Source of the DNA: Actinoplanes sp. SE50/110
Lineage (GTDB): Bacteria; Actinomycetota; Actinomycetes; Mycobacteriales; Micromonosporaceae
NCBI RefSeq assembly: GCF_900119315.1
Contig: NZ_LT827010.1
Location: 7,310,001 to 7,374,000, forward strand
Length of the DNA: 64,000 bases
Direction: 5' to 3'
Shown here piece after piece: positions 1 through 64,000 of the stretch; the first letter of the stretch is position 1; each line of letters starts with the position of its first letter. The notes below the pieces were generated by a model. It worked only from the letters and a program-made list of their open reading frames with translations, had not been told where the DNA came from and searched no databases. The translations under genes were made by a program, and so were the position numbers.

Positions 1-154
1 CGGAGTCGGTGGGGGTCAGCAGCACCCACAGCAGCACGCCCGCCCAGCTCAGCAGCAGCCCGGGGATGACCGGCAGGAACACGCCGAGCACCCCGCCGGC
101 GACCAGCAGGCCGGTGATCAGGTTGATGCCCGCGGCGCTGTCACTCAGGTCCAT
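1..154 (-). CDS. DUF456 family membrane protein (5' part only)
   Basis: The gene is read leftwards from an ATG at 152-154 and runs off the window edge, so only about 51 N-terminal residues are visible. They form two hydrophobic stretches (residues about 9-30 and 34-48) joined by a Pro/Gly turn reading VFLPVIPGLLLSWAG. This is the hallmark of DUF456, a small integral membrane family of unknown function. It is divergent from the sigma factor gene that starts at 362. The 207 bp between them must hold both promoters. Family assignment is from motif recognition only; the fragment is too short for more. Confidence 0.7.
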   Translation of the reverse strand, partial: MDLSDSAAGINLITGLLVAGGVLGVFLPVIPGLLLSWAGVLLWVLLTPTDS

Positions 155-293
155 GCGCAGCACAGTGCCCTACCGTCGCAAAAATTCTCAACCGGCCGCG
201 GTCCCCGCCGATCGACACCGGCAACGCGGCAGGGCGGTTCACCCGCAACCGGCACGCACCTGTGCGTGACCTTGTCCCGCACCCTCCCGGCTT

Positions 294-319
294 CAAAGTT
301 TCTCCCTGTCAGCCGGTGC
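294..319 (+). promoter_or_regulatory. Possible FliA-type promoter ahead of sigma factor 1
   Basis: CAAAGTTT at 294-301 is followed by GCCGGTGC at 312-319. This resembles the flagellar sigma-28 layout (TAAA, about 15 bp, GCCGATAA). It lies 42 bp upstream of the ATG of a FliA-like sigma gene, so autoregulation is possible. The -10-like half matches only in GCCG, so this is tentative. Confidence 0.35.
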
Positions 320-361
320 CCACCCAGCCAAGGGGCGCCGACAACAACCGGGGGATATCAC

Positions 362-1282
362 ATGACCAGCACCGTGACGACCGCTGCCGACTTCGCCGCC
401 GACACCGCTCCCGCCACGCCGGTGCTCTCCGCCGCCCAGCAGGAGGAGCTGATCCGCACGCACATGCCGCTGGTCGGCCACCTGGTGCGGGACATGCTGA
501 GCCGGATCCCCAACCACATCCACCGCGACGACCTGACCAGCGCCGGCCTGCACGCCCTGGTCACCGCGGCCCGCGGCTGGGACCCGGAGCGCGGCGTGCC
601 GTTCCACCGCTTCGCCGGCACCCGGATCCGCGGCGCCCTGCTCGACGAGCTGCGCTCGCTGGACTGGGCGACCCGTTCGGTGCGGTCGAAGGCCCGCAAC
701 ACCGACAGCACCCGGCAGAACCTGACCACCAGCCTGGGCCGCACCCCCACGCCGGAGGAGCTGGCGCAGGCGCTCGGCACCACCACCTCCGAGCTGCACC
801 AGACCGACACCGACGTGCAGCGCGCCACCGTCCTGTCGCTGCAGGGCTTCACCACCAGCTCCGCCGACGACCTGGTCACCGAGCGCACGCCGGGCCCGGA
901 GGAGATGCTGCTGCGCCGCGAGCAGATCGGCTACCTGCACCACGCGATCGGCTCGCTGCCGGACCGCCTGCAGACCGTGGTCACCGAGTACTTCCTGCAG
1001 GAGCGCCCGATGGCGGACATCGCCAAGGACCTGGGCGTCACCGAGTCCCGCGTCTCGCAGCTGCGCGCCGAAGCCCTGTCGCTGCTGCGCGACGGCCTCA
1101 ACACGCACCTCGACCCGGAGCTGGCGCCGACCCCGGACAACCCGGAGAGCATCACCGCCCGCCGCCGTGCGTCGTACTACGCCACCATCGCCAGCAACAC
1201 CGACCTGCGCAGCCGTCTCGCGATGACCAACGCGCACGGTCACACGGCGCACGGCCGCGGGCTGCGCCCGACCGCCGCCTGA
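362..1282 (+). CDS. FliA/WhiG-type RNA polymerase sigma factor (copy 1)
   Basis: Protein of 306 aa, a sigma-70 family group 3 factor that would direct core RNA polymerase to a motility or sporulation regulon. Region 2 (about 27-110) includes MPLVGHLVRDML and the DPERGVPFHRFA segment. Region 3 follows at about 122-145. Region 4 (about 198-245) has the helix-turn-helix MADIAKDLGVTESRVSQLR. The ATG at 362 is chosen because it opens right before the conserved part; an in-frame start at 266 would add 32 unlikely residues. A C-terminal tail of about 55 residues, with ARRRASYY and LRSRLAMT, is also present in the paralogue at 5517-6374. Known in Actinoplanes: several FliA paralogues act in zoospores. 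Which one this is cannot be told from the sequence. Confidence 0.9.
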   Translation: MTSTVTTAADFAADTAPATPVLSAAQQEELIRTHMPLVGHLVRDMLSRIPNHIHRDDLTSAGLHALVTAARGWDPERGVPFHRFAGTRIRGALLDELRSLDWATRSVRSKARNTDSTRQNLTTSLGRTPTPEELAQALGTTTSELHQTDTDVQRATVLSLQGFTTSSADDLVTERTPGPEEMLLRREQIGYLHHAIGSLPDRLQTVVTEYFLQERPMADIAKDLGVTESRVSQLRAEALSLLRDGLNTHLDPELAPTPDNPESITARRRASYYATIASNTDLRSRLAMTNAHGHTAHGRGLRPTAA

Positions 1283-1290
1283 GGTATCGA

Positions 1291-1325
1291 ACCCGGCCCG
1301 GCGTCCGACGGACGCCGGGCCGGGT
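1291..1325 (+). terminator. Intrinsic terminator-like hairpin after sigma factor 1
   Basis: A perfect inverted repeat of ACCCGGCCCGGCGTCC with a 3-base loop begins 8 bp after the stop codon. There is no clear T-run, as is usual in high-GC actinomycetes. Confidence 0.75.
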
Positions 1326-1432
1326 GTGCGTGGTCCCGGACCCGGCCGCCGCCCGGCACCCGACGAAATCCCGCCCACCCAGGGGGACCATCCCACGACA
1401 GCATGGCCGGAAAACCCAAGATCATGCCCGCG

Positions 1433-1643
1433 CCCTGTGGACGAACCCGCAGTGTGGACAACCCGAAGTCCGGACAACCCCGCAGCGCGAACAAACCCGC
1501 AGGATCCCGTGACGGATCCGGCGAGGGTCGCGAACAAACCCGCAGCACTAACAAACCCGCAGCGAACAAAGCCGCGGCGTGAACAGTCCCGCAGCGCGAA
1601 CAATCCCGCAGCCCGAACAGTCCCGTACCGTGAACAAACCGGT
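1433..1643. repeat. Decayed 16-17 bp tandem repeats with DnaA-box-like units
   Basis: About ten degenerate copies of a unit like CCCGCAGcgcGAACAA fill most of the gap before the methyltransferase gene. The first copies carry TGTGGACGA and TGTGGACAA (1453-1461). The second is the exact reverse complement of the actinobacterial DnaA box TTGTCCACA. Later copies drift to CCGGACAA and GCGAACAA. No gene is visible in 1283-1678. Confidence 0.7.
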
Positions 1644-1678
1644 CGCGCCGACACGAACCGCCGCTCTACGGTCCGGCA

Positions 1679-2458
1679 GTGACCAACAATCCCCCGTCGG
1701 ACAAGGCCTCCCTCGACGGACCCGGCTCCGTCCCTGACGCCCTGTTCACCGATCCCCGGCTCGCCCCGCTCTACGACCTGTTCGACGGCGACCGGGACGA
1801 CCTCCCCGCCTACCTGACGATCATCGAGTCCCTGCGGCCCGCCCGGATCCTCGACGTCGGTTGCGGTACCGGCGCCCTGGCCACCCTGCTCGCCGGCACC
1901 GGGCACACGGTGATCGGCGCGGATCCCGCCGCGGCCTCGCTGGACGTCGCCCGCACCAAGCCGGCCGCCGACCGGGTCACCTGGCTGCACACCGGTGCGG
2001 CCGGGCTGCCGCAGGCCTGGCCGCTACCGGAGCCCGCCGATCTGGCGCTGATGACCGGCAACGTCGCCCAGGTCTTCGTGACCGACGATGACTGGACGGC
2101 CGCGCTGCGCGGCATCCACGCCGTCCTGCGGCCCGGCGGTCATCTGGTTTTCGAGGCGCGGCGTCCGGAGTTCCGCGCCTGGGAGCAGTGGGATCATCCG
2201 CCCGCCACCGCGGGCGGGGTGGAGCGACGGTTCATGCTCACCGACGTACGACTGCCCCTTGTCTCCTTCCGGTATGAATATCGTTTCCTGTCCGATGAGA
2301 CGGTGCTGACCTCGACTTCGACGCTGTGCTTCCGCGACCGGTCCGAGATCGAGGAGTCGTTGCGGGCGACCGGTTTCGAGGTCCTGGAGGTCCGTGCGGC
2401 GCCGGACCGTCCCGGTAGGGAGAACGTCTTCCTCTGCCGGCGGGCCGGGACAGCGTGA
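1679..2458 (+). CDS. Class I SAM-dependent methyltransferase
   Basis: Protein of 259 aa from a GTG start. The Rossmann motif I ILDVGCGTG is at about residues 57-65, followed by an acidic end of strand 2 (VIGADPA). The LRPGGHLVFEARRP segment is the post-motif III region of small-molecule methyltransferases. The C-terminal beta strands (DVRLPLVSFRYEYRF) and the terminal VFLCRRAG are typical of the Methyltransf_25/11 group. The substrate cannot be read from sequence. The gene ends 22 bp before the convergent HelD-like gene. No Shine-Dalgarno sequence is obvious before the GTG; the transcript may have a very short leader. Confidence 0.85.
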   Translation: MTNNPPSDKASLDGPGSVPDALFTDPRLAPLYDLFDGDRDDLPAYLTIIESLRPARILDVGCGTGALATLLAGTGHTVIGADPAAASLDVARTKPAADRVTWLHTGAAGLPQAWPLPEPADLALMTGNVAQVFVTDDDWTAALRGIHAVLRPGGHLVFEARRPEFRAWEQWDHPPATAGGVERRFMLTDVRLPLVSFRYEYRFLSDETVLTSTSTLCFRDRSEIEESLRATGFEVLEVRAAPDRPGRENVFLCRRAGTA

Positions 2459-2480
2459 TCCCGGCCCGCCCGCGCACCGC

Positions 2481-4781
2481 TCAGGCGAGCGCGGAGAGCA
2501 CCTCGGGCAGCGGTTCGGTGTGCAGCACCCCCAGGCGCTGCGTCGCCCTGGTCACCGCCACGTAGAGGTCGGAGAGTCCGCGCGGGCTCTCGGTGACGAT
2601 CTCGTCCGGACAGACCACGAGGACCGAGTCGAATTCCAGACCCTTGGCTTGCCGTACGGTCATCAGCACCACGTGGTTGAGCAGATCCGGCTGCTCCCCC
2701 ACAGCCGCGCCCGGGATCGCCTCCACCAGCGCGGTGCCCAGCGGGCCGGTCAGCCGGGCCGGGACGAGCACGCCGACCCGGCCGGAGTCGACCGCGGCGG
2801 CCTCCTTGCGGACGTCCGCCAGCAGTTCCTCCACCAGGCCGCCGACCGGCACCCGGCGGGCCCACGGGGTCACCCCGGACGAGCGGACCGAGCGTGGCGG
2901 GCGCACCCCGGCGCCGACCGCGGCCAGCACGTCCGCGGCCACCGCCATCACCTCGGCCGGGGTGCGGTAGTTGACGCTCAGCTCGACCAGGCGCCAGCGC
3001 TGGCCGACGTAGGGCTCCAAGACCTGCTCCCAGGAGGTGCTGCCGGCCGGCTCGGAGGTCTGTGCCACGTCGCCGACCACGGTCATCGACCGGCTCGGGC
3101 AGCGGCGCATCAGCAGCCGCCAGGCCATCGGCGACAGCTCCTGCGCCTCGTCGACGATGACGTGCCCGAACACCCAGGTGCGGTCGGCGGCGGCCCGCTC
3201 GGCCGCGGTCCGGGTGTCGATCACCTCGTGCCGTTCGACGAACGCGCTGGCGTCCACCACGTCGACCGCGGAGAGGATCTCCTCCTCGACGTCCTCGAAG
3301 TCCAGCGACCGGGAGCCCTCGACGATCTCCAGCACGCCCTCGGCGTACTCGATCGCCGCCTCGCGCTGTCGCTCCTGCTCCCGCTTCTTCAGCGTGTCGT
3401 CGACCCCGAGCAGCTCGGCCAGCTCATCGAGCAGCGGCACGTCGGCCGGCGTCCACCCGGCCGAGGGGTCGCGCAGCAGCACGGTCGGCAGCCCGGCCGA
3501 CTCCAGCCGATCAGCATCGGTCAGCAGGTCGCGCAGCACCTGCCGCGGGGTCAGCACCGGCCAGAAGTCGAACAGCAGCTGCTGCACGTCGATGTCCTCG
3601 CGCAGCTCCCGTCGGGTCTCCGCCAGGTCGGCCTCGGAGAGCAGATTGTCGCCGCCCAGCGGGTCGGCGCCGATCCGCTCGGCGATCTGCAGGGACAGCT
3701 GGTGGATCGCCTCGGTCACGAAGACCGCCCGGGCCACGTTGTGCGGGCGTCCCGACCGGCGGGCCGCCGAGCGCGCGTCCTCCAGCACCGCGCGCTCGAT
3801 CCGCAGCGGATACCCGTCGTGGTCGACCTCGACGAAGTCGTCCGGCACCGTCTGCCGGTCGGCGACCGCGTTCTCCAGGGCGGGCAGCATCAGGCCGAGG
3901 TCGCCCTTGAGTGCGGCCACCTCGTCCGGTTCGGTGGCCCGGGCCCGCACCCCGGGGAACATGTCGCCGAGTGTGGCCAGCAGCACCCCGGTCTCGGCCA
4001 GCGAGGGCAGCACCTGGGAGATGTAGCGCAGGAAGGTGGTGTTCGGTCCGAGGATCAGCACGCCGCTGCGAGTCAATTGCTGGCGGTACGTGTACAGCAG
4101 GTACGCCGCGCGGTGCAGCGCCACCGCGGTCTTGCCGGTGCCGGGGCCGCCCTGGACCACCAGCACGCCGGGCAGCCCGGAGCGGATCACCTCGTCCTGC
4201 TCGGCCTGGATGGTCTCGACGATGTCGCGCATCCGGCCGGTGCGGTTCGCGGTCAGCGCGGAGAGCAGCGCGGCCTCACCGGTGACGTCCTCCCGGCCGG
4301 TCCCGTCACCGGCCGCGAGATCGAGCACCTCGTCGTCGACGCCGGTCAGGGTGCGGCCGCGGGTGCGCAGATGCCGGCGCCGGGTGACCCCGTCCGGCTG
4401 GACCGCGGTGGCCAGGTAGAACGGGCGGGCGGCCGCGGCGCGCCAGTCGACCAGCAGCGGATCCTGGTCGCGGTCCTCGGCGAACAGCCCGATCCGGCCG
4501 ATGTACCGGGGGTCGCCGGCGGCGAAGTCGAGTCGGCCGAAACAGAGACCGTTCTCGACGGAATTCATCTGGGCGAGCTGCTCCGTGTAGTGGGCCCGGG
4601 TGGCCTCGCGCTGGGTCCGCCCCTGCGGGGTGCCACCGGCCTCCAGCAGAATGCCCTTGAGCCGGCTGTCGGCCTGCTCACGCAGCTGATCGAGGCGCTG
4701 GTACAGCTCGGTCAGGTAAGCCTGCTCAGCATCGAAATCGGCGCTAGAGCTTGACAAAATCGCCCCTTTTCGTGCTATCAT
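2481..4781 (-). CDS. HelD/HelR-like superfamily 1 helicase (RNA polymerase recycling factor)
   Basis: About 766 aa. Residues 10-60 form the long N-terminal helical hairpin of HelD proteins. Motif I GGPGTGKTAVALHRA is near 211, followed by the helicase insert. Motif II is VIVDEAQELSP, then VVGDVAQTS, and near the C-terminus NYRTPAEVM, RQAKGLEFD and YVAVTRATQRLG. HelD proteins pull stalled RNA polymerase off DNA, and the actinobacterial HelR branch can displace rifamycins. That this one confers tolerance is inference. Start choice is uncertain: ATG at 4781 is annotated, but a TTG at 4757 has a better Shine-Dalgarno (AAAGGGG, 6 bp away). No duplex-DNA role is needed to explain the motifs. Confidence 0.85.
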   Translation of the reverse strand: MIARKGAILSSSSADFDAEQAYLTELYQRLDQLREQADSRLKGILLEAGGTPQGRTQREATRAHYTEQLAQMNSVENGLCFGRLDFAAGDPRYIGRIGLFAEDRDQDPLLVDWRAAAARPFYLATAVQPDGVTRRRHLRTRGRTLTGVDDEVLDLAAGDGTGREDVTGEAALLSALTANRTGRMRDIVETIQAEQDEVIRSGLPGVLVVQGGPGTGKTAVALHRAAYLLYTYRQQLTRSGVLILGPNTTFLRYISQVLPSLAETGVLLATLGDMFPGVRARATEPDEVAALKGDLGLMLPALENAVADRQTVPDDFVEVDHDGYPLRIERAVLEDARSAARRSGRPHNVARAVFVTEAIHQLSLQIAERIGADPLGGDNLLSEADLAETRRELREDIDVQQLLFDFWPVLTPRQVLRDLLTDADRLESAGLPTVLLRDPSAGWTPADVPLLDELAELLGVDDTLKKREQERQREAAIEYAEGVLEIVEGSRSLDFEDVEEEILSAVDVVDASAFVERHEVIDTRTAAERAAADRTWVFGHVIVDEAQELSPMAWRLLMRRCPSRSMTVVGDVAQTSEPAGSTSWEQVLEPYVGQRWRLVELSVNYRTPAEVMAVAADVLAAVGAGVRPPRSVRSSGVTPWARRVPVGGLVEELLADVRKEAAAVDSGRVGVLVPARLTGPLGTALVEAIPGAAVGEQPDLLNHVVLMTVRQAKGLEFDSVLVVCPDEIVTESPRGLSDLYVAVTRATQRLGVLHTEPLPEVLSALA

Positions 4782-4817
4782 TCCGGCCGCTGGCAACCAT
4801 TTTCGTGGTTGCCTTTT
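4751..4817 (+). promoter_or_regulatory. Consensus-like promoter followed at once by a hairpin and T-run
   Basis: TTGACA at 4751-4756 is followed by TATCAT at 4776-4781 (19 bp spacing). Then comes a 7-bp inverted repeat, GGCAACC (4792-4798) and GGTTGCC (4807-4813), and TTTTCT. Read rightwards this is a promoter with an immediate intrinsic terminator, so a candidate attenuator for the lipoprotein gene at 4945. It also overlaps the 5' end of the HelD-like gene on the other strand. Confidence 0.4.
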
Positions 4818-4944
4818 CTGTTTACGGCAAACGACCAGAATAGCCGAGCGGGCTGAGGTTACGGTCCGGGCGGCAAGTGTCCGGAAGGTGTCAGGACACG
4901 CCGGGAGCCGTTACGCGGGACCGCGTGGCGCCTTTAACCGGGGC

Positions 4945-5463
4945 ATGGACTTCAACACCCCGTACCGTCGCATCACTGTCCTCGCCCTGGCCGCCGTCGC
5001 CACCCTCGGCGTCACCTCCGCCTGCTCCGGCGGCGATGACGCCCCGGCCGGCAACGCCGCCGCGGCCGCCGCCGGTGGCCCCGAGCCGAAAACCCTCGAC
5101 GGGGCGAAGGCCGCCGCGCAGACCGTGTTCGACCGGTTCAGCGGTGGCGACTTCGCCGGCGCCTGGGAGATGTACACCAGCGCCGGCAAGCAGGCGATCA
5201 GCAAGGACGACTACGTCAAGCTCAACCAGGCCTGTTCCCGCAAGGGGCTGGCGATCACCCTGACCAGCGCGCGGATGGAGGGCGTGGACAAGGCGATCGT
5301 GATCGCGAAGCAGCTGGTGGCGGCGCAGTCGTACACCATGGTCTACGAGGGCAACGGGTGGCGGCTGGAGCCGGCCGCGGAGGGGCTGGCGCTGTACAAG
5401 ATGGGCGCGGCCAAGGCGATCGCCGCCCAGAAGAAGGCCGGCACCTGCGCCAACAACCAGTAA
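4945..5463 (+). CDS. Small secreted lipoprotein, NTF2-like
   Basis: Protein of 172 aa. The N-terminus has RR, then a hydrophobic core and TSACSG, a plausible lipobox with Cys near residue 26, followed by a Gly/Ala-rich linker. The mature domain (about 50-172: VFDRFSGGDFAGAWEMYT, then YTMVYEGNGWRLEP) has the helix-plus-curved-sheet pattern of NTF2/DUF4878-like lipoproteins of actinomycetes. The function is not known. ATG 4945 is preferred over an in-frame start at 4888 because it directly precedes the signal peptide. A terminator hairpin follows directly. Confidence 0.75.
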   Translation: MDFNTPYRRITVLALAAVATLGVTSACSGGDDAPAGNAAAAAAGGPEPKTLDGAKAAAQTVFDRFSGGDFAGAWEMYTSAGKQAISKDDYVKLNQACSRKGLAITLTSARMEGVDKAIVIAKQLVAAQSYTMVYEGNGWRLEPAAEGLALYKMGAAKAIAAQKKAGTCANNQ

Positions 5464-5470
5464 GGTTTTT

Positions 5471-5497
5471 GGGCCCGCCGCGAACCGCGACGGGCCC
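5471..5497 (+). terminator. Hairpin after the lipoprotein gene
   Basis: GGGCCCG...CGGGCCC forms an almost perfect stem (with inner CGCG pairing) 7 bp after the stop. It sits between convergent genes and may serve both. Confidence 0.7.
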
Positions 5498-5516
5498 ATC
5501 CCACCGTTCGGGTCTG

Positions 5517-6374
5517 TCAGGCGGCTGCCGGGACCGGCAGGCCGTCCGGGCCGGTCATCGCGAGGCGGCTGCGCAGCGTGCCGCGGCTGGCGATCCGGTC
5601 GTAGTACGCCGCCCGCCGCCGGGCCACACAGCCCTCCTTCGGCGGGGTCTGCGCGGCGATCGCCGGATCGAGGTGGGTGTTCAGCCCGTCCCGGAGCAGC
5701 ACCAGGGCCTCGGCCCGCAACTGCGACACCCGGGACTCGCTGACTCCCAGATCGGCGGCGATGTCGGACATCGGCCGCTCGTCGAAGAAGTAGCCCTGGA
5801 CCACCACCCGCAGGCGGTCCGGCAGGGCGTCCACCGCGTGCCGCAGGTAGCCGAGCCGCTCGCGCAGGATCAGCATCTCCTCCGGCCCGGGAGTGCGTTC
5901 GGTCACCAGGTCGTCGGCGGTCGCGGTGGCGAAGCCCTGCAGGCTGAACACCGTCGCCCGGTGCACGTCGTCGTTGCCGTGCTCGATGTCCTCGACCGTG
6001 CAGCCCAGCCGTTCGGCCAGCTCCTGCGGGGTGGGGATGCGGCCGAGTTCGGCGGTCAGCTCCTCCCGGGCCGCATCGGCCCGCCGGGCCCGCTGGCGCA
6101 CCGAACGGCTCGCCCAGTCCAGCCCGCGCAACTCGTCCAGCAGGGCGCCGCGCACCCGGGCCGCGGCGAACCGCGGGAACGGCACACCCCGCTCCGGGTC
6201 GAACCCGCGGGCGGCGGCGACCAGGGCGGCGTAGCCCGCGGACAGCAGGTCATCACGGTTGACGTGGGCGGGGACCCGGGCCAGCATCTCGCGGACCAGG
6301 TGGCCGACGAGGGGCATGTTCGCCCGCACGATGTCCTCGCGACGCCGATCGACGGCAGGTGCCTCACCGTTCAT
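5517..6374 (-). CDS. FliA/WhiG-type RNA polymerase sigma factor (copy 2)
   Basis: Protein of 285 aa, a close paralogue of the sigma factor at 362-1282 along its whole length: NMPLVGHLVREML, DPERGVPFPRFA, VFSLQGFATATADDLVTERTPGPEEM, and a region 4 helix-turn-helix DIAADLGVSESRVSQLR. It also shares the C-terminal tail ending in LRSRLAMTG. The ATG at 6374 has a good GAGGAGA Shine-Dalgarno about 7 bp upstream. It lacks the longer N-terminal extension of copy 1. Divergent from the DEAD-box helicase gene. Likely role: a second flagellar/sporulation-class sigma with an overlapping promoter preference (inference from near identity in regions 2 and 4). Confidence 0.9.
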   Translation of the reverse strand: MNGEAPAVDRRREDIVRANMPLVGHLVREMLARVPAHVNRDDLLSAGYAALVAAARGFDPERGVPFPRFAAARVRGALLDELRGLDWASRSVRQRARRADAAREELTAELGRIPTPQELAERLGCTVEDIEHGNDDVHRATVFSLQGFATATADDLVTERTPGPEEMLILRERLGYLRHAVDALPDRLRVVVQGYFFDERPMSDIAADLGVSESRVSQLRAEALVLLRDGLNTHLDPAIAAQTPPKEGCVARRRAAYYDRIASRGTLRSRLAMTGPDGLPVPAAA

Positions 6375-6534
6375 CAGGGGTCTCCTCAGTACCGGCCGGA
6401 GTGGGGGCGTCCGGCGCTGAGGAAAAAGATCTGCGAGGCTGAGTGCGGCCTGGTTCGATACCGGGTGCAGGAAGGTTGCCGTCGGTGACCAGTAGGATTG
6501 ATCTCCAGCTGACCTACGGAGAGTTACCCACTTA

Positions 6535-8256
6535 ATGACATCGTTCATCGAGCTAGGCGTCCCCGCCGTTCTGACCGGCGCCCTCGCCGAGCTCGGCATC
6601 ACCACACCGTTCCCGATCCAGGCGGCCACGCTGCCCGACTCACTCGCCGGGCGCGACCTGCTCGGCCGCGGCCGCACCGGATCGGGCAAGACGTATGCCT
6701 TCGTGCTGCCGGTCGTCGCCCGCCTGGCGGCCGCCCCGACACGCCCGAGGCCGGGCCGCCCCCGCGCGCTGATCCTGGCGCCCACCCGGGAGCTGGCCAC
6801 CCAGATCGAGGCCACCCTGCGCCCGCTGGCCGACGCGATGGGTCTGCGCACCCTGACCGTCTTCGGCGGGGTCGGGGCGAACCCGCAGATCGCCGCCCTG
6901 CGCAAGGGTGTCGACGTGCTGGTCGCCTGCCCGGGCCGCCTCGACGACCACATCCGTAACGGGCACGCCTCGCTCGACGCCGTCGAGATCACCGTGCTGG
7001 ACGAGGCCGACCACATGGCCGACCTGGGCTTCCTGCCGGTCGTTCGGCGGCTGCTCGGCCAGACCCCGGCCGGCGGCCAGCGGCTGCTGTTCTCGGCGAC
7101 CCTGGACAACGGCATCGACGTGCTGGTCAAGCAGTTCATGCGAAAACCGGTCACGCACCACGTCGACGCGGCCGCGCAGGCCCCGGTCGAGATGGACCAC
7201 CACGTCCTGCACGTCCAGCCCGACGACCGGTTCGGCGTGCTGGTCGACCTGCTGGCCGCGCCCGGCCGCTCGGTCGTCTTCACCCGGACGAAGCGCCGGG
7301 CCAAGGTGCTCACCCGCCAGCTGATCTCGGCCGGCGTCCCGGCCGTCGAGCTGCACGGCAACCTGGCGCAGAACGCCCGCAACCGCAACCTGTCGGCGTT
7401 CTCCGAGGGCTCCGCGCCCACCCTGGTCGCCACCGACATCGCCGCCCGTGGCATCCACGTCGACGACGTCGCCCTGGTCATCCACGCCGACCCGCCGGTC
7501 GAGCACAAGGCGTACCTGCACCGGTCCGGCCGCACCGCCCGGGCCGGCGCCCGCGGCACGGTCATCACCCTGATGACCGACGACCAGCAGGCCGACGTCC
7601 GCGACCTGACCCGCAAGGCCGGCATCCGTCCGCTGACCCGCCGTGCCCGCCCCGGCGACGCACTGCTGTCCGAGCTGGCCCCGGGAGAACGCACCTTCGT
7701 CACCCCGGGCCAGCACCAGCCCGGCGCCGCCGTCCCGGACGTGGATCTCGACGGTGCGGCACCGGCCGGCACCGGCCGTTCCGGCCGCCGCCGCGGGGGT
7801 CGCCGACCCGCCGCCACCGGTAACGCTTCCGCCGCCGGGTCGGGCACCGCATCCGCCGCCCGGTCCGGCACGGCCGGCGCGGGCCGCGGCGAATCCGCCG
7901 GTTCGGCCCGCGGGGCTGCCAACGGACGTGGCCGCGCGAACACCGCCGCGGGTTCCGGTGCCGACCGCACCGCTGCTCCGGCGTCCGGACGTGCGGCCGG
8001 AAGCGGTCAGGCATCCGGTGACACGGGCGGCCGGCGCCGGCGCGGCGGCGCGGACGCGGCCGGTGGCGCGCAGCGCTCCGCATCAGGGACCGCGCGGGCG
8101 GCTTCGCCGGCCCCCCGCAACGCCTCCACCTCCGGCACACCGCGGTCCAGCCAGTCCAGGACCAACCGCGCCGGTACGCCGCAGCCCCGCCCCGCCTCGG
8201 GCGGCGGCGCCGCGGCCTTCTCGGCCCGCAGCACAGGCCGCCGCGGCGGCCGCTGA
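6535..8256 (+). CDS. DEAD-box ATP-dependent RNA helicase
   Basis: Protein of 573 aa. Helicase motifs are in order: Q motif FPIQAATLP, I GRTGSGKT, Ia PTRELATQ, Ib CPGRL, II DEAD, III SAT, IV VVFTRTKRR, V ATDIAARGIH, VI HRSGRTARAG. All catalytic residues are present. The last 185 residues or so are a low-complexity Ala/Gly/Ser/Arg tail, probably disordered and RNA-binding, as in RhlE/CsdA-like enzymes with basic tails. Such proteins unwind structured RNA in ribosome assembly and cold adaptation. ATG 6535 is preceded by ACGGAGAG. Divergent from sigma factor 2. Confidence 0.92.
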   Translation: MTSFIELGVPAVLTGALAELGITTPFPIQAATLPDSLAGRDLLGRGRTGSGKTYAFVLPVVARLAAAPTRPRPGRPRALILAPTRELATQIEATLRPLADAMGLRTLTVFGGVGANPQIAALRKGVDVLVACPGRLDDHIRNGHASLDAVEITVLDEADHMADLGFLPVVRRLLGQTPAGGQRLLFSATLDNGIDVLVKQFMRKPVTHHVDAAAQAPVEMDHHVLHVQPDDRFGVLVDLLAAPGRSVVFTRTKRRAKVLTRQLISAGVPAVELHGNLAQNARNRNLSAFSEGSAPTLVATDIAARGIHVDDVALVIHADPPVEHKAYLHRSGRTARAGARGTVITLMTDDQQADVRDLTRKAGIRPLTRRARPGDALLSELAPGERTFVTPGQHQPGAAVPDVDLDGAAPAGTGRSGRRRGGRRPAATGNASAAGSGTASAARSGTAGAGRGESAGSARGAANGRGRANTAAGSGADRTAAPASGRAAGSGQASGDTGGRRRRGGADAAGGAQRSASGTARAASPAPRNASTSGTPRSSQSRTNRAGTPQPRPASGGGAAAFSARSTGRRGGR

Positions 8257-8279
8257 GCACGCAACAAGGGGCTCATCGA

Positions 8280-8308
8280 GCGCCCGCCGGATATTTCCCG
8301 GCGGGCGC
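8280..8308 (+). terminator. Hairpin after the DEAD-box gene
   Basis: GCGCCCGCCGG, a 7-base loop, and CCGGCGGGCGC form a perfect 11-bp stem 24 bp downstream of the stop. Confidence 0.8.
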
Positions 8309-8310
8309 TG

Positions 8311-8449
8311 ACCACCCCACCGGCGCTCACCGAGTCTGCGCCGGCCGGCCGCCCCATCGACGGCCGCCGACCACCCCGCCCGCGCCCACCGAATCTCCGC
8401 CGGCCGGCCGCCCCATCGACGGCCGCCGACCACCCCGCCCGCGCCCACC
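8311..8449. repeat. 59-bp tandem repeat
   Basis: Two near-identical 59-bp units (starting at 8341 and 8400) and a weaker partial third copy before them lie between the DEAD-box terminator and a second hairpin. Core text: GGCCGCCCCATCGACGGCCG. No coding signal was seen here. Confidence 0.8.
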
Positions 8450-8451
8450 TG

Positions 8452-8480
8452 ACCGCCCGCCGGGCTTCCCGGCGGGCGGT
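8452..8480. terminator. Second strong hairpin
   Basis: ACCGCCCGCCGGG, loop CTT, and its exact complement form a perfect 13-bp stem. It repeats the stem core of the terminator at 8280-8308 and closes the repeat block. Confidence 0.65.
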
Positions 8481-8636
8481 GTGCATTGGTAGCGCGGCGC
8501 ACCCAGCTCACCGGGTGCAGCGGGACGCCGCGGCTCTCGGTGACTCACCATGCGGCCGAGCCGCGGCCCGGCGAAACGCCGGGCGGCAGCGACCGGCGTC
8601 GGACCCCGGCCACGCCGACAAGCCACGGCGCACAGG

Positions 8637-8668
8637 AATGTGGCCCATCTCGTTCGGTGGGCCACATT
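8637..8668 (-). terminator. Terminator of the crystallin-like gene
   Basis: AATGTGGCCCA and its complement form an 11-bp stem starting 11 bp downstream of the stop codon of the leftward gene at 8680-9006. Confidence 0.75.
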
Positions 8669-8679
8669 TCCTTAATCGG

Positions 8680-9006
8680 TCAGTTGGTGATGGTGTAAAC
8701 GTAGCGGCCGAGGGCCGAGATTCCGCCGTTGCCGACGACCCGGTAGGTGCCGTTGTCCGTCTTCAGCGTGAGGGTGCACGGCGAGTAGTTGCGGATCGAC
8801 GCGACATTCCGGTTCAGCGTCAGGTTGTTGACCGGAGTGCTGTAGTACTGCGAATTGCCCGTGTAGTTGAACCCCGTGTAGAGAATGAAGGTGCCGCTGC
8901 AACCCGCCGCCGATGCCGGGCTGCTGAGCTGCGGCGCGGCCAGCGCCGCGGTAGCCACAACAGCGGCAGCGGCCACGCGGGTCGCCCGTCCCCGTACGGT
9001 CTTCAT
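8680..9006 (-). CDS. Secreted beta/gamma-crystallin-like small protein (peptidase inhibitor I36-like)
   Basis: Protein of 108 aa. Residues 1-33 are a Sec signal peptide (MKTVRGR, hydrophobic Ala/Val core, SPASAA cleavage). The mature 75 residues start with a Cys and contain ILYTGFNYTGNSQYY and VASIRNYSPCTLTLKT. This is the Greek-key pattern of beta/gamma-crystallin/peptidase inhibitor I36 proteins of streptomycetes. Two cysteines could form one disulphide. The second of two adjacent ATGs (9006) is chosen because AGGAAA then sits 4-5 bp upstream. Monocistronic, with its own terminator. Inhibitor activity is not proven by sequence. Confidence 0.75.
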   Translation of the reverse strand: MKTVRGRATRVAAAAVVATAALAAPQLSSPASAAGCSGTFILYTGFNYTGNSQYYSTPVNNLTLNRNVASIRNYSPCTLTLKTDNGTYRVVGNGGISALGRYVYTITN

Positions 9007-10037
9007 CATTTTCCTGAACCCTTCCGGTTGGACCGCGTCAAGCGATCGACCATTCCTTGCCATGAGCCTTTGACTGCGGCCCGGACCGAGCATTTCAGCC
9101 ACAAATCCCATGGTTCAACATCAATGTGGTTCCGGAACTCGTCTAGCGCCCTGCGTTAGGAATAACCCGCCTACCAGGAACAACGGGCAATACGCGCCTC
9201 ATGGGCTTGCCTGAAATGACCGCACGCCCGCCGCCCGCGAGGCAACGGTATTGCATTTGCTGCCAAGTCGGCGACGATAGATTGCGGACAGCCCGATCGA
9301 GGACTCGGTCCACACAGACAATGTCCAGGAATTCGTTTTCGCGATAAGCGGATCACCATCGGCGCGATCGTCACCGGCGGAACACGATAGGCCGCCCTGA
9401 CCCCGTTGCACTCCGAGTCTTTCAGACCCGTAAACGTCGAGTCAATGCTTCGACAGCGTTCCGGAACCGTTCCGGAACCGCCATGGATGAGTCGAACGGC
9501 CACAGCTCCGGCCGCAACCGCGCCAGTTCGTCGCGCCATTCGGGCCACTCCGGAGCCGACCGGCAATTGCATGAGATCATCTCAAATACGTGGCGCGAAT
9601 CACACGAAAAAATAGTGACCGGCCATTTCACCAGCACAGTTGACGGATCGAAGCACACCGAAGCGTGTGGATGGAGCGCTCCGCCGGCCTACCGCGGCAG
9701 GCCCCGACGGAACAGCGAAATCCGCACGCTGCCGTCGCCGACGCGAAACCGGCGAGCCGCCACCCGGCCCCGCGCGGCCCGACAGCATGCACGACGACAC
9801 CGGGCCGCGCGGCGCAGGCAGAACCCGCCAGGCCGAGCGTCGTCGTCGCCCGCGCCGCACGGCGTGAGGCCGAACGGCGCGGTGCGGCGTACGGCGCAAG
9901 GCCGGGCGGCGCAGAGTCGTGCGGCGCGGGGCAGGTCGGCGCGGAGCCGGGTCAGCGCGGAGCCTGGCCGCATGAGGCGGTCAGCGCGGAGCCGAAGGGT
10001 GCGAGGCGGCCAGCGCGAGCCGAACGGCGCGAGGCGG
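9007..10037. other. Kilobase without a convincing gene
   Basis: The stretch 9007-9640 is less GC-rich than its surroundings. It holds the promoter of the crystallin-like gene at its left end and two overlapping copies of the palindrome GTTCCGGAAC at 9458-9467 and 9469-9478 (11-bp period). A short leftward ORF at 9422-9580 (WPEWRDELARLRPELWPFDSS) has protein-like character but no start signal, and may be a remnant. The part 9640-10037 is very GC-rich, repetitive sequence built on variants of GCCGAACGGCGCGAGG, without coding signal. Confidence 0.5.
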
Positions 10038-10685
10038 TCAGGCGTCGGGGACCCGAACGGAGATCTCGTCGCCCAGCAGGTAGCCCGCGGTGAGTTCGAG
10101 CTCGTCCCCGGACCAGAAGCGGCCCGGGTCGTACCAGTTGGCCTTGTGGTTGCGGGGCAGCAGACCCATGTCCTCGTAGGTGACCGCGACCACCTCGGCG
10201 CAGTAGGCGCGCTCCAGGGTGGCGTCGGTCTTCGCCGGTTTCCACGGCGGCTGGATCTGCGGGACCCGGCCGCGGACCCAGCGCCAGGCGAGCTGGGAGG
10301 TGGACGGAAACGGGGTGCCGTCCAGGCGCGCGACCGTTTTGAGGGCTTTGTCCTCCATGGCGCGGGTGACGCCCGGCTCCAGCTGGCGCAGCCAGCCCCG
10401 CTGGCCGTAGCGGCGGGCCCAGACGGTGACCGCGTCGCGCAGGTCGTGCAGCTGGACGCCGCGTTGGAAGGTGCCGGACCACATGTCGGGCAGGCTCCTG
10501 CCGAGCTCGGCGTGCCACATCAGTGGCGGCATGTCCTCGATCACCAGGGACATCCCGACATGGTTCACCGGGCTGTTGGTGAGGGTCTGAATGGCACGGT
10601 CGGGCCCGGACCGGCCCCGGAAGATCCAGATGTCGCCCGTGCGGGTCAGTTCAATGGCCTCGTCGAGGCTGATGTCGGCAACCAC
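10038..10685 (-). CDS. YiiX-like permuted papain-fold (NlpC/P60 superfamily) protein
   Basis: Protein of 215 aa. The N-terminal part reads LTRTGDIWIFRGR, then NHVGMSLVI with His42. The C-terminal part has AYCAEVVAVTYEDMGLL with Cys162. This His-first, Cys-later order with a GD.. strand at the start is the circularly permuted NlpC/P60 arrangement of YiiX/YebB-type amidases or acyltransferases. No signal peptide is visible, so it probably acts in the cytoplasm or at the membrane face. Start: GTG 10685; upstream in-frame residues are low-complexity Pro/Arg and unlikely. Divergent from a 56-aa membrane protein gene only 17 bp away. Confidence 0.65.
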   Translation of the reverse strand: MVADISLDEAIELTRTGDIWIFRGRSGPDRAIQTLTNSPVNHVGMSLVIEDMPPLMWHAELGRSLPDMWSGTFQRGVQLHDLRDAVTVWARRYGQRGWLRQLEPGVTRAMEDKALKTVARLDGTPFPSTSQLAWRWVRGRVPQIQPPWKPAKTDATLERAYCAEVVAVTYEDMGLLPRNHKANWYDPGRFWSGDELELTAGYLLGDEISVRVPDA

Positions 10686-10702
10686 GTGTCTATTCTCAGC
10701 AG

Positions 10703-10873
10703 ATGCGTTGGTGGAAGGTAGCGGGACTGGCGGGGCTGGCGGGAGTCGCGGCGACCGGGGTGGTGATCGCCCGGGCGGAGCGCCAACGACGCGCGTACAC
10801 CCCGGACGAGATTCGGAGCCGGCTGCACAGCCGGGTGGCCGAGGTGTCCACCCCGCCCGCCGAGGCGGAATAG
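10703..10873 (+). CDS. Very small membrane-anchored protein
   Basis: Protein of 56 aa from an ATG at 10703. Residues 1-24 (MRWWKVAGLAGLAGVAATGV...) make a single transmembrane helix. It is followed by a basic, charged tail, AERQRRAYTPDEIRSRLHSR, that looks like a short amphipathic helix. Codon use is typical of the genome. Proteins with this layout recur in actinomycetes as hypothetical proteins; the role is unknown. It shares a 17-bp divergent intergenic space with the papain-fold gene, so the two are likely co-controlled. Confidence 0.65.
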   Translation: MRWWKVAGLAGLAGVAATGVVIARAERQRRAYTPDEIRSRLHSRVAEVSTPPAEAE

Positions 10874-10928
10874 CCACCCAGCGGCCGGGACGACGGGGTC
10901 CGGCGGGGCGCGGACGGCGCGGCGCCGG

Positions 10929-11978
10929 TCACTTGGTCAGGTCCGTGTCGCGGAGCAGGGACCAGAGGCCGGCGCCGTCCGGGGCGGCGAACCACGTCTT
11001 GCCCCCGGACGGCACCGCCTCCGGGGTCTCGGTCGGCCCGGGCACCGCGCCGGCCAGCACCGCCTGGGTCGGTGACAGCCGCCGGATGGCGACGGCCGCC
11101 ACGTTGTCCGGGTGCTCGCGGGCGAACTCGGAGTAGATCTCCTGGTCGTGCTGACCGTCGTCGCCGACCAGCAGCCATCTGACGCCGGGGAACTCGTCGG
11201 CGAGGCGGCGCAGCGTGGTGCGCTTGTGCTCCTGACCGCTGCGGAACCAGCGGTCGGCCGTGGGCCCCCAGTCGGTGAGCAGAATCGGACCCGCGGGGTA
11301 GAGGTGCCGGCTCAGGAACCGGGTCAGCGTGGGCGCGACGTTCCACGCCCCGGTGGAGAGGTAGATCACCGGGGCGCCCGGGTTGGCGTTGATCAGCCGC
11401 TCGTAGAGCACCGCCATGCCGGGCACCGCCATCCGCGCGTGCTCGTCGAGGACGAACGTGTTCCATGCGGCGAGCAGCGGCCGGGGCAGGGCGGTGACCA
11501 TCACCGTGTCGTCGATGTCGGAGACCAGGCCGAACTTCACGGCCGGGTCGATCACCCGGATCGGCGCGTCGACCGGGGCCCCGCCCTCGCAGTGGATGCG
11601 GACGCTGGCCCAGCCGGGCGCGAGGTCGCCCTTGACCCGGCAGTCGATGTAGCCGCTGCGGTCGGTGCGGGTCTCGGTGACGCTGCCGCCCACCTCGATG
11701 CGCACCGTGGCGCCGCTGACCGGGGTGGTGGTGAAGCTGCGCCAGCCGCGCACCTTCTCCCGTTTCCGCCGGACCAGGCGGGGCCGGGAGAGCAGCACCC
11801 GGGCCATCACCCGGGCCCAGCCGGGCGCGCCGTAACCGGTGTAGGCCGTGATGTACGGCTTCCACCCACGGTTGCGCAGGCCGCGCTCGATGATCTCGTG
11901 CACGGCGTCCTCGACCAGGGCCGCCCGGTGCATCCGCGCCACGGCCGCGGACGTCTCCGCCGGTGTCGCCGCCACCAT
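10929..11978 (-). CDS. App1-type phosphatidate phosphatase (DUF2183)
   Basis: Protein of 349 aa. The N-terminal third (to about 140) is a beta-rich domain, including TTTPVSGATVRIEVGG. The App1 catalytic domain follows, with the HAD-like nucleophile motif SDIDDTVMVT, then PVIYLSTGAWN, LLTDWGPTADRW, a Lys in HKRTTLRRL and LLVGDDGQHDQEIY. These are all the expected acidic and Lys residues. Yeast App1 hydrolyses phosphatidate; bacterial members are widespread but little studied. No signal peptide. ATG 11978 is preceded by GAGGAGGAG. Part of a run of leftward genes, with 139 bp before the next one. Confidence 0.85.
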   Translation of the reverse strand: MVAATPAETSAAVARMHRAALVEDAVHEIIERGLRNRGWKPYITAYTGYGAPGWARVMARVLLSRPRLVRRKREKVRGWRSFTTTPVSGATVRIEVGGSVTETRTDRSGYIDCRVKGDLAPGWASVRIHCEGGAPVDAPIRVIDPAVKFGLVSDIDDTVMVTALPRPLLAAWNTFVLDEHARMAVPGMAVLYERLINANPGAPVIYLSTGAWNVAPTLTRFLSRHLYPAGPILLTDWGPTADRWFRSGQEHKRTTLRRLADEFPGVRWLLVGDDGQHDQEIYSEFAREHPDNVAAVAIRRLSPTQAVLAGAVPGPTETPEAVPSGGKTWFAAPDGAGLWSLLRDTDLTK

Positions 11979-12057
11979 CTCCTCCTCGCCGTCCCGCCTG
12001 CCACCCGCCGCGCCAAACGTTACCGGGCGGGTACGACAAGCCGCTCGCCAATGTGAG

Positions 12058-12087
12058 CCGGGTCCGGCCGGGGTCGGCCGGACCCGG
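12058..12087 (-). terminator. Hairpin after the gene at 12118
   Basis: CCGGGTCCGGCCG, 4-base loop, and its complement form a perfect 13-bp stem 30 bp downstream of the stop of the leftward gene. Confidence 0.75.
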
Positions 12088-12117
12088 GCCGGGCCGGGCG
12101 GCTGCGGCCCGGTCCAG

Positions 12118-12822
12118 TTAGGCCGGTGCGGCGCTCGCCGGCAGATCGGCGGTCGTCCACTGCTCGGTCCACCACTGCTGGTCGGCCGGTTCCGGCACGT
12201 CGACCAGCAGCGGAGCGGCCATCGCCTCGGCGCGCAGCCCGCGCAGCGCCTCGGCGGCGGCGTCGGCGGACCGCCAGGCGGCGCGTTCCCGCTCGACCGC
12301 CTCCCGGTAGCCGGTCAGCCGGTTGGCCCGGACCGCCTGGGCCAGCACCCATTCCTGCTGGACCGGATGCAGCCGCGGGTTCCAGCCGCGGTGCGCGAAG
12401 ACGTCGTTGAGCTGGTCGATGGAGAGGTCCTGGCTGCGGCAGAGCTCGCTGGCCGCGCGGTGCAGGAAGCGTTCCCGGTCGACGTTCTCGCCGGGTTTGC
12501 GGCGGCGGTCGAGCAGCGGGTACACCCCGGCCGCGGCGATCCGCCGGGCGACCCGGTCGGCTTTCTCGTACGCCGCCCAGGCGTCGTCGACGGCCTGCTG
12601 GGCGGCCTGCCAGTCGGCACGGCGCCGGTCGGCGGTCGCCCGGGCGCGGCCGGCCGCGATGGCCACCTCGCCGGCGTACCGCTCGCGGTCGGTGACGTCC
12701 GGAGCGGGCTCGGTGAGCACGCGGGGCACCGAGACGGTGGCCGCGGCGACGGCGAGCAGCAACACGATGATCAGCCAGATCGCGACGGCTTGCGGGACGG
12801 AATTCAGGAAGGCGGAATCCAC
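12118..12822 (-). CDS. Membrane-anchored protein with helical domain, unknown function
   Basis: Protein of 234 aa. One transmembrane helix at about residues 13-34 (AVAIWLIIVLLLAVAAATV), with a short outside N-terminus. The rest is Ala/Arg/Glu-rich and helical, with probable coiled coil at about 55-100 (ARATADRRRADWQAAQQAVDD). A central piece, DQLNDVFAHRGWNPRLHPVQQEWVLAQA, looks like a compact helical module. No recognised catalytic motif. The small Ala/Pro-rich membrane protein upstream on the same strand may be co-transcribed (51-bp gap). Confidence 0.65.
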   Translation of the reverse strand: MDSAFLNSVPQAVAIWLIIVLLLAVAAATVSVPRVLTEPAPDVTDRERYAGEVAIAAGRARATADRRRADWQAAQQAVDDAWAAYEKADRVARRIAAAGVYPLLDRRRKPGENVDRERFLHRAASELCRSQDLSIDQLNDVFAHRGWNPRLHPVQQEWVLAQAVRANRLTGYREAVERERAAWRSADAAAEALRGLRAEAMAAPLLVDVPEPADQQWWTEQWTTADLPASAAPA

Positions 12823-12873
12823 GGAACACCCCCACGGGCAAAAGGGATCGACGGGCCGAACGATGAGAATCGG

Positions 12874-13251
12874 TCAGCGGGTCGGGGGTGCCCGGGAGTC
12901 GCCGGTGGCCGGGACGACCCCGGCCGGGAGGGTGCCGGTGGGCGGGACGACGGCCGGGGCCGCCCCCGCGGCGGCAACCGGTGCCGCCGGCGGCACCGCC
13001 GCCGGAGCCGCGTCCGAGGTGGCGGCTGACGCCGCCGGTGCGGCGGAGGACCCCGCGGTAGGCGCGGCCGAAGACCCGACGGAAGACCCGACGGAAGGCG
13101 CGGCCGAAAACCCGCCGACAGGCCCGGCGACCGGGCCGCCGAACGGCAGGCGCAGCGTCACCGCCAGGGCGAGAACCGCCAGGCTGGTGAGGAACCGCAG
13201 CAGGCGGCGACCGTCCCACGAACGGTCGGCCCCACGCGCCACAGCGGTCAC
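12874..13251 (-). CDS. Small Ala/Pro-rich membrane protein
   Basis: About 125 aa from a GTG at 13251; an alternative in-frame start lies at 13287. A basic N-terminus is followed by one hydrophobic helix (RFLTSLAVLALAVTLRLPF). After it comes a long, low-complexity Ala/Pro/Ser/Val tail with imperfect repeats (SSVGSSAAPTAGSSAAP). It is probably a single-pass protein with an extracellular disordered stalk. Low complexity makes the coding call less secure, but frame and strand agree with the next gene downstream. Confidence 0.45.
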   Translation of the reverse strand: MTAVARGADRSWDGRRLLRFLTSLAVLALAVTLRLPFGGPVAGPVGGFSAAPSVGSSVGSSAAPTAGSSAAPAASAATSDAAPAAVPPAAPVAAAGAAPAVVPPTGTLPAGVVPATGDSRAPPTR

Positions 13252-13347
13252 ACTGATCAACCTACCGGGGTGACCGGCAACGCGCACCGGTCGTTTCGGT
13301 CACGGCCACCGGATGGAGGTCACATCCGGTCATCCCGACGAGGGACG

Positions 13348-14211
13348 ATGGGTGTCATGGACCTCGGTTTGGTGGAGCAGGTGGCCCGGCTCGACGGCTG
13401 GCTCGGCGACGGTGGCGTGGTGGTGCTGAGCGGGGCGGGCCTGTCCACCGACTCCGGCATCCCGGATTACCGGGGCCCGTCCGGCTCGGCCCGGCGCAAC
13501 ACCCCGATGACCTATCAGACGTTCACCGGCGATCCGCTGGCCCGCCGGCGGTACTGGGCGCGCAGTCATCTGGGCTGGCACACGATCGGTCTGGCTCGGC
13601 CGAACGACGGTCATCGGGCGGTGGCCCGCTGGCAGGAGCGCGGCCTGCTGCACGGGGTGATCACGCAGAACGTGGACGGCCTGCATCAGGCGGCCGGCGC
13701 CCGGGACGTGGTGGAGTTGCACGGCAATCTGGCCCGGATCACCTGCCTGGCCTGCGGCGCGCTGACCCCGCGGACCGAGCTGGCGGCCCGGTTGTCGGCG
13801 GCGAACCCGAATTTCGCCGTGGTCGCCTCGGCGGTGAACGCGGACGGCGACGCCGAGCTGGACGACGCCGCGCTGGACGGGTTCACCCCGGTCGACTGCC
13901 TGGCGTGTGGTGGCCTGCTGAAGCCGGACGTGGTCTATTTCGGCGAGACGGTGCCGCCGGAACGGGTGTCCCGGGCGTTCGAGCTGGTCGCCGGCGCCCG
14001 CACGCTGCTGGTGCTGGGTTCTTCGCTGACCGTGATGTCGGGGCGCCGGTTCGTGCTGCGCGCGGTGAAGCAGGGGGTGCGGGTGGCGATCGTGAACCGG
14101 GGGGTGACCCGCGGCGAGCCGTACGCGGATCTGGTGATCGACGCGCCGCTCGGCGTGGTGCTGCCGAACCTGGCCGCGGAGACCGAAACGTACCGATTGT
14201 TGCCTCGCTGA
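13348..14211 (+). CDS. Sir2-type NAD-dependent protein deacylase
   Basis: Protein of 287 aa. NAD-binding motifs GAGLSTDSGIPDYRG and TQNVDGLHQAAG are intact, as is the catalytic His in ELHGN. The zinc site has two Cys pairs (CLAC and CLAC, about 60 residues apart), then KPDVVYFGE and LLVLGSSLTV. Sirtuins remove acetyl or other acyl groups from lysines, for example on acetyl-CoA synthetase. ATG 13348 is chosen (GAGGGA 5 bp upstream); a second ATG lies 9 bp later. The longer frame from 13270 adds non-conserved residues. Confidence 0.92.
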   Translation: MGVMDLGLVEQVARLDGWLGDGGVVVLSGAGLSTDSGIPDYRGPSGSARRNTPMTYQTFTGDPLARRRYWARSHLGWHTIGLARPNDGHRAVARWQERGLLHGVITQNVDGLHQAAGARDVVELHGNLARITCLACGALTPRTELAARLSAANPNFAVVASAVNADGDAELDDAALDGFTPVDCLACGGLLKPDVVYFGETVPPERVSRAFELVAGARTLLVLGSSLTVMSGRRFVLRAVKQGVRVAIVNRGVTRGEPYADLVIDAPLGVVLPNLAAETETYRLLPR

Positions 14212-14297
14212 ACGAACCCGAAGCGCCCTGGTTACCGGAACGAAACCTAATTTGATCCCCCGGCACATTGACGTGACAGCCCTCACTGCGGTTGACT

Positions 14298-14333
14298 CCG
14301 AAACCGGTACCGAAACCGGTTCCGAACCCCGGT
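14298..14333. promoter_or_regulatory. Three tandem 12-bp units, probable LacI-family operator region
   Basis: CCGAAACCGGTA, CCGAAACCGGTT and CCGAACCCCGGT stand head to tail 34 bp upstream of the LacI-type regulator's GTG. Each of the first two contains the palindrome ACCGGT. The position suggests autoregulation and control of the downstream transporter operon. No second copy was found before the solute-binding protein gene. Confidence 0.5.
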
Positions 14334-14366
14334 GCAACACGCTGGTTACCAACCTCGGAGGAACTT

Positions 14367-15377
14367 GTGCCGATCACCATCGCCGACGTGGCGGCCCGGG
14401 CGAAGGTCAGCAAGACGACCGTGTCCCGGGTTCTCAACGGCAAGGGTGAGCTGGACGAGTCGACCGCCGCGCGGGTCCGTGCGGTGATCGAGGAGCTCGG
14501 CTACGTCCCCAGCGCCCGCGCGGTCAACCTGGCTCGCGGACGCACCCGGGTGATCGGCATGCTGGTGCCCTCGCTGACCTGGCCCTGGATGGGTGAGGTG
14601 CTGCAGGGCGCGGTCGACGTGCTGGAGTCCGAGGAGTACGGCCTGCTGCTGTTCACCTTCAACCGCGGCGACGAGTCGATGCGGCAGTTCGCCGCCCAGG
14701 TCGCCGCCAAGTCGTTCGACGGCCTGCTGGCGATCGAGCCGGAGGGCACCCTGAGCTATCTCGCCACCCTGCACAGCCGCGGCCTGCCGATGGTGCTGAT
14801 CGACGACCGTGACCAGATCTCCGGCGGCCAGATCCCGACCGTCGGCACCACCAACCACAGCGGGGCGGCCGACGCGGCCCGGCACCTGCTGGAGATCGGG
14901 CGCCACAAGCCGCTGCTGATCACCGGCCCGTCCCGGTTCGGGTGCACCGTGCAGCGCACCGACGGCTTCGCCACGGTCTACGCCGAGGCCGGCCACCCGA
15001 TTCCGGAACACTGCGTGGTCACCGGCGACTTCACGGTGGCCTGCGGCGCCGACGCGGTCAAGCGGGCGTTCGACGCCGGACTCGACTTCGACGCCGTCTT
15101 CTGCCACAACGACCTGTCCGCCTTCGGCGCCGTGCAGGCCATCCAGGACGCCGGCCGGCGGGTGCCGGAGGACGTCGCGGTGGTCGGCTTCGACGACATC
15201 CCGATGGCGGCCCACCATCAGCCTCCACTGTCGACCGTGCATCAGCCGATGCGCGAGATGGGCGAGGCGGCGGCCCGCACGCTGCTCGCCCACTTCGAGG
15301 GCACCGCGCTGCCGAACCGGCCGACGGTGATCCCGGCGACGTTCGTGGCCCGGTCCTCGACAAGAGCCAAGCCCTAG
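14367..15377 (+). CDS. LacI family transcriptional regulator of the sugar locus
   Basis: Protein of 336 aa. The N-terminal LacI helix-turn-helix and hinge are [25 protein letters not shown] through [13 protein letters not shown]. The periplasmic-binding-protein-like effector domain follows, ending with [13 protein letters not shown] and a typical [11 protein letters not shown] segment. GTG 14367 is preceded by a strong GGAGGA. It heads a same-strand cluster of Opp-type ABC transporter and GH1 beta-glucosidase genes, so the effector is probably a beta-linked oligosaccharide (cellobiose-like), by genomic context only. The gap to the solute-binding protein gene is 154 bp. Confidence 0.92.
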
Positions 15378-15531
15378 CGCCCACCGATAACGAAGCACTC
15401 CCGTTCGACCGGCCCCGGCCGGCCGGGCGACCCCGCGCACCTCGGGGCCGGCATCCGCCGGTCACGCGATGGCGCACGCCCTCCGGGCACCCCTCTCACC
15501 CCGAATTCCGCCAATCCGAGGAGATTCTCCG

Positions 15532-17217
15532 ATGCAGAGAAGGAAGCTGTTCGCGGTCGCCCTGGCGGGCGTGCTCGCCACCGGCGGCGTGGCCGCCTGT
15601 GGTGACTCGCCGAACAACAACAAGAACGCCAGCAACAGCAAGGGCGCCGACTTCCTGTCGATCGGCATGCCGAACGGCACCGTGACCGAGAGCAACAACC
15701 CGTTCCTCGGCACCTCGGCCGCCGCCTCGCTGGGCTACCGCTGGACCATCTACGAGCCCCTCGGCATGTGGAACAACGTCAAGCCGGCCGAGCCCGCCAA
15801 GCCGTGGCTGGCCAGCGACATCAAGTGGGCGCCGGACTACAAGCAGCTGGATGTCACCATCCGGGACAACGCCACCTGGTCGGACGGGCAGAAGCTGACC
15901 GCCGAGGACGTGGCGTACACGTTCAATCTGATCAAGTCGAACGAGGCGCTGAACATCTTCGCGCTGCCGCTGGACCAGATCACCCCGAACGGCAACAAGG
16001 TCACGATCGCCTTCAAGACCTCGCAGTTCACCACCTGGCACAAGATCATCAGTCAGATCCCGATCGTCCCGAAGCACGTCTGGGAGAAGATCGCGGACCC
16101 GGCCAAGGACCCGATCAAGGAACCGGTCGGCTCCGGTCCGTACACCCTCAAGACGTTCAGCCAGCAGGGCATCGTTCTTGAGCGTCGGGAGAGCGGTTAC
16201 TGGCAGAGCCCGCCGGCCGTCAAGGAGCTGCGCTACACGTCCTACACCGACAACAACGCGCAGACCACCGCGCTGGCCACCGGCCAGTCCGAGTGGAGCT
16301 TCGTGTTCATCCCGAACTACCAGCAGACCTTCGTCGCCAAGGACCCGCAGCACTTCAAGGTGTGGGCGCCGGGCGTGCTGGGCATCCACGGCCTCTACAT
16401 CAACACCACCAGGGCGCCGTTCGACGACCCGAAGCTGCGCCAGGCGATGAACATGGTGATCAACCGGGCCGACATCTTCAACCAGGCCGAGGCCGGCTAC
16501 TTCCACCCGGAGCTGAAGAGCATCACGGGCCTGCCGTCCGGCGCCGGTGACGCTTTCATCACCGACGCGTACAAGGGCCAGGACCTGAAGGTCGACGTCG
16601 AAGGCGCCAAGACGCTGCTCGCCGGGGCCGGCTACAAGCTGGACGGCACCACGCTGAAGGACAAGAGCGGCAAGCCGGTCACCATCAAGCTCAGCGACCC
16701 GGCGCCGTGGTCGGACTACCAGACCACGCTGGAGATCATCAAGGGCAACCTGGCCGAGATCGGCATCGCCGCCACGGTCGAGAAGCCGAACCAGAACGTC
16801 TGGGACCAGAACGTGCAGAAGGGTGACTTCGGCGGCGTCATGCGCTGGACCAACGGTGGCTCGACGCCGTTCGACATCTACCAGACGGTGATGGACGGCG
16901 ACCTGCTCAAGCCGATCGGCGAGCTGGCCCAGCAGGGCAACTTCGGCCGGTTCAAGAGCCCGGAGGCGACCGCCGCGCTCAAGGCGTACGCCAACGCGAC
17001 CAGTGACGCGGACCGCACCACCGCGCTCGCGACGCTCCAGAAGATCTTCGTGGAGCAGGCCCCGATGCTGCCGATCGGCTCGGACAACGTCGGCGGCGCG
17101 ATCAGCACCAAGAACTGGGTCGGCTGGCCCTCGGAGGCGGACCAGTACGCCCCGCTGCAGCCCACCCAGTCCGGCGCGCTCGACGTGATCATGCACCTCA
17201 AGCCCGCCAACTCCTGA
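15532..17217 (+). CDS. Opp-type ABC transporter solute-binding lipoprotein (SBP family 5)
   Basis: Protein of 561 aa. Lipoprotein signal peptide: MQRRKLF, hydrophobic core, GVAACG lipobox with Cys23. The mature part is an SBP_bac_5 protein: [58 protein letters not shown]. This class binds peptides, but several branches bind cello- or other oligosaccharides. With a LacI regulator and a GH1 enzyme in the same cluster, a sugar ligand is more likely (inference). ATG 15532 has GAGGAGA upstream. A hairpin follows the gene, consistent with higher expression of the binding protein than of the permease genes. Confidence 0.9.
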
Positions 17218-17226
17218 TCGTCTGAC

Positions 17227-17259
17227 ACGGGCGCCCCGGCTCATCCCCGGGGCGCCCGT
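17227..17259 (+). terminator. Hairpin between binding protein and ATPase genes
   Basis: ACGGGCGCCCCGG, a short loop, and CCGGGGCGCCCGT, then CTT. It lies 10 bp after the stop and is a likely partial terminator or mRNA 3' stabiliser inside the operon. Confidence 0.7.
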
Positions 17260-17292
17260 CTTCCCTGCTCGCTGCTTCAAAAGGACACCGGC

Positions 17293-18344
<1,052 letters not shown>

Positions 18345-18348
<4 letters not shown>

Positions 18349-19325
18349 AATACCTGCTCCAGCGCATCGCGTTCTACCTCTTCACGGCGTGGGCCGCGAT
18401 CACCCTGAACTTCTTCATCCCGCGGCTGATCCCGGGCGACCCGGTGCAGGCGCTGATCGCCCGGTATCAGGGCCAGATCAGCTCGCAGGCCACCCAGTCG
18501 CTGTACGTCCTTTTCGGGCTGGACAAGACCAAGAGCCTCTGGTCGCAGTACGTCGACTACTGGGTGCAGCTGTTCCACGGCGACCTGGGCCTGTCGTTCG
18601 CCTTCTTCCCGACCCCGGTCTCCGAGATCATCAAGACCAGCCTGCCGTGGACCCTGATGCTGGTCGGCATCACCACGGTGATCAGCTTCTTCCTCGGCAC
18701 CGGGCTGGGCGTGCTGGCCGGCTGGCGGCGCGGCTCGTGGGCGGACGGCCTGCTGCCGGTGACCACGTTCCTCTCCTCGGTGCCGTACTTCTGGCTCGGC
18801 ATCATCGCGATCTACCTGCTCACCGGGCCGGACAGCTTCTTCCCGTCGTCCGGCGGCTTCGACAACGGCCTGGTGCCGGCGTTCGACCAGTACTTCATCC
18901 CGAGTGCGCTGCGGCACAGCCTGCTGCCGGCGCTGACCATCCTGATCTCCTCGGTCAGCGGCTGGATCCTGAGCATGCGCAACATGATGGTGACGGTGTC
19001 CAGTGAGGACTACATCACCGTGGCGCACGCCAAGGGGCTCTCCGACCGCCGGGTGGCGTTGAGCTACGCGGCCCGCAACGCGCTGCTGCCGAACGTCTCC
19101 GGGTTCGCGCTGTCGCTCGGCTTCATCGTCGGCGGCACGCTGCTCGTGGAGATCGTCTTCTCCTACCCGGGTGTCGGCTTCGAGCTCTTCCAGGCGCTGG
19201 GCGCCTCGGACTACCCGCTGATGCAGGGCATCTTCCTGATCATCACGATCTCGGTGCTGGTGGCGAACCTGCTCGCGGACGTCGCGTACCTGCTCCTCGA
19301 CCCGCGCACCCGCAAGGAGGGCTGA
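18345..19325 (+). CDS. Opp-type ABC transporter permease (OppB-like)
   Basis: Protein of 326 aa starting with the GTG of a GTGA overlap. The N-terminal signature [32 protein letters not shown] is the OppB/DppB type. The remaining five membrane helices surround the EAA-like loop ([15 protein letters not shown].. AARNALLP). [14 protein letters not shown] near the C-terminus is also diagnostic. It pairs with the permease that starts 4 bp later. Confidence 0.92.
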
Positions 19326-19328
19326 CCC

Positions 19329-20383
19329 GTGACGATCCCCACCTCCAGCATCGAGCAGGTCATTCCCGGTCAGGGCTCGATGGCGCAGCCGGAGACCGAC
19401 AGGCCGGCCAAGGCCAGGCGTCAGCGGTTCCGCTTCGTCAGCAACAAGAAGGCCGCCACCGGCCTGGTCGTGATCGCGATCTACGCGCTGTTCGCGGTCA
19501 TCGGACCGTGGGTCGCGCCGTACTCACCGGACGCCCGCAGCAACGACCTGGTCAAGCCGCCGTCCGGCGCGCACTGGCTGGGCACCACGCACCTCGGCCA
19601 GGACGTCTTCAGCCAGCTCCTGGTGGGCACCCGCAGCGTGATGTTCGTCGGCTTCCTGGCCGGCATCATCGCCACCGTGCTGTCGGTGCTGATCGGGGTG
19701 ACCGCCGGTTACCTGGGCGGCAAGACCGACGAGGGCCTCTCGGCGCTGTCCAACGTGTTCCTGGTGATCCCGGCGCTGCCGCTGATCATCATCATCACGT
19801 CCACCCTGAACAACGCCGAGGACTGGCTGATCGCGCTGGTCATCGGCCTGACCTCGTGGTCCTGGAACGCCCGGGTGCTGCGCGCGCAGACGCTGTCGCT
19901 GCGCCGCCGGGACTTCGTCGACGCGGCCCGGGCCACCGGTGAGAAGACCTGGCGGGTGATCGTCTTCGAGCTGATGCCGAACCTGACCGCGGTGATCGCC
20001 TCCGGCTTCGTCGGCACGGTCATCTTCGCGGTGCTCTCCGAGATCACCCTGGCCTTCATCGGCGTCACCTCCAGCAGCACCTGGAACTGGGGCACCATCC
20101 TGTTCTGGGCGCAGGGTCAGCAGGCGCTCGCCCAGCAGGCCTGGTGGTGGTTCATCCCGGCCGGTCTGGCGATCGCGCTGCTCGGCACCTCGCTGTCGCT
20201 GATCAACTTCGGGATCGACGAGTTCGTCAGTCCCCGCCTGCGCAGCGCCGGCAAAACCAAGATCAAGACAATCGACGGCCGTACGGTTCGGATGCGCATC
20301 GGTTTCACCCCCGTGCTCAGCCACACGCCGGAGCCGATCACCCACGCCAGCCCCACGCCTGTCGTGCGGACGGAGGTCACCCC

Positions 20384-20387
<4 letters not shown>
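19329..20387 (+). CDS. Opp-type ABC transporter permease (OppC-like)
   Basis: Protein of 352 aa. An N-terminal cytoplasmic segment precedes the first helix (about 38-58). The conserved WLGTTHLGQDVFSQLLVGTR follows, and the EAA loop is FVDAARATGEKTWRVIVFELMPN. The last 50 residues form a hydrophilic tail after the final helix, longer than usual for OppC. GTG 19329 with AAGGAGGG upstream. The end overlaps the next gene by GTGA, so translation is coupled. Confidence 0.92.
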
Positions 20388-21391
<1,004 letters not shown>

Positions 21392-21396
21392 GGACA

Positions 21397-21437
21397 GGCG
21401 GCCGGCCCCCTGCCGTCGGGGCCGGCCGCCACTTTTT
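21397..21437 (+). terminator. Rho-independent terminator after the transporter operon
   Basis: GGCGGCCGGCCCC, an 8-base loop, its complement, and then AC and TTTTT. It is the most canonical terminator in this part of the window. The beta-glucosidase gene therefore needs read-through or its own promoter. Confidence 0.88.
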
Positions 21438-21460
21438 CTTCTCACTATGGGGGATATTTC

Positions 21461-22777
21461 GTGACATTCATCTGGGGCGTGGCCACCTCGGCCTACCAGA
21501 TCGAGGGCGCCGCCGCCGAGGACGGCCGCACACCGTCCATCTGGGACACCTTCAGCCACCGGGTCGTCGGCGAGCACGGTGACGTCGCCTGCGACCACTA
21601 CCATCGGATGCCCGACGACGTACAGCTGATCAAAAGCCTCGGCGTCGACGCCTACCGCTTCTCGATCTCCTGGCCGCGGGTGCAGCCGGGCGGGCGCGGC
21701 CCGGCCAACCAGGCCGGCCTGTCCTTCTACGACCGGCTGGTGGACGAGCTGCTGGCGAACGGCATCGACCCGTGGGTCACGCTCTACCACTGGGACCTGC
21801 CGCAGGAGCTCGAGGACGCCGGTGGATGGCCGCACCGGGACACGGCGTACCGCCTCGCCGATTTCGCCGGTCTGGTCCTCGACCGCCTCGGCGACCGGGT
21901 CCGCGACTGGCAGACGATCAACGAGCCGTGGTGCGTGGCCTACCTCGGCTACCAGCACGGCGTGCACGCCCCGGGGCGACGCGACTACGGCGCCGCCCTG
22001 GACGCCACCCACCACCTGTTGCTCGCGCACGGCCTGGCGTACGAAGTCCTGAAAAGACCCGACAACACGGTCGGGATCGCGCTGAACCTGGGCACCGCCA
22101 CCCCCGCCTCGGACGACCCGCTCGACGTCGCGGCGGCCCGGCGCGCCGACGCCGGCGCCAATCGGATCTTCCTGGACCCGCTGGTCTTCGGCCGCTACCC
22201 GGACGATCTGCTGGCCGACCTCGCGGCGCGCGGGCACACCCTGCCGATCCGCGACGGCGACCTGCGGATCATCGGCCGGAAACCGGACGTGCTCGGCGTC
22301 AACTACTACTTCGGACAGGACTTCGCCGGCCGCGACGAGGACGGCAACACGCACGACGCGGACGGCCACCCGATCGTCCGGGAGATCACCCCGGACGTGC
22401 CGAAGACCGCGATGGGCTGGGCGGTCACCCCGGACCGGTTCACCACGCTGCTGCTGCGCCTGCACCACGAATACGGGCTGGCGCTGGCGGTCACCGAGAA
22501 CGGCGCGGTCTACGACGACGTGCCCGGCCCGGACGGATTCGTCGCTGATCAGGAACGGACGGCGTATCTGGAGTCGCACATCGCGGCCACCCTCGCGGCG
22601 CGGGCGCGCGGTGCCGACGTACGCGGCTATTTCGCCTGGTCCCTGCTGGACAACTTCGAGTGGGCGGAAGGCTATCAGCGGCGCTTCGGCCTGGTCGCGG
22701 TCGACTACGCGACCCAGCGGCGGACGCCGAAACAGAGTGCGCTGTGGTTCCGGGACCGCATACGCTCCGGCGCGTGA
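21461..22777 (+). CDS. GH1 beta-glucosidase
   Basis: Protein of 438 aa, the usual GH1 length. [15 protein letters not shown] opens the barrel. The acid/base is Glu155 in QTINEPW and the nucleophile is Glu346 in [28 protein letters not shown] and [20 protein letters not shown] close it. No signal peptide, so it should act on imported oligosaccharides in the cytoplasm, fitting the transporter before it. GTG 21461 with GGGGGATATTTC upstream. Its stop overlaps the start of a methyltransferase gene (GTGA). Confidence 0.95.
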
Positions 22778-23598
22778 CCGACTATCTGACGATCAACCGG
22801 GCGAACTGGGACGAGCGGGCCACCCCGCACGCCGAGTCGCCCGACTACCGGGTCGCCGACCTCGTCCGCGACCCGGCGCACCTGAGTGACGTGGTGCGCT
22901 TCGACCTCCCGCTGCTCGGCGACATCACCGGGCAGCGGGGCGTGCACCTGCAGTGCCACATCGGCACCGACACGCTCTCGCTGTCCCGTCGCGGCGCCCG
23001 GATGACCGGTCTCGACTTCTCCGGCGAATCGCTGCGGCACGCCCGCGCCCTGGCCACCGCGGCGCACGCGGACATCGACTACGTGCAGAGCGACGTGTAC
23101 TCGGCGCGGGACGCGCTCGGCGGCGGGTTCGACCTCGTCTACACCGGGATCGGCGCGCTCGGCTGGCTGCCCGACATCCGACGCTGGGCGTCCACTGTGG
23201 CCTCCTTGCTGGTGCCCGGCGGGCGGCTGTTCCTGCGCGAGGGCCACCCGATGCTGTGGACCCTCGACTACGACCGCGAGGACGACGTGCTCGCCATCGT
23301 CGAACCGTACTTCGAACAGACCGAGCCCCTGGTGTACGACGAACCGGGCACCTACGTCGCCACCGACCACCGGTTCGTGCACACCGTGACGCACGAGTGG
23401 AACCACGGGCTCGGCGAGATCGTCAGCGCGGTCCTCGACGCCGGGCTCACCCTGACCGGACTGGTCGAACACCGCAGCGTGCCGTGGAATGCGCTGCCCC
23501 GCCGGATGCGTCGGCTCGACGGCGGCGAGTGGCAGCTGACCGAACGACCCGAGCGGCTGCCGCACACGTACACCCTGCAGGCCCGCCGTCCCGTTTAG
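22774..23598 (+). CDS. SAM-dependent methyltransferase coupled to the glucosidase gene
   Basis: Protein of 274 aa. It starts with the GTG overlapping the GH1 stop. The N-terminus [18 protein letters not shown] is typical of a common actinobacterial methyltransferase group. The motif I region is degenerate ([19 protein letters not shown] instead of a Gly-rich DxGxGxG). Motif II/III are recognisable ([32 protein letters not shown]). The role is unknown, and the link with sugar use may be chance. The unusual motif I is shared by relatives of this group, so it need not mean inactivity. Confidence 0.8.
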
Positions 23599-23654
23599 AG
23601 ATCGAACGGTTCCGGGTATCTGGCGCGCATCCCTGCGGTCTAGGAGGCTCTCAC

Positions 23655-23855
23655 ATGCGTGCAGGCGCGGTCATCATCGTCATCTGGCTACTGCTCGGCC
23701 TGGTCGCGGCGTTCGAGCGGAACTATTTCAAGGACACCGGCGACGCGAGCTGCGCGAAAGCCGGCACCGTCATCGTCACCGTCATCGCCGGCCCGCTCAA
23801 CTGGCTGGGCGTCAACCCGAAGATCAAGTGCGAGGTGCCGCCGCCGAGCAAGTGA
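23655..23855 (+). CDS. Small two-helix membrane protein
   Basis: Protein of 66 aa with a strong AGGAGG 9 bp upstream. Helix 1 (AVIIVIWLLLGLVAAF) is followed by a short charged loop with one Cys and a second hydrophobic segment (AGTVIVTVIAGPLNWLG). The C-terminus is polar with another Cys and PPPSK. Similar short proteins are common in actinomycetes without known function. Confidence 0.7.
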   Translation: MRAGAVIIVIWLLLGLVAAFERNYFKDTGDASCAKAGTVIVTVIAGPLNWLGVNPKIKCEVPPPSK

Positions 23856-23869
23856 TCCGGTCGCCGCGC

Positions 23870-24017
23870 GCCTGATTCCTTTCCGGCGCGCGCTTCCTTC
23901 GCCGGGCGCCTGATCCCTTCGCCACGCGCCTGGTACCTCCGTTGCGGCGCCTCGTTCCTCCGTTGCGGCGCCTGGTTCCTCCGTTGCGGCGCTTGATTCC
24001 TTCGTTGCGCGCTTGAT
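23870..24017. repeat. About 20-bp tandem repeats
   Basis: Seven to eight imperfect copies of a unit like TTCCTCCGTTGCGGCGCCTG fill most of the gap between the small membrane protein gene and the aldo/keto reductase gene. The central three are nearly identical and the outer ones diverge. Confidence 0.8.
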
Positions 24018-24050
24018 CTGGAGTGCGCTCCAGGTCTTAGCGTCGGTTTC

Positions 24051-24995
24051 ATGGAACTACGCGACTTCGGGCGTCTCGGCCAGATCAGCGCGCTCACCCT
24101 CGGCGGCGGCGGTATCGGCGCCGTCTGGGGGCCGACCGATCGGCGCGAGGCGGTGGCCACCGTGCACGCCGCCCTCGACGCCGGCATCACCATGCTGGAC
24201 GTGGCACCGTCCTACGGCGCCGACTTCGAAGCCGAGCGGGTGGCCGGCGAGGCCATCCGCTCCAGCTCCCACCCGGACGTCCTGGTCACCTCCAAGGTGG
24301 GTCTGCCGGACGACACCGAACGGGACTTCGCCGCCCGGATCCGCCGCAGCCTGACCGACAGCCTGCGGCGGATCGGCCGCGACCACCTGGACGTCTTCTT
24401 CCTGCACACCCAGCTGCGGACCGCCGTTCCCGCGCCGGGCACGATCGGCCGGGACGGCTATCTCGAGGCCGCCGGCGAGTTCCTCCGGCTCCGTGACGAA
24501 GGTCTGATCCGGGCCTGGGGCATCACCGCGGTGGGCCACCCCGACCAGGTGATCACCGTACTCGGCGACACCCCGCGCCCGGACGTCGCCCAGGTCGTCG
24601 TCAACGCCCTCGACCTCAACGCCGACTGGTACTTTCCCGGCGTCGCACCCCGCAGCGACGCCATCGTCCGCTCCGCGAACGACAACGGGGTCGAGGTCAT
24701 GGCCATCCGCGCGGTCGCGGCCGGCGCATTGACCTCCTCCCTTGACCGTACGGTGCCGTCCGCCTCCCCGGTCGCGTCAGACTTCGCCGCCGCCGAACCG
24801 TTCCGCAAGCTGGCCGCGGAATGGGGCGCGACCCCGGCCGCCCTGGCCCACCGCTACGCCCTGACCGTCCCGGGCGTGTCCACGGTGATCCTCGGCGTCA
24901 AGAACCGCACCGAACTGGCCGAATGCCTGGCCGCCGAGGCCGCGGGCCCGCTCACCCCCGCCGAGCTCACCACCATCCAGGCCCTGCGCCCCTGA
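24051..24995 (+). CDS. Aldo/keto reductase
   Basis: Protein of 314 aa. The AKR barrel starts with LGGGGIGAVWG. The catalytic tetrad is visible: Asp50 (TMLDVAPSYG), Tyr55, Lys82 (VTSKVGLP) and His119 (FFLHTQ). The C-terminal cofactor part AHRYALTVPGVSTVILGVKN fits NADP-dependent family members of the YdhF/IolS type. The substrate is unknown. No clear Shine-Dalgarno lies before ATG 24051. Confidence 0.88.
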   Translation: MELRDFGRLGQISALTLGGGGIGAVWGPTDRREAVATVHAALDAGITMLDVAPSYGADFEAERVAGEAIRSSSHPDVLVTSKVGLPDDTERDFAARIRRSLTDSLRRIGRDHLDVFFLHTQLRTAVPAPGTIGRDGYLEAAGEFLRLRDEGLIRAWGITAVGHPDQVITVLGDTPRPDVAQVVVNALDLNADWYFPGVAPRSDAIVRSANDNGVEVMAIRAVAAGALTSSLDRTVPSASPVASDFAAAEPFRKLAAEWGATPAALAHRYALTVPGVSTVILGVKNRTELAECLAAEAAGPLTPAELTTIQALRP

Positions 24996-25000
24996 CTCCC

Positions 25001-25096
25001 CCGGCCGGCTTCCGCGGACGGCACGCCAGCCGCGCCCGCTTCCCGGCCGGCTCCCACGGGCCGCACTCCAGCCGCGGCCCGCTTCCCGGCCGGCTC
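25001..25096. repeat. About 43-bp tandem repeat behind the AKR gene
   Basis: CCGGCCGGCT recurs at 25001, 25043 and 25086 with similar text between (GCACTCCAGCCGCG). The array begins 6 bp after the stop codon. Confidence 0.7.
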
Positions 25097-25105
25097 GGCT
25101 CCTAA

Positions 25106-25134
25106 CGGTGGTCGCCCGTGCCGGGCGGCCACCG
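25106..25134. terminator. Bidirectional hairpin between convergent genes
   Basis: CGGTGGTCGCCCG, loop TGC, CGGGCGGCCACCG: a 13-bp stem with one mismatch between the AKR and cupin genes, which converge here. Confidence 0.75.
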
Positions 25135-25157
25135 TCCGAGCCGGGCGGCCACCGCCC

Positions 25158-25532
25158 TCAGCGGACCCAGGGCGGGCTGATCACCGAGCCGTCCGCCATC
25201 GTGGCCTTCAGCCCCACGCTCGTGGTGACCCAGGCCTCGGCGGTCTCGGCACCCACGTTGTCGACGCCGAACTCCACGCCCACCGGCACCCGCAGCACGT
25301 CTCCGGCCCCGATCTCCTCGACCACGCCGTCCAGAAAGACCTGAAGCCGCCCGGCCAGCACCAGGAACACCTCCTCGCGATCCACCCGGTGCCGCGCCCC
25401 GGCCGTGCCCCCGGCGATCTGCAGCCGCCAGGCGCAGAGCTCCGCGCTCCCACTGCCCGGCGACACGTAGGACCGGAAGACCGAGCCGTGCAGACGATGT
25501 TCCACGCCTTCATCCCGGCGATGGATTCCCAT
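25158..25532 (-). CDS. Cupin domain protein
   Basis: Protein of 124 aa. A single small cupin barrel: HRVDREEVFLVLAGRLQVFLDG (motif 1), then GAGDVLRVPVGVEFGVDN (motif 2). Motif 1 keeps one His and one or two Glu, and motif 2 lacks the usual final His (an Asn or Phe stands there), so metal binding may be altered. ATG 25532 has GGGGAGGAA 6-7 bp upstream. Divergent from a MarR-family gene with two palindromes between them, so it is probably the target of that regulator. Confidence 0.8.
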   Translation of the reverse strand: MGIHRRDEGVEHRLHGSVFRSYVSPGSGSAELCAWRLQIAGGTAGARHRVDREEVFLVLAGRLQVFLDGVVEEIGAGDVLRVPVGVEFGVDNVGAETAEAWVTTSVGLKATMADGSVISPPWVR

Positions 25533-25554
25533 GACGTTCCTCCCCTGAAAATTA

Positions 25555-25590
25555 GTCAACCTGCTTGACCAAATAGTCAAGCAACTTGAC
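25555..25590. promoter_or_regulatory. Double MarR-type operator
   Basis: GTCAACCTGCTTGAC (25555-25569) and GTCAAGCAACTTGAC (25576-25590) are two 15-bp inverted repeats with a 21-bp period, so on the same face of the helix. A further GTCAA half-site is at 25597. They lie exactly between the divergent cupin and marR-like genes. Confidence 0.75.
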
Positions 25591-25610
25591 CGCCATGTCA
25601 AACTCGTTCC

Positions 25611-26054
25611 GTGCGACGTGATCTCCTGGACCTGCCGGTGCTGCTGCTCGGCGCGGCCACCACCCTGGTCGACAGCATCAACGAGGGAGTCCGCGCCCGC
25701 GGCTTCACGGACCTGCGCCCGGCGCACGGCTTCGCCTTCGTCCGCCTGGCTCCGGACGGCGCCACCGTCATCGAGCTGGCCGAGCACCTGGGCGTCACCA
25801 AGCAGGCCGCCAGCCAGATGGCCGACGAACTGGTCCGCAAGGGCTACGTCGAGCGCCACCCCCACCCTCGGGACGCCCGCGCCCGCCTCCTTACCCTCAC
25901 CCCCCGCGGCTGGGCCTGCACCCGAGCGGCCGACGAGGCCGCCACCGAGGCCCTCCAACCCTGGGCCGACACGCTGGGCCCGGCCCACCTCGCCACCGTC
26001 CGCTCGGCCCTCGCCCAGCTCACCACCCCCGGCCGCATCCGCCCCACCTGGTGA
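25611..26054 (+). CDS. MarR family transcriptional regulator
   Basis: Protein of 147 aa. The winged helix-turn-helix is ATVIELAEHLGVTKQAASQMADELVRKGYVERHPHPRDARARLLTLT, with the wing residues DxR present. GTG 25611. The double palindrome 20 bp upstream is the expected autoregulatory site, and the divergent cupin gene the likely partner. The last codons and the stop lie inside the first unit of a 55-bp tandem repeat that runs on past the gene. Confidence 0.88.
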   Translation: MRRDLLDLPVLLLGAATTLVDSINEGVRARGFTDLRPAHGFAFVRLAPDGATVIELAEHLGVTKQAASQMADELVRKGYVERHPHPRDARARLLTLTPRGWACTRAADEAATEALQPWADTLGPAHLATVRSALAQLTTPGRIRPTW

Positions 26055-26150
26055 CCGACGCATGCCACCGCCGATCACCACCCCCGGGCGCATCCGCCCC
26101 ACCTGGTGACCGACGCATGCCACCGCCGATCACCACCCCCGGCCGCAGCC
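26021..26150. repeat. 55-bp tandem repeat duplicating the 3' end of the MarR gene
   Basis: CACCACCCCCGG recurs at 26021, 26076 and 26131. Units 1 and 2 both contain the codons for GRIRPTW and the TGA, so the gene's 3' end has been copied downstream. Confidence 0.85.
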
Positions 26151-26379
26151 CACGAGGAAATCCCCCGGCTGGGCTGTGCCCTGCTGGTCACCCCGGCCCC
26201 CACCAGCGACCTCCAGCCCGACGACCTCGACACCATCGAAGCCGATGCCCGGGTCGCGCGGCATCGGCGGACCAGGACGGGCACCGCGCCTGCCTTCATC
26301 ACCACACCCTGATGCGCCGCAGCGTCGCGCCGAAGGCACCGGCGCGGTGGAGCAACGGCCGCCACCGGGGGGCGGAACG
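26151..26379. other. Stretch with a possible gene remnant
   Basis: In the + frame ending at 26312 the text reads EIPRLGCALLVTPAPTSDLQ, then DDLDTIEADARVARHR and a stop. It looks protein-like but has no start or partner. I do not recognise the family; it may be the tail of a lost gene. The remainder shows nothing clear. Confidence 0.25.
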
Positions 26380-26415
26380 CGAACCGCCCGCCGGGGGAGG
26401 CCGGCGGGCGGTTCG
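26380..26415 (-). terminator. Terminator of the topoisomerase operon
   Basis: CGAACCGCCCGCCGG, 6-base loop, and the exact complement: a 15-bp perfect stem starting 14 bp past the parC stop. Confidence 0.85.
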
Positions 26416-26429
26416 GTGAGCGCTTGCGG

Positions 26430-28955
26430 TCAGTCGCGTTCGATGTGGTGGCCGATGAGCTGGGGGCCCATCAGAACCGCGGCGCCGGAGCCGTCGCGGC
26501 GGGCGTCCGGTTCGGGGAGTTCGACCGGGTCGCCGGTGGTGCTGCAGCCGGCGGGGCGGGGACCGACCCAGGCGACCGTCAGGGCGGTTTCGCCCTTGAG
26601 GAAGCGCTGGACGCGGACGCCGCCGGTGGCCCGGCCCTTGGCCGGGTAGGAGGCGAACGGGGAGACCTTGACCTGGGTGCCGGTGGAAGTGACGACCATC
26701 GGCTCGCCGTGCGACGTGTCGGCGGTGGCGACCGCGTTGAACGAGATCACGGCGGCCTCGCCGGACAGGTTGACGCCGGCCATGCCGCCGCCCTTCACAC
26801 CCTGCGGGCGAACCAGTTTGGCCGGGAACCGCAGCAGGTTCGCATCGGAGGTGATGAACACCAGGGACTCGGAGCCGTCGGTCAGCCAGGTCGCCTGGAG
26901 CACCTCGTCACCCTCCTTGAGGGTGATCACCTCGAATTCATCGGAGCGGACCGGCCACTCCGGCGCGCACACCTTGACGACGCCGTGCCGGGTGCCCATC
27001 GCCAGGCCCGGGGAGTCGCCGCCGGTGGTCAGCGGCGCCAGGCCGACGACCGTCTCCCCCTTTTCCAGCGGGACCAGCTCGGACGCGGACATGCCGCCGC
27101 GCAGCGACACCGTGCCGGACTGTTCGGGGAGCACCGGCAGCGGCAGCACGTCGGTCTTGAAGGCGCGGCCCCGGTTGGTGATCAGCAGGATCCGGCCGCG
27201 GGCGGTGGAGTGGATGATCGCCCGGACCGCGTCGTGTTTGACCCGGCCGCTGCGTTTGCGGGCCTCGGCGGACTCCTCGCTCTCCGCCGCGGTGCGGGCG
27301 ATCAGCCCGGTGGCGGAGAGGATCACCTGGCACGGGTCGTCGGCGACCTCGAGCGGGCCGGCCGGCGCGGACGCGGCGAGCACCTCCTTGAGGTCGCCGT
27401 CGATCAGCGTGGTGTTGCGCGGGCGACCGAACTCGGCGGTCACCTCGGCCAGTTCGTCGGAGACGACCTGCTTGAGCACGTCCTCGTTGTCCAGGATCCG
27501 GCTGAGCTCGGCGATCTCGGCGCGCAGCCGTTCCTGCTCGGTCTCCAGCTCGATCCGGTCGAAGCGGGTGAGCCGCCGCAGCGGGGTGTCCAGGATGTAG
27601 GTCGCCTGGATGTCGCTGAGGCTGAACTCGCTCATCAGGGCCGCCTTGGCCGCGGCCGCGTCGTCGCTGCCCCGGATGATCGCGACCACCCGGTCGATGT
27701 CGATCAGCGCGACGAGCAGGCCGTCGACCAGGTGCAGCCGGTCGAGCCGCTTGGTGCGGCGGAACTCGGTGCGGCGGGTGACCACGTCGTACCGGTGCTG
27801 GACGAACACCTCCAGCAGGGCCTTGAGCCCCAGGGTGCGCGGCTGCCCGTCGACGAGCACCAGGTTGTTGATGCCGAACGAGGTCTCCAGCGGGGTGAGC
27901 CGGTAGAGGTCGGCGAGCAGCGCCTGCGGGTTGACGCCGACCTTGCACTCGATCACCAGGCGGGTGCCGTGCTCGCGGTCGGTGAGGTCCTTGACGTCGG
28001 CGATGCCCTGCAACCGGGCCGCCTGCCGCTGCCCGCGCCGCGGCCCGGAGGTGAGCAGTTTGCCCTTCACCTCGTCGGTGATCGCCTCGATGATCTTTTC
28101 GGCACCGACGCCGTACGGCAGTTCGGTGACCGTGATGGCCTGACGCCCCCGGCCGCCCTCCAGCGGGCCGGTCTGTGCCCGGGCGCGCATCCGGACCACG
28201 CCGCGGCCCGTCTCGTACGCCCGGCGCACCTCGTCGAGGCCGAGCAGCTGGCCGCCGGTGGGCAGGTCGGGCCCGGGGACGAAGCGCATCAGCTCGTCGA
28301 GGTCGGCGTCCGGGTGGGTGATCAGGTGCCGGGCGGCCGCGACCACCTCGCCCAGGTTGTGCGGGATCATGTTGGTCGCCATCCCGACCGCGATCCCGGA
28401 CGTGCCGTTGACCAGCAGGTTGGGGAAGGCGGCGGGCAGCACCTTGGGTTCGACGTCGTCGCCGTCGTAGGTGGGCTTGAAGTCGACGGTGCCCTCGCCC
28501 AGCTCGCCGACCAGCAGCATCGCCTCACGGGACATGCGGGCCTCGGTGTACCGGGCGGCGGCCGGGCCGTCGTCGGGCGAGCCGAAGTTGCCGTGCCCGT
28601 CGATCAGCGGGACGTTGAGCGAGAAATCCTGGGCGAGGCGGACCAGCGCGTCGTAGATCGCGACGTCGCCGTGCGGATGGTATTTACCCATCACGTCGCC
28701 GACGACGCGGGCCGATTTCACGTAGCCGCGGTCGGGGCGGTGGCCCTGCTCGGACATCGACCACAGGATGCGGCGGTGCACCGGCTTGAGGCCGTCCCGG
28801 GCGTCCGGGAGGGCCCTGGAGTGGATCACCGAATACGCGTACTCCAGGTAGGAGTCCTCGACCTCGGTGGTCAGCGGGTTGTCGATGACCCGGGCGCCGG
28901 CCTGGTCGAAAGCGGACAGGTCGACGCGGTTGTCGGGGGTCTTGCGGCGTGCCAT
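26430..28955 (-). CDS. parC: DNA topoisomerase IV subunit A
   Basis: Protein of 841 aa. The type IIA breakage-reunion domain begins with EVEDSYLEYAYSVIHSRALPDARDGLKPVHRRIL. KYHPHGDVAIYDALVRLAQDF follows, and the catalytic Tyr136 is in AAARYTEARM. The C-terminal half (from about 500) is a beta-pinwheel with repeated GRG-like blades. It lacks the canonical gyrase GyrA-box (QRRGGKG) in the part I can read, which favours topoisomerase IV over gyrase. ATG 28955 lies 13 bp after the parE stop, with GAGAGGT upstream: a two-gene operon. With ParE it would decatenate daughter chromosomes. Confidence 0.88.
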   Translation of the reverse strand: MARRKTPDNRVDLSAFDQAGARVIDNPLTTEVEDSYLEYAYSVIHSRALPDARDGLKPVHRRILWSMSEQGHRPDRGYVKSARVVGDVMGKYHPHGDVAIYDALVRLAQDFSLNVPLIDGHGNFGSPDDGPAAARYTEARMSREAMLLVGELGEGTVDFKPTYDGDDVEPKVLPAAFPNLLVNGTSGIAVGMATNMIPHNLGEVVAAARHLITHPDADLDELMRFVPGPDLPTGGQLLGLDEVRRAYETGRGVVRMRARAQTGPLEGGRGRQAITVTELPYGVGAEKIIEAITDEVKGKLLTSGPRRGQRQAARLQGIADVKDLTDREHGTRLVIECKVGVNPQALLADLYRLTPLETSFGINNLVLVDGQPRTLGLKALLEVFVQHRYDVVTRRTEFRRTKRLDRLHLVDGLLVALIDIDRVVAIIRGSDDAAAAKAALMSEFSLSDIQATYILDTPLRRLTRFDRIELETEQERLRAEIAELSRILDNEDVLKQVVSDELAEVTAEFGRPRNTTLIDGDLKEVLAASAPAGPLEVADDPCQVILSATGLIARTAAESEESAEARKRSGRVKHDAVRAIIHSTARGRILLITNRGRAFKTDVLPLPVLPEQSGTVSLRGGMSASELVPLEKGETVVGLAPLTTGGDSPGLAMGTRHGVVKVCAPEWPVRSDEFEVITLKEGDEVLQATWLTDGSESLVFITSDANLLRFPAKLVRPQGVKGGGMAGVNLSGEAAVISFNAVATADTSHGEPMVVTSTGTQVKVSPFASYPAKGRATGGVRVQRFLKGETALTVAWVGPRPAGCSTTGDPVELPEPDARRDGSGAAVLMGPQLIGHHIERD

Positions 28956-28968
28956 GGACAAGGACCTC

Positions 28969-31026
28969 TCAGGCGTCGATCGTCTCCTGATCGATGCGGC
29001 CCGCCGCGTCGATCAGCCAGTTCTTGCGGGGCTCGACCCGCTCACCCATGAGCAGTTCGAGGGTGGCCTCGGCCCGCTCGGCGTCGTCCAGCGTGATCCG
29101 CCGGACGGTGCGGGAAGCCGGGTTCATCGTGGTGTCCCACAGCTCGTCCGCGTCCATCTCGCCGAGGCCCTTGAACCGGGGCACCGGTTTCTGCACGGAC
29201 TTGCCGGAGCGCTCGATGCGCGCGACGGTCGTCTCCATCTCCTGCTGGGTGTACGTGTAGACGGTGTCGCCGTTGCGCCCCTTGGTGACCACCTTGTGCA
29301 GCGGCGGCATCGCGGCGAACAGCCGGCCCTCCTCGATCACCGGGCGCATGTACTTCGCGAACAGGGTGATCAGCAGCGTCCGGATGTGCGAGCCGTCGAC
29401 GTCGGCGTCGGCCATGATCATGACCCGGCCGTACCGCATCGCGCCGATGTCGAAGGTGCGCCCGGAGCCGGCGCCGAGCACCTGGACGATGGCCGAGCAC
29501 TCGGCGTTGTCCAGCACCTGCTGCAGGCTCGCCTTCTGCACGTTGAGGATCTTGCCGCGGATCGGCAGGAGCGCCTGGTACTCCGACGAACGGGCCATCC
29601 GCGCGGTGCCGAGCGCGCTGTCCCCCTCGACGATGTAGAGCTCGCTGCGGGAGATCCCGGTGGACCGGCAGTCGACCAGCTTGGGCGGCATCGACGCGCC
29701 CTCCAGGGCGGTCTTGCGGCGGGCCGCGTCCTTCTGCTGTTTCTGGGTGAGGCGGACCCGGGCGGCGTCGACCACCTTCTGCAGGACGGTGCGCGCCTCG
29801 GTCTTGGTGCGCCGGCCGTCGACCCACTCCTTCAGGTACGACTCGACGAGGGTCTGCATCACCCGGGTGACGCCGGCCGTGGACAGCTCGTCCTTGGTCT
29901 GCGAGGTGAACTGCGGCTCCGGCACCCGGACGTGGATGACCGCGGTCATGCCCTCCAGGAAGTCGTCCAGGACGGGCGGCTCCTCCTTGGGCTTGAGCAG
30001 GCCACGTGCGTTGCGGATGGCCTCGGTCAGCGCACGGACCAGAGCCCGCTCGAAGCCTTTGCGGTGGGTGCCGCCGTGCACGTTGCGGATCGTGTTGGTG
30101 AAGCACTCCACGGACCGCTCATACCCCGTACCCCAGCGGAAGGCGATCTCGACCTGAGCGTGCCGCACGACGTTCGACTGCATGACGCCGTTGGCGTCGG
30201 CGGCATTCTCCTTGTACGTCCCCTCGCCGGTGACGACCAGGATCCCGGAGACCGGCTTGTCGGCGGCCGGAGTCATGAACTCCACCATGTCGACCAGGCC
30301 GTTGGGGTAGTGGAAGGTCTCGGTGTGCGGCTCCTCGGCGGTCGCGTCGAACAGCGAATACTGCACGCCGGGGACCAGGAACGCGGTGTTGCGCAGCTTG
30401 GTGCGGACCGCTTCGACGTCGAGTCGGGCGCCGGTCTCGAAATACCGCGCGTCGTACCAGTACCGGATCGAGGTGCCGGTGGGCTCGCCGCGTTTCATCC
30501 GGCGGGCGATCCGCAGACCGGCCTGCGGGGTGAACGACGCCTGCGGCCCCGGGCCGTCGAAGACGCCGGGCACGCCGCGCTGGAAGGAGATCTCGTGGAC
30601 CTTGCCGTCCCGCTTGACGGTGACGTCGAAGCGCAGTGACAGCGCGTTGACCGCGGAGGCGCCGACGCCGTGCAGACCGCCGGACGCCTTGTAGCCGGAG
30701 CCGCCGAACTTGCCGCCGGCGTGCAGCCGGGTGAGCACCAGCTCGACGCCGCTCAGCCCGCTCTTGGCGTGCACGTCGGTCGGGATGCCCCGACCGTCGT
30801 CGTCGACCTGGACCGACCCGTCGGTGTGCAACGTGATGGCGATCCGGGTGGCGTGCCCGCCGACGCCCTCGTCGGTGCAGTTGTCGATGATCTCGTTGGC
30901 CAGGTGGTTGATCCCCCGGCTGTCGGTGGACCCGATGTACATCCCTGGGCGTTTCCGGACAGCGTCCAGCCCCTCCAGGTGCGTGAGGTCAGCAGCCCCG
31001 TACAAGGTCTCTGGCTGTGCGGTCAC
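28969..31026 (-). CDS. parE: DNA topoisomerase IV subunit B
   Basis: Protein of 685 aa. The GHKL ATPase part has GLDAVRKRPGMYIGST, EIIDNCTDEG, DDGRGIPTDVH and KASGGLHGVGASAVNALS. The transducer domain follows, then the TOPRIM with LYIVEGDSALGTARM, LPIRGKILNVQKA and DADVDGSHIRTLL. The C-terminal MDADELWDTTMNPASRTVRRI is the type IIA B-subunit end. Start GTG 31026. Length and motifs agree with actinobacterial ParE. A possible PafBC-type promoter lies 42 bp upstream. Confidence 0.9.
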   Translation of the reverse strand: MTAQPETLYGAADLTHLEGLDAVRKRPGMYIGSTDSRGINHLANEIIDNCTDEGVGGHATRIAITLHTDGSVQVDDDGRGIPTDVHAKSGLSGVELVLTRLHAGGKFGGSGYKASGGLHGVGASAVNALSLRFDVTVKRDGKVHEISFQRGVPGVFDGPGPQASFTPQAGLRIARRMKRGEPTGTSIRYWYDARYFETGARLDVEAVRTKLRNTAFLVPGVQYSLFDATAEEPHTETFHYPNGLVDMVEFMTPAADKPVSGILVVTGEGTYKENAADANGVMQSNVVRHAQVEIAFRWGTGYERSVECFTNTIRNVHGGTHRKGFERALVRALTEAIRNARGLLKPKEEPPVLDDFLEGMTAVIHVRVPEPQFTSQTKDELSTAGVTRVMQTLVESYLKEWVDGRRTKTEARTVLQKVVDAARVRLTQKQQKDAARRKTALEGASMPPKLVDCRSTGISRSELYIVEGDSALGTARMARSSEYQALLPIRGKILNVQKASLQQVLDNAECSAIVQVLGAGSGRTFDIGAMRYGRVMIMADADVDGSHIRTLLITLFAKYMRPVIEEGRLFAAMPPLHKVVTKGRNGDTVYTYTQQEMETTVARIERSGKSVQKPVPRFKGLGEMDADELWDTTMNPASRTVRRITLDDAERAEATLELLMGERVEPRKNWLIDAAGRIDQETIDA

Positions 31027-31067
31027 GAGGCGGCACTCCCGATAAGCCTGGTGGTCAAGGACGGCGC

Positions 31068-31089
31068 GAGCCTACCCGGCCCCTCCGAC
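31068..31089 (-). promoter_or_regulatory. Possible PafBC (RecA-NDp) promoter of parE
   Basis: Read leftwards: TGTCG, GAG, eight bases, TAGGCT. This matches the published layout TGTCR-gtg-N8-TAnnnT except in the gtg part. Together with the two matches in the SWIM/MoxR module it suggests damage-responsive expression; alone it could be chance. Confidence 0.4.
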
Positions 31090-31160
31090 ACTTCTGCCCC
31101 AGGCGAGCCAGGTCGTGCCCGCTCAGCCCGAAAATTCGGGAAAAAGGTTACAAAAACCGG

Positions 31161-31787
31161 CTAGCGAGCGCCCACCAGCGGGGCGGACCGGATCAGCGGG
31201 GCGGTCTGCGGCTGTAGCGCACGCCACAGGTCCAGCGGGTACGACTTGCCCGGCACCGACACCGGCGGCATCTCCTGATACGCGATCAGGTCGCCGGTGA
31301 CGTCCCGGGTGGCCGCGCAGACCACCACGGTGTCGTGCGGGGCGTACGCCTGCAACCGGGCCGCGGTGCTCACGACACTCCCGCTGACCATCGCGTACCC
31401 CCCGTCGAAGGTCATCAACGGATCCACGATCACCTCGCCGGTGGCCAGACCCACCCGGGTCCGGACCCGGTGCCGGCCGGCCAGGAGGCGCCCCCTCAAC
31501 GCCTGCTGGACCGACAGGCCCGCGCGCACGGCCGCGGCGGCCGCCGCCGGCTCGAAGCCGTCCACGCCGGTGCCGAACACCGCCATCACCGCGTCTCCCA
31601 CGTACTTCTCGACGATGCCCCCGCAGTCGCGGACCGCGTGGGCGACGACCGAGAAGTAGTCCCGTTGCAACGCCCGCACCTCCGCACAGTCCAGCCGGTC
31701 CACCAGCGAGGTGAACCCGACGATGTCGACGAACAGCACGGTCACGGTCTGGCGCCGCTCCTGACCGGCGACGGTGATGGTGGTCAT
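31161..31787 (-). CDS. Stand-alone class III adenylate/guanylate cyclase catalytic domain
   Basis: Protein of 208 aa, little more than one CHD domain. VTVLFVDIVGFTSLVDRL holds the first metal Asp (about 21), and VEKYVGDAVMAVFG the second (about 67). RVGLATGEVIVDP and GSVVSTAARLQAYA follow, the last with the Arg of the transition-state pair region. No transmembrane, HAMP or GAF part, so it should be soluble. cAMP or cGMP production is expected; substrate specificity cannot be read with certainty. Divergent from the large LuxR-type regulator (174 bp apart). Confidence 0.85.
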   Translation of the reverse strand: MTTITVAGQERRQTVTVLFVDIVGFTSLVDRLDCAEVRALQRDYFSVVAHAVRDCGGIVEKYVGDAVMAVFGTGVDGFEPAAAAAAVRAGLSVQQALRGRLLAGRHRVRTRVGLATGEVIVDPLMTFDGGYAMVSGSVVSTAARLQAYAPHDTVVVCAATRDVTGDLIAYQEMPPVSVPGKSYPLDLWRALQPQTAPLIRSAPLVGAR

Positions 31788-31961
31788 GTCTCACGCTCCC
31801 CAGATCACTGCGTTGACCGGGAGTACGGTGCCAGCCGCGCTCCCCCTGCGGATCCGCAGAACGACGTATCTCTGACAGCATCAACGCTCGTCATTTTTGT
31901 GACGCAGAACAGTCCGAACCGACGACATGGCGGTAAGGGATTTCGCATTAGGCTGCCGGTC

Positions 31962-34772
31962 ATGGCCAGCCAGGGGGACGACGGGCCGCTTGTCGGGCGC
32001 ACCGGCACGCTGGCCGACATACAGTCCTACCTGCGCAACGCGGGTCCCGGCGGGACAGCCGCGGTCTTCGTGACCGGGGAGAGCGGCGTCGGCAAGAGCC
32101 GGCTGCTGCGGGAGACCGCCGACGCGCTGCGCGGTGGGGGATTCGCGGTGCTCTTCGGCACCTGCCTGGACATCGGCGACGCGTCACCGCTGCACCCGGT
32201 GCTGCAGGCGCTGCGCCGGCACGACAGCGCGCCGGCCACCGGCGCCGGCGGCCCGGGTGCGCTGCTCGACCGGGTCTCGCAAGACCTGCGCGCGATTGCC
32301 GGGGACCAGCGGCTGCTGCTGGTCCTCGACGACCTGCAGTGGGCCGACCGGAGCACCCGCCAGCTGCTGCTCTACCTGCTGGCCGGCCTGGGTGACGTGC
32401 GCGTCTCGGTGCTCGCCGCGATCCGCGCCGAGGCCCTGCACGGCACCCACCCGCTGCGCCGGGTGCTGGCCGAGCTGCGCCGGTTGCGCTCGGTCCGGGT
32501 GGTCGACCTGGCCCCGCTCGACCACGAGCAGACCCGCGAACTGGTCACCGCGATCGCCGGCGACGGGGTGACCGGCGAGGACGCCGATCGGGTGCACAAG
32601 CGCAGCGGCGGCAACCCGTTCGTGGTCGAGGAGCTGGCCCGGGATCTGCGTGACGGCCGGGTCGAGCTGTCCGACACACTGCGGGAGATCTTCCTGGCCC
32701 GGGTCGACGAACTGCCGCCGAACGCGCACGCGGTGGTGCACGCGCTGGCCGCCGGGGTCGAGCCGGTCGAGCACGCGGTGCTGTCCCGGGTGGTCCGCCT
32801 GCCCGAGGACGAGCTGCTGGAGGCGATCCGCGCCGCGGTGGCGTACCGGTTCGTGGTCGGCGACGGCGACGGTTACCGGCTGCGGCACCGGCTGGTCGCC
32901 GAGGTGCTGGAGCAGGAGGTGCTGCCGGCCGAGGCGGCCGCCCTGCACCGGCGGTACGCCGAGTCCCTCCAGGCCTGCCCGAACGGCCCGGATCACGCCC
33001 GTCTGGCCCACCACTGGCAGCGTGCGGGGTTGCCGTCCCGGGCACTGCCGTCGGTGGTCGCCGCGGCCCGCTCCGCGGAGAGTCTGTACGGGTTCGCCGA
33101 GGCGCACCGGCACTGGACCCTGGCCCTGCGGCTGATCGACGACGACGCCGCGGACCGCACCGAGCTGCTCGGGCACGCCGCCGAGTCGGCCCACCAGTGC
33201 GGCGAGCACCAGCTGGCGCTGACCCGGCTGGCGGAGCTGGCCGGCCGCAAGGACGCCCCCGTCGAGGGCGAGCTGCACCTGCGTCGCGCGCGGTATCTCG
33301 CCGCCGCCGGCCGCTCGGAGCCCGCCGAGCGGGAGTACGAGCTGGCCCTGGAGTCCCCGGACTGCTCCCCCCGGCTGCGCGCCACCGCCGCCGCCTTCCT
33401 CGCCGAGCTGCTGCTGCACCTGGGGCGGTACGCCGACGCCAACCGGCACGCCCGGGAGGCGCTGGAGCTGGCCGCGATCAACGGCGCCACCGCCGATCTG
33501 GTCCGGGCCAGCGCCGCGCTGGGCTTCAGCGCCGCGTTCCGGGAGGACCCGGACGCCGGCCTGGCGGTGATCCGGCACGCCGTGGAGATCGCCGAGCGAT
33601 CCGGTCACCCGGACGACCTGGGCGTGGCCTACCTGCACCTGGCCGAGCTGCTCACCGGCCCGTTGAACAGCATCGAGGAGGGCGTGCTGGTGGCCCGCCG
33701 GGGCGCCGAGCGGCTGGCCGACCGCGGCGCCGGCCGCACGTATCAGACGCGGCTGCTCGCGATCGCCGGCAACGGACTGTTCAGAATCGGTCAGTGGACG
33801 GAGGCCGACGCGGTCCTCGAGCAGGCCATGCGGCACCGCCCGTCCGGGGCCGACGCGGTCGAGCTGCTGCTCGCCCGCAGCCGCCTGTGGGTCGGTTTCG
33901 GCGAGGTCGACAACGCCCGGCGGGACCTGGACGCGGCCGCCACCCTGCTGGCCGGCGGCGGCGCCCGGCATGTGCTGCCGATGCTCACCCTGCGGGCCGG
34001 CCTGGCGATGTGGCAGAAGGAGCACGCCGACGCCCGGGCCGCGGTGCAGCGCGGCCTCACCGAGACCCGCTCGGATGACCTGGTGCTGCTCGGCGTGCTG
34101 GCCTGGCACGGCCTGCGGGCCGAGGCGGAGGCGCACGCCGCCGGCTCGCCGGTCGACCCGGGCGCGCTGCGCCGGCTGAAGACCGTGGTGACGCGCCTGG
34201 AGGCGGGGGCGAACGCGGCCGCTCCCGAGGTCCGTGCGGTGCTCGACGGCTACCTCTACCTGTCCGCGGCCGAGCTGAGCCGGGTCGAGGACCGGCAGGA
34301 TCCCGAGCCCTGGGCGCGGTCGGCCGCCCTGTGGGACCGCCGCCAGCAGCCCTATCCGGCGGCGTACTCGCGGCTGCGGCACGCCGAGGTGGCGCTGGCC
34401 CGCCGGTCGCGGCGGACGGCGGCGATCAACGGGCTGCGCCAGGCGTACACGACGGCGATCGCGATGGGCGCCCGCCCGCTGGCGAACGAGATCAAGGCGG
34501 TGGCGCAGCGGTTCCGGGTCGCCCTCTCGGACGACGCGGACACCGTGCCGATCGCGCCGCCCGAGTCGGATCCCGGCGATGAGCTGGCCATTCTCACCGG
34601 ACGTGAGCGTGAGGTGCTGGCCGCCGTGGCGGAGGGATTGACGAACCGGGAGATCGGTGAGTTGCTGTTCATCAGCGAACGCACCGTCGGCGTCCACCTG
34701 GGCCACATCTTCGACAAGCTCCAGGTGCGTACCCGCGTACAGGCCAGCCGGGTTTTTCTTACCGCAGCCTGA
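31962..34772 (+). CDS. LAL-type LuxR family transcriptional regulator with AAA ATPase
   Basis: Protein of 936 aa. N-terminal AAA16/NACHT-like ATPase: VGRTGTLADI, Walker A GESGVGKS (39-46), Walker B LLLVLDDLQWAD, KRSGGNPFVVEEL. A long helical TPR-like middle runs from about 330 to 840. The C-terminal LuxR helix-turn-helix is LTGREREVLAAVAEGLTNRE through ERTVGVHLGHIFDKLQVRTR. ATG 31962 is chosen because the domain begins directly after it. LAL regulators control degradative or secondary-metabolite genes. No cluster of such genes is adjacent, so the target is unknown; the divergent cyclase is the nearest candidate. Confidence 0.9.
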   Translation: MASQGDDGPLVGRTGTLADIQSYLRNAGPGGTAAVFVTGESGVGKSRLLRETADALRGGGFAVLFGTCLDIGDASPLHPVLQALRRHDSAPATGAGGPGALLDRVSQDLRAIAGDQRLLLVLDDLQWADRSTRQLLLYLLAGLGDVRVSVLAAIRAEALHGTHPLRRVLAELRRLRSVRVVDLAPLDHEQTRELVTAIAGDGVTGEDADRVHKRSGGNPFVVEELARDLRDGRVELSDTLREIFLARVDELPPNAHAVVHALAAGVEPVEHAVLSRVVRLPEDELLEAIRAAVAYRFVVGDGDGYRLRHRLVAEVLEQEVLPAEAAALHRRYAESLQACPNGPDHARLAHHWQRAGLPSRALPSVVAAARSAESLYGFAEAHRHWTLALRLIDDDAADRTELLGHAAESAHQCGEHQLALTRLAELAGRKDAPVEGELHLRRARYLAAAGRSEPAEREYELALESPDCSPRLRATAAAFLAELLLHLGRYADANRHAREALELAAINGATADLVRASAALGFSAAFREDPDAGLAVIRHAVEIAERSGHPDDLGVAYLHLAELLTGPLNSIEEGVLVARRGAERLADRGAGRTYQTRLLAIAGNGLFRIGQWTEADAVLEQAMRHRPSGADAVELLLARSRLWVGFGEVDNARRDLDAAATLLAGGGARHVLPMLTLRAGLAMWQKEHADARAAVQRGLTETRSDDLVLLGVLAWHGLRAEAEAHAAGSPVDPGALRRLKTVVTRLEAGANAAAPEVRAVLDGYLYLSAAELSRVEDRQDPEPWARSAALWDRRQQPYPAAYSRLRHAEVALARRSRRTAAINGLRQAYTTAIAMGARPLANEIKAVAQRFRVALSDDADTVPIAPPESDPGDELAILTGREREVLAAVAEGLTNREIGELLFISERTVGVHLGHIFDKLQVRTRVQASRVFLTAA

Positions 34773-34868
34773 CCAGGTATTCGTTATCACGCCGTGACAT
34801 ACGTACGCGGAATACGTCGTTTTACCGATCCCCTCGTACGGCGCCGGTGAAAGGCTGTGGCACGGGGG

Positions 34869-34904
34869 AGCACCGCCCGGTGGTGACAGCCGCCGGGCGG
34901 TGCT
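34869..34904 (+). terminator. Hairpin after the LuxR-type gene
   Basis: AGCACCGCCCGG, 12-base loop, CCGGGCGGTGCT. It sits between the regulator stop and the DUF5995 start and could end the upstream transcript or lie in the leader of the next. Confidence 0.6.
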
Positions 34905-34943
34905 GGGGGCCCTCCGCACATCAGCAAGTCCGTGGAGGATCCG

Positions 34944-35714
34944 ATGACCCAGCCCATCTGGGGGCCCGTGCACGCCGAGATGTCCGCGATCCTGCAGGAG
35001 CACCCGGACGACGTGCCCGCCGTCGTCGACCAGCTCACCAAGTTGCAGGACGTTCTCTGCCAGGTGCCGCCGCTGCTCGGTGGTAACCCGCTGGCCGATT
35101 TCAACAGGCTCTACCTGGCGATCACCGAGAACGTGCTGGACCGGCTGTATGCGGGCAGGTTCAAGGATCCGGCGTTCCTGTCCCGGCTGGACGTGGAGTT
35201 CGCCGCCCGGTACTTCGACGCCCTGCGCTACTGGACCCACGGCAGCCCGGCCTGCCCCGGGGCGTGGGCCGGCCTGTTCTCCCGGGTCCCCGGGCCGGGC
35301 CCCCGCCTGCTGCCGTCCGCGGTCGCCGGCGTCAACGCGCATGTCAACTTCGACCTGCCGTTCGCGCTGGTCACGACGTTCGACCACCTGGGCTCCGGCC
35401 CGGTCGACGACAGCGACCAGCACCACGACTACCTGCAGGTCAACGACATCTTCGCCGAGGAGATCCCGGGCCTGCGCCGCGGCTATCTCGACCGCTGGCA
35501 GCTGCTCATCGACACGATGAACGGCGACCTCGACGACTGGTGGCAGGGCGAAATGGTGGAATACACCCGCAACGTCGCCTGGCGCAACGCCCAGAAGATC
35601 TGGGCGCTCCGGCACGACCAGACCGCCCTGGACAAGGAGCGCCGCCACCTGGACCGCACGGCCACCGGGCTGGGCAAATTGCTCCTGTCCCCGTTCGCCG
35701 ACTTCCTGCAGTAG
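34944..35714 (+). CDS. DUF5995 family protein
   Basis: Protein of 256 aa, all-helical. Conserved stretches: FNRLYLAITENVLD, DPAFLSRLDVEFAARYFDALRYW, AGVNAHVNFDLPFALVTTFDHLG and HHDYLQVNDIFAE. The repeated His/Asp/Asn residues in the middle could bind a metal, but the family has no known activity. ATG 34944 has GGAGG 6-7 bp upstream; the GTG at 34932 is less likely. Single gene, followed by a tandem repeat. Confidence 0.85.
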   Translation: MTQPIWGPVHAEMSAILQEHPDDVPAVVDQLTKLQDVLCQVPPLLGGNPLADFNRLYLAITENVLDRLYAGRFKDPAFLSRLDVEFAARYFDALRYWTHGSPACPGAWAGLFSRVPGPGPRLLPSAVAGVNAHVNFDLPFALVTTFDHLGSGPVDDSDQHHDYLQVNDIFAEEIPGLRRGYLDRWQLLIDTMNGDLDDWWQGEMVEYTRNVAWRNAQKIWALRHDQTALDKERRHLDRTATGLGKLLLSPFADFLQ

Positions 35715-35745
35715 CGGCCGCGGCCCCGCACGAGCCACCGACCCG

Positions 35746-35970
35746 CCTCATCGAAGCGCTTCCGCAGCACCCGGCAGGCCACGGCGGCCATTCACCGCAG
35801 CGCCTCCGGACGAGCTTTCAGGCATCCTCGAGCCCCTCACCGCAGCGCCTCCGGACCAGCCGCCGGGCATGCCGGGGCCGCTCACCTCAGCGCCTCCGGA
35901 TCAGTCGACGGGCTTCGACGGTCGCTCATCGCAGCGTGCCGGGGTCGGCCGGCTCGTCGGGCAGCTCGAC
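35746..35970. repeat. 45-bp tandem repeat entering the 3' end of the histidine kinase gene
   Basis: CTCACCGCAGCGCCTCCGGA-like units start at about 35747, 35791, 35836, 35881 and 35925. The last unit contains the stop codon and final codons (GTLR) of the leftward kinase gene, so the array consists of outward copies of that 3' end. Confidence 0.82.
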
Positions 35971-37458
35971 CGTGAACATCGCACCTCCCTCCGGGGCGTG
36001 CCCAGCCGTGATCCGCCCGCCGAGCCGGGCGACCAGCCGCGCCGCCAGCGCCAGCCCCAACCCGCTGCCGACCTTGCGGATCCCCCGGTAGCGCCGGTTC
36101 AGCGCCCCCCGCTCGAACGCCACCGCGAGGTCGTCGTCGGTGAACCCGGGGCCGCCGTCACGCACCTCGACCACTGCACCGGACCCGCCCGCGTGGACCG
36201 CCAGGACGAGCGGCGCACCGGCCGGGACCACCCGGAGCGCGTTCTCGCAGAGGCCGTCCAGGACCTGCCGGATCCGCCCCGGGTCCGTCGCGACGATAAC
36301 CGGGGCGTCCGGCAGCTCCACCGACAGCGCCGGCCCGTCGGCCGCGCAGCGCGCGGACCACGCCCGGCCGGCCTCCCGGATCAGCTCGACCACATCAACC
36401 CGGACCACGTCCAGGGGCAGGTCGGCCGCCTCCAGGCGGGACAGCACCAGCAGGTCGGAGATGAGCCGGTCGAGCCGGTCCGCCTCGGCCAGCATGGTCG
36501 CCCCGGCCTGTGGCGCGCCGTCCGCGGCGACCACCCCGTCGGCGATCGCCTCGGCATAGCCGCGGATGGTGGACAACGGCGTTCGCAGCTCGTGGGAGAC
36601 CGACAGCAGGAAGTCGCGTTCCCGGCCCTCGCTGGTCTGCAGGGCCGCGGCCAGCTGATTGACCGCCTCGGCGAGCCGCACCGCCTCGGCCGGACCGTGC
36701 CGCGCGATCCGCACCGACCGGTCCCCCGCGGCGAGCCGCCCGGCCGCCGCCGCGGCCAGCTCGATCGGCCGGGTCACGAACCGGGCCAGCAGCGCACCGG
36801 AGAGCGCCCCACCGACCAGGCCGGCCAGCAGCGCCCACCAGACGCTGCCCAGCACCCGCAGCGCCAGCCCCGACGCGGCCGGTCGGGTCAGCACCACCCC
36901 GGCGTCCACCCCGGTCAGCGGCCGCCCGGCGATGAACGAGGGCCGCCCGCCGACCCGGCCGGCCGCGTCGACCAGGGCGCCGCCGCTGATCTGGGCGATC
37001 ACCCGGGGCGGCAGCCCGGCGCGATCCGGCACACCACGCCTGATCAGGTAGATCTCGATGTCGTCGGCTCGCAGACGATTCGCGATCCGTTCCCGGGCGG
37101 CCGGTTTCTCGTCGGTGAGCAGCTCGACGGCGATCGCCGACTTCTCCACCAGCTCGGCGCGCACCTGCGTGTTCGTGGACCGCATCGCCACCGGCACGGC
37201 GACCAGCGCGGTCACGATCACCGAAACCACCGCCGTGGCCACGGTGACCAGGACCGCCCGCCCGGTCAGCGTCCGGAGGAACTCACGCATCCCCGCCGCC
37301 CCGATCCGACCCACCGGCACCTGCCCGCCGCCACCGGACGCCACCTGTCCGAACCACCCTGGCCCGCCACCACCGGATGCCACCTGTCCGAACCACCCTG
37401 GCCCGCCACCACCGGATGCCACCTGCCCGGACCACCCCGGCCCGCCACCGAATGTCAC
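35926..37458 (-). CDS. Sensor histidine kinase of a two-component system
   Basis: Two transmembrane helices (about 70-92 and 222-245 in the 510-aa reading) flank an extracytoplasmic sensor. HAMP follows, then the H-box SVSHELRTPLSTIRGYAEAI and the ATPase part with N (CENALRVV), G1 (VRDGGPGF) and G2 (KVGSGLGLALAARLV). It should autophosphorylate and pass phosphate to the regulator encoded just upstream. The first 56 residues are three 13-residue repeats (GGPGWFGQVASGG). The GTG at 37458 overlaps the regulator stop (GTGA), which argues for translation from there, but ATG 37290 (MREFLRTLTG) is the conventional start. Confidence 0.85.
   Translation of the reverse strand: MTFGGGPGWSGQVASGGGGPGWFGQVASGGGGPGWFGQVASGGGGQVPVGRIGAAGMREFLRTLTGRAVLVTVATAVVSVIVTALVAVPVAMRSTNTQVRAELVEKSAIAVELLTDEKPAARERIANRLRADDIEIYLIRRGVPDRAGLPPRVIAQISGGALVDAAGRVGGRPSFIAGRPLTGVDAGVVLTRPAASGLALRVLGSVWWALLAGLVGGALSGALLARFVTRPIELAAAAAGRLAAGDRSVRIARHGPAEAVRLAEAVNQLAAALQTSEGRERDFLLSVSHELRTPLSTIRGYAEAIADGVVAADGAPQAGATMLAEADRLDRLISDLLVLSRLEAADLPLDVVRVDVVELIREAGRAWSARCAADGPALSVELPDAPVIVATDPGRIRQVLDGLCENALRVVPAGAPLVLAVHAGGSGAVVEVRDGGPGFTDDDLAVAFERGALNRRYRGIRKVGSGLGLALAARLVARLGGRITAGHAPEGGAMFTVELPDEPADPGTLR
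37342..37458. repeat. Three 39-bp units at the 5' end of the kinase gene
   Basis: CACCTGTCCG-type units at 37342, 37381 and 37420 (39-bp period, a multiple of three). They keep the kinase frame open from the GTGA overlap to the conserved start and would encode GGPGWFGQVASGG repeats. Confidence 0.85.
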
Positions 37459-38147
37459 GCATCGGCGGTGTAGCCCACGCCGCGGACCGTGCGGATCAGG
37501 CCGGCCGCGCCGCCGAGCTTGGCCCGGACCTGGGCCACGTGCACGTCCACCGTGCGGGTGCCGGCGTGCGAGGCGTAGCCCCAGACCGCGGCCAGCAGCT
37601 CCTCCCGGGTGAACACCCGCCCGGGCCGGCCGAGCAGGTGCGCGAGCAGATCAAACTCGGTCGCGGTCAGCGTCACCGCCTGCCCGTCCACGGTGGCCGC
37701 GCGGCGGCTCCGGTCGAGCGCGACCGGGCCCAGTCGGCGCACGCCGTCCTCCTCCGGCGGCCCGGCGGCCCGCCGCAGCAGCGCCTTGACCCGGGTGACC
37801 AGCTCACGCGGGCTGAACGGCTTGGTGACGTAGTCGTCCCCACCCAGCTCAAGGCCGAGGATCCGGTCGACCTCGTCGTCCCGCGCGGTCAGGAAGATCA
37901 CCGGCGTCCAGTCGCCGTCGGCGCGCAGTCGGCGGCAGATCTCCGTCCCGTCCATCCCGGGCAGCGCGATGTCCAGGATGCACGCCACCGGCCGCAGCCG
38001 CCGCGCCGCCGCCAGCCCCGCGGCGCCGTCGTGCTCGACCTGCACCCCGAATCCCTCCCGGCTCAGATAGAGCCGGACCAGGTCGGCGATCGGCCGCTCA
38101 TCCTCGACGACCAGGACGAGCCCCTTCGACGCATCGCTCACCGCCAC
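37455..38147 (-). CDS. OmpR/PhoB-type response regulator
   Basis: Protein of 230 aa. Receiver domain: VLVVEDERPIADLV, phosphoacceptor Asp in ACILDIALPGMDG, Thr in IFLTARD, Lys in YVTKPFS. The winged-helix output domain is LTATEFDLLAHLLGRPGRVFTREELLAAVWG, ending RTVRGVGYTAD. GTG 38147. It is the first gene of a regulator-kinase operon with 4-bp overlap. Targets cannot be told from here. Confidence 0.92.
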   Translation of the reverse strand: MAVSDASKGLVLVVEDERPIADLVRLYLSREGFGVQVEHDGAAGLAAARRLRPVACILDIALPGMDGTEICRRLRADGDWTPVIFLTARDDEVDRILGLELGGDDYVTKPFSPRELVTRVKALLRRAAGPPEEDGVRRLGPVALDRSRRAATVDGQAVTLTATEFDLLAHLLGRPGRVFTREELLAAVWGYASHAGTRTVDVHVAQVRAKLGGAAGLIRTVRGVGYTADA

Positions 38148-38711
38148 ATCATGCCGCCCTCCGATCCGCTTCCATGTTCGAGCAAGGTAAAGCCCGGCAC
38201 AGCCCGGCAGACCCCACTCTTCGCCCCCGGGACAACCCGGTGCCGGCTCGCCAGCGTCGTGAGGGTTAGGCCGGAACGGGGCGGAGTTCGGAGAGAAGTC
38301 CGAAGATCCAGATCATGGAAACCCGGCCATAGCGGTCGGCACCCGCCTACCCGGGACGGGGGAACCCCCGATCAGGCGACTTGATCACCACAGCGTCACC
38401 CCGCCGACGCTCAGCAGCTTGGGCACGCTCCCAAATCTCTGTCAGGGCCAAGGAAAGCGCTCTCCCTCCGTGCTATAAAGGCCCTGCCGCGTGGGCCGCG
38501 GTCCAGCAGCGGGCTCCGGCCGTGTTCTGACACGTGCGTCCACGCCCGGCGCCCTGAGCCGGGCGAGGCGTCGCACACGGGGGGATGCCTCGCCCCACAG
38601 CATCCGGCGATGGCCGTCCACCCCGGGCGGCCATCGCCGCGGGCCGCGGTGTCCCGCCGGACCGGGTCGGTGCGCGGCGGCGCGCCTCACGACGTACCAC
38701 CAATCGGGTTG
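38148..38711. other. Long gap with hairpins and a possible transcript
   Basis: No gene is seen in 560 bp. It contains GGGGGAACCCCC at about 38355, the LacI-operator-like GGAAAGCGCTCTCC at about 38453-38466, and TATAAA at 38475-38480. Two GC hairpins follow: GCCCGGC...GCCGGGC at 38544-38564, and GGCGATGGCCG...CGGCCATCGCC at 38606-38638. The last is placed to end the leftward gene at 38712. The rest could be a short structured RNA. Confidence 0.35.
38606..38638 (-). terminator. Hairpin downstream of the DnaQ-like gene
   Basis: GGCGATGGCCG, 11-base loop, CGGCCATCGCC. It is about 75 bp beyond the stop of the leftward gene at 38712. Confidence 0.5.
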
Positions 38712-39917
38712 TCAACGCTGCGCGGAGAGCAACGCCTCGAGCATCGTCTTGTAGGCCGCCGGGGTGACGATCGGAATGCCGTACTGCCGGGCGAGCTTGG
38801 CCACCCCGGAGAGCGAATCCGGATCGGCCGCCACCAGCAGTCGCGTCTGTTTGGTGACTTTCCGCGCGGTCCGCAGACCGTGGGTCAGCGCGTCCACCTC
38901 GAGATGCTCGCGCGGCGGGTGCAGGTCACCGGTGAAGACGACCTGGTCACCCGGGGTGAGCTGCCACCGGGTGACCTGAGCGGCCGGTTCGGCGAGCGCC
39001 CGGTCGACGTCGGCCGAGGTGAGACCGAGAAGCTCGGCGACGCCGTCCAGGTCGAGGCGTTCGGCCGGGGTGAGGATCTGATCGGCGAGCGCTACCGTGG
39101 CCAGCCCACACAGGTAGCGGTGGTGCAGCAGCTCGGCGTCGGCCCGGGACAGCCCGATCCTGGCGGCGATCGCGACCAGCTGATCGGCCTCGCTCGCCGA
39201 GATGTGCCGATCCAGCAGCACACCGTCGAGCAGCGCCAGGTAAGCGTCGGCCTTCGGGTCGAGCTGGCGGGGCAGGCGGTCGACGAGCCGGGTGAGGAAG
39301 TGCGGCTCGCGCTCCTCGGGACGGCGACGCGGGACGGCGGCGACCGTGGTCACTCTCAGCCGCGGCCAGTCGGCCTGCCGGGCACTGTCCAGCAGCTCGG
39401 CCCAGGGTGGCGGATCACCCGCCCGCTCCAGGTAGTAACCGAGCAGCTCGCCGGCGGCCCGGGCGCCGTGCAACGCGGACTGTTCGCGGTGCGGACCTAG
39501 TCCGGCGGCGGCCCGGCACGCCGCCAGGCTCCGCGACGCGGTCGGCAGGAAATGTCCGGCCAGGCGCATGGTGCACAGACCGCGCTCGTCGTCGACCGGC
39601 ACGGCGACACCCAGCTTGCCGAACTCGGCGGTGAGGAAGCCGGCGTCGAAGAGCAGATTGTGCGCGACGATCAGACGTCCGGCCAGCCGCTCGGCGATCT
39701 GACCGGCCAGCTCGGCGAAGACCGGCGCGCGGCGGGCCTCGGCGCCGCTGATCCCGTGCAGCTCCTGCGGGCCGAGATCCCGGTCCGGATTGACGAGGGT
39801 GCACCATTCGTCGAGAACCTTGCCGGTCTCGTCCAGCCGCACGATCGCGATCTCCACGATCCGGTCGTGCCAGGTGGTCTTGGTGCCGGTGGTCTGCAGG
39901 TCGACGACGGCGTACAT
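38712..39917 (-). CDS. DnaQ-like exonuclease-fold protein with BRCT domain and degenerate active site
   Basis: Protein of 401 aa. Residues 1-165 have the DEDDh exonuclease fold: VVDLQTTG, then LHGIS, HNLLFD and ALHGARAAGELL. Of the four acids, Asp6 and Asp91 are present. The Glu of motif I is Gln8, and the Asp five residues after His150 is Ala155. Nuclease activity is therefore doubtful. About 215-300 is a helical TerB-like stretch. About 320-395 is a BRCT domain (GDQVVFTGDL to LARQYGIPIVT). The start has no Shine-Dalgarno; TAATTT ends 8 bp before the ATG, the layout of a leaderless transcript. Likely a DNA-repair accessory or scaffold protein. Confidence 0.8.
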   Translation of the reverse strand: MYAVVDLQTTGTKTTWHDRIVEIAIVRLDETGKVLDEWCTLVNPDRDLGPQELHGISGAEARRAPVFAELAGQIAERLAGRLIVAHNLLFDAGFLTAEFGKLGVAVPVDDERGLCTMRLAGHFLPTASRSLAACRAAAGLGPHREQSALHGARAAGELLGYYLERAGDPPPWAELLDSARQADWPRLRVTTVAAVPRRRPEEREPHFLTRLVDRLPRQLDPKADAYLALLDGVLLDRHISASEADQLVAIAARIGLSRADAELLHHRYLCGLATVALADQILTPAERLDLDGVAELLGLTSADVDRALAEPAAQVTRWQLTPGDQVVFTGDLHPPREHLEVDALTHGLRTARKVTKQTRLLVAADPDSLSGVAKLARQYGIPIVTPAAYKTMLEALLSAQR

Positions 39918-39982
39918 GAGAAAGAAAATTAGGCGAAGCCCGGGGTCCGGCGCCAGCGGGCCCGCCGGGGCACCGTGGTCCC

Positions 39983-40171
39983 ATGACAGCCGGCGAGGAC
40001 CAGCGTGATCAGCGCTACCTCACCACCCGGATCACCGCCGACGGGCGCGACGGCCATCCCGGCGAAGCCGGGCGATGTCGGCTGGTGGTGAGCCGCGCGA
40101 TCATCGTCCGCCGGCTGTGTCGTCCCGGCCGGCCCGGATCCGAGCGCCCGGCACACCCCGCACGGCCGTGA
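39983..40171 (+). CDS. Possible small protein, unknown
   Basis: An open frame of 62 codons from ATG 39983, with G/C-rich third positions at the start (AGEDQRDQRYLTTRITADGR) and an Arg/Pro-rich end. No known family and a weak ribosome site. It may be a real short gene between two leftward genes or chance in GC-rich DNA. Confidence 0.3.
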   Translation: MTAGEDQRDQRYLTTRITADGRDGHPGEAGRCRLVVSRAIIVRRLCRPGRPGSERPAHPARP

Positions 40172-40219
40172 GTCCCCTCGGCGGCCGCCCGTTCGGCGAC
40201 GGCACTCCCCCGGGCCCGG

Positions 40220-40708
40220 TCAGTCTCCGCTGAGTACCGCTCGCAGCAGGTCGGCGAGCTGGGACCGCTGGGCCGGGGTGAGGTGGGCCAGGAGCCGCTG
40301 CTGCTCGGCGAGGCCGGCGGTGACGGCCTGGTCGGCAACCTGGAAACCCTGCTCGGTGAGGGAGACCAGGACGCCGCGGCGGTCGTCCGGGTCGGGTGAC
40401 CGGGCGACCAGGCCGGCCTTCTCCAGACGGTCGAGGCGGGCGGTGGTGCCACCGGTGCTGAGCATCATCGAGGCGGCCAGGGCGCCCGGGGACAGCCGGA
40501 AGGGCGCTCCGGAGCGACGCAGGGTGGCGAGCACGTCGAATTCGGGGCGGCCGATGCCGTACGCCGCGTAGGCGCGCTCGCCGGCGTCCGAGGCGATGCG
40601 GGCGATGCGCTGGATGCGGCCGAAGACGCCCATCGCAGTGGTTTCCAGGTCGGGGCGCTCGACGGCCCACTGGGCCAGGATCCGATCGACACCGTCGGGT
40701 TCCCTCAT
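40220..40708 (-). CDS. MarR family transcriptional regulator
   Basis: About 162 aa. The winged helix has LSPGALAASMMLSTGGTTARLDRLEKAGLVARSPDPDDRRGVLVSLT, with the DRR wing. Helices at both ends form the dimer interface. The start is ATG 40708 or GTG 40723; neither has a good ribosome site. Divergent from an EamA-type exporter gene, with an 18-bp palindrome in the 86-bp space. The usual arrangement is repression of the exporter and itself, relieved by a small ligand. Confidence 0.88.
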   Translation of the reverse strand: MREPDGVDRILAQWAVERPDLETTAMGVFGRIQRIARIASDAGERAYAAYGIGRPEFDVLATLRRSGAPFRLSPGALAASMMLSTGGTTARLDRLEKAGLVARSPDPDDRRGVLVSLTEQGFQVADQAVTAGLAEQQRLLAHLTPAQRSQLADLLRAVLSGD

Positions 40709-40755
40709 GCCGCCATTCTGCACGACCTCTCGATGACAAGCTTCTCGACACAGGT

Positions 40756-40773
40756 TATCTTGATGTCGAGATA
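40756..40773. promoter_or_regulatory. MarR-type operator
   Basis: TATCTTGATGTCGAGATA is an 18-bp palindrome with a single mismatched pair (TTGA against TCGA), between the divergent marR-like and exporter genes. Related half-sites (TCTCGATG, ACATCGAG) flank it on both sides. Confidence 0.75.
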
Positions 40774-40794
40774 CTTTACATCGAGGGAGTCGCC

Positions 40795-41781
40795 GTGCGC
40801 GTCCTGCTGATCACCGCCCTCACACCCGCGGTCTGGGGCACCACCTACGCGATCACCACGGAATTCCTGCCACCCGACCGGCCGCTGCTCGCCGGCGTCC
40901 TGCGGGCCCTGCCCGCCGGACTCCTGCTGCTGGCGATCACCCGGCAACTGCCGCGCGGCGCCTGGTGGTGGCGGTCCGCGGTCCTCGGCGCGCTGAACAT
41001 CGGGTTCTTCTTCGCGCTGCTGTTCGTCAGCGCCTACCGCCTGCCCGGCGGCATGGCGGCCGTGCTCGGGGCGGTGCAGCCACTACTGGTCGCCGGGCTG
41101 TCCACGGTCGTGCTCGGCGACCGCACCACGGCCCGTACCGTGATCGCGGGCCTGCTCGGCGCCGCCGGCGTCGCCCTCGCCGTCCTGACCGCCGCCGCCC
41201 GCCTCGACCCGATCGGCATCCTGGCCGGGCTGGCCGGTGCCGCGTCGATGGCCATCGGTCTGGTGCTGACCAAACGTTGGGGACGGCCCGGCGTCTCGCT
41301 GCTGACCGCGACCGGGTGGCAGCTCACCGCGGGCGGACTGGTCCTGCTGCCGATCATGCTGCTCGGCGAGGGGCTGCCGGCGTCACTGACCGGCCGGAAC
41401 CTGATGGGCTACGGATACCTGGCGCTGATCGGCACCGCCCTCGCCTACACCCTGTGGTTCCGCGGGCTGGACCGGCTGCCGGCCACCCGGGTCTCGCTGC
41501 TCAGCCTGCTCTCCCCGGTGACCGCGACCGTGCTGGGGTGGGCGGCGCTGGGCCAGGCGCTGACGCCGGTGCAGGTCACCGGCATGGCCCTGGCCTTCGC
41601 CGCGGTGCTGTGGGGTCAGTCATCGCCGGATCGCGGTCGTCGTCAGGGGGCCTCATCGCAGGTCCGTGTCGGTCACCACGCGACGCGGCAAGCCGGTGCG
41701 GGCGGCCCGGAGCATCCCGCGGCCGGGCGCCTCGGTGGTGGTCACCCGGCCGGGCGCGAGGCGGCGGAGCGCCGGCCTTAG
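40795..41781 (+). CDS. EamA/DMT family exporter
   Basis: Protein of 328 aa. Ten hydrophobic helices in two EamA repeats; GYGYLALIGTALAYTLWFRGL and SVTATVLGW-like text (LLSPVTATVLGWAALGQ) are typical. Helices end at about residue 275. The last 55 residues or so (from SSPDRGRRQG) are hydrophilic and unlike the family. This tail lies over the remnant of an epimerase gene on the opposite strand, so the original stop seems to have been lost. GTG 40795. Probably exports metabolites or drugs under control of the divergent MarR protein. Confidence 0.88.
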   Translation: MRVLLITALTPAVWGTTYAITTEFLPPDRPLLAGVLRALPAGLLLLAITRQLPRGAWWWRSAVLGALNIGFFFALLFVSAYRLPGGMAAVLGAVQPLLVAGLSTVVLGDRTTARTVIAGLLGAAGVALAVLTAAARLDPIGILAGLAGAASMAIGLVLTKRWGRPGVSLLTATGWQLTAGGLVLLPIMLLGEGLPASLTGRNLMGYGYLALIGTALAYTLWFRGLDRLPATRVSLLSLLSPVTATVLGWAALGQALTPVQVTGMALAFAAVLWGQSSPDRGRRQGASSQVRVGHHATRQAGAGGPEHPAAGRLGGGHPAGREAAERRP

Positions 41782-41826
41782 CGGAGCGGTCAGCGGGTAA
41801 GCGGCGTTGTACCACCCCGGCGCTCC
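41653..41826 (-). pseudogene. C-terminal remnant of an NAD-dependent epimerase/dehydratase-like gene
   Basis: The leftward frame reads PGWYNAAYPLTAPLRPALRR, then LAPGRVTTTEAPGRGMLRAA and RTGLPRRVVTDTDLR before its stop. The VTTTE..GR.ML.. pattern is the C-terminus of an actinobacterial extended-SDR group. The rest of the gene (about 150 residues) is absent. It overlaps the aberrant tail of the exporter gene. Confidence 0.5.
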
Positions 41827-41830
41827 GGGG

Positions 41831-41869
41831 TTTTCCACAGGCGGGTGGTTCGGCGCCCGGTTGTCCACA
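41831..41869. promoter_or_regulatory. Two DnaA-box-like sequences
   Basis: TTTTCCACA at 41831-41839 and TTGTCCACA (exact actinobacterial DnaA box) at 41861-41869, 30 bp apart and in the same orientation, each followed by GG. This is not oriC: no dnaA, dnaN or recF is near. Confidence 0.45.
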
Positions 41870-41891
41870 GGCCGGGTGGTCCATCCCGAAA

Positions 41892-41914
41892 ACGTCGTAC
41901 CCCCGGCCTAGGGT
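41892..41914 (+). promoter_or_regulatory. PafBC (RecA-NDp)-like promoter of the SWIM gene
   Basis: CGTCGTAC at 41893-41900, eight bases, then TAGGGT at 41909-41914, and only six bases to the GTG start. The layout fits TGTCR-N11-TAnnnT with one mismatch and implies a leaderless mRNA. A nearly identical sequence (GTCGTACCCC) precedes the MoxR operon. Confidence 0.55.
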
Positions 41915-41920
41915 CGTCCC

Positions 41921-44734
41921 GTGCCCGCCGAACGATGGTCCATCGCCCAGGCCGAGTCGATCGCTCCCGACGCCTCGGCGCTCAAGCGTGCCCGCTCCGT
42001 GGCCGGGCAGTTCGGCCCCGTCGGGCTGCTCGACGACGTCCTCTGGGGACTGTGCCGGGGCTATCAGGTCGCCGCCGACCTGTCCGGCCCCGCGTTCAAG
42101 TGCTCCTGCCCGAGTTTCCAGACGCCCTGCAAGCATGCCGTCGGCCTGGTGCTGCGCTGGGCCGAGGCCGGCGCCGGGCAGGATCCCGCGCCCGACTGGG
42201 TGACCCGGTGGCAGGCCGCGCGCGCCGCCCGGGCGAAACCGGGTCCGGCGGCCCCGCCCGACCCGGTGGCCGCCGCCAAGCGCGCCCGGGCGCGCGCCGA
42301 GCGGGTCGCCGGCGGCATGACCGAGCTGCGCCGCTGGCTCGACGACCAGGTCGAGCAGGGCCTCGCCGGGCTGGGGCGGCGCGGGCGCCAGGCGTTCGAG
42401 CCGATGGCGGCCCGGCTGGTCGACGCGCAGGCGCCGGGGGCGGCCGGTGCGGTCCGGCGCCTCGGTGACATCGCCGGGATCGGCCCGCAGTGGGCCGACC
42501 GGCTCCTCGCCGAGCTGGCCACACTGCATCTGCTGGTCGCCGGGCACGACCGGTTCGACGCGCTGGACCCGGCGACGGCCGCCACCGTCCGCTCCCGGAT
42601 CGGTTTCCCCACGGCGACCGAGGAGGTGCTGGCCGGGCCCCGGGTCACCGACCGCTGGCAGGTGCTCGGCCAGATCGACACCGACGACGGCCCGCTGACC
42701 ACCCGGCGCACCTGGTTGCACGGCTCGTCGACGTCCCGGTTCGCGCTGGTGCTGTCGTTCGCGGCGCCGGGCCAGACGCTCGCCGCCGACCTGGTGCCGG
42801 GCACCGAGTTCCGCGGCGACCTCTGCTTCTATCCCGGCTCCGCGCCGCTGCGGGCGCTGGTCGCCGAGCGCGCCAGCGCCGCCGAGCCGTTCGGCTCGCC
42901 GGACGGCGCCGGGTCGGTGCGCGCCGCTCTCTCCCGGTGGGCGTCGCTGCTGGCCGCCGAGCCTTTCCGGTACGACGCACCGGTGCTGCTGGCGGGCGTC
43001 AGCCCCGCCGAGGGGGGCTTCCTGGTGGACGGGTCGGGTGACGCGTTGCCCCTGGCCGCCGGGCATCGTGAGCCGTGGTGGCTGCTGGCGGCCGCGGGCG
43101 CCCGGCCGGCCGCGGTCGCCGCCGAGTGGTCGCCGGCCGGCTTGCGCCCGCTGGCGGCCTGGGCCGACGGCCACTTCGTGGCGGCCGCGCCGCCGATGCC
43201 CGACGCCGGCGCGCCGCGGGCGGCCGAGCTGCCACCCGAGCTGCTGGCCGCGGCGCTGGTCGGCACGGCACGCCGGCCGTGGCACGCGGCCTCGGTGCGG
43301 GTCGGACCGGTCGCGGTCGAGGTCGGTCAGGCGTCGCTGCAGGCGGGTCCGGCCGCGGCCCTGCTGGATGCCGCGGCCGTCGCGCTGACCGCGCGGCGGG
43401 CCGGGGTGCAGCCGGACACGACCCGGTCCCCCATCGAGCCGGCTCCGGCCGAGACCGATCCCCCGCTGCCGGTCGCGGCCGGGGTGCGCCTGAGCCGCAT
43501 CCTGCGCGGCGGTGCCCCGGGCGGCGCCCACCTGGAGCAGGAGCTGCTGGCCCAGTGGCTCGCCGCGGCGGCGCGCCGGGGTGGCGTGGTGCCGCCGGTG
43601 CTGCTGCCCGCGCTGCTCGACGCCGGCCGGCGCACCACGACGATCCGCGCCGACGCGGCCCGGGTCGCCGGGCGCCGGGGTGCCTGGCTGGCCGAGCGGC
43701 GTGCCGACTGGGGCTGGCTGTTCGACGAGGCCACGCCGGTCACCGTGGTCGACTGGACGACCGCGACCGGCACCGAGCGGCTGGGACACCTGATCACCCT
43801 GCGCCGGTCCGAGCCGGCGCACGCGCGGCGGCTGGTGGAGAGCACCTGGGGCGCCGACTCCTCGGAGAACCGCGCCCGGTTCCTCGGCGCCTTCACCGAC
43901 GGGCTGTCCCTCGACGACGAGGAGCTGCTGGAGCGGGCCCTCGACGACCGGCGCAAGGAGGTCCGGCAGACCGCCGTCGACCTGCTCCGCCGCCTGCCCG
44001 GGGCGGCACTCGGCGAGCGGATGCGCGACCGGGCGCACGCCGCGGTGCGCCTGGCCGCCGACTCTGCGCGGCTCCTGGTGACGCCGCCGGCCGAGCTGGA
44101 CGCCGGGCTGCGACGTGACGGGGTGAGCGCGACCCCGGCCCACGGCACCGGGGTCGGCGCCTGGCTGCTGGAGGAGGTGGTCGCCGGGACTCCGCTCACC
44201 TCGTGGGCCGCCCTGGAGCCGACCGGTTACCTCGCGCTGGCCCGGGGAAACGACTGGGTGACGCCGCTGCTGCACGGCTGGGCCAAGGCCGCCATCACCC
44301 AGGGCGACGCCCGCTGGGCTGCGGCGCTGCTGGCCGGCGACTCCGGCATGCTGCGCGAGGGGGTTCGCTGGGAACTGCACCTGGTGCTCCCGTCCGACAC
44401 ATTGGCCCGGCTGGCCGCCGAGGCGCTGCGTGCCGAGGACGCCGCGGCGCACCGACTGCTGGCACTGCATCCCGGGCCGTGGCCGGAACCACTGAGCGTG
44501 ACGGTGCTGGAGACGATTCTGCGCCGGGCGCGTCACGACCGGCACACCTGGCAGCTCGGCGAGCTGTGCCGGACCGCCGCGCTCGCCATGCCCCCGGCGT
44601 ATGCGGATCTCGCCGGCCGGCTGGCCGCTCAGCTGGAGCCGGAGGTGGACCCGAGCCGGGTGCGGCCGATCGCCGACCTGGCGCGGACGCTGGCGTTCCG
44701 TGAGGAGATGCTGCGCGAGTTGAGCGAGCCGTGA
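41921..44734 (+). CDS. SWIM zinc-finger protein with DUF5691-like C-terminus
   Basis: Protein of 937 aa. The SWIM finger is at 61-72 (CSCPSFQTPCKH: Cys61, Cys63, Cys70, His72), embedded in the usual GYQVAADLSGPAFKCSCPS context. Residues from about 430 form a long helical, HEAT-like region rich in Ala/Leu/Arg (DDRRKEVRQTAVDLLRRLPG), matching the DUF5691 type. SWIM domains bind DNA or protein. The gene lies 157 bp before the MoxR-DUF5682-VWA operon on the same strand with a matching promoter, so it is probably part of one system. The start is leaderless-like (no Shine-Dalgarno). Confidence 0.85.
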   Translation: MPAERWSIAQAESIAPDASALKRARSVAGQFGPVGLLDDVLWGLCRGYQVAADLSGPAFKCSCPSFQTPCKHAVGLVLRWAEAGAGQDPAPDWVTRWQAARAARAKPGPAAPPDPVAAAKRARARAERVAGGMTELRRWLDDQVEQGLAGLGRRGRQAFEPMAARLVDAQAPGAAGAVRRLGDIAGIGPQWADRLLAELATLHLLVAGHDRFDALDPATAATVRSRIGFPTATEEVLAGPRVTDRWQVLGQIDTDDGPLTTRRTWLHGSSTSRFALVLSFAAPGQTLAADLVPGTEFRGDLCFYPGSAPLRALVAERASAAEPFGSPDGAGSVRAALSRWASLLAAEPFRYDAPVLLAGVSPAEGGFLVDGSGDALPLAAGHREPWWLLAAAGARPAAVAAEWSPAGLRPLAAWADGHFVAAAPPMPDAGAPRAAELPPELLAAALVGTARRPWHAASVRVGPVAVEVGQASLQAGPAAALLDAAAVALTARRAGVQPDTTRSPIEPAPAETDPPLPVAAGVRLSRILRGGAPGGAHLEQELLAQWLAAAARRGGVVPPVLLPALLDAGRRTTTIRADAARVAGRRGAWLAERRADWGWLFDEATPVTVVDWTTATGTERLGHLITLRRSEPAHARRLVESTWGADSSENRARFLGAFTDGLSLDDEELLERALDDRRKEVRQTAVDLLRRLPGAALGERMRDRAHAAVRLAADSARLLVTPPAELDAGLRRDGVSATPAHGTGVGAWLLEEVVAGTPLTSWAALEPTGYLALARGNDWVTPLLHGWAKAAITQGDARWAAALLAGDSGMLREGVRWELHLVLPSDTLARLAAEALRAEDAAAHRLLALHPGPWPEPLSVTVLETILRRARHDRHTWQLGELCRTAALAMPPAYADLAGRLAAQLEPEVDPSRVRPIADLARTLAFREEMLRELSEP

Positions 44735-44814
44735 GGGGTGTGCCGGGGGTCGATCGTGCGGGCCGGGCGTGCCGTGCGATCGGTCGGCCGGGGCGCCGGG
44801 GCAGCGCCGGGAAA

Positions 44815-44836
44815 TGTCGTACCCCGGCGGTAGTTT
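44815..44836 (+). promoter_or_regulatory. PafBC (RecA-NDp)-like promoter of the MoxR operon
   Basis: TGTCG at 44815-44819, TAC, eight bases, TAGTTT at 44831-44836. This is a full match to the invariant positions TGTCR and TAnnnT, 55 bp upstream of the GTG. Confidence 0.6.
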
Positions 44837-44891
44837 GCAGTTCGAGCCAGCTATCGGGCGGGCCGGTGGGCCCGGAGACTCAGGAGTTCGA

Positions 44892-45953
44892 GTGACCGCT
44901 CTTCGACCGCACGCCGAGGATCAGTATGCCGACGAGCTGACCCGGCTGGCCGCCGCCGACGACCGACCCCGCCCGCCCGGGTGGCGGTTGTCGCCCCAGG
45001 CCGTGGTGACCTATCTGCTCGGCGACGGCGCCAAGATCACCCCGAAGTATGTGGGGCCGCGCCGCCTGATCGAGGTCGCCGTCTCCACCCTCGCCACCGA
45101 TCGGGCGCTGCTCCTGCTGGGCGTTCCCGGCACCGCCAAGACCTGGGTCTCCGAGCATCTGGCCGCCGCCATCTCCGGCGACTCCACGCTGCTGGTGCAG
45201 GGCACCGCCGGCACCGCCGAGGAGGCCATCCGGTACGGGTGGAACTATGCCCGTCTGCTCGCCGAGGGCCCGACCGCCGCGGCGCTGGTGCCGAGCCCGA
45301 TCATGCGGGCCATGCGGGGTGGCTCCATCGCCCGGCTGGAGGAGCTCACCCGCGTCCCGTCCGACGTGCAGGACGCTCTGATCACCATCCTCTCGGAGAA
45401 GACGCTGCCGATCCCGGAGCTGGGCGACGAGGTGCAGGCGCAGCGCGGCTTCAACCTGATCGCCACCGCCAACGACAGGGACCGCGGGGTGAACGAGTTG
45501 TCCAGCGCCCTGCGGCGGCGGTTCAACACGGTGGTGCTGCCGGTTCCGGCCAACGCCGACGACGAAGTCGAGATCGTGGCGCGCCGGGTGGCGCAGCTCG
45601 GCCGGTCGCTGGAGCTGCCCGAGGTGCCGGCCGCGCTCGACGAGATCCGGCGGGTGGTCACCGTGTTCCGCGAGCTGCGGAGCGGGCTGACCGAGGACGG
45701 CCGCACCAAGCTCAAGTCGCCGACCGGTACGCTCTCCACCGCCGAGGCGATCTCGGTGATCACCAACGGGATGGCGCTGGCCGCCCACTTCGGCGACGGC
45801 ACCCTGCACCCGGGCGACGTCGCGGCCGGCATCGTCGGCGCGGTGATCAAGGACCCCGTCTCCGACACCGTCGTCTGGCGGGAATACCTGGAGACCGTGG
45901 TCCGGGAGCGGTCCGACTGGCTCGATTTCTACCGGGCCGCGCGCGATGCCTGA
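44892..45953 (+). CDS. MoxR-type AAA+ ATPase
   Basis: Protein of 353 aa. Walker A GVPGTAKT at 77-84. The Walker B equivalent is GGSIARLEELTRVPSDVQDAL, where family members usually have a DE pair before hxR and here LEEL stands. Sensor 1 is LIATANDRDRGV, and the arginine-containing LSSALRRRFNTVVLP is typical of MoxR. The lid domain is at the C-terminus. MoxR ATPases work as chaperones with VWA proteins, and a VWA gene closes this operon. GTG 44892 with AGGAG. The end overlaps the DUF5682 start by 8 bp (ATGCCTGA). Confidence 0.92.
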   Translation: MTALRPHAEDQYADELTRLAAADDRPRPPGWRLSPQAVVTYLLGDGAKITPKYVGPRRLIEVAVSTLATDRALLLLGVPGTAKTWVSEHLAAAISGDSTLLVQGTAGTAEEAIRYGWNYARLLAEGPTAAALVPSPIMRAMRGGSIARLEELTRVPSDVQDALITILSEKTLPIPELGDEVQAQRGFNLIATANDRDRGVNELSSALRRRFNTVVLPVPANADDEVEIVARRVAQLGRSLELPEVPAALDEIRRVVTVFRELRSGLTEDGRTKLKSPTGTLSTAEAISVITNGMALAAHFGDGTLHPGDVAAGIVGAVIKDPVSDTVVWREYLETVVRERSDWLDFYRAARDA

Positions 45954-48240
45954 GAGGTTCTACGGCATCCGGCACCACGGGCCCGGCTCGGCCCGGGCGG
46001 TGGTGCGGGAGCTGACGGCGCAACAGCCGACGGTGCTGCTCGTGGAGGGCCCGCCGGAGGCTGACGAGCTGGTGCGCTGGGTGGCCGGCAGCGACCTGGA
46101 GCCGCCGGTCGCGCTGCTGGGCTATGCGGTGGACGATCCGGGGCGGGCCGCGTTCTGGCCGTTCGCGGTCTTCTCGCCGGAGTGGCAGGCGATCCGGTGG
46201 GCGGTGGACAACGAGGTGCCGGTCCGCTTCTTCGACCTGCCCTACGCGTATCGGGTCGGCGACGAAGACGGTGGTCCCGCCCCGGCCGAGGCTTCCCCGC
46301 GGGTCGGCGATTCTCCCCCGGTCGAGGGTGACCAGCCGTCCCGTGGGGACGGCGACGCTGAGGCCGGCGGCGACATGGACCGGACGGCCGCGCCCGGACG
46401 GCCGGTGGATCCGATCGGTGAGCTGGCCGCCGCGGCGGGGTATGACGATCCGGAGCGCTGGTGGGAGGACGTGGTCGAGCATCGCGGGATGCCGGCTTTC
46501 GAGGCGATCGCGGAAGCAATGACGGCGATCCGGGAAGGCGCCGCGGAGGATCCCGAGGACCTTCCGCGGGAGGCCTACATGCGCACGGTCCTGCGGGAGG
46601 TCCGGCGCAAGCACGACAACATCGCGGTCGTCTGCGGGGCGTGGCACGTCCCGGCGCTGACCCGGAAGGTGCCGGCCAAGGATGACAACGCGCTGCTCAA
46701 GGGCCGGCGCAAGGGCAAGGTCGCGTTCACCTGGGTGCCCTGGACGTATGGTCGGCTGGCCTCCTGGTCCGGGTACGGCGCCGGGGTCGGTTCCCCGGGG
46801 TGGTATCACCACCTGTTCACCAGCGCGGACTCGGTCGTGCCGCGGTGGCTGGTGGACGCCGCCGGCGTGCTGCGCGCCGAGGGTGTCCCCACCTCCTCGG
46901 CGCACGTGATCGAGGCGACCCGGCTGGCCGAGGCGCTCGCCGCGCTGCGGGGGCGGCCGCTGGCCGGGCTGGCCGAGGTGACCGAGGCCGCCGAGGCGGT
47001 GATGTGCGACGGGGAGCCGCTGCGCACGGCTCTGATCAATCGGCGGCTGGTGGTCGGCGAGCGGCTCGGCTCGGTGCCGGACGAGATGCCGGCCGTTCCG
47101 CTGGCTCGGGACTTGGCCGCCCAGCAGCGGAGCCTGCGGCTCAAACCCGAAGCCACCGAACGGGAGCTGAGACTCGACCTGCGCAAGGAGATCGACCTGC
47201 GGCGCAGCCGGCTCCTGCACCGGTTGCGGACCCTGGCCGTGCCGTGGGGCGAGCCGGCTCCCGGGCGCCGCGGGACGGGCACCTTCCGCGAGGAATGGGT
47301 GCTGCGGTGGCAGCCGGAGTTCGCGGTGCGGCTCGTCGAGGGCAGCATGTGGGGCACCACGGTGGCCGCCGCGGCGACCGCCCGGGTGACCCGGCGGGCG
47401 AGCACGGCGCAGACGCTGGCCGAGGTGACCGCGCTGCTGGAAACGTGCCTGCTGGCCGATCTCCGGGATGCGTATCCGCGGGTTCTCACCGCGCTGGACA
47501 CCCGCGCCGCGCTGGACGCCGACATTCACCACCTGATGGCGGCGCTCCCCGCCCTGGCCCGGACGCTGCGGTACGGCGATGTGCGGCGCACCGACGTCGG
47601 CGGTCTCGCGACGGTCACCGCCAGTCTGCTGAAACGGATCTGCGCCGGACTGCCGTCGGCGGCCGGTTCGCTCTCCGACGAGGCGGCCAGGCAGCTGCGG
47701 GACGGCGTGGACGGCGTTCATCAGGCGGTCGGCCTGCTCGCCGACGACGATCTGCGAGAATTGTGGCTGGTGACCCTGGAGTCGCTGGCCCGCCGGCCGG
47801 ACCTGCACGGGTTGCCGGCCGGGCGACTGACCCGGCTGCTGCTGGACGCTGACCGGCTGGATGCCGGCGAGGTCCGCCGCCGTCTGCGGCTGCCGCTGAC
47901 CGCCGGGACACCACCGGCGCACGGGGCCGCCTGGGTGGAGGGGTTCCTGGCCGGCGGCGGGCTGCTGCTGGTGCACGACGATGCGCTGCTCACGCTGGTC
48001 GACGAGTGGCTCGCCGACGTGCCGGCGGAGGGGTTCGATGATGTGTTGCCGCTGCTGAGGCGTACCTTCGGGACATTCGACGCGGGCGAGCGGCGGGCGA
48101 TCGGTGAGCGGGTGGCCGGTCCGCGGGCCGGAGCGGCGCAGGCCGCAGCCGTGACGATCGACGAGAAACGGGCAGTGTCCGTGCTGCCCGTGCTGGGTGC
48201 CCTGCTGGGGCGCGAGATCCGGGTCCGGGAGGACGCATGA
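45946..48240 (+). CDS. DUF5682 family protein
   Basis: Protein of 764 aa. The N-terminus ERFYGIRHHGPGSARAVVRE and LLVEGPPEADELVRWV are the family signature. Then come FFDLPYAY, an acidic low-complexity insertion (about 105-145), VVCGAWHVPAL, and a long C-terminal region rich in helices. The His/Asp-rich N-terminal part suggests an enzyme or nucleotide-binding fold related to TraB/ChaN-like proteins, but no activity is known. Translation is coupled to the MoxR gene before it and, by an ATGA overlap, to the repeat protein after it. Confidence 0.85.
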   Translation: MPERFYGIRHHGPGSARAVVRELTAQQPTVLLVEGPPEADELVRWVAGSDLEPPVALLGYAVDDPGRAAFWPFAVFSPEWQAIRWAVDNEVPVRFFDLPYAYRVGDEDGGPAPAEASPRVGDSPPVEGDQPSRGDGDAEAGGDMDRTAAPGRPVDPIGELAAAAGYDDPERWWEDVVEHRGMPAFEAIAEAMTAIREGAAEDPEDLPREAYMRTVLREVRRKHDNIAVVCGAWHVPALTRKVPAKDDNALLKGRRKGKVAFTWVPWTYGRLASWSGYGAGVGSPGWYHHLFTSADSVVPRWLVDAAGVLRAEGVPTSSAHVIEATRLAEALAALRGRPLAGLAEVTEAAEAVMCDGEPLRTALINRRLVVGERLGSVPDEMPAVPLARDLAAQQRSLRLKPEATERELRLDLRKEIDLRRSRLLHRLRTLAVPWGEPAPGRRGTGTFREEWVLRWQPEFAVRLVEGSMWGTTVAAAATARVTRRASTAQTLAEVTALLETCLLADLRDAYPRVLTALDTRAALDADIHHLMAALPALARTLRYGDVRRTDVGGLATVTASLLKRICAGLPSAAGSLSDEAARQLRDGVDGVHQAVGLLADDDLRELWLVTLESLARRPDLHGLPAGRLTRLLLDADRLDAGEVRRRLRLPLTAGTPPAHGAAWVEGFLAGGGLLLVHDDALLTLVDEWLADVPAEGFDDVLPLLRRTFGTFDAGERRAIGERVAGPRAGAAQAAAVTIDEKRAVSVLPVLGALLGREIRVREDA

Positions 48241-48974
48241 GCCAGAGTTCTGAGGACGCCGAGCTGTTTTCCCACTCGGCCGAGCAGCCGGCGGGCGGGG
48301 AGACGCCTGCGCTGCCGACGATGCTGCAGTTCTCGCATCCGACGCAGGAGGCGGTGATCGGCTCCGCCTCGCACGCGGCCGAGCCGGCGGGGCGGCTGTT
48401 CTCCCACCCGGGTCCGGCGCGGGGCGCGACGGAGTTCGATGAGATGTCCGGTTGGGCGGGCCAGGCCGGCGGCGGGCGTGGCGGCAACCGGAGCGGAAAC
48501 CGGGACCGCGGCCCGGGTGGACGGGGCACCGGAGGACGCGGCGCCGGCGGACGTGGGACCGACGGGCGCGGCGCCGACGGGCGCGCGGCGGGCGGACGCG
48601 GAGCTGACGGTCGCGGCGCCGACGGGCGCAACGCGGAGGGACGCGGCGGCGGACGCGCGGCGAGTGGACGCGGCGCCGACGGGCGCGCGGCGAGTGGACG
48701 CGGCGCGGAAGGACGCGCGGCCGGCCCGCGTGCGGCCGAGGGACATCCGGCCGGCGAACGCGGTGGCGATCGGCAAGCGGCGGGCGGGCGGGCGGCCGAC
48801 CGGCCCGGCGGCACCGGCGGCCGCGGGGACGACGGACGACAGACGACGGGACGAAGCGGGCGCAGGGAAGGGGGCGATCGGGCTGGCCGGGCGGTTGACG
48901 GTCCTACGGGCGCGGAGAGTCGCCGTGAGGGCACAGGCGGGCGAGCACGTCGAACCGGGCGCGCCGATGGCTGA
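48237..48974 (+). CDS. Arg/Gly-rich disordered repeat protein of the MoxR-VWA operon
   Basis: Protein of 245 aa starting in the ATGA that ends the DUF5682 gene. It ends in an 8-bp ATGGCTGA overlap with the VWA start. The first 75 residues contain three LFSH/FSHP segments (ELFSHSAEQ, LQFSHPTQ, LFSHPGPARG). The rest is a low-complexity array built on GRGADGRx units, with R, G, A and D making up nearly all residues, like RGG boxes. A second frame is also open here, but only this one fits the overlaps on both sides. I know no family for it. It may be a linker or condensate-forming partner of the ATPase. Confidence 0.65.
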   Translation: MSQSSEDAELFSHSAEQPAGGETPALPTMLQFSHPTQEAVIGSASHAAEPAGRLFSHPGPARGATEFDEMSGWAGQAGGGRGGNRSGNRDRGPGGRGTGGRGAGGRGTDGRGADGRAAGGRGADGRGADGRNAEGRGGGRAASGRGADGRAASGRGAEGRAAGPRAAEGHPAGERGGDRQAAGGRAADRPGGTGGRGDDGRQTTGRSGRREGGDRAGRAVDGPTGAESRREGTGGRARRTGRADG

Positions 48975-50184
48975 CGAGACCACGTCGACCACGGAGAGCA
49001 CCGCCGGGGCGGCGCGGGAGCGGATGCGGCGGTGGCGGCTGGTGCTGGGTGGGGCGGCGGAGGAGTCGCTCGGCAAGGCGGAGGGGCGGGACGGGGCGGT
49101 CGACGGGGCGCTGGCGGCGCTCTACGACTCCGGCGGGGACGGGGACGGGACCGGCAGCAAGCGGTCCGCGGGGCTGGGCGGGTCGGCGCCGCGGGTCGCG
49201 CGGTGGCTCGGCGACATCCGGGAGTACTTTCCGGGCACCGTCGTGCAGGTGATGCAGGCGGACGCGATCGAGCGGCTCGACCTGACCCGACTGCTGCTGG
49301 AGCCGGAGATGCTGGCGGCGGTCGAGCCGGACGTGCACCTGGTCGGCACGCTGCTCTCGCTGAACAAGGTGATGCCCGACGCCACCAAGGACGCCGCCCG
49401 GCAGGTGGTCCGGTCGGTGGTCGAGCAACTGGAGAAACGGATCGCCCAGCAGACCCGGGCCGCGGTCTCCGGGGCGCTGAACCGGGCCGCCCGGATCAAC
49501 CGGCCGCGGCAGGCCGACATCGACTGGGACCGGACCATCCGGGCGAACCTCAAGCACTACCAGGCCGAGCATCGGACGGTCATCCCGGAACGGTTGATCG
49601 GTTACGGGCGGCGGAGCAGCGCGGTGCACCGTGACGTGGTGCTCTGCGTGGACCAGTCCGGGTCGATGGCGTCCTCGGTGGTGTTCGCCGGGGTGTTCGC
49701 GGCGGTGCTGGCGTCGATGCGGTCACTGCGGACGTCACTCGTCGTCTTCGACACGGCCGTGGTGGACCTCACCGATCAGCTCAGCGACCCGGTCGAGGTG
49801 CTGTTCGGGACTCAGCTGGGCGGCGGGACGGACATCAACCGGGCTGTGGCGTACAGCCAGCAATTGATCTCCCGGCCGCGGGACAGCATCTTCGTGCTGA
49901 TCAGCGACCTGTACGAGGGTGGTGTCCGGGACGAGATGCTGCGCCGGGTGGCGGAGATGACCGCCGCCGGGGTGCAGGTGGTGGCGCTGCTGGCGCTCTC
50001 CGACGAGGGCGCGCCGGCCTACGATCACGAGAACGCGGCGGCCCTGGCGGCGCTGGGTGTGCCGGCGTTCGCGTGCACGCCCGACGCATTCCCCGAGCTG
50101 ATGGCGGCGGCCATCGAACGCCGCGACCTGACCGCGTTCGCCGAACGCTTCGCCGACCGCAAAGCCACCGGAGCCGCCCTGTGA
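48967..50184 (+). CDS. VWA domain protein (CoxE-like partner of MoxR)
   Basis: Protein of 405 aa. The N-terminal 200 residues are helical (MRRWRLVLGGAAEESLG, LLSLNKVMPDATKDAARQVV). The VWA domain starts at about 222 with the MIDAS motif DQSGSM (229-234), then GGGTDINRAV and ILISD-like FVLISDLYEGG. Metal-binding residues are therefore complete. ATG 48967 overlaps the repeat-protein stop. The open frame continues upstream to 48439 in GC-rich repeat DNA, but that part is out of step with the operon and not conserved-looking. It is expected to pair with the MoxR ATPase. Confidence 0.88.
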   Translation: MADETTSTTESTAGAARERMRRWRLVLGGAAEESLGKAEGRDGAVDGALAALYDSGGDGDGTGSKRSAGLGGSAPRVARWLGDIREYFPGTVVQVMQADAIERLDLTRLLLEPEMLAAVEPDVHLVGTLLSLNKVMPDATKDAARQVVRSVVEQLEKRIAQQTRAAVSGALNRAARINRPRQADIDWDRTIRANLKHYQAEHRTVIPERLIGYGRRSSAVHRDVVLCVDQSGSMASSVVFAGVFAAVLASMRSLRTSLVVFDTAVVDLTDQLSDPVEVLFGTQLGGGTDINRAVAYSQQLISRPRDSIFVLISDLYEGGVRDEMLRRVAEMTAAGVQVVALLALSDEGAPAYDHENAAALAALGVPAFACTPDAFPELMAAAIERRDLTAFAERFADRKATGAAL

Positions 50185-50186
50185 CC

Positions 50187-50330
50187 GGCCGCTAACTGCT
50201 GACCGGCCGCCGACCCGCCGCACACCGGCCGCCGACTCGCCGCTGCACCCGCCGCACACCGGCCGCCGACTCGCCGCTGCACCCGCCGCAGACCGGCCGC
50301 CCACTCGCCGCAGACCGGCCCGAACCGGCC
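50187..50330. repeat. 34-bp tandem repeat behind the VWA gene
   Basis: CACACCGGCCGCCGACTCGC recurs with a 34-bp period (50221, 50255, 50289), with decayed copies reaching back to the stop codon at 50184. Confidence 0.8.
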
Positions 50331-50405
50331 GCAGACTGGCACCTGCACCTGCACCCGCGGGAGATCGGCTGCCAACCAGCCGCTGATCGGCGCCGATCTC
50401 CCCGG

Positions 50406-50492
50406 TCACCGTATCCCGGTGAGTAGTACCCGCAGGTAGCGATCGATCCGCTCCTCCGGCGGACCGCCGATCGCAGCGCGAAGACGATCCCA
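50406..50492 (-). pseudogene. C-terminal remnant of a TetR-type regulator
   Basis: The leftward frame reads WDRLRAAIGGPPEERIDRYL, then RVLLTGIR and a stop. This is the last-helix pattern of TetR regulators. The DNA-binding part, which should lie to the right, is missing, and SDR remnant sequence on the other strand begins there instead. Confidence 0.5.
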
Positions 50493-50498
50493 CCCGGG

Positions 50499-50794
50499 AT
50501 GGCGAAGACCGGCCTGGACCGGGACGCGTCACCGGCCGACCGCGCCGTCGGCGCCCTGCTGGGACTCGTTCTGAGCCGACCGGTCGACGAGGCGGTGACC
50601 CCGATCCTCTATGCCGCGACCGACACCGCGGCGCCCACCGGCTGCCACATCGGCCCCGGCCGGCCGTTCCGCCCCCGCGGCCGACCTTCGAGAGGCTGAC
50701 CGGACCGGCGACGGATCCGGTTCTCGCACGACGGTTGTGGGCGCGCTCCGCGGAGCTCACCGGGATCGGCACCGGACTCGCGGACCGGCGGTGA
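50499..50794 (+). pseudogene. C-terminal remnant of a short-chain dehydrogenase, with frameshift
   Basis: Frame 1 reads DEAVTPILYAATDTAAPTGC, then HIGPGRPFRPRG. A different frame continues with FERLTGPATDPVLARRLWAR, then SAELTGIG and a stop at 50792-50794. Together these make the usual end of an SDR of the retinol/protochlorophyllide type (YAAT, GP.G, ARRLW..S.ELTG). The Rossmann half and catalytic YxxxK are absent. Confidence 0.6.
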
Positions 50795-51343
50795 TCAGCT
50801 GGGGCGGCCGCCACCACCGAGGTAGCCGGCCAGCCCCGCCGCAACCGCCGCGTCCCGGAGCTGCTCCGCGTGATGCCTGATCACCGGGACGGCTTTCGCG
50901 GCAAGCGCCTTCACCGACTCGTCGGAGCCGTTGGCGGCCTCGTCGGAGGCCAGTCGCAGGGCCGCGCGGTGCCCGGCCAGCTGGGTGGTGATGTAGTACT
51001 CGTCGAACGTGTCGGTGCCGGCCACCTCGTACCGGTGAGCCAGGGCCTGCTGCTCTTCGGTGGGGTCGGCGGGCAGGAACACGCGCAGCTCACGGGCCGT
51101 CAGGTAGAGGTCGGCGTCCATCCGGATGTGGTCGCGTAGGAAGGTGGCGGCCAGTTCCTTCACCGTCGGGTCGGTGGTCTTGGTCCAGGCGATCCGGCCG
51201 GCCGCGATCTCGGCGAGGTTGACCTGGTGAGCGGCCTTTAGGAAGGCGGCGTCCGACTCGGAGGCGGCGGCCTGCGCGGCGGTGGCCGGGAGAACCAGCA
51301 GCCCGGCCAGGCCGAGCATCGCGGGGATACGGCGGAAAAGCAT
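50795..51343 (-). CDS. DUF4142 family secreted protein
   Basis: Protein of 182 aa. Signal peptide 1-26 (MLFRRIPAMLGLAGLLVLPATAAQA). The mature part is a ferritin-like four-helix bundle typical of DUF4142: DAAFLKAAHQVNLAEIAAGRIA, VKELAATFLRDH, DTFDEYYITTQLAGHRAALRLA, KAVPVIRHHAEQLRDAA. Metal or redox function is suspected for the family but not shown. Its stop directly abuts the end of the SDR remnant. Confidence 0.88.
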   Translation of the reverse strand: MLFRRIPAMLGLAGLLVLPATAAQAAASESDAAFLKAAHQVNLAEIAAGRIAWTKTTDPTVKELAATFLRDHIRMDADLYLTARELRVFLPADPTEEQQALAHRYEVAGTDTFDEYYITTQLAGHRAALRLASDEAANGSDESVKALAAKAVPVIRHHAEQLRDAAVAAGLAGYLGGGGRPS

Positions 51344-51422
51344 CTCAACTCCTCAAATAGGTCATTGCCACCCTAGCCAAGGAGATGTGCGAATTATTCG
51401 CTTTCGCCGGTAAACCTCGGAA

Positions 51423-51644
51423 TCACTGCGTCCAGCGCAGGAAGCGGTCGAAGAGCTCCGGCGCCGGCACCTGCGGCATGTCCCGCGCGGCCTCTTCCAG
51501 GTAGTCCCACATCTTGACGGCGAGATCCATCCGATTGTGCCCCCGTCCGAGCGTCTCCCGCGCCGGCGGGCACGGCCACGGCTGCGCGCAGACCCGGCAG
51601 TCCCAGGACGGACGGGCGGGAAGGTGCTCCGTGCCCTCGGTCAC
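51423..51644 (-). CDS. Small conserved-looking cytoplasmic protein
   Basis: Protein of 73 aa from GTG 51644. Features: SWDCRVCAQPWPCPPARE (two CxxC-like groups that could bind zinc), then MDLAVKMWDYLEEAARDMP and ELFDRFLRWTQ. Short proteins of this type are frequent in Micromonosporaceae and relatives, with no assigned role. The start overlaps a still smaller upstream frame by GTGA. Confidence 0.65.
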   Translation of the reverse strand: MTEGTEHLPARPSWDCRVCAQPWPCPPARETLGRGHNRMDLAVKMWDYLEEAARDMPQVPAPELFDRFLRWTQ

Positions 51645-51748
51645 GTGCGACTCCCCTCGCCGGCGACAAACGGCGGGACGGCCCCCGGGATCCGCCCGCC
51701 AACCTCACCCGTGCACCACACGATGCGCGCGTCGATCAGGCCGGTCAA
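51641..51748 (-). CDS. Possible coupled micro-ORF
   Basis: A 35-codon frame from a TTG with AGAGGGA about 7 bp upstream, ending in the GTGA that starts the next small gene. The peptide is IDARIVWCTGEVGGRIPGAV, then PPFVAGEGSRT. The ribosome site and overlap favour translation; no family is known. Confidence 0.35.
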   Translation of the reverse strand: MTGLIDARIVWCTGEVGGRIPGAVPPFVAGEGSRT

Positions 51749-52001
51749 CGTCCGTTCCCTCTGCGGGTGACAGCTCGGACCGAAAGCCGACAGCACGCAT
51801 CCGCAGCAGGCGGTGGCGCACGATCCGCCGGGCAGAGGGGGCAGCGGCGCGCGAGGGCGCAGGAGCGACGAACCAGAAAGCCGAAGAAAGCCCGGTATGT
51901 CCTGATCTTTGGAACGATGAACACCGAAACGGCCGCACACCAGGCCCGCAGGCAACACCGAGCCGTCCACGACGGACCACCGAGCGACGGAGGAGGGCGA
52001 C
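51645..52001. other. Gap upstream of the first REW-LG paralogue
   Basis: Apart from the micro-ORF at its left end, it holds the shared motif GTATGTCCTGATCTTTGGAA at 51895-51914. There is also the GGAGGAGGG ribosome site just before 52002. No other gene seen. Confidence 0.5.
51895..51919 (+). promoter_or_regulatory. Conserved upstream motif, copy 1
   Basis: GTATGTCCTGATCTTTGGAA, continuing CGATG, 83 bp before the ATG of the gene at 52002. It agrees in 22 of 25 positions with the sequence before the paralogue at 57919. A promoter or activator site is likely. Confidence 0.5.
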
Positions 52002-52730
52002 ATGAGCGACGACGACCGCCCCGACCGCACGCGTGGGGGCAGCGTCTACGCCTCGGAGGCGGCCACCGCGCCACACCGTCGCGGCCTCCAGCGTCGGCAG
52101 ACGGCGATCGGCATCGCCGGCGCGATCGCGGTGCTCGTCGGCTCCGGTTTCATCGTGACCCAGCTGATGGACGCCCGGCAGGACACGCTGCCCGAACCGG
52201 CGGCGCTGGCACCGCTGACCACGGCGGCGACGCCGGGCATGGAGGGCACCGGCGTCTCCGCCGTACCGGGAAATCTGCGGGCCCCGCGCACGACGCACCC
52301 GGCGGAGGCCGCCAAGCGCGCCCCGTCACCCACCCCGATGAGCCTCCCCGAGGAGCCGGGCGCGTCGGCGCCCTATGCGCCGTCGTCGATGGCGGTCGCC
52401 CAGCAGGGGCAGCAGGCGCCGGTCATCCGCCGGGTCGAAACGGTGCATAACGGCACCGTTCGCATCTCCACCGCCCGCGCGGATCTCACCGGCCGCGGCG
52501 ATCTGCAACTCGCGGCCGACACCGGCTTCGCCGCCGGCGACGGCATCCGCTGCACCAACCGCGTCCGCTTCAGCCCGGACGAACCCGCCACCACCCGCGA
52601 GTACCTGCTGCTCTGCTGGCGTACCTCGGACCGCCGCAGCGTGATCACGATGGCGGTCGCCGCCCACGGCGCCCCGACCCCCGCCGACAGCGCCAAGATC
52701 ATTATCCGCGAATGGGATTCGCTGGGATGA
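52002..52730 (+). CDS. Membrane-anchored protein, REW-LG paralogue 1
   Basis: Protein of 242 aa. A cytoplasmic N-terminus of about 33 residues is followed by one transmembrane helix (AIGIAGAIAVLVGSGFIVTQL), then a Pro/Ala/Thr-rich stalk (about 60-135) and a C-terminal beta-rich domain. That domain has two Cys (GIRCTNRVRF, LLLCWRTSDRRSVITM) and ends in IIIREWDSLG. It is paralogous to the protein at 57919-58608, which has the same LLxCWRTS..RSVIT and REW..LG motifs. No family known to me. It converges on the subtilase operon and is probably part of the same surface locus. Confidence 0.75.
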   Translation: MSDDDRPDRTRGGSVYASEAATAPHRRGLQRRQTAIGIAGAIAVLVGSGFIVTQLMDARQDTLPEPAALAPLTTAATPGMEGTGVSAVPGNLRAPRTTHPAEAAKRAPSPTPMSLPEEPGASAPYAPSSMAVAQQGQQAPVIRRVETVHNGTVRISTARADLTGRGDLQLAADTGFAAGDGIRCTNRVRFSPDEPATTREYLLLCWRTSDRRSVITMAVAAHGAPTPADSAKIIIREWDSLG

Positions 52731-53052
52731 GTGCGGGCCGCTTCGGAACAGATCGCCAGATCACATTCTTCAAGCAGATGTCGCACGCTGCGGCCGATAA
52801 CTGACCGCCGCTCCCGCCGCTCCCGGGCACGGCGATTTTGGCCGCTGGCGCGTCCAGGACAAATCGCCGCGCCCTACCGTCCGCGGGTGGTCACGGAAAA
52901 AGCGTGGCCGCGGCATCCGCCGTGGCCACGCTCTTGCTGTCCATCGCTACCGGCTGGCGGCGCAGATGGCCGCGTTGCCGGCATGCCGCCGCATCCCGCT
53001 GGTGCTACCGCCGCCGGTCAGGCGACGACGCCGCTGGTGCCACCGCCGCCGG
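52731..53052. other. Gap between convergent genes
   Basis: GGCGATTT...AAATCGCC (52831-52868) may end the rightward gene. The terminator at 52897-52931 and the 35-bp repeat at 52998-53070 serve the leftward subtilase gene. Nothing else seen. Confidence 0.5.
52897..52931 (-). terminator. Rho-independent terminator of the subtilase gene
   Basis: Read leftwards: GCGTGGCC, 14-base loop, GGCCACGC, then TTTTT. Stem plus T-run makes it one of the few canonical terminators here. Confidence 0.8.
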
Positions 53053-53070
53053 TCAGGCGACGACGATGCT
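52998..53070. repeat. 35-bp repeat copying the 3' end of the subtilase gene
   Basis: CTGGTGCTACCGCCGCCGGT-type units at 52998 and 53033 each contain GGTCAGGCGACGACG, which includes the subtilase stop codon. A third, shorter match lies inside the gene. Confidence 0.75.
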
Positions 53071-55077
53071 GCTGGTGCTGCCGGTGATCGAGCCGGTGGT
53101 CGGAACGACGACGCGGTACTGCTGGCCGGTGGTGAGGCCGCTGACCGTGGCCTTGGTGGTGGTGGCGTTGCTGGCGAACTGGAGGACCTTCTTCCAGCTG
53201 CCGCCGATCAGCTGCTGCACCTCGACGTTCAGGCCGGCCGGCGAGGCGAGACTGACGCTCATGGTCCGGGTGCCGGTGCGGACCGCGTACGCCGAGCTGT
53301 GCACGGTGTAGGCGGCGGCGCCGGTGGCGGCCTCGTTCGCGGTCGTCGCCGCGATCCGCAGTTCGAGCTGGTAGCCGGCGGTCGCGACCCGGTTGGCGGT
53401 GACCGTGCCGGTGGCCGAGGTGACCACGTCGACACACTGGAACGCCTTGCCGCTTTCGGCGACGCAGAGCTGGGCGTTCTTCTTCACCCACGGCTGCCCC
53501 GCCGCGGTCACCGTGAACGTGGTGACGTTGGTGGTGCCGTAGTTGACGTCGGCCCGGGCCGGGTTCGCCACGATCACCGGCTTGGCCTTGGCCACGGTGG
53601 GCGACGGCGCGGCCGTCGGCGCCTTGGAGGTGGGCGCGGTCGTCGGGGAAGCCGTGGGCGCCTTGGAGGTCGGCGCGGTGGTCGGAGCAGCCGTCGGCGC
53701 CTTGGAGACAGGAGCCGAGGTGGGCACAGAAGTCGGAGCCGAGGTCGGAGCCGACGTGGGCGCGGACGTCGGAGCCGAGGTCGGAGCCGAGGTGGGCGCA
53801 GAAGTCGGAGCCGAGGTGGGCGCCGAGGTCGGAGCGGACGTGGGCGCGGACGTCGGAGCGGACGACGGGGCCGCCGTCACCGCCGCCAGCGCCGCCACGG
53901 CGTCCACCCGGCCGTACCCGTAATCGTCGTCCCGGCCCGGCGTCCCGAGGTCGACGGCGGACGTCTCCAGCGCCTGCTCGAGCTGGTCCGGCGTCAACCC
54001 GCCGTTCACCGACTTGAGCAGCGCCACCAGCCCCGCCACGTGCGGCGACGCCATCGACGTCCCGCTCATCGTCGCGTAGCTGCGGCCCAGCGCCGACGGG
54101 TAGGTGCTCAGAATCGCCGACCCGGGCGCCGCCACGTCCACATAGCCGCCGGCGTTGGAGTAGCTCGCCACGTTGTCCGCCGAGTCGGTGGCGGCGACCG
54201 CGATCACCCCGGCGTCCGCACCCGGGTAGCTGACCGGGCTGCCGTTGGCCCGCTCGTTGCCGGCCGCGGCCACCACCGTGACGCCCTTGCTGCGGGCGTA
54301 CGCGATCGCATTGCTGACCGCGCCCACCTGCGACGTCGACCCGAGCGACATGTTGATCACCTGGGCGCCGTTGTCCGCGGCCCAGATGATGCCCTCGGCG
54401 GTGTCCGACATGTAGCCGCTGCCGTCCGCACCGAGCACCTTCACCGGCAGGATCCTGGTGTCCGGCGCGACCGAGGAGACGCCGACGGTGTTCCCGGTGA
54501 CCGCGCCGATGGTGCCGGCCACGTGGGTGCCGTGCCCGTTCTGGTCGGTGTTGCCGCCCGGCTTGTCGGCGACCGCGTCCCATCCGGTCAGCACCTTGCC
54601 GGTCAGGTCGACGTTGCTCGCGTCCACCCCGGTGTCGATCACCGCGACGGTCACCCCGGCGCCGGTCGACGTGGGCCAGGCGTCGGTGGCGCGCATCCTG
54701 GCCAGGTCCCACTGCTGCGGGCGGTAGAGGTCGCCGCCGGTGACCGCGTCCAGCGCGACGGCCTTGGCGTCGATCTCGACGCCGACCGCGTTCTCCGCCT
54801 TCTGCGCCTGTTCGACGAGCTTCGCGGCGCCGTCGCGGGTGGTCGCCTCCCGGACCGTGACGACCGGCTTGCCGTTGCGGTCGATGGTGGTGCCGACCAC
54901 CCGGGCCGGCTGCTCCGCGGTGACGGTGGCGGGCAGCAGCTGGTCGGCGGTCTGGTGCAGGCCGTACGTGACCGGCGTCCATCCGACGGTTCCGGTCGGC
55001 AGCGCGAACGCGGCGACTCCAGCGACCGCGGCGGCGGCGACAGCTCCGACGGCGTACCGGCGCAGAACAACCTTCAT
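53053..55077 (-). CDS. Subtilisin-like serine protease (S8) with SAPT linker
   Basis: Protein of 674 aa. Signal peptide 1-28, then an inhibitor-like propeptide to about 120. The S8 catalytic domain has Asp148 (AVIDTGVD), His182 (GHGTHVAG) and Ser341 (GTSMASPHVAG); the oxyanion Asn lies in AAAGNERANG. Residues about 403-500 are a linker of SAPT tetrapeptides that passes into SKAPTAAPTT units. The C-terminal 170 residues form a beta-rich domain with one Cys pair (AQLCVAESGKAFQC). It is exported and active outside the cell. It is the last gene behind two TIG-type genes on the same strand (90-bp gap), so it could process those proteins. Confidence 0.93.
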   Translation of the reverse strand: MKVVLRRYAVGAVAAAAVAGVAAFALPTGTVGWTPVTYGLHQTADQLLPATVTAEQPARVVGTTIDRNGKPVVTVREATTRDGAAKLVEQAQKAENAVGVEIDAKAVALDAVTGGDLYRPQQWDLARMRATDAWPTSTGAGVTVAVIDTGVDASNVDLTGKVLTGWDAVADKPGGNTDQNGHGTHVAGTIGAVTGNTVGVSSVAPDTRILPVKVLGADGSGYMSDTAEGIIWAADNGAQVINMSLGSTSQVGAVSNAIAYARSKGVTVVAAAGNERANGSPVSYPGADAGVIAVAATDSADNVASYSNAGGYVDVAAPGSAILSTYPSALGRSYATMSGTSMASPHVAGLVALLKSVNGGLTPDQLEQALETSAVDLGTPGRDDDYGYGRVDAVAALAAVTAAPSSAPTSAPTSAPTSAPTSAPTSAPTSAPTSAPTSAPTSAPTSAPTSVPTSAPVSKAPTAAPTTAPTSKAPTASPTTAPTSKAPTAAPSPTVAKAKPVIVANPARADVNYGTTNVTTFTVTAAGQPWVKKNAQLCVAESGKAFQCVDVVTSATGTVTANRVATAGYQLELRIAATTANEAATGAAAYTVHSSAYAVRTGTRTMSVSLASPAGLNVEVQQLIGGSWKKVLQFASNATTTKATVSGLTTGQQYRVVVPTTGSITGSTSSIVVA
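53590..53870. repeat. 12-bp repeat array encoding the SAPT linker
   Basis: More than a dozen units of the type GTGGGCGCGGAC or GTCGGAGCCGAG in tandem, encoding Ser-Ala-Pro-Thr. Toward the gene's 3' end they give way to longer units encoding SKAPTAAPTTAPT. Copy number is likely to vary between strains. Confidence 0.85.
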
Positions 55078-55166
55078 GGACCACAACCTCCAGCTCGAAG
55101 ACCTGCACTACGTTCTTCGAGCCGGGTTGTGGTTCGGGGAGACGGCCGGTTGCCGCCCGGGTGCAG

Positions 55167-56360
55167 CTAGTAGGGCGCGACCACGAAGTCCGATCCGCTG
55201 CTGATGATCGACGGGTTGGCGCCGGTCGAGCCCTGCGTCCCGTCCGCGACCCAGGTCATGATGTACGCCCCGTCGGGCACCGGTGCGCCGGTCAGGTTGC
55301 TGTTCTGCGGGTCCAGGGCGTTGATCGACAGGTCGAGGGTGCAGACCAGTTCGTTGTCGCTGACCACGGTCACCCCGGTGCATTCGGCGACGCCCCGGTT
55401 GCTGGACGAGTCGTACGCCCCGTTGACCAGGAAGATGTGCGCGTTGCCACTGCCCGGCGTGCCGATCGAGGGTTCGAAGGTGGGCACCGAGAAGCCGGCG
55501 CCGGTGATGTCCACGGTCACCACCGAGCCCCGGCTCGCGGTGTGCGGTGACACGGTGATCCCGTTGCTGTAGGTGAAGTCGATCGCGTCGCCGGTGCTGC
55601 CGTCACCGTTCGGGTCCGCGCTGGTCACCGTGCCTCCGGGCGCGTTGATGGTGACCACCATGCCGGGGCCCGCGGCGTGCGCGCCGGTGACCGCGGTGAG
55701 GCTGGTTCCGGTCGTCGCCGCCCGGATGTTGCTCAGCGGTACCCCGCCGATCGATCCGGTGATCGGGGCGACGCCGGTGAACCCGGTCCCGTTCACCGTG
55801 ATCGTCTGGCCGCCGGCGGACGGGCTGGTGGCGGGCAGGATGGTGGCGATGGTCGGCTTGAGCGACAGCGTGTACTGCGCGGTGGCCAGCAGCGTGCTGG
55901 TCAGGGCCGAGTCGGTGTCGTAGACACAGATGTTCCACCGGGCCGCGGTCTGCCCGTTGACCAGCACGACCCCGCTGGTGTTGAGGTTGTTGCCGGCGGG
56001 GTACGACCCGGTCGGTATCTGGAAGGCGATCTTCGACCCGGAGATCCGGGTGACCTTCGCCGGGTCGACCGTCTGCACTCCCGCGGTGGTCGCGGTGCCG
56101 TTGGTCGAGGTGATCTGGGTGATGGCGCTCGCGTGGATGCTGCAGGTCGAGTACTGGAACTGGACCACCGGTTTGACCCCGGCCGCGAACGTCACGCCGG
56201 TCACCGTCGACGGGACCGTGCCGATCAGCGTCTTGATGATCCCGCCCGGCCCGTAGTTGCTGCTCAGTGTCAGGCCCACCGCGGCGGCCGAGGCCGGGGT
56301 GGCGGCGCCCAGCACCAACCCGGTGGTGATCACGGCGGCCAGGCCCAGTGCGCGTCTCAT
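55167..56360 (-). CDS. Secreted IPT/TIG-type protein 1
   Basis: Protein of 397 aa. Signal peptide 1-26 (MRRALGLAAVITTGLVLGAATPASA). Repeated Ig-like beta sandwiches: FQYSTCSIHA...RWNICVYD (first Cys pair), then an IPT/TIG domain PTIATILPATSPSAGGQTITVNGTGF, and a third module GVAECTGVTVVSDNELVCTLDL (second Cys pair). It ends in the family tail SGSDFVVAPY. No LPXTG or other sortase motif and no anchor helix, so it is either released or bound non-covalently. ATG 56360 with GGGGAGA. Second gene of the operon that begins at 57643. Confidence 0.82.
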   Translation of the reverse strand: MRRALGLAAVITTGLVLGAATPASAAAVGLTLSSNYGPGGIIKTLIGTVPSTVTGVTFAAGVKPVVQFQYSTCSIHASAITQITSTNGTATTAGVQTVDPAKVTRISGSKIAFQIPTGSYPAGNNLNTSGVVLVNGQTAARWNICVYDTDSALTSTLLATAQYTLSLKPTIATILPATSPSAGGQTITVNGTGFTGVAPITGSIGGVPLSNIRAATTGTSLTAVTGAHAAGPGMVVTINAPGGTVTSADPNGDGSTGDAIDFTYSNGITVSPHTASRGSVVTVDITGAGFSVPTFEPSIGTPGSGNAHIFLVNGAYDSSSNRGVAECTGVTVVSDNELVCTLDLSINALDPQNSNLTGAPVPDGAYIMTWVADGTQGSTGANPSIISSGSDFVVAPY

Positions 56361-56374
56361 CGGGAGTCTCCCCG

Positions 56375-57643
56375 TCAGTAGGGTGCGACGGTGAACGTCG
56401 CGCCGCTGCTCACCACGGTCGGCGCGGCCGCGTCCCCGGCGTCGGTGGCGCCGTTGGCGACCACCGTCACCGTGTAGCTGCCCTCGTCCACCGTCTTGCC
56501 GCTCACCGCCGAACTGTCGGTCGGGCTCAGCCTGTCGGCGCCCAGGTCGAGCGTGCAGACCAGGTCGGTGTTGGACGCCACCAGCACCTTCTTGCACTCC
56601 TGGACGCCGCGGTTGCTGGCCGCCACGTACGCGTCCTTGACCAGGAACACATGTGCCGTCACCGAGGTCGGCGTCGCGTCCGCGCTCTTGTCGAAGGTCA
56701 TCTGTTGGAACCCGACCCCCTTGATCAGCAGGTCGACCTTCGTGCCGGCCGGCGCGGTGTTCGGCGAGATCTGGATCCCGTTGCTGTAGGTGAAGGTGAT
56801 CGGCGCGTCCGGCGTCTTGTCGTCGGCGTCCTGCGGCAGCCCGTTGTTGTCCGGGTCGCTGCTGAGCACCTGCCCGCCCGGGGTGTTCACGATCAGGGTC
56901 AGCCCGGTGGCGGCCGCCCGCTGCCCGGTGGTCGCGGTGAAACTGTTGCCGTTCGCCGCCACCTTGATGTTGGTCAGCGGCACCCCGCCGATGCTGGCCG
57001 TGGTCGCGTTGCTGGTCGCGGAGAACCCGGCCCCGGTCACCGTGATCGACTGCCCGCCGAGCGCCGCCCCGCTGGGCGGGATGATCGCGGTGATCTTCGG
57101 CCGTACCCCGATGGTGTAGGCCGCCTGGGCGAGCAGCGTGCTGGTCGAGAGGGAGTCACTGTCGTACACGCAGATGTTCCACTTGGCGCTGGTCTGCGTT
57201 CCGGTCAGCACCAGCCCGCCCGTGTTGATCGTGCTGTCCTTGTCGTCGACCTTCGCCGGGTACGACGCGGAGGGCACCTCGAAGGCGATCCGGGTGGTGC
57301 CGTTGCGCTTGACGTTGTCGGGGTTCACGGTGAGCACCCCACCGGTGGCCGCGGTGCCGGTCCCGGTGATCGCGGCCACCGCCCGGGCGTTCGCGGTGCA
57401 GGTGTTGTACTGGAACTGCACGGTGGGCATACTCCCGGCCACGAACGGATTCGGGTTCGCGGCGGTCGGGGTGACCGTGCCGATGATCGTGTTCCCGCCG
57501 CCGCTGGGCCCGGTGGCACTGCTGAGCGTCATCGGGAGTGCGGTGCTCCCGGCATACGCCGGGGCGGGTCCGCCGGCCACCGCGAGCCCGGTCGTCACCG
57601 TCCCGGCGAGCAGGGCGCGGCGGAATTGTCGCGAGGAGATCAT
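56375..57643 (-). CDS. Secreted IPT/TIG-type protein 2
   Basis: Protein of 422 aa, a paralogue of the next gene. Signal peptide 1-32 (MISSRQFRRALLAG...APAYA). Same order of modules: VQFQYNTCTANA...KWNICVYD, TIG domain PKITAIIPPSGAALGGQSITVTGAGF, RGVQECKKVLVASNTDLVCTLDL, tail SGATFTVAPY. First gene of a leftward operon (14 bp to TIG protein 1, then the subtilase). Divergent from the REW-LG paralogue at 57919; the space between contains a perfect palindrome AACAATTGTT. Confidence 0.82.
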   Translation of the reverse strand: MISSRQFRRALLAGTVTTGLAVAGGPAPAYAGSTALPMTLSSATGPSGGGNTIIGTVTPTAANPNPFVAGSMPTVQFQYNTCTANARAVAAITGTGTAATGGVLTVNPDNVKRNGTTRIAFEVPSASYPAKVDDKDSTINTGGLVLTGTQTSAKWNICVYDSDSLSTSTLLAQAAYTIGVRPKITAIIPPSGAALGGQSITVTGAGFSATSNATTASIGGVPLTNIKVAANGNSFTATTGQRAAATGLTLIVNTPGGQVLSSDPDNNGLPQDADDKTPDAPITFTYSNGIQISPNTAPAGTKVDLLIKGVGFQQMTFDKSADATPTSVTAHVFLVKDAYVAASNRGVQECKKVLVASNTDLVCTLDLGADRLSPTDSSAVSGKTVDEGSYTVTVVANGATDAGDAAAPTVVSSGATFTVAPY

Positions 57644-57670
57644 CGAGGCTCCTTCTGGAGCATTTATCAC

Positions 57671-57680
57671 AACAATTGTT
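57671..57680. promoter_or_regulatory. Palindrome in the divergent promoter region
   Basis: AACAATTGTT, extended imperfectly to ACAACAATTGTTTTGT, 28 bp upstream of TIG gene 2. It is strikingly AT-rich for this genome and may be an operator. Confidence 0.45.
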
Positions 57681-57824
57681 TTGTACGTCGACAGCACGGC
57701 CCCGAAATGGCCGATCGCTCGCTGGCAGCGTATCCAGCGGCCCCCGCCGGATCGGCGGCAACCGCGAAACAGCCATACGGCAGTTCCCACCCGGCCTTCC
57801 TGAGAGGTTGCTGGATTCGGCACC

Positions 57825-57849
57825 GTATGTCCGGATATTTGGAACCATG
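57825..57849 (+). promoter_or_regulatory. Conserved upstream motif, copy 2
   Basis: GTATGTCCGGATATTTGGAA, continuing CCATG, 70 bp before the ATG at 57919. It is the counterpart of the motif at 51895. Confidence 0.5.
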
Positions 57850-57918
57850 GGGTTTCGGATACCGCCCGGCGATCAGCGCCGGGCCGGGTGCCAAGTCGAG
57901 ACCCTCGAAGGACGTGAC

Positions 57919-58608
57919 ATGGCCAACGAAGAACAGAATCAACCCACCCAGGACCTCACTCCGCGCCCCGGAAAGCGCCGGAAGCAGGCCATGGTTGCGG
58001 TCGCCGGAGCGGCGGTGGCGATCTCCGGAGCTGCCTTCTTCGCCGCCACGCAACAGGACGACAGCCCGACCGCCCGATCCGCGACGGTCGCGGCCCCCGA
58101 CGCCGGCGCCTCCGCCGACCAGGTCGGCCGGATCGCCGCGGCCGGCGACGAACTCACGAAGTCGAAGGCGGGCACCGACCCGTCCCTGCCGCCGTCCGCG
58201 AAGGACCGCGTCGACGCCGCCCGCCGCGCCGCCGCCAAGGACGGCGTGAAGATCACCCACCCGCTGCCCGCCAAGCCCGACCCGGAGGCGGACGGCGCGA
58301 AGGAGGTCACCGTCGGCTCCGCCAAGAAGGGCCAGACGATGCGGATCATCACCGCCCACGGCGACCTGACCGGCACGCACGAACTCGCCTGGGTCGCCGG
58401 CGGCATCACCAGGCACGGCGACATCCAGTGCTCGCAGCAGTTCAAGTTCTACAACGAGGCAGCCCCGAAGACCCGGGACAACCTGTTGGTCTGCTGGCGC
58501 ACCAGCGCGCACCGCAGCGTCATCACGGTCGATGCGAAGATCGGCGGCCACCCACCGGTGGCCCAGAGCCTCGCCGTCATCAACCGCGAGTGGCACAAAC
58601 TCGGCTGA
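57919..58608 (+). CDS. Membrane-anchored protein, REW-LG paralogue 2
   Basis: Protein of 229 aa. Basic cytoplasmic N-terminus (RPGKRRKQAM), one transmembrane helix (VAVAGAAVAISGAAFFAA), a charged Ala-rich stalk, and the C-terminal domain with DIQCSQQFKFYN, LLVCWRTSAHRSVITV and NREWHKLG. It shares the two Cys and the terminal motif with the protein at 52002. ATG 57919 with GAAGGA upstream. An in-frame ATG at 57847 lies inside the conserved upstream motif, but the paralogue has no equivalent, so it is not used as start. The gene is embedded between TIG-type genes. Confidence 0.75.
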   Translation: MANEEQNQPTQDLTPRPGKRRKQAMVAVAGAAVAISGAAFFAATQQDDSPTARSATVAAPDAGASADQVGRIAAAGDELTKSKAGTDPSLPPSAKDRVDAARRAAAKDGVKITHPLPAKPDPEADGAKEVTVGSAKKGQTMRIITAHGDLTGTHELAWVAGGITRHGDIQCSQQFKFYNEAAPKTRDNLLVCWRTSAHRSVITVDAKIGGHPPVAQSLAVINREWHKLG

Positions 58609-58617
58609 CCCTTCCCC

Positions 58618-58663
58618 ACCGGACAGCGCCGGCCGCGGACTTCCGCGGCCGGCGCTGTCCGGT
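58618..58663 (+). terminator. 21-bp perfect hairpin after REW-LG paralogue 2
   Basis: A stem of 21 bp starting ACCGGACAGCGCCGG with loop ACTT begins 10 bp after the stop codon; the longest perfect stem in the window. Confidence 0.85.
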
Positions 58664-58675
58664 CAGGGCAAAGGC

Positions 58676-58705
58676 GGTGGCCCGGAGCGGACGCTCCGGG
58701 CCACC
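58676..58705 (-). terminator. Terminator of TIG gene 3
   Basis: GGTGGCCCGGAGC, loop GGAC, GCTCCGGGCCACC: a 13-bp stem 25 bp downstream of the leftward stop. The stem core CCCGGAGC is the same as in the terminator of TIG gene 4. Confidence 0.82.
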
Positions 58706-58730
58706 CTTGATGCGTGTTCCTGCCTCGCCG

Positions 58731-61013
58731 TCAGTAGGCCGAGACGGTGAAGGTGGAGCTGCTGGAAACCTGGCTCTGCACGTACGTGGCGTCGGTCTGC
58801 ACCGCGTTGAGCGCGGCGTTGCTCACGTACTGCAGGTTGTACGCACCCTCGGGAACCGGGACGTACTGGCTGTAGATGATGGAGGCGACGCTGGCACCGG
58901 CGGTGGCCGCGTTGGCCGAAAGGGTGGCGCCCGTGTCGCTGCCCACGGCCTGGATCGTCGTTCCCGCCGTGATGTTCGCGTTGACCGGGTAGGCGCCGAC
59001 GTCGGTCGAGGCGACGAAGGTGCTCGCCGGCCCGGTGATGGCGGCGACGGTGTTGGTGCCGGTGGTGGTGATCGTGGCGGCCCGGTAGGTCGGCGACGCG
59101 ATCGTGATCGTCGCGTTGTTGGCCAATGTGGCGGACGCCGGGTTGTTCATGATCGCCGTCGTGCCACTGACGACGTTGGTGATCACTGTGCCGGTAGCGA
59201 GAGCGACACCGGCGGGGTCGACGACGGCCTTACCCACATCGGAGGCGTCGAACGTGCCACCGGTAGCCGTGAGGACGCGGCTACCTGCCGTGACGCTCGC
59301 CGTCACACCGTACTTGGGTGCCGCGGACAGGAGCGCCGTGCCGGTGAGGTCCAGACGCTTCGTCAGGTCCAGCCGGCAGACCAGTTCGGTGTCGCTGAGC
59401 ACGAGCACGTTCCTGCAGTCGGCGACCGGGGCGTTCGCCCGGGCACCGCCGACCGAGGCGTTGCTGTAGTTGCCCCGGGACAGGAAGATGTGCGCCCCGG
59501 CGGTCAGGCTGCTGCTCCACGGCGCGCCCTGGAAGCCGACACCGTTGACGACCACGTCGAGGCTCCGAGTGTTCGGCGCCGTCTTCGGGTTCACCACCAG
59601 TGCGCTGGTGTACGAGAAGGCGCCGGTCAGCGTGGCCGAGCCGGCGGGCGTGGTGACCACCAGCGCGTTGCTGTTGGCCGGCGCGTGCATCGGCGTCTTG
59701 GCGGTGAACGCGGTGCTGCTCAGCGACGTGATGTCGGTCAGCGGCACGCCACCGAGCGTCGCCGAGATCTGCGTCGGGTCGGTCGGGAACGCGGTGCCGA
59801 CCACGGTGACCACGCTGCCACCAAGCGCCGGGCCGGCATTCGGCGAGATCCGGCTCAGCGTCTGAACGGTGGTCGTCTTGTAGGGATTGGACGCGATCAG
59901 ATTGCCCTGGGCGGTGGCGGCGTCATAGATGCAGAGCTGCCACGGAACGCTGGTCGCCCCGGCCGGCTGGTTGCCCAGGGCCGTGGTGTAGGCACCCGAG
60001 GTGTAGAACGCCGGTGCCGTCACCGCCAGCCGGTTGTTCGTCACCTTACGAATGTTGGCGGTCAGGAGCGGTTCGTTCGTACCCCCCGTCTGACCCACGG
60101 TATAGGTCGACGCACAGGTGTCGCCCTGGGTGAACTCGACACCCGGAGTGTCGATGCCGGCCAGGAACGGGTTCGGCGAGGTGATGTCGATGTTGTTCCC
60201 ACCGCCGTACGGGCCGATGGCCTGGCTCAGCGAGAGCTGGCCGACGTTGTACGGCACCACCGCGATCAGCGCCGAGGCGGACGCGTTGCCGTTGTACAGG
60301 CAGGCGAAGTACGGCGTCGGCGTCGCGGTGGTGGAGGTGACGCCGGACGGCACGGTGAGGCTGGCGACGGAGTCCGAGGTGCGGGTGACCGTGGTAGCCA
60401 CGTTCGCCGTCGGGGTCCCGTAGGTCGTCGGGCAGTCGTTGGCCTGGGTGGCGAACTGGGCGCCCACGGTGGTGACACCCGTGAAGATCGGCCCGCCGGT
60501 GCCCCCCGTGATGGTCAGCGTGGCGCCGCCACCGGTGGTGCCCGACGTCGGGGAAACGGTCGGGGCGGTGCCGACGTAGACCGGGTAACCGTTCGTGGCG
60601 CCCTTGCGGGCGCTGGAGCCGGCGGTGTTGCTGGCGTACACACAGGCCATGTACTTCTTGACCTGTCCGTTGCTGCCCGCGGTCGCCGTGGTCGGCAGCA
60701 CGAACACCACCTGGCTCGTGGTACTGGAGGTGGTCGACGCCGCGGCCAGGATGGACGCGGTCGGCGTGGTGTAGGTCGCGGGGCAGGCGGTGCCGGTGGT
60801 CGTGAGCAGCTCCACCCGGTCGGTGTTGGAGCCGATGAACGGGGCCGAGTCGTCGTTGACGGTGACGGTGCCGCTGACCGGCGCGACCGGCGGTGTTACC
60901 GAGGAGGCGGCGAACGCCGCCTGGGGGTAGACGAGCAGAGCGGCACCGACCACCCCGGTCGTCAGACCAACACGCGCCCACCGGGGACGCGCGGCATTTC
61001 TGGACTTACGCAT
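58731..61013 (-). CDS. Large secreted IPT/TIG-type protein 3
   Basis: Protein of 760 aa. The first 41 residues (signal peptide MRKSRNAARPRWARVGL...AAFAA plus SSVTPPVAPV) are identical to those of TIG protein 4. At least four Ig-like modules follow. Each has a Cys pair of the form ACPATY...MACVYA, DCPTTY...FACLYN or TCASTY...QLCIYD, with a TIG domain RISPNAGPALGGSVVTVVGTAF. The DCRNVLVLSDTELVCRLDL module is interrupted by a DVGKAV...GTVIT insertion of the kind found in phage tail-spike proteins. The tail is SSSTFTVSAY. ATG 61013 with GGAGGA. Function unknown; a structural or adhesive surface protein is likely. Confidence 0.85.
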   Translation of the reverse strand: MRKSRNAARPRWARVGLTTGVVGAALLVYPQAAFAASSVTPPVAPVSGTVTVNDDSAPFIGSNTDRVELLTTTGTACPATYTTPTASILAAASTTSSTTSQVVFVLPTTATAGSNGQVKKYMACVYASNTAGSSARKGATNGYPVYVGTAPTVSPTSGTTGGGATLTITGGTGGPIFTGVTTVGAQFATQANDCPTTYGTPTANVATTVTRTSDSVASLTVPSGVTSTTATPTPYFACLYNGNASASALIAVVPYNVGQLSLSQAIGPYGGGNNIDITSPNPFLAGIDTPGVEFTQGDTCASTYTVGQTGGTNEPLLTANIRKVTNNRLAVTAPAFYTSGAYTTALGNQPAGATSVPWQLCIYDAATAQGNLIASNPYKTTTVQTLSRISPNAGPALGGSVVTVVGTAFPTDPTQISATLGGVPLTDITSLSSTAFTAKTPMHAPANSNALVVTTPAGSATLTGAFSYTSALVVNPKTAPNTRSLDVVVNGVGFQGAPWSSSLTAGAHIFLSRGNYSNASVGGARANAPVADCRNVLVLSDTELVCRLDLTKRLDLTGTALLSAAPKYGVTASVTAGSRVLTATGGTFDASDVGKAVVDPAGVALATGTVITNVVSGTTAIMNNPASATLANNATITIASPTYRAATITTTGTNTVAAITGPASTFVASTDVGAYPVNANITAGTTIQAVGSDTGATLSANAATAGASVASIIYSQYVPVPEGAYNLQYVSNAALNAVQTDATYVQSQVSSSSTFTVSAY

Positions 61014-61117
61014 GCGAGGTCCTCCTACGGGTCCCAACGGACCACGTCGCTGGATTGCTGGGCCCAGGCGTCCGGATGAACCGTCGCGGGCCGTCTCGCC
61101 GGAAGCGTAACTATTCG
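60892..61117. repeat. 226-bp identical block, copy A
   Basis: Identical base for base to 63423-63648 (offset 2531 bp). It covers the first 122 bp of the TIG 3 coding region (signal peptide) and 104 bp upstream. The adjacent coding sequence has diverged strongly. Confidence 0.92.
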
Positions 61118-61149
61118 CGGCGTTTCGATTCTCCAAAGCAGGAAACATA

Positions 61150-61163
61150 CTCATATGTCAGAC
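61150..61163 (-). promoter_or_regulatory. Conserved element upstream of TIG gene 3
   Basis: CTCATATGTCAGAC, matching 63681-63694 in 13 of 14 bases at the same 2531-bp offset, while the 33 bp between this and the identical block differ. A likely promoter or operator element. Confidence 0.5.
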
Positions 61164-61213
61164 AACTTACGAAGACATTGGATTATCTAACATCCTAAAT
61201 CTTTTATGCGAAA

Positions 61214-61248
61214 GCGGTGACCCGGAGCTGTACGCTCCGGGCCACCGC
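61214..61248 (-). terminator. Terminator of TIG gene 4
   Basis: GCGGTGACCCGGAGC, loop TGTAC, GCTCCGGGCCACCGC: a 15-bp stem with one mismatch, 16 bp downstream of the stop. Confidence 0.85.
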
Positions 61249-61264
61249 TCAGTGGCGTCTTCCG

Positions 61265-63544
61265 TCAGAAGGCGGCGACGGTAAAGGTGGACGTGCTGGA
61301 GATCTGGCTCTGCACGTAGCTGGGATCGGTCGCCACCGCGTTGACAGCGGCGTTGCTGACGTACTGGATGTTGTAGGCACCCTCCGGAACCGGAATAGTG
61401 GTGCCGGCCAGAACGACGGGGTGCACGCCGCCACCCGAGGAGGCGGCAGCCGCGCTGAGGGTTCCGGTTGCTCCACCCTGCGCGCTGATCGTCCGACCTG
61501 TCGGGATGCTGGCGCCGATGATGTACTTCCCGACGTCGCCGGTGCCGAGGGTCGGCGAGACGGCGGTGAGGCCGGTCGACGAGTTGGTCGTCGTCACCGT
61601 GGCAGCCGACGTCAGCGGCGAAGCCAGGGTCACGTCTGCCGCGCTCGCGGTACCGGTGGCCGCGTTCGACATGACCGCCGTGGTGGCGTTGAGCACGTCG
61701 GTGATGACCGTGCCGGCCGGGATCACGGGAGCGTCGACGGCTTCGATGACGGCCTTGCCGACATCCGTGGGGGCGAAAGCGGTACCGGTGATCAGCCGGC
61801 TGCCGGCGGTGGTGACGACGGCGTTGCCCGCCGTCGGCACCGCGGACAGCGTGGCCGCACCGGTAGCGTCCAGCCGGGTGGTCAGGTCGAGCTTGCAGAT
61901 CAGCTCGGTGTCACTGAGCACCAGCACGTTGCTGCAGTCCGCGACCGGCGCGTTGCTTCGCACGACGTTGCCGTTGTCAGTGGAGCTGTAACTGCCCTTG
62001 ACCAGGAAGACGTGCGCCCCGGTGACCAGGGTGTTGCCCCAGCTGGCGCTCTGGAAGCCCACGCCGTCCACGACCAACTGGACGACCCGGTTGTTGGGTG
62101 CCGTGTTCGGCGCGATCACCAGCGCGCTGGTGTAGGAGTACGCGTTGTTCAGCGTGTGTGAACCGCTGGCCGTGGTGACCACCAGCGCGACGTTGCTGGC
62201 GGGCGCGTGCCGCGGCGTCCTGGCCGTGAACGCGGTGGTGCTCAGCGGGTTGATGTCGGTCAGCGGCACGCCGCCCAGCGTCGCCGAGATCAGGGTCGGG
62301 TCGGTCGGGAACGCGGTGCCGGTGACGGTGATCAGGCTGCCACCCAGCGCCGGGCCGGCCTTCGGCGAGACCCCGGTCGAGGTCTGGATCGTGGTCACCT
62401 TGTACGGGTTGGCGACGACCAGGTTGGACGTCCCGTTCCCGGAGCCGTCGTAGATGCACAGGTTCCAGGTGATCGACCCGGCTGAGCCGAACGCCGTGCT
62501 GGCGTCGTTCGCGGTCCCGTAGAACGCCGGGGCGGTCGTGGCCAGGCGGGTGTTCGACAGCTTCCGGACACTGTTCACCGGGTCGACCGGAATGTTGGTG
62601 GCTGTCACGCCGGAGTCGTAGGCCGCCGGGCATGCTCCGCTGGTGAAGATGACGCCCGGGTTGTCGATGCCGGCCAGGAACTGGTTCGGCGAGGTGATGT
62701 TCAGGCCGTTGCCGCCCTGCCACGGGCCGGTGGTCTGGCTCAGTTGCAGCTGCCCGGCGGTGTAGGGCACCACCGAGAACAGCGCCGCGGACGAGGTGTT
62801 GCCGTTGTACAGGCAAATGTTGTAGGCGGTGGGGTTGGCGGTGGTGGAGACGACACCGGCCGGCACGGTGAGACTGGCTACCGTGTCGGAGGTCCGGGTC
62901 ACCGTGGTGGCCAGGTTCGCCGTCGGCGTGCCGTAGGTCTGCGAGCAGTCCGAAGTGTTGAGGGTGAACGCCGCACCGATCGTCGTGACACCGGTGAAGA
63001 TCGGCCCGCCGGTGCCGGCGGTGAGGGTGACCGTGTTACCGCCACCGGTCACACCGGCCGCCGGCGACGGCGTCGCGGGCGTCCCGACGTAGAAGGGGTA
63101 GCCGGCCGCCGCACCTTCCCGCGTGCTGGTGCCGCCCGTGACGCCGGCGTACACGCAGGCGATGTACCGCTTGGCCTGTCCGTTGGTGCCCGGCGAGACG
63201 CCGGTGGGGACCGTGAAGGTCACTGTTCCGGGCGTGCCGCCCGACTGCGCCGCAGCCGCTGTCACGTTCGCCGACACGATCGACGTGGTGGGCGTGGTGT
63301 AGGTGGCCGCGCAGGTGCCCGTCGTGATGATCTGGACGCGGGTGCTGCCGGTGGCCGTGGTGAAGTTCGGGGACGGGGCGGTGTCGTTGATGGTGACACT
63401 GCCACCCACCGGCGCGACCGGGGGTGTTACCGAGGAGGCGGCGAACGCCGCCTGGGGGTAGACGAGCAGAGCGGCACCGACCACCCCGGTCGTCAGACCA
63501 ACACGCGCCCACCGGGGACGCGCGGCATTTCTGGACTTACGCAT
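61265..63544 (-). CDS. Large secreted IPT/TIG-type protein 4
   Basis: Protein of 759 aa, the tandem duplicate of TIG protein 3 with the same module order. Modules: the signal peptide shared with protein 3, TCAATY...YIACVYA, DCSQTY...NICLYN, ACPAAY...NLCIYD, the TIG domain VSPKAGPALGGSLITVTGTAF, and DCSNVLVLSDTELICKLDL. An insertion with PTDVGKAV and PAGTVITDV follows, and the tail is STSTFTVAAF. Spacing and cysteines agree, but most loop residues differ. ATG 63544 with GGAGGA. Its promoter region faces the DUF1540 gene. Role unknown; probably a cell-surface or matrix protein. Confidence 0.85.
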   Translation of the reverse strand: MRKSRNAARPRWARVGLTTGVVGAALLVYPQAAFAASSVTPPVAPVGGSVTINDTAPSPNFTTATGSTRVQIITTGTCAATYTTPTTSIVSANVTAAAAQSGGTPGTVTFTVPTGVSPGTNGQAKRYIACVYAGVTGGTSTREGAAAGYPFYVGTPATPSPAAGVTGGGNTVTLTAGTGGPIFTGVTTIGAAFTLNTSDCSQTYGTPTANLATTVTRTSDTVASLTVPAGVVSTTANPTAYNICLYNGNTSSAALFSVVPYTAGQLQLSQTTGPWQGGNGLNITSPNQFLAGIDNPGVIFTSGACPAAYDSGVTATNIPVDPVNSVRKLSNTRLATTAPAFYGTANDASTAFGSAGSITWNLCIYDGSGNGTSNLVVANPYKVTTIQTSTGVSPKAGPALGGSLITVTGTAFPTDPTLISATLGGVPLTDINPLSTTAFTARTPRHAPASNVALVVTTASGSHTLNNAYSYTSALVIAPNTAPNNRVVQLVVDGVGFQSASWGNTLVTGAHVFLVKGSYSSTDNGNVVRSNAPVADCSNVLVLSDTELICKLDLTTRLDATGAATLSAVPTAGNAVVTTAGSRLITGTAFAPTDVGKAVIEAVDAPVIPAGTVITDVLNATTAVMSNAATGTASAADVTLASPLTSAATVTTTNSSTGLTAVSPTLGTGDVGKYIIGASIPTGRTISAQGGATGTLSAAAASSGGGVHPVVLAGTTIPVPEGAYNIQYVSNAAVNAVATDPSYVQSQISSTSTFTVAAF

Positions 63545-63648
63545 GCGAGGTCCTCCTACGGGTCCCAACGGACCACGTCGCTGGATTGCTGGGCCCAGGC
63601 GTCCGGATGAACCGTCGCGGGCCGTCTCGCCGGAAGCGTAACTATTCG
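63423..63648. repeat. 226-bp identical block, copy B
   Basis: Second copy of the block at 60892-61117, covering the signal-peptide codons and leader of TIG gene 4. Confidence 0.92.
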
Positions 63649-63680
63649 TGGGGGTTCAGTAGCGTAGAGTAAGAAAGATC

Positions 63681-63694
63681 CTGATATGTCAGAC
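63681..63694 (-). promoter_or_regulatory. Conserved element upstream of TIG gene 4
   Basis: CTGATATGTCAGAC, the counterpart of the element at 61150-61163. The core ATATGTCAGAC is unchanged. Confidence 0.5.
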
Positions 63695-63846
63695 CAAAGG
63701 ACCGGCATCGACGGGAATCGCGATAAACGCTGCCAGGAAGGCTCGCCTAACACACCCGCCCATTTCCCGGAGCCCATTCCCGCCTTCCGAAAACGTGCTC
63801 GAATTGGCAGGTCCATCGCGAGACCACATTCCTGGGAAGGCCAGCC

Positions 63847-64000
63847 ATGACACAGATGATGAATATGCCGCGGGTCCAGACCTGCACGGTCACCGACTGC
63901 GGCTACAACCACGACGGGTGCACCGCGTTCGCGATCACCATCGGGGACCTGAACGCCGAGTGCGACACGTTCGTCGGCTCCGGGCTCACCGGCGGGATGG
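63847..64000 (+). CDS. DUF1540 protein (5' part)
   Basis: Starts at ATG 63847 and runs off the window after 51 codons. The visible part reads QTCTVTDCGYNHDGCTAFAI, then TIGDLNAECDTFVGSGLTGG. The Cys pattern C-x4-C-x6-C...C with YN..GC.A..I is the DUF1540 signature, a short metal-binding-like module of Gram-positives often present in two copies. Divergent from TIG gene 4. The rest of the gene is outside the window. Confidence 0.8.
   Translation, partial: MTQMMNMPRVQTCTVTDCGYNHDGCTAFAITIGDLNAECDTFVGSGLTGGM

Follow-up and report, generated by a model that had tools for sequence, protein, structure and literature searches.

The closest described counterpart of the locus reported here is the ddrTUVWX operon of Deinococcus deserti (Deide_18730-18690), a set of five genes induced by radiation that is presented in the available text of PMC5552922 and PMC2669436. 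According to that text, a SWIM gene comes first, a MoxR gene third, and a VWA CoxE-like gene last, and the operon carries a DdrO/RDRM site (the latter in PMC5552922). Judged by this gene order, Deide_18720 would encode DUF5691 and Deide_18700 would encode DUF5682. In Deinococcus taeanensis, the order is SWIM, DUF5691, AAA, a small ORF, DUF5682, and VWA. A second parallel comes from E. coli K-12, in which genes for MoxR, DUF5682, VWA, and SWIM proteins follow one another as yehL-yehM-yehP-yehQ. A core of MoxR and vWA is likewise common to the ternary conflict systems treated in the available text of PMC7159879; a term search of its main text for SWIM, YehM, DUF5691, TIKI, and WGR returned none of them.

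Here, we analyze a 64,000-nucleotide stretch of the Actinoplanes sp. SE50/110 genome, called the window, in which five genes stand on the plus strand. The first (41921..44734) begins with GTG and encodes a 937-residue protein that fuses a SWIM zinc finger (CSCPSFQTPCKH) to DUF5691, making it the counterpart of ddrT plus ddrU. It is followed by a ddrV-like gene for a MoxR-type AAA+ ATPase (44892..45953; GTG start, 353 residues, Walker A GVPGTAKT, Walker B region RLEELTR) and by a ddrW-like gene for a DUF5682 protein (45946..48240) with a predicted EreA/ChaN (Tiki)-type domain at residues ~1-295 and C-terminal helical repeats. Next come an Arg/Gly-rich ORF (48237..48974), in which an N-terminal part of ~70 residues with three FSH(S/P) motifs precedes an Arg/Gly-rich disordered tail, and a ddrX-like gene for a VWA_CoxE protein (48967..50184). 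The last four genes overlap successively by 8 bp (ATGCCTGA), 4 bp (ATGA), and 8 bp (ATGGCTGA). A preliminary description of this DNA had reported five genes on one strand with these overlaps and a VWA protein with an intact MIDAS; the ORF coordinates bear out the former, and the metal-site motifs DQSGSM, GGGTD, and SDL bear out the latter. An in-frame GTG at 44769 lies upstream of the MoxR start at 44892, and close relatives, for example at locus L083, align across all 353 residues. Pfam assigns DUF5691 (4e-137) and SWIM (5e-4; 20 bits against a cut-off of 19.6) to the first protein, AAA_5 (3e-39) to MoxR, DUF5682 (4e-275) to the third protein, and VWA_CoxE (4e-55) to the last. No Pfam family matches the Arg/Gly-rich ORF, an NCBIfam search gave no match above cut-off, and nothing in Rfam matched within window positions 40000-52000.

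The same preliminary description had put the locus forward as an undescribed system. That status does not hold, because the window has SWIM, DUF5691, MoxR, DUF5682, and VWA in the order of ddrTUVWX. Further likenesses are damage-linked control, to which the promoter class of the window belongs, and the placement of the Deinococcus MoxR in the MoxR clade of the window: 38 of 38 A-type rows fall on one side of a branch supported at 100/100, in an unrooted tree that drew a long-branch warning. The two forms differ in that SWIM and DUF5691 are separate genes in Deinococcus but fused in the window, in that control is by DdrO/RDRM in Deinococcus but putatively by a PafBC-type site in the genome of the window, in that D. 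taeanensis has an extra small ORF after MoxR, and in that the Deinococcus operon has no Arg/Gly-rich gene. Judged by gene content and order, the window module is the actinobacterial form of ddrTUVWX. Among the matches listed by searches of a literature in which few subscription journals were covered, none treats this operon in actinobacteria. In that literature, no paper names DUF5682, and one names ddrTUVWX. The E. coli proteins YehL, YehM, and YehP also resemble window proteins (2e-76, 6e-29, and 2e-69, respectively); YehQ has no detectable similarity to the SWIM protein of the window. By contrast with the window, a control search found no DUF5691 in E. coli, YehL falls outside the window's MoxR clade in the unrooted tree, and WGR/DUF4132-type genes lie close by. 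By these comparisons, yehLMPQ is a more distant cousin of the window module.

Conservation extends to all parts but one. Among 296 actinobacterial genomes, 18 carry DUF5691 above cut-off, and all 18 also carry DUF5682 with MoxR and VWA adjoining (hypergeometric P 5e-26 by genome, 2e-13 by genus). Across 99 loci, comprising the window, 18 genome loci, and 80 others, MoxR, DUF5682, and VWA occur together in 94, with the five misses at contig ends or cut stretches; the 80 are the best DUF5682 matches of at least 551 confirmed (of at least 592) and are therefore biased toward close relatives. Thus, the co-occurrence survey proposed earlier as a check finds the SWIM and DUF5682 genes co-conserved with the MoxR-VWA pair in actinobacteria, and four of the five window genes originally proposed as a module stand, while the Arg/Gly-rich ORF is not a conserved member. 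On sequence grounds, the conserved five are SWIM and DUF5691 (fused in the window), MoxR, DUF5682, and VWA. DUF5682 and VWA_CoxE, as assigned by Pfam, are moreover fused into a single 1333-residue protein at locus L054, and similar single ORFs occur at L050, L052, L053, L055, and L056; these natural fusions suggest that DUF5682 works physically with VWA.

The Arg/Gly-rich gene is found in 10 of 60 genus genomes, that of the window and nine others that share its N-terminal part. Inverted codon-position GC in the repeat part (GC3 0.73, GC1 0.89), together with ten close relatives in which DUF5682 runs directly, or nearly so, into VWA, raised the possibility of an artefact. This possibility is ruled out by the N-terminal part in the nine other genomes and by its position between DUF5682 and VWA in all seven of the nine loci that were inspected (G342 and G330 were left out). 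The ORF, by this distribution, is genuine but a lineage accessory.

A concrete link to DNA damage is suggested by the promoters. Specifically, the SOS-independent DNA-damage promoter (GTCR-N11-TANNNT) takes in this genome the variant form ACGTCGTACCCCCGGCCTAGGGT (41892..41914, plus strand), which ends 7 bp before the SWIM GTG, a distance from which the SWIM mRNA may be leaderless. A second copy, ATGTCGTACCCCGGCGGTAGTTT (44814..44836, plus strand), lies 78 bp before the MoxR start. The promoter similarity noted earlier is real and does link the SWIM gene with the rest of the operon: both elements contain GTCGTACCCC, at 41894 and 44816. Genome-wide, the shared motif occurs 106 times, against 37 for a reversed control pattern. 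The consensus of the PafBC/RecA-NDp promoter we take to be TTGTCR-N11-TANNNT. The window has it as a variant, with GTCG-TAC for GTCR-GTG, and its spacing is identical to that of the variant preceding recA in the same genome. Both RecA-NDp and PafBC are named in the available text of PMC8223512, and the genome encodes a PafBC-like regulator (HTH_PafC, E 1e-40, at G000:C1:5704198-5704539).

The strict pattern TTGTCRGTGN8TANNNT precedes SWIM in 36 of 91 loci, as against 0.15% of random segments. The relaxed pattern GTCRN11TANNNT, which was defined only after sites had been seen, does so in 74 of 91 (background 0.5%), including all 11 of the window and its ten closest relatives; the other 17 upstream regions do not have it. 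Across many families, the SWIM element keeps a near-fixed position. In divergent loci, the TTGTCRGTG core also precedes MoxR (36/38); when the TA is required in place, 2 of 96 MoxR upstream regions qualify, the background level, and the window is one of the two. With at most one mismatch, 29 motif sites lie outside the window, and the downstream ORFs of 28 were scanned (that at L070, with no plausible ORF, was left out). Seven precede genes for UvrA, a Y-family polymerase, an NAD-dependent ligase, an RNase_T/GIY-YIG nuclease, a family-A polymerase, an Lhr helicase, and a RadA-like ATPase; an eighth candidate is a DEAD/DSHCT helicase, whose substrate may be RNA. The remaining 20 or 21 sites precede non-repair genes. 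DNA-repair or DNA-metabolism ORFs thus follow 7-8 of 28 motif sites versus 0 of 20 controls (one-sided P 0.016 with seven, 0.008 with eight), where the controls were the best ORF per evenly spaced 2.5-kb stretch rather than promoter-adjacent ORFs, and the E limit was 0.001 for part of the motif sites and 1e-5 for the rest and the controls. By its sequence, the SWIM promoter carries a site of the SOS-independent (PafBC/RecA-NDp-type) damage class, an assignment that looks new, and DNA damage appears to induce the operon, as the preliminary description had hinted.

Other phyla supply other candidate regulators. In D. taeanensis, one RDRM site with two mismatches lies 20 bp before SWIM, with 0.26 such sites expected in the locus. 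Among six cyanobacterial loci in which SWIM was found, a LexA-type box by the cyanobacterial consensus, with at most two mismatches, lies within 400 bp upstream in two (L158, one mismatch; L193, two; background 2%), and these two are close relatives. The box at L194 has three mismatches, and L190, L192, and L198 have none in the 400 bp upstream of SWIM by the same consensus. We take this as only a hint of LexA control in some cyanobacteria. LexA was also considered for alphaproteobacteria and rejected: GAACN7GAAC counts in Rhizobium and Methylobacterium lie below the chance mean (10 versus 13 and 6 versus 8).

An unlikely reading, in our judgment, is that of a damage-triggered anti-phage or abortive system, whose promoter would sense phage- or damage-induced DNA stress and whose MoxR-VWA pair would arm DUF5682 as an effector against the cell or the invader. 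DUF5682 is patchy (21 of 296 actinobacterial genomes), a distribution that fits an accessory or conflict system equally well as repair; the module also resides on plasmid-type replicons of several phyla, and MoxR-vWA is a theme of conflict biology. Against this, the conserved parts show one and the same architecture in actinobacteria, Deinococcus, Hymenobacter, Rhizobium, and cyanobacteria; no effector has been exchanged among them, and, unlike the ternary systems, no variable sensor or effector was seen. The Pfam model of the MoxR of those systems, bpMoxR, matches only below its cut-off, and PADLOC gave no convincing match to any of the five proteins (best E 0.008, over 29 residues of an AAA protein).

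A clue to what DUF5682 may do comes from its predicted fold. The whole-length model (pLDDT 80.9) returned Foldseek and VIA-align rows filled by helical-repeat proteins, owing to residues 427-758, so the N-terminal domain was modeled alone. VIA-align then placed residues 1-295 nearest to ChaN (Z 9.2), HopBA1 (8.2), EreC (7.6), and B. cereus BcR135 (7.1), members of the EreA/ChaN (Tiki) fold as given in PMC7979712. Seven of the top ten rows (Z 7-10) are known members, the other three all represent a single Tetrahymena complex IV subunit, whose family is not stated, and the next unrelated rows score at most 5.5. The invariant residues are R9, H10, H11, E34, E79, D97, E178, E209, and H234, with His-His, Glu, and His in the order of EreC H50, E78, and H289. 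Unlike those proteins, DUF5682 is fused to helical repeats, sits in a MoxR-VWA operon, and has no significant sequence match to the fold. Speaking against the fold are Z scores of only 7-10 and Foldseek, which found no PDB match to the domain model at E <=0.001 (best 0.055). At the sequence level, PDB searches with DUF5682 and with domain profile A3 gave chance-level matches only, and the ChaN and TraB families reached best E values of 0.008 and 0.011 in 2 of 33 members each, with Glyco_transf_4 as good in 3 of 33. An EreA/ChaN (Tiki) fold is predicted for the DUF5682 N-terminal domain, an assignment that looks new, and the model would make the protein a likely hydrolase.

Because ChaN binds haem, the same resemblance, with the invariant His and acidic residues, could favor a cofactor-maturation chaperone of NorQ/NorD or CoxD/CoxE type, in which MoxR-VWA would insert metal or haem handled by the DUF5682 head. 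The VWA belongs to the CoxE family, and NorQD is reported to insert a metal; the conserved set nevertheless includes no metalloenzyme gene and sits oddly with DNA-damage promoters, and we consider this reading quite improbable. Least probable is that the module is a chaperone for stress in general and that its promoter looks like a damage promoter merely through the breadth of this class in actinobacteria, for although most scanned motif sites precede non-repair genes, the element is near-fixed before SWIM across many families and the Deinococcus homolog is under an unrelated damage regulator.

The reading we prefer, to which we give about an even chance, is that of an AAA+ machine, induced by DNA damage, which would remodel or cleave some target in the vicinity of the damage. 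The notion is that DNA damage would activate a PafBC-class regulator, which would act at the SWIM promoter and at the second site before MoxR. MoxR, by analogy with MoxR biology, would form the ATPase ring, with VWA_CoxE as its substrate adaptor and DUF5682 as the physical partner of VWA. SWIM-DUF5691 could be the targeting part, recognizing nucleic acid or nucleoprotein via its zinc finger. Following remodeling by MoxR-VWA, the EreA/ChaN-fold head of DUF5682 may hydrolyze or modify the target, which we speculate is a stalled or cross-linked protein, for example, at damaged DNA. The Arg/Gly-rich protein would be an optional lineage add-on.

More broadly, and tentatively, we suggest that SWIM-DUF5691-MoxR-DUF5682-VWA could be a widespread DNA-damage machine, separately recruited by unrelated damage regulators: by the PafBC type in actinobacteria, by DdrO in Deinococcus, and perhaps by LexA in some cyanobacteria. 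Its AAA+ ring would pass proteins located at damaged DNA on to a hydrolase of the EreA/ChaN fold. In D. deserti, the operon belongs to the genes that radiation induces strongly, yet it has been without an assigned function since 2009, and its E. coli cousin yehLMPQ likewise lacks one. The link to an SOS-independent damage promoter and the predicted hydrolase-type fold of DUF5682, with named candidate residues, turn this orphan gene set into a hypothesis testable in tractable laboratory strains of Streptomyces, Deinococcus, and E. coli K-12. If true, the module would add to the bacterial response to DNA damage a new kind of arm, one that processes proteins with the energy of ATP.

Five genes follow one another on the forward strand: SWIM-DUF5691 (41921-44734; Pfam SWIM and DUF5691), MoxR (44892-45953; AAA_5), DUF5682 (45946-48240; DUF5682), an Arg/Gly-rich ORF matching no Pfam family (48237-48974), and VWA (48967-50184; VWA_CoxE). 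The ORF coordinates bear out the preliminary description of five same-strand genes, the last four overlapping by 8 (MoxR/DUF5682), 4 (DUF5682/Arg-Gly ORF), and 8 bp (Arg-Gly ORF/VWA). Its proposal of an undescribed system falls away: as far as the excerpts of two papers go, the same set is published as ddrTUVWX of Deinococcus (PMC2669436, PMC5552922). Specifically, the excerpt of De Groot et al. 2009 reports a putative five-gene operon of Deinococcus deserti, Deide_18730-18690, that lies behind a radiation-response motif and encodes a MoxR-like protein and a VWA protein (PMC2669436). Blanchard et al. 2017, in the part consulted, describe this operon as radiation-induced and controlled by IrrE/DdrO, name it ddrTUVWX, assign it no function, and place homologs in several other Deinococcus species (PMC5552922). 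The window's gene set belongs to a kind already known, and so far functionless.

The order in D. taeanensis is SWIM, DUF5691, AAA, small ORF, DUF5682, VWA, and Hymenobacter and Rhizobium possess the same gene set. A small uncharacterized gene lies between MoxR and DUF5682 in D. taeanensis and in Hymenobacter (loci L163:6759-6995 and L164:6365-6976) and is absent from the window. On a Hymenobacter radiodurans plasmid (locus L184), the operon is annotated in pieces, with DUF5682 as three overlapping ORFs and no VWA called, in contrast to Hymenobacter sp. HDW8. In an unrooted maximum-likelihood tree of 52 MoxR proteins, with long branches flagged, all 38 of the window type, among them those of Deinococcus, Hymenobacter, Rhizobium, and one cyanobacterium, are set apart by a 100/100 branch. 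E. coli YehL falls outside this group, and thus yehL-M-P-Q is a cousin operon. Against the window proteins, YehL, YehM, and YehP score 2e-76, 6e-29, and 2e-69; no similarity was found between YehQ and the window SWIM protein, and DUF5691 is absent from E. coli. An actinomycete locus (L057:3938-12535) holds a yehI-L-M-P-Q-like operon (WGR-DUF4132, MoxR, DUF5682, VWA, YehQ-like), with TTGTCAGTGGCCCCCATTACTGT immediately 5' of its first gene. In the window's genome itself, another MoxR and VWA adjoin a second DUF5682 match, a distant one (L058, G000:C1:5481001-5501000), in a type of locus also found in L059-L062; a strict RecA-NDp-type site occurs in three of these five loci and is absent from L058.

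The four-gene core is conserved together, as the preliminary description would lead one to expect. Among 296 actinobacterial genomes, DUF5682 is present in 21 and DUF5691 exceeds the cut-off in 18, all 18 of which carry DUF5682 with MoxR and VWA in the neighborhood (chance probability 5e-26 counted by genome and 2e-13 by genus, deeper kinship uncorrected). Three DUF5682 genomes lack DUF5691, two with other types of locus (G204, G124) and one at contig ends (G259); three further genomes have subthreshold DUF5691 matches and no DUF5682. We also assembled 99 loci, namely the window, 18 survey loci (including G259, at a contig end), and the best 80 of 551 from a public-genome scan, which are biased to close kin. 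In this set, MoxR, DUF5682, and VWA are all present in 94 loci and SWIM or DUF5691 in 96; loci missing module genes are contig ends or cut stretches.

The Arg/Gly-rich ORF had been counted as a fifth member, and here the survey speaks against it. A match to its first 75 residues was obtained in 10 of 60 genus genomes, the window's included, and tblastn found the ORF in none of the other 98 loci of the 99-locus set. The gene lies between DUF5682 and VWA in all eight inspected loci, again including the window's; close relatives lacking it have DUF5682 followed by VWA, either directly or via a short tail. The proteins share a part bearing FSH(S/P) motifs and vary in their Arg/Gly tails. The gene is a lineage accessory.

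Promoter similarity does tie the SWIM gene to the operon: GTCGTACCCC precedes both SWIM (41894, + strand) and MoxR (44816, + strand). TGTCGTACCCCSN4TA, with at most two mismatches, has 106 sites in the window's genome versus 37 for the reversed pattern. In the element we recognized the spacing of what we take to be the RecA-NDp/PafBC promoter consensus, TTGTCRGTG-N8-TANNNT; the part consulted of one paper describes that regulon without consensus letters (PMC8223512). Counts of this consensus versus its reversed control (at most one mismatch) are 51 to 10 in the window's genome, 15 to 7, 73 to 12, and 39 to 14 in genomes G204, G235, and G050, and 111 to 3, 152 to 8, and 104 to 8, a strong enrichment across the genome, in G161, G128, and G193, of a Streptomyces-like genus (g8). 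According to the portion consulted of another report, S. venezuelae gave no hit to the PafBC motif of M. smegmatis in an initial search (PMC9380542); for the consensus used here, the counts in the three g8 genomes, none of them S. venezuelae, speak otherwise.

Upstream of SWIM (-110 to +25, 91 loci), the strict consensus occurs in 36 loci (background 0.15%), TGTCRN11TANNNT in 67 (0.32%), and GTCRN11TANNNT, a form picked after sites had been seen, in 74 (0.49%). The last occurs in the window and in each of its ten nearest relatives (11 of 11), mostly as GTCGTAC, and a series at one position before SWIM, TTGTCAGTG, TTGTCGGTG, CTGTCGGAC, and TTGTCGTAC, connects the variants. Where SWIM and MoxR are divergent, the TTGTCRGTG core also precedes MoxR in 36 of 38 loci; where they share a direction, it does so in 0 of 53. 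The TA-requiring motif stands upstream of MoxR in only 2 of 96 loci, the background level, and the window's second promoter is therefore unusual. Because the -10-like TAGGGT ends only 7 bp before the SWIM GTG (41892-41923), the window sequence suggests a leaderless SWIM mRNA; in many relatives the element lies at -26 to -36 instead.

The element's variant also stands before several DNA-repair or DNA-metabolism genes. The window's genome has TTGTCATAC-N8-TACCGT upstream of recA, and it also encodes a strong PafC-type match. Of 29 other sites with at most one mismatch, 28 were scanned for downstream genes: those behind seven of them encode a UvrA, a Y-family polymerase, an NAD-dependent ligase, an RNase_T/GIY-YIG nuclease, a family-A polymerase, an Lhr helicase, and a RadA-like ATPase. 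One more site precedes a DEAD/DSHCT helicase, possibly with RNA as its substrate. Among 20 control ORFs, none was of the DNA-repair/metabolism kind (one-sided P = 0.016 for seven, 0.008 for eight). The remaining 20 or 21 sites lie inside genes or before unrelated ones, including a WYL-domain regulator and a WGR protein. A further TTGTCGTACCC site with its TA correctly placed (window 12021-12038, - strand) stands 5' of a phosphatidate phosphatase APP1 catalytic-domain gene (locus L202). In D. taeanensis, one RDRM-like site with two mismatches lies 20 bp before SWIM (0.26 expected). A LexA-like box in 2 of 6 cyanobacterial loci is only a hint of such control, and a count of LexA-type sites in alphaproteobacteria (Rhizobium and Methylobacterium) showed no excess.

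DUF5682 begins GIRHHGPGSA...VLVEGPP...CGAWHVPAL, reminiscent of TraB/Tiki-type proteins. R9, H10, H11, E34, E79, D97, E178, E209, and H234 are invariant in 33 diverse members and stay so with YehM and three other-phylum rows added. In Pfam searches of the 33, ChaN (best 0.008) and TraB (best 0.011) match weakly, in two members each, and a glycosyltransferase matches in three. For an AlphaFold2 model of residues 1-295 (pLDDT 80.8, pTM 0.80), Foldseek gave no match at E <= 0.001. The VIA-align top ten, at Z scores that are middling (7-10), includes three entries of a Tetrahymena complex IV subunit (9.5-10.3), ChaN (9.2; rmsd 4.8 over 152), HopBA1 (8.2), EreC (7.6, 7.5), and a B. cereus succinoglycan protein (7.1); below the top ten, Z falls to 5.5. 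ChaN, HopBA1, EreC, and B. cereus proteins share one fold, and EreC H50, E78, and H289 hold the catalytic water, according to the part consulted of PMC7979712. The His-His, Glu, and His of DUF5682 follow the same order. The N-terminal domain is predicted, from the model, to be EreA/ChaN-like; the C-terminal part is similar to helical-repeat proteins. In six other-type loci of Streptomyces-like genomes (L050, L052-L056), a single ORF matches DUF5682 and VWA; these are a second type of system there. The fusion checked by Pfam (L054:8047-12048; DUF5682 61-1078, VWA_CoxE 1107-1328) adjoins a MoxR gene. Because both occur in one ORF, we suggest that the DUF5682 and VWA proteins touch.

What might the module do? 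A general chaperone is the least probable answer, cofactor maturation is scarcely better placed, and a conflict system, though unlikely, is the likeliest of these three. The notion to which we give an even chance is that DNA damage would switch the operon on, MoxR and VWA would remodel a target that SWIM-DUF5691 locates, and the DUF5682 head would cleave or modify that target. Of this proposal, the analysis supports only the gene set, promoter class, and predicted fold; induction, assembly, target, and chemistry of the proposed machine we infer. New relative to the literature examined are the link to a PafBC-type promoter, the prediction of an EreA/ChaN-like DUF5682, and the genus-level FSH/Arg-Gly protein. 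One and the same module is thus linked to two controls, PafBC-type sites in actinobacteria and DdrO in Deinococcus.
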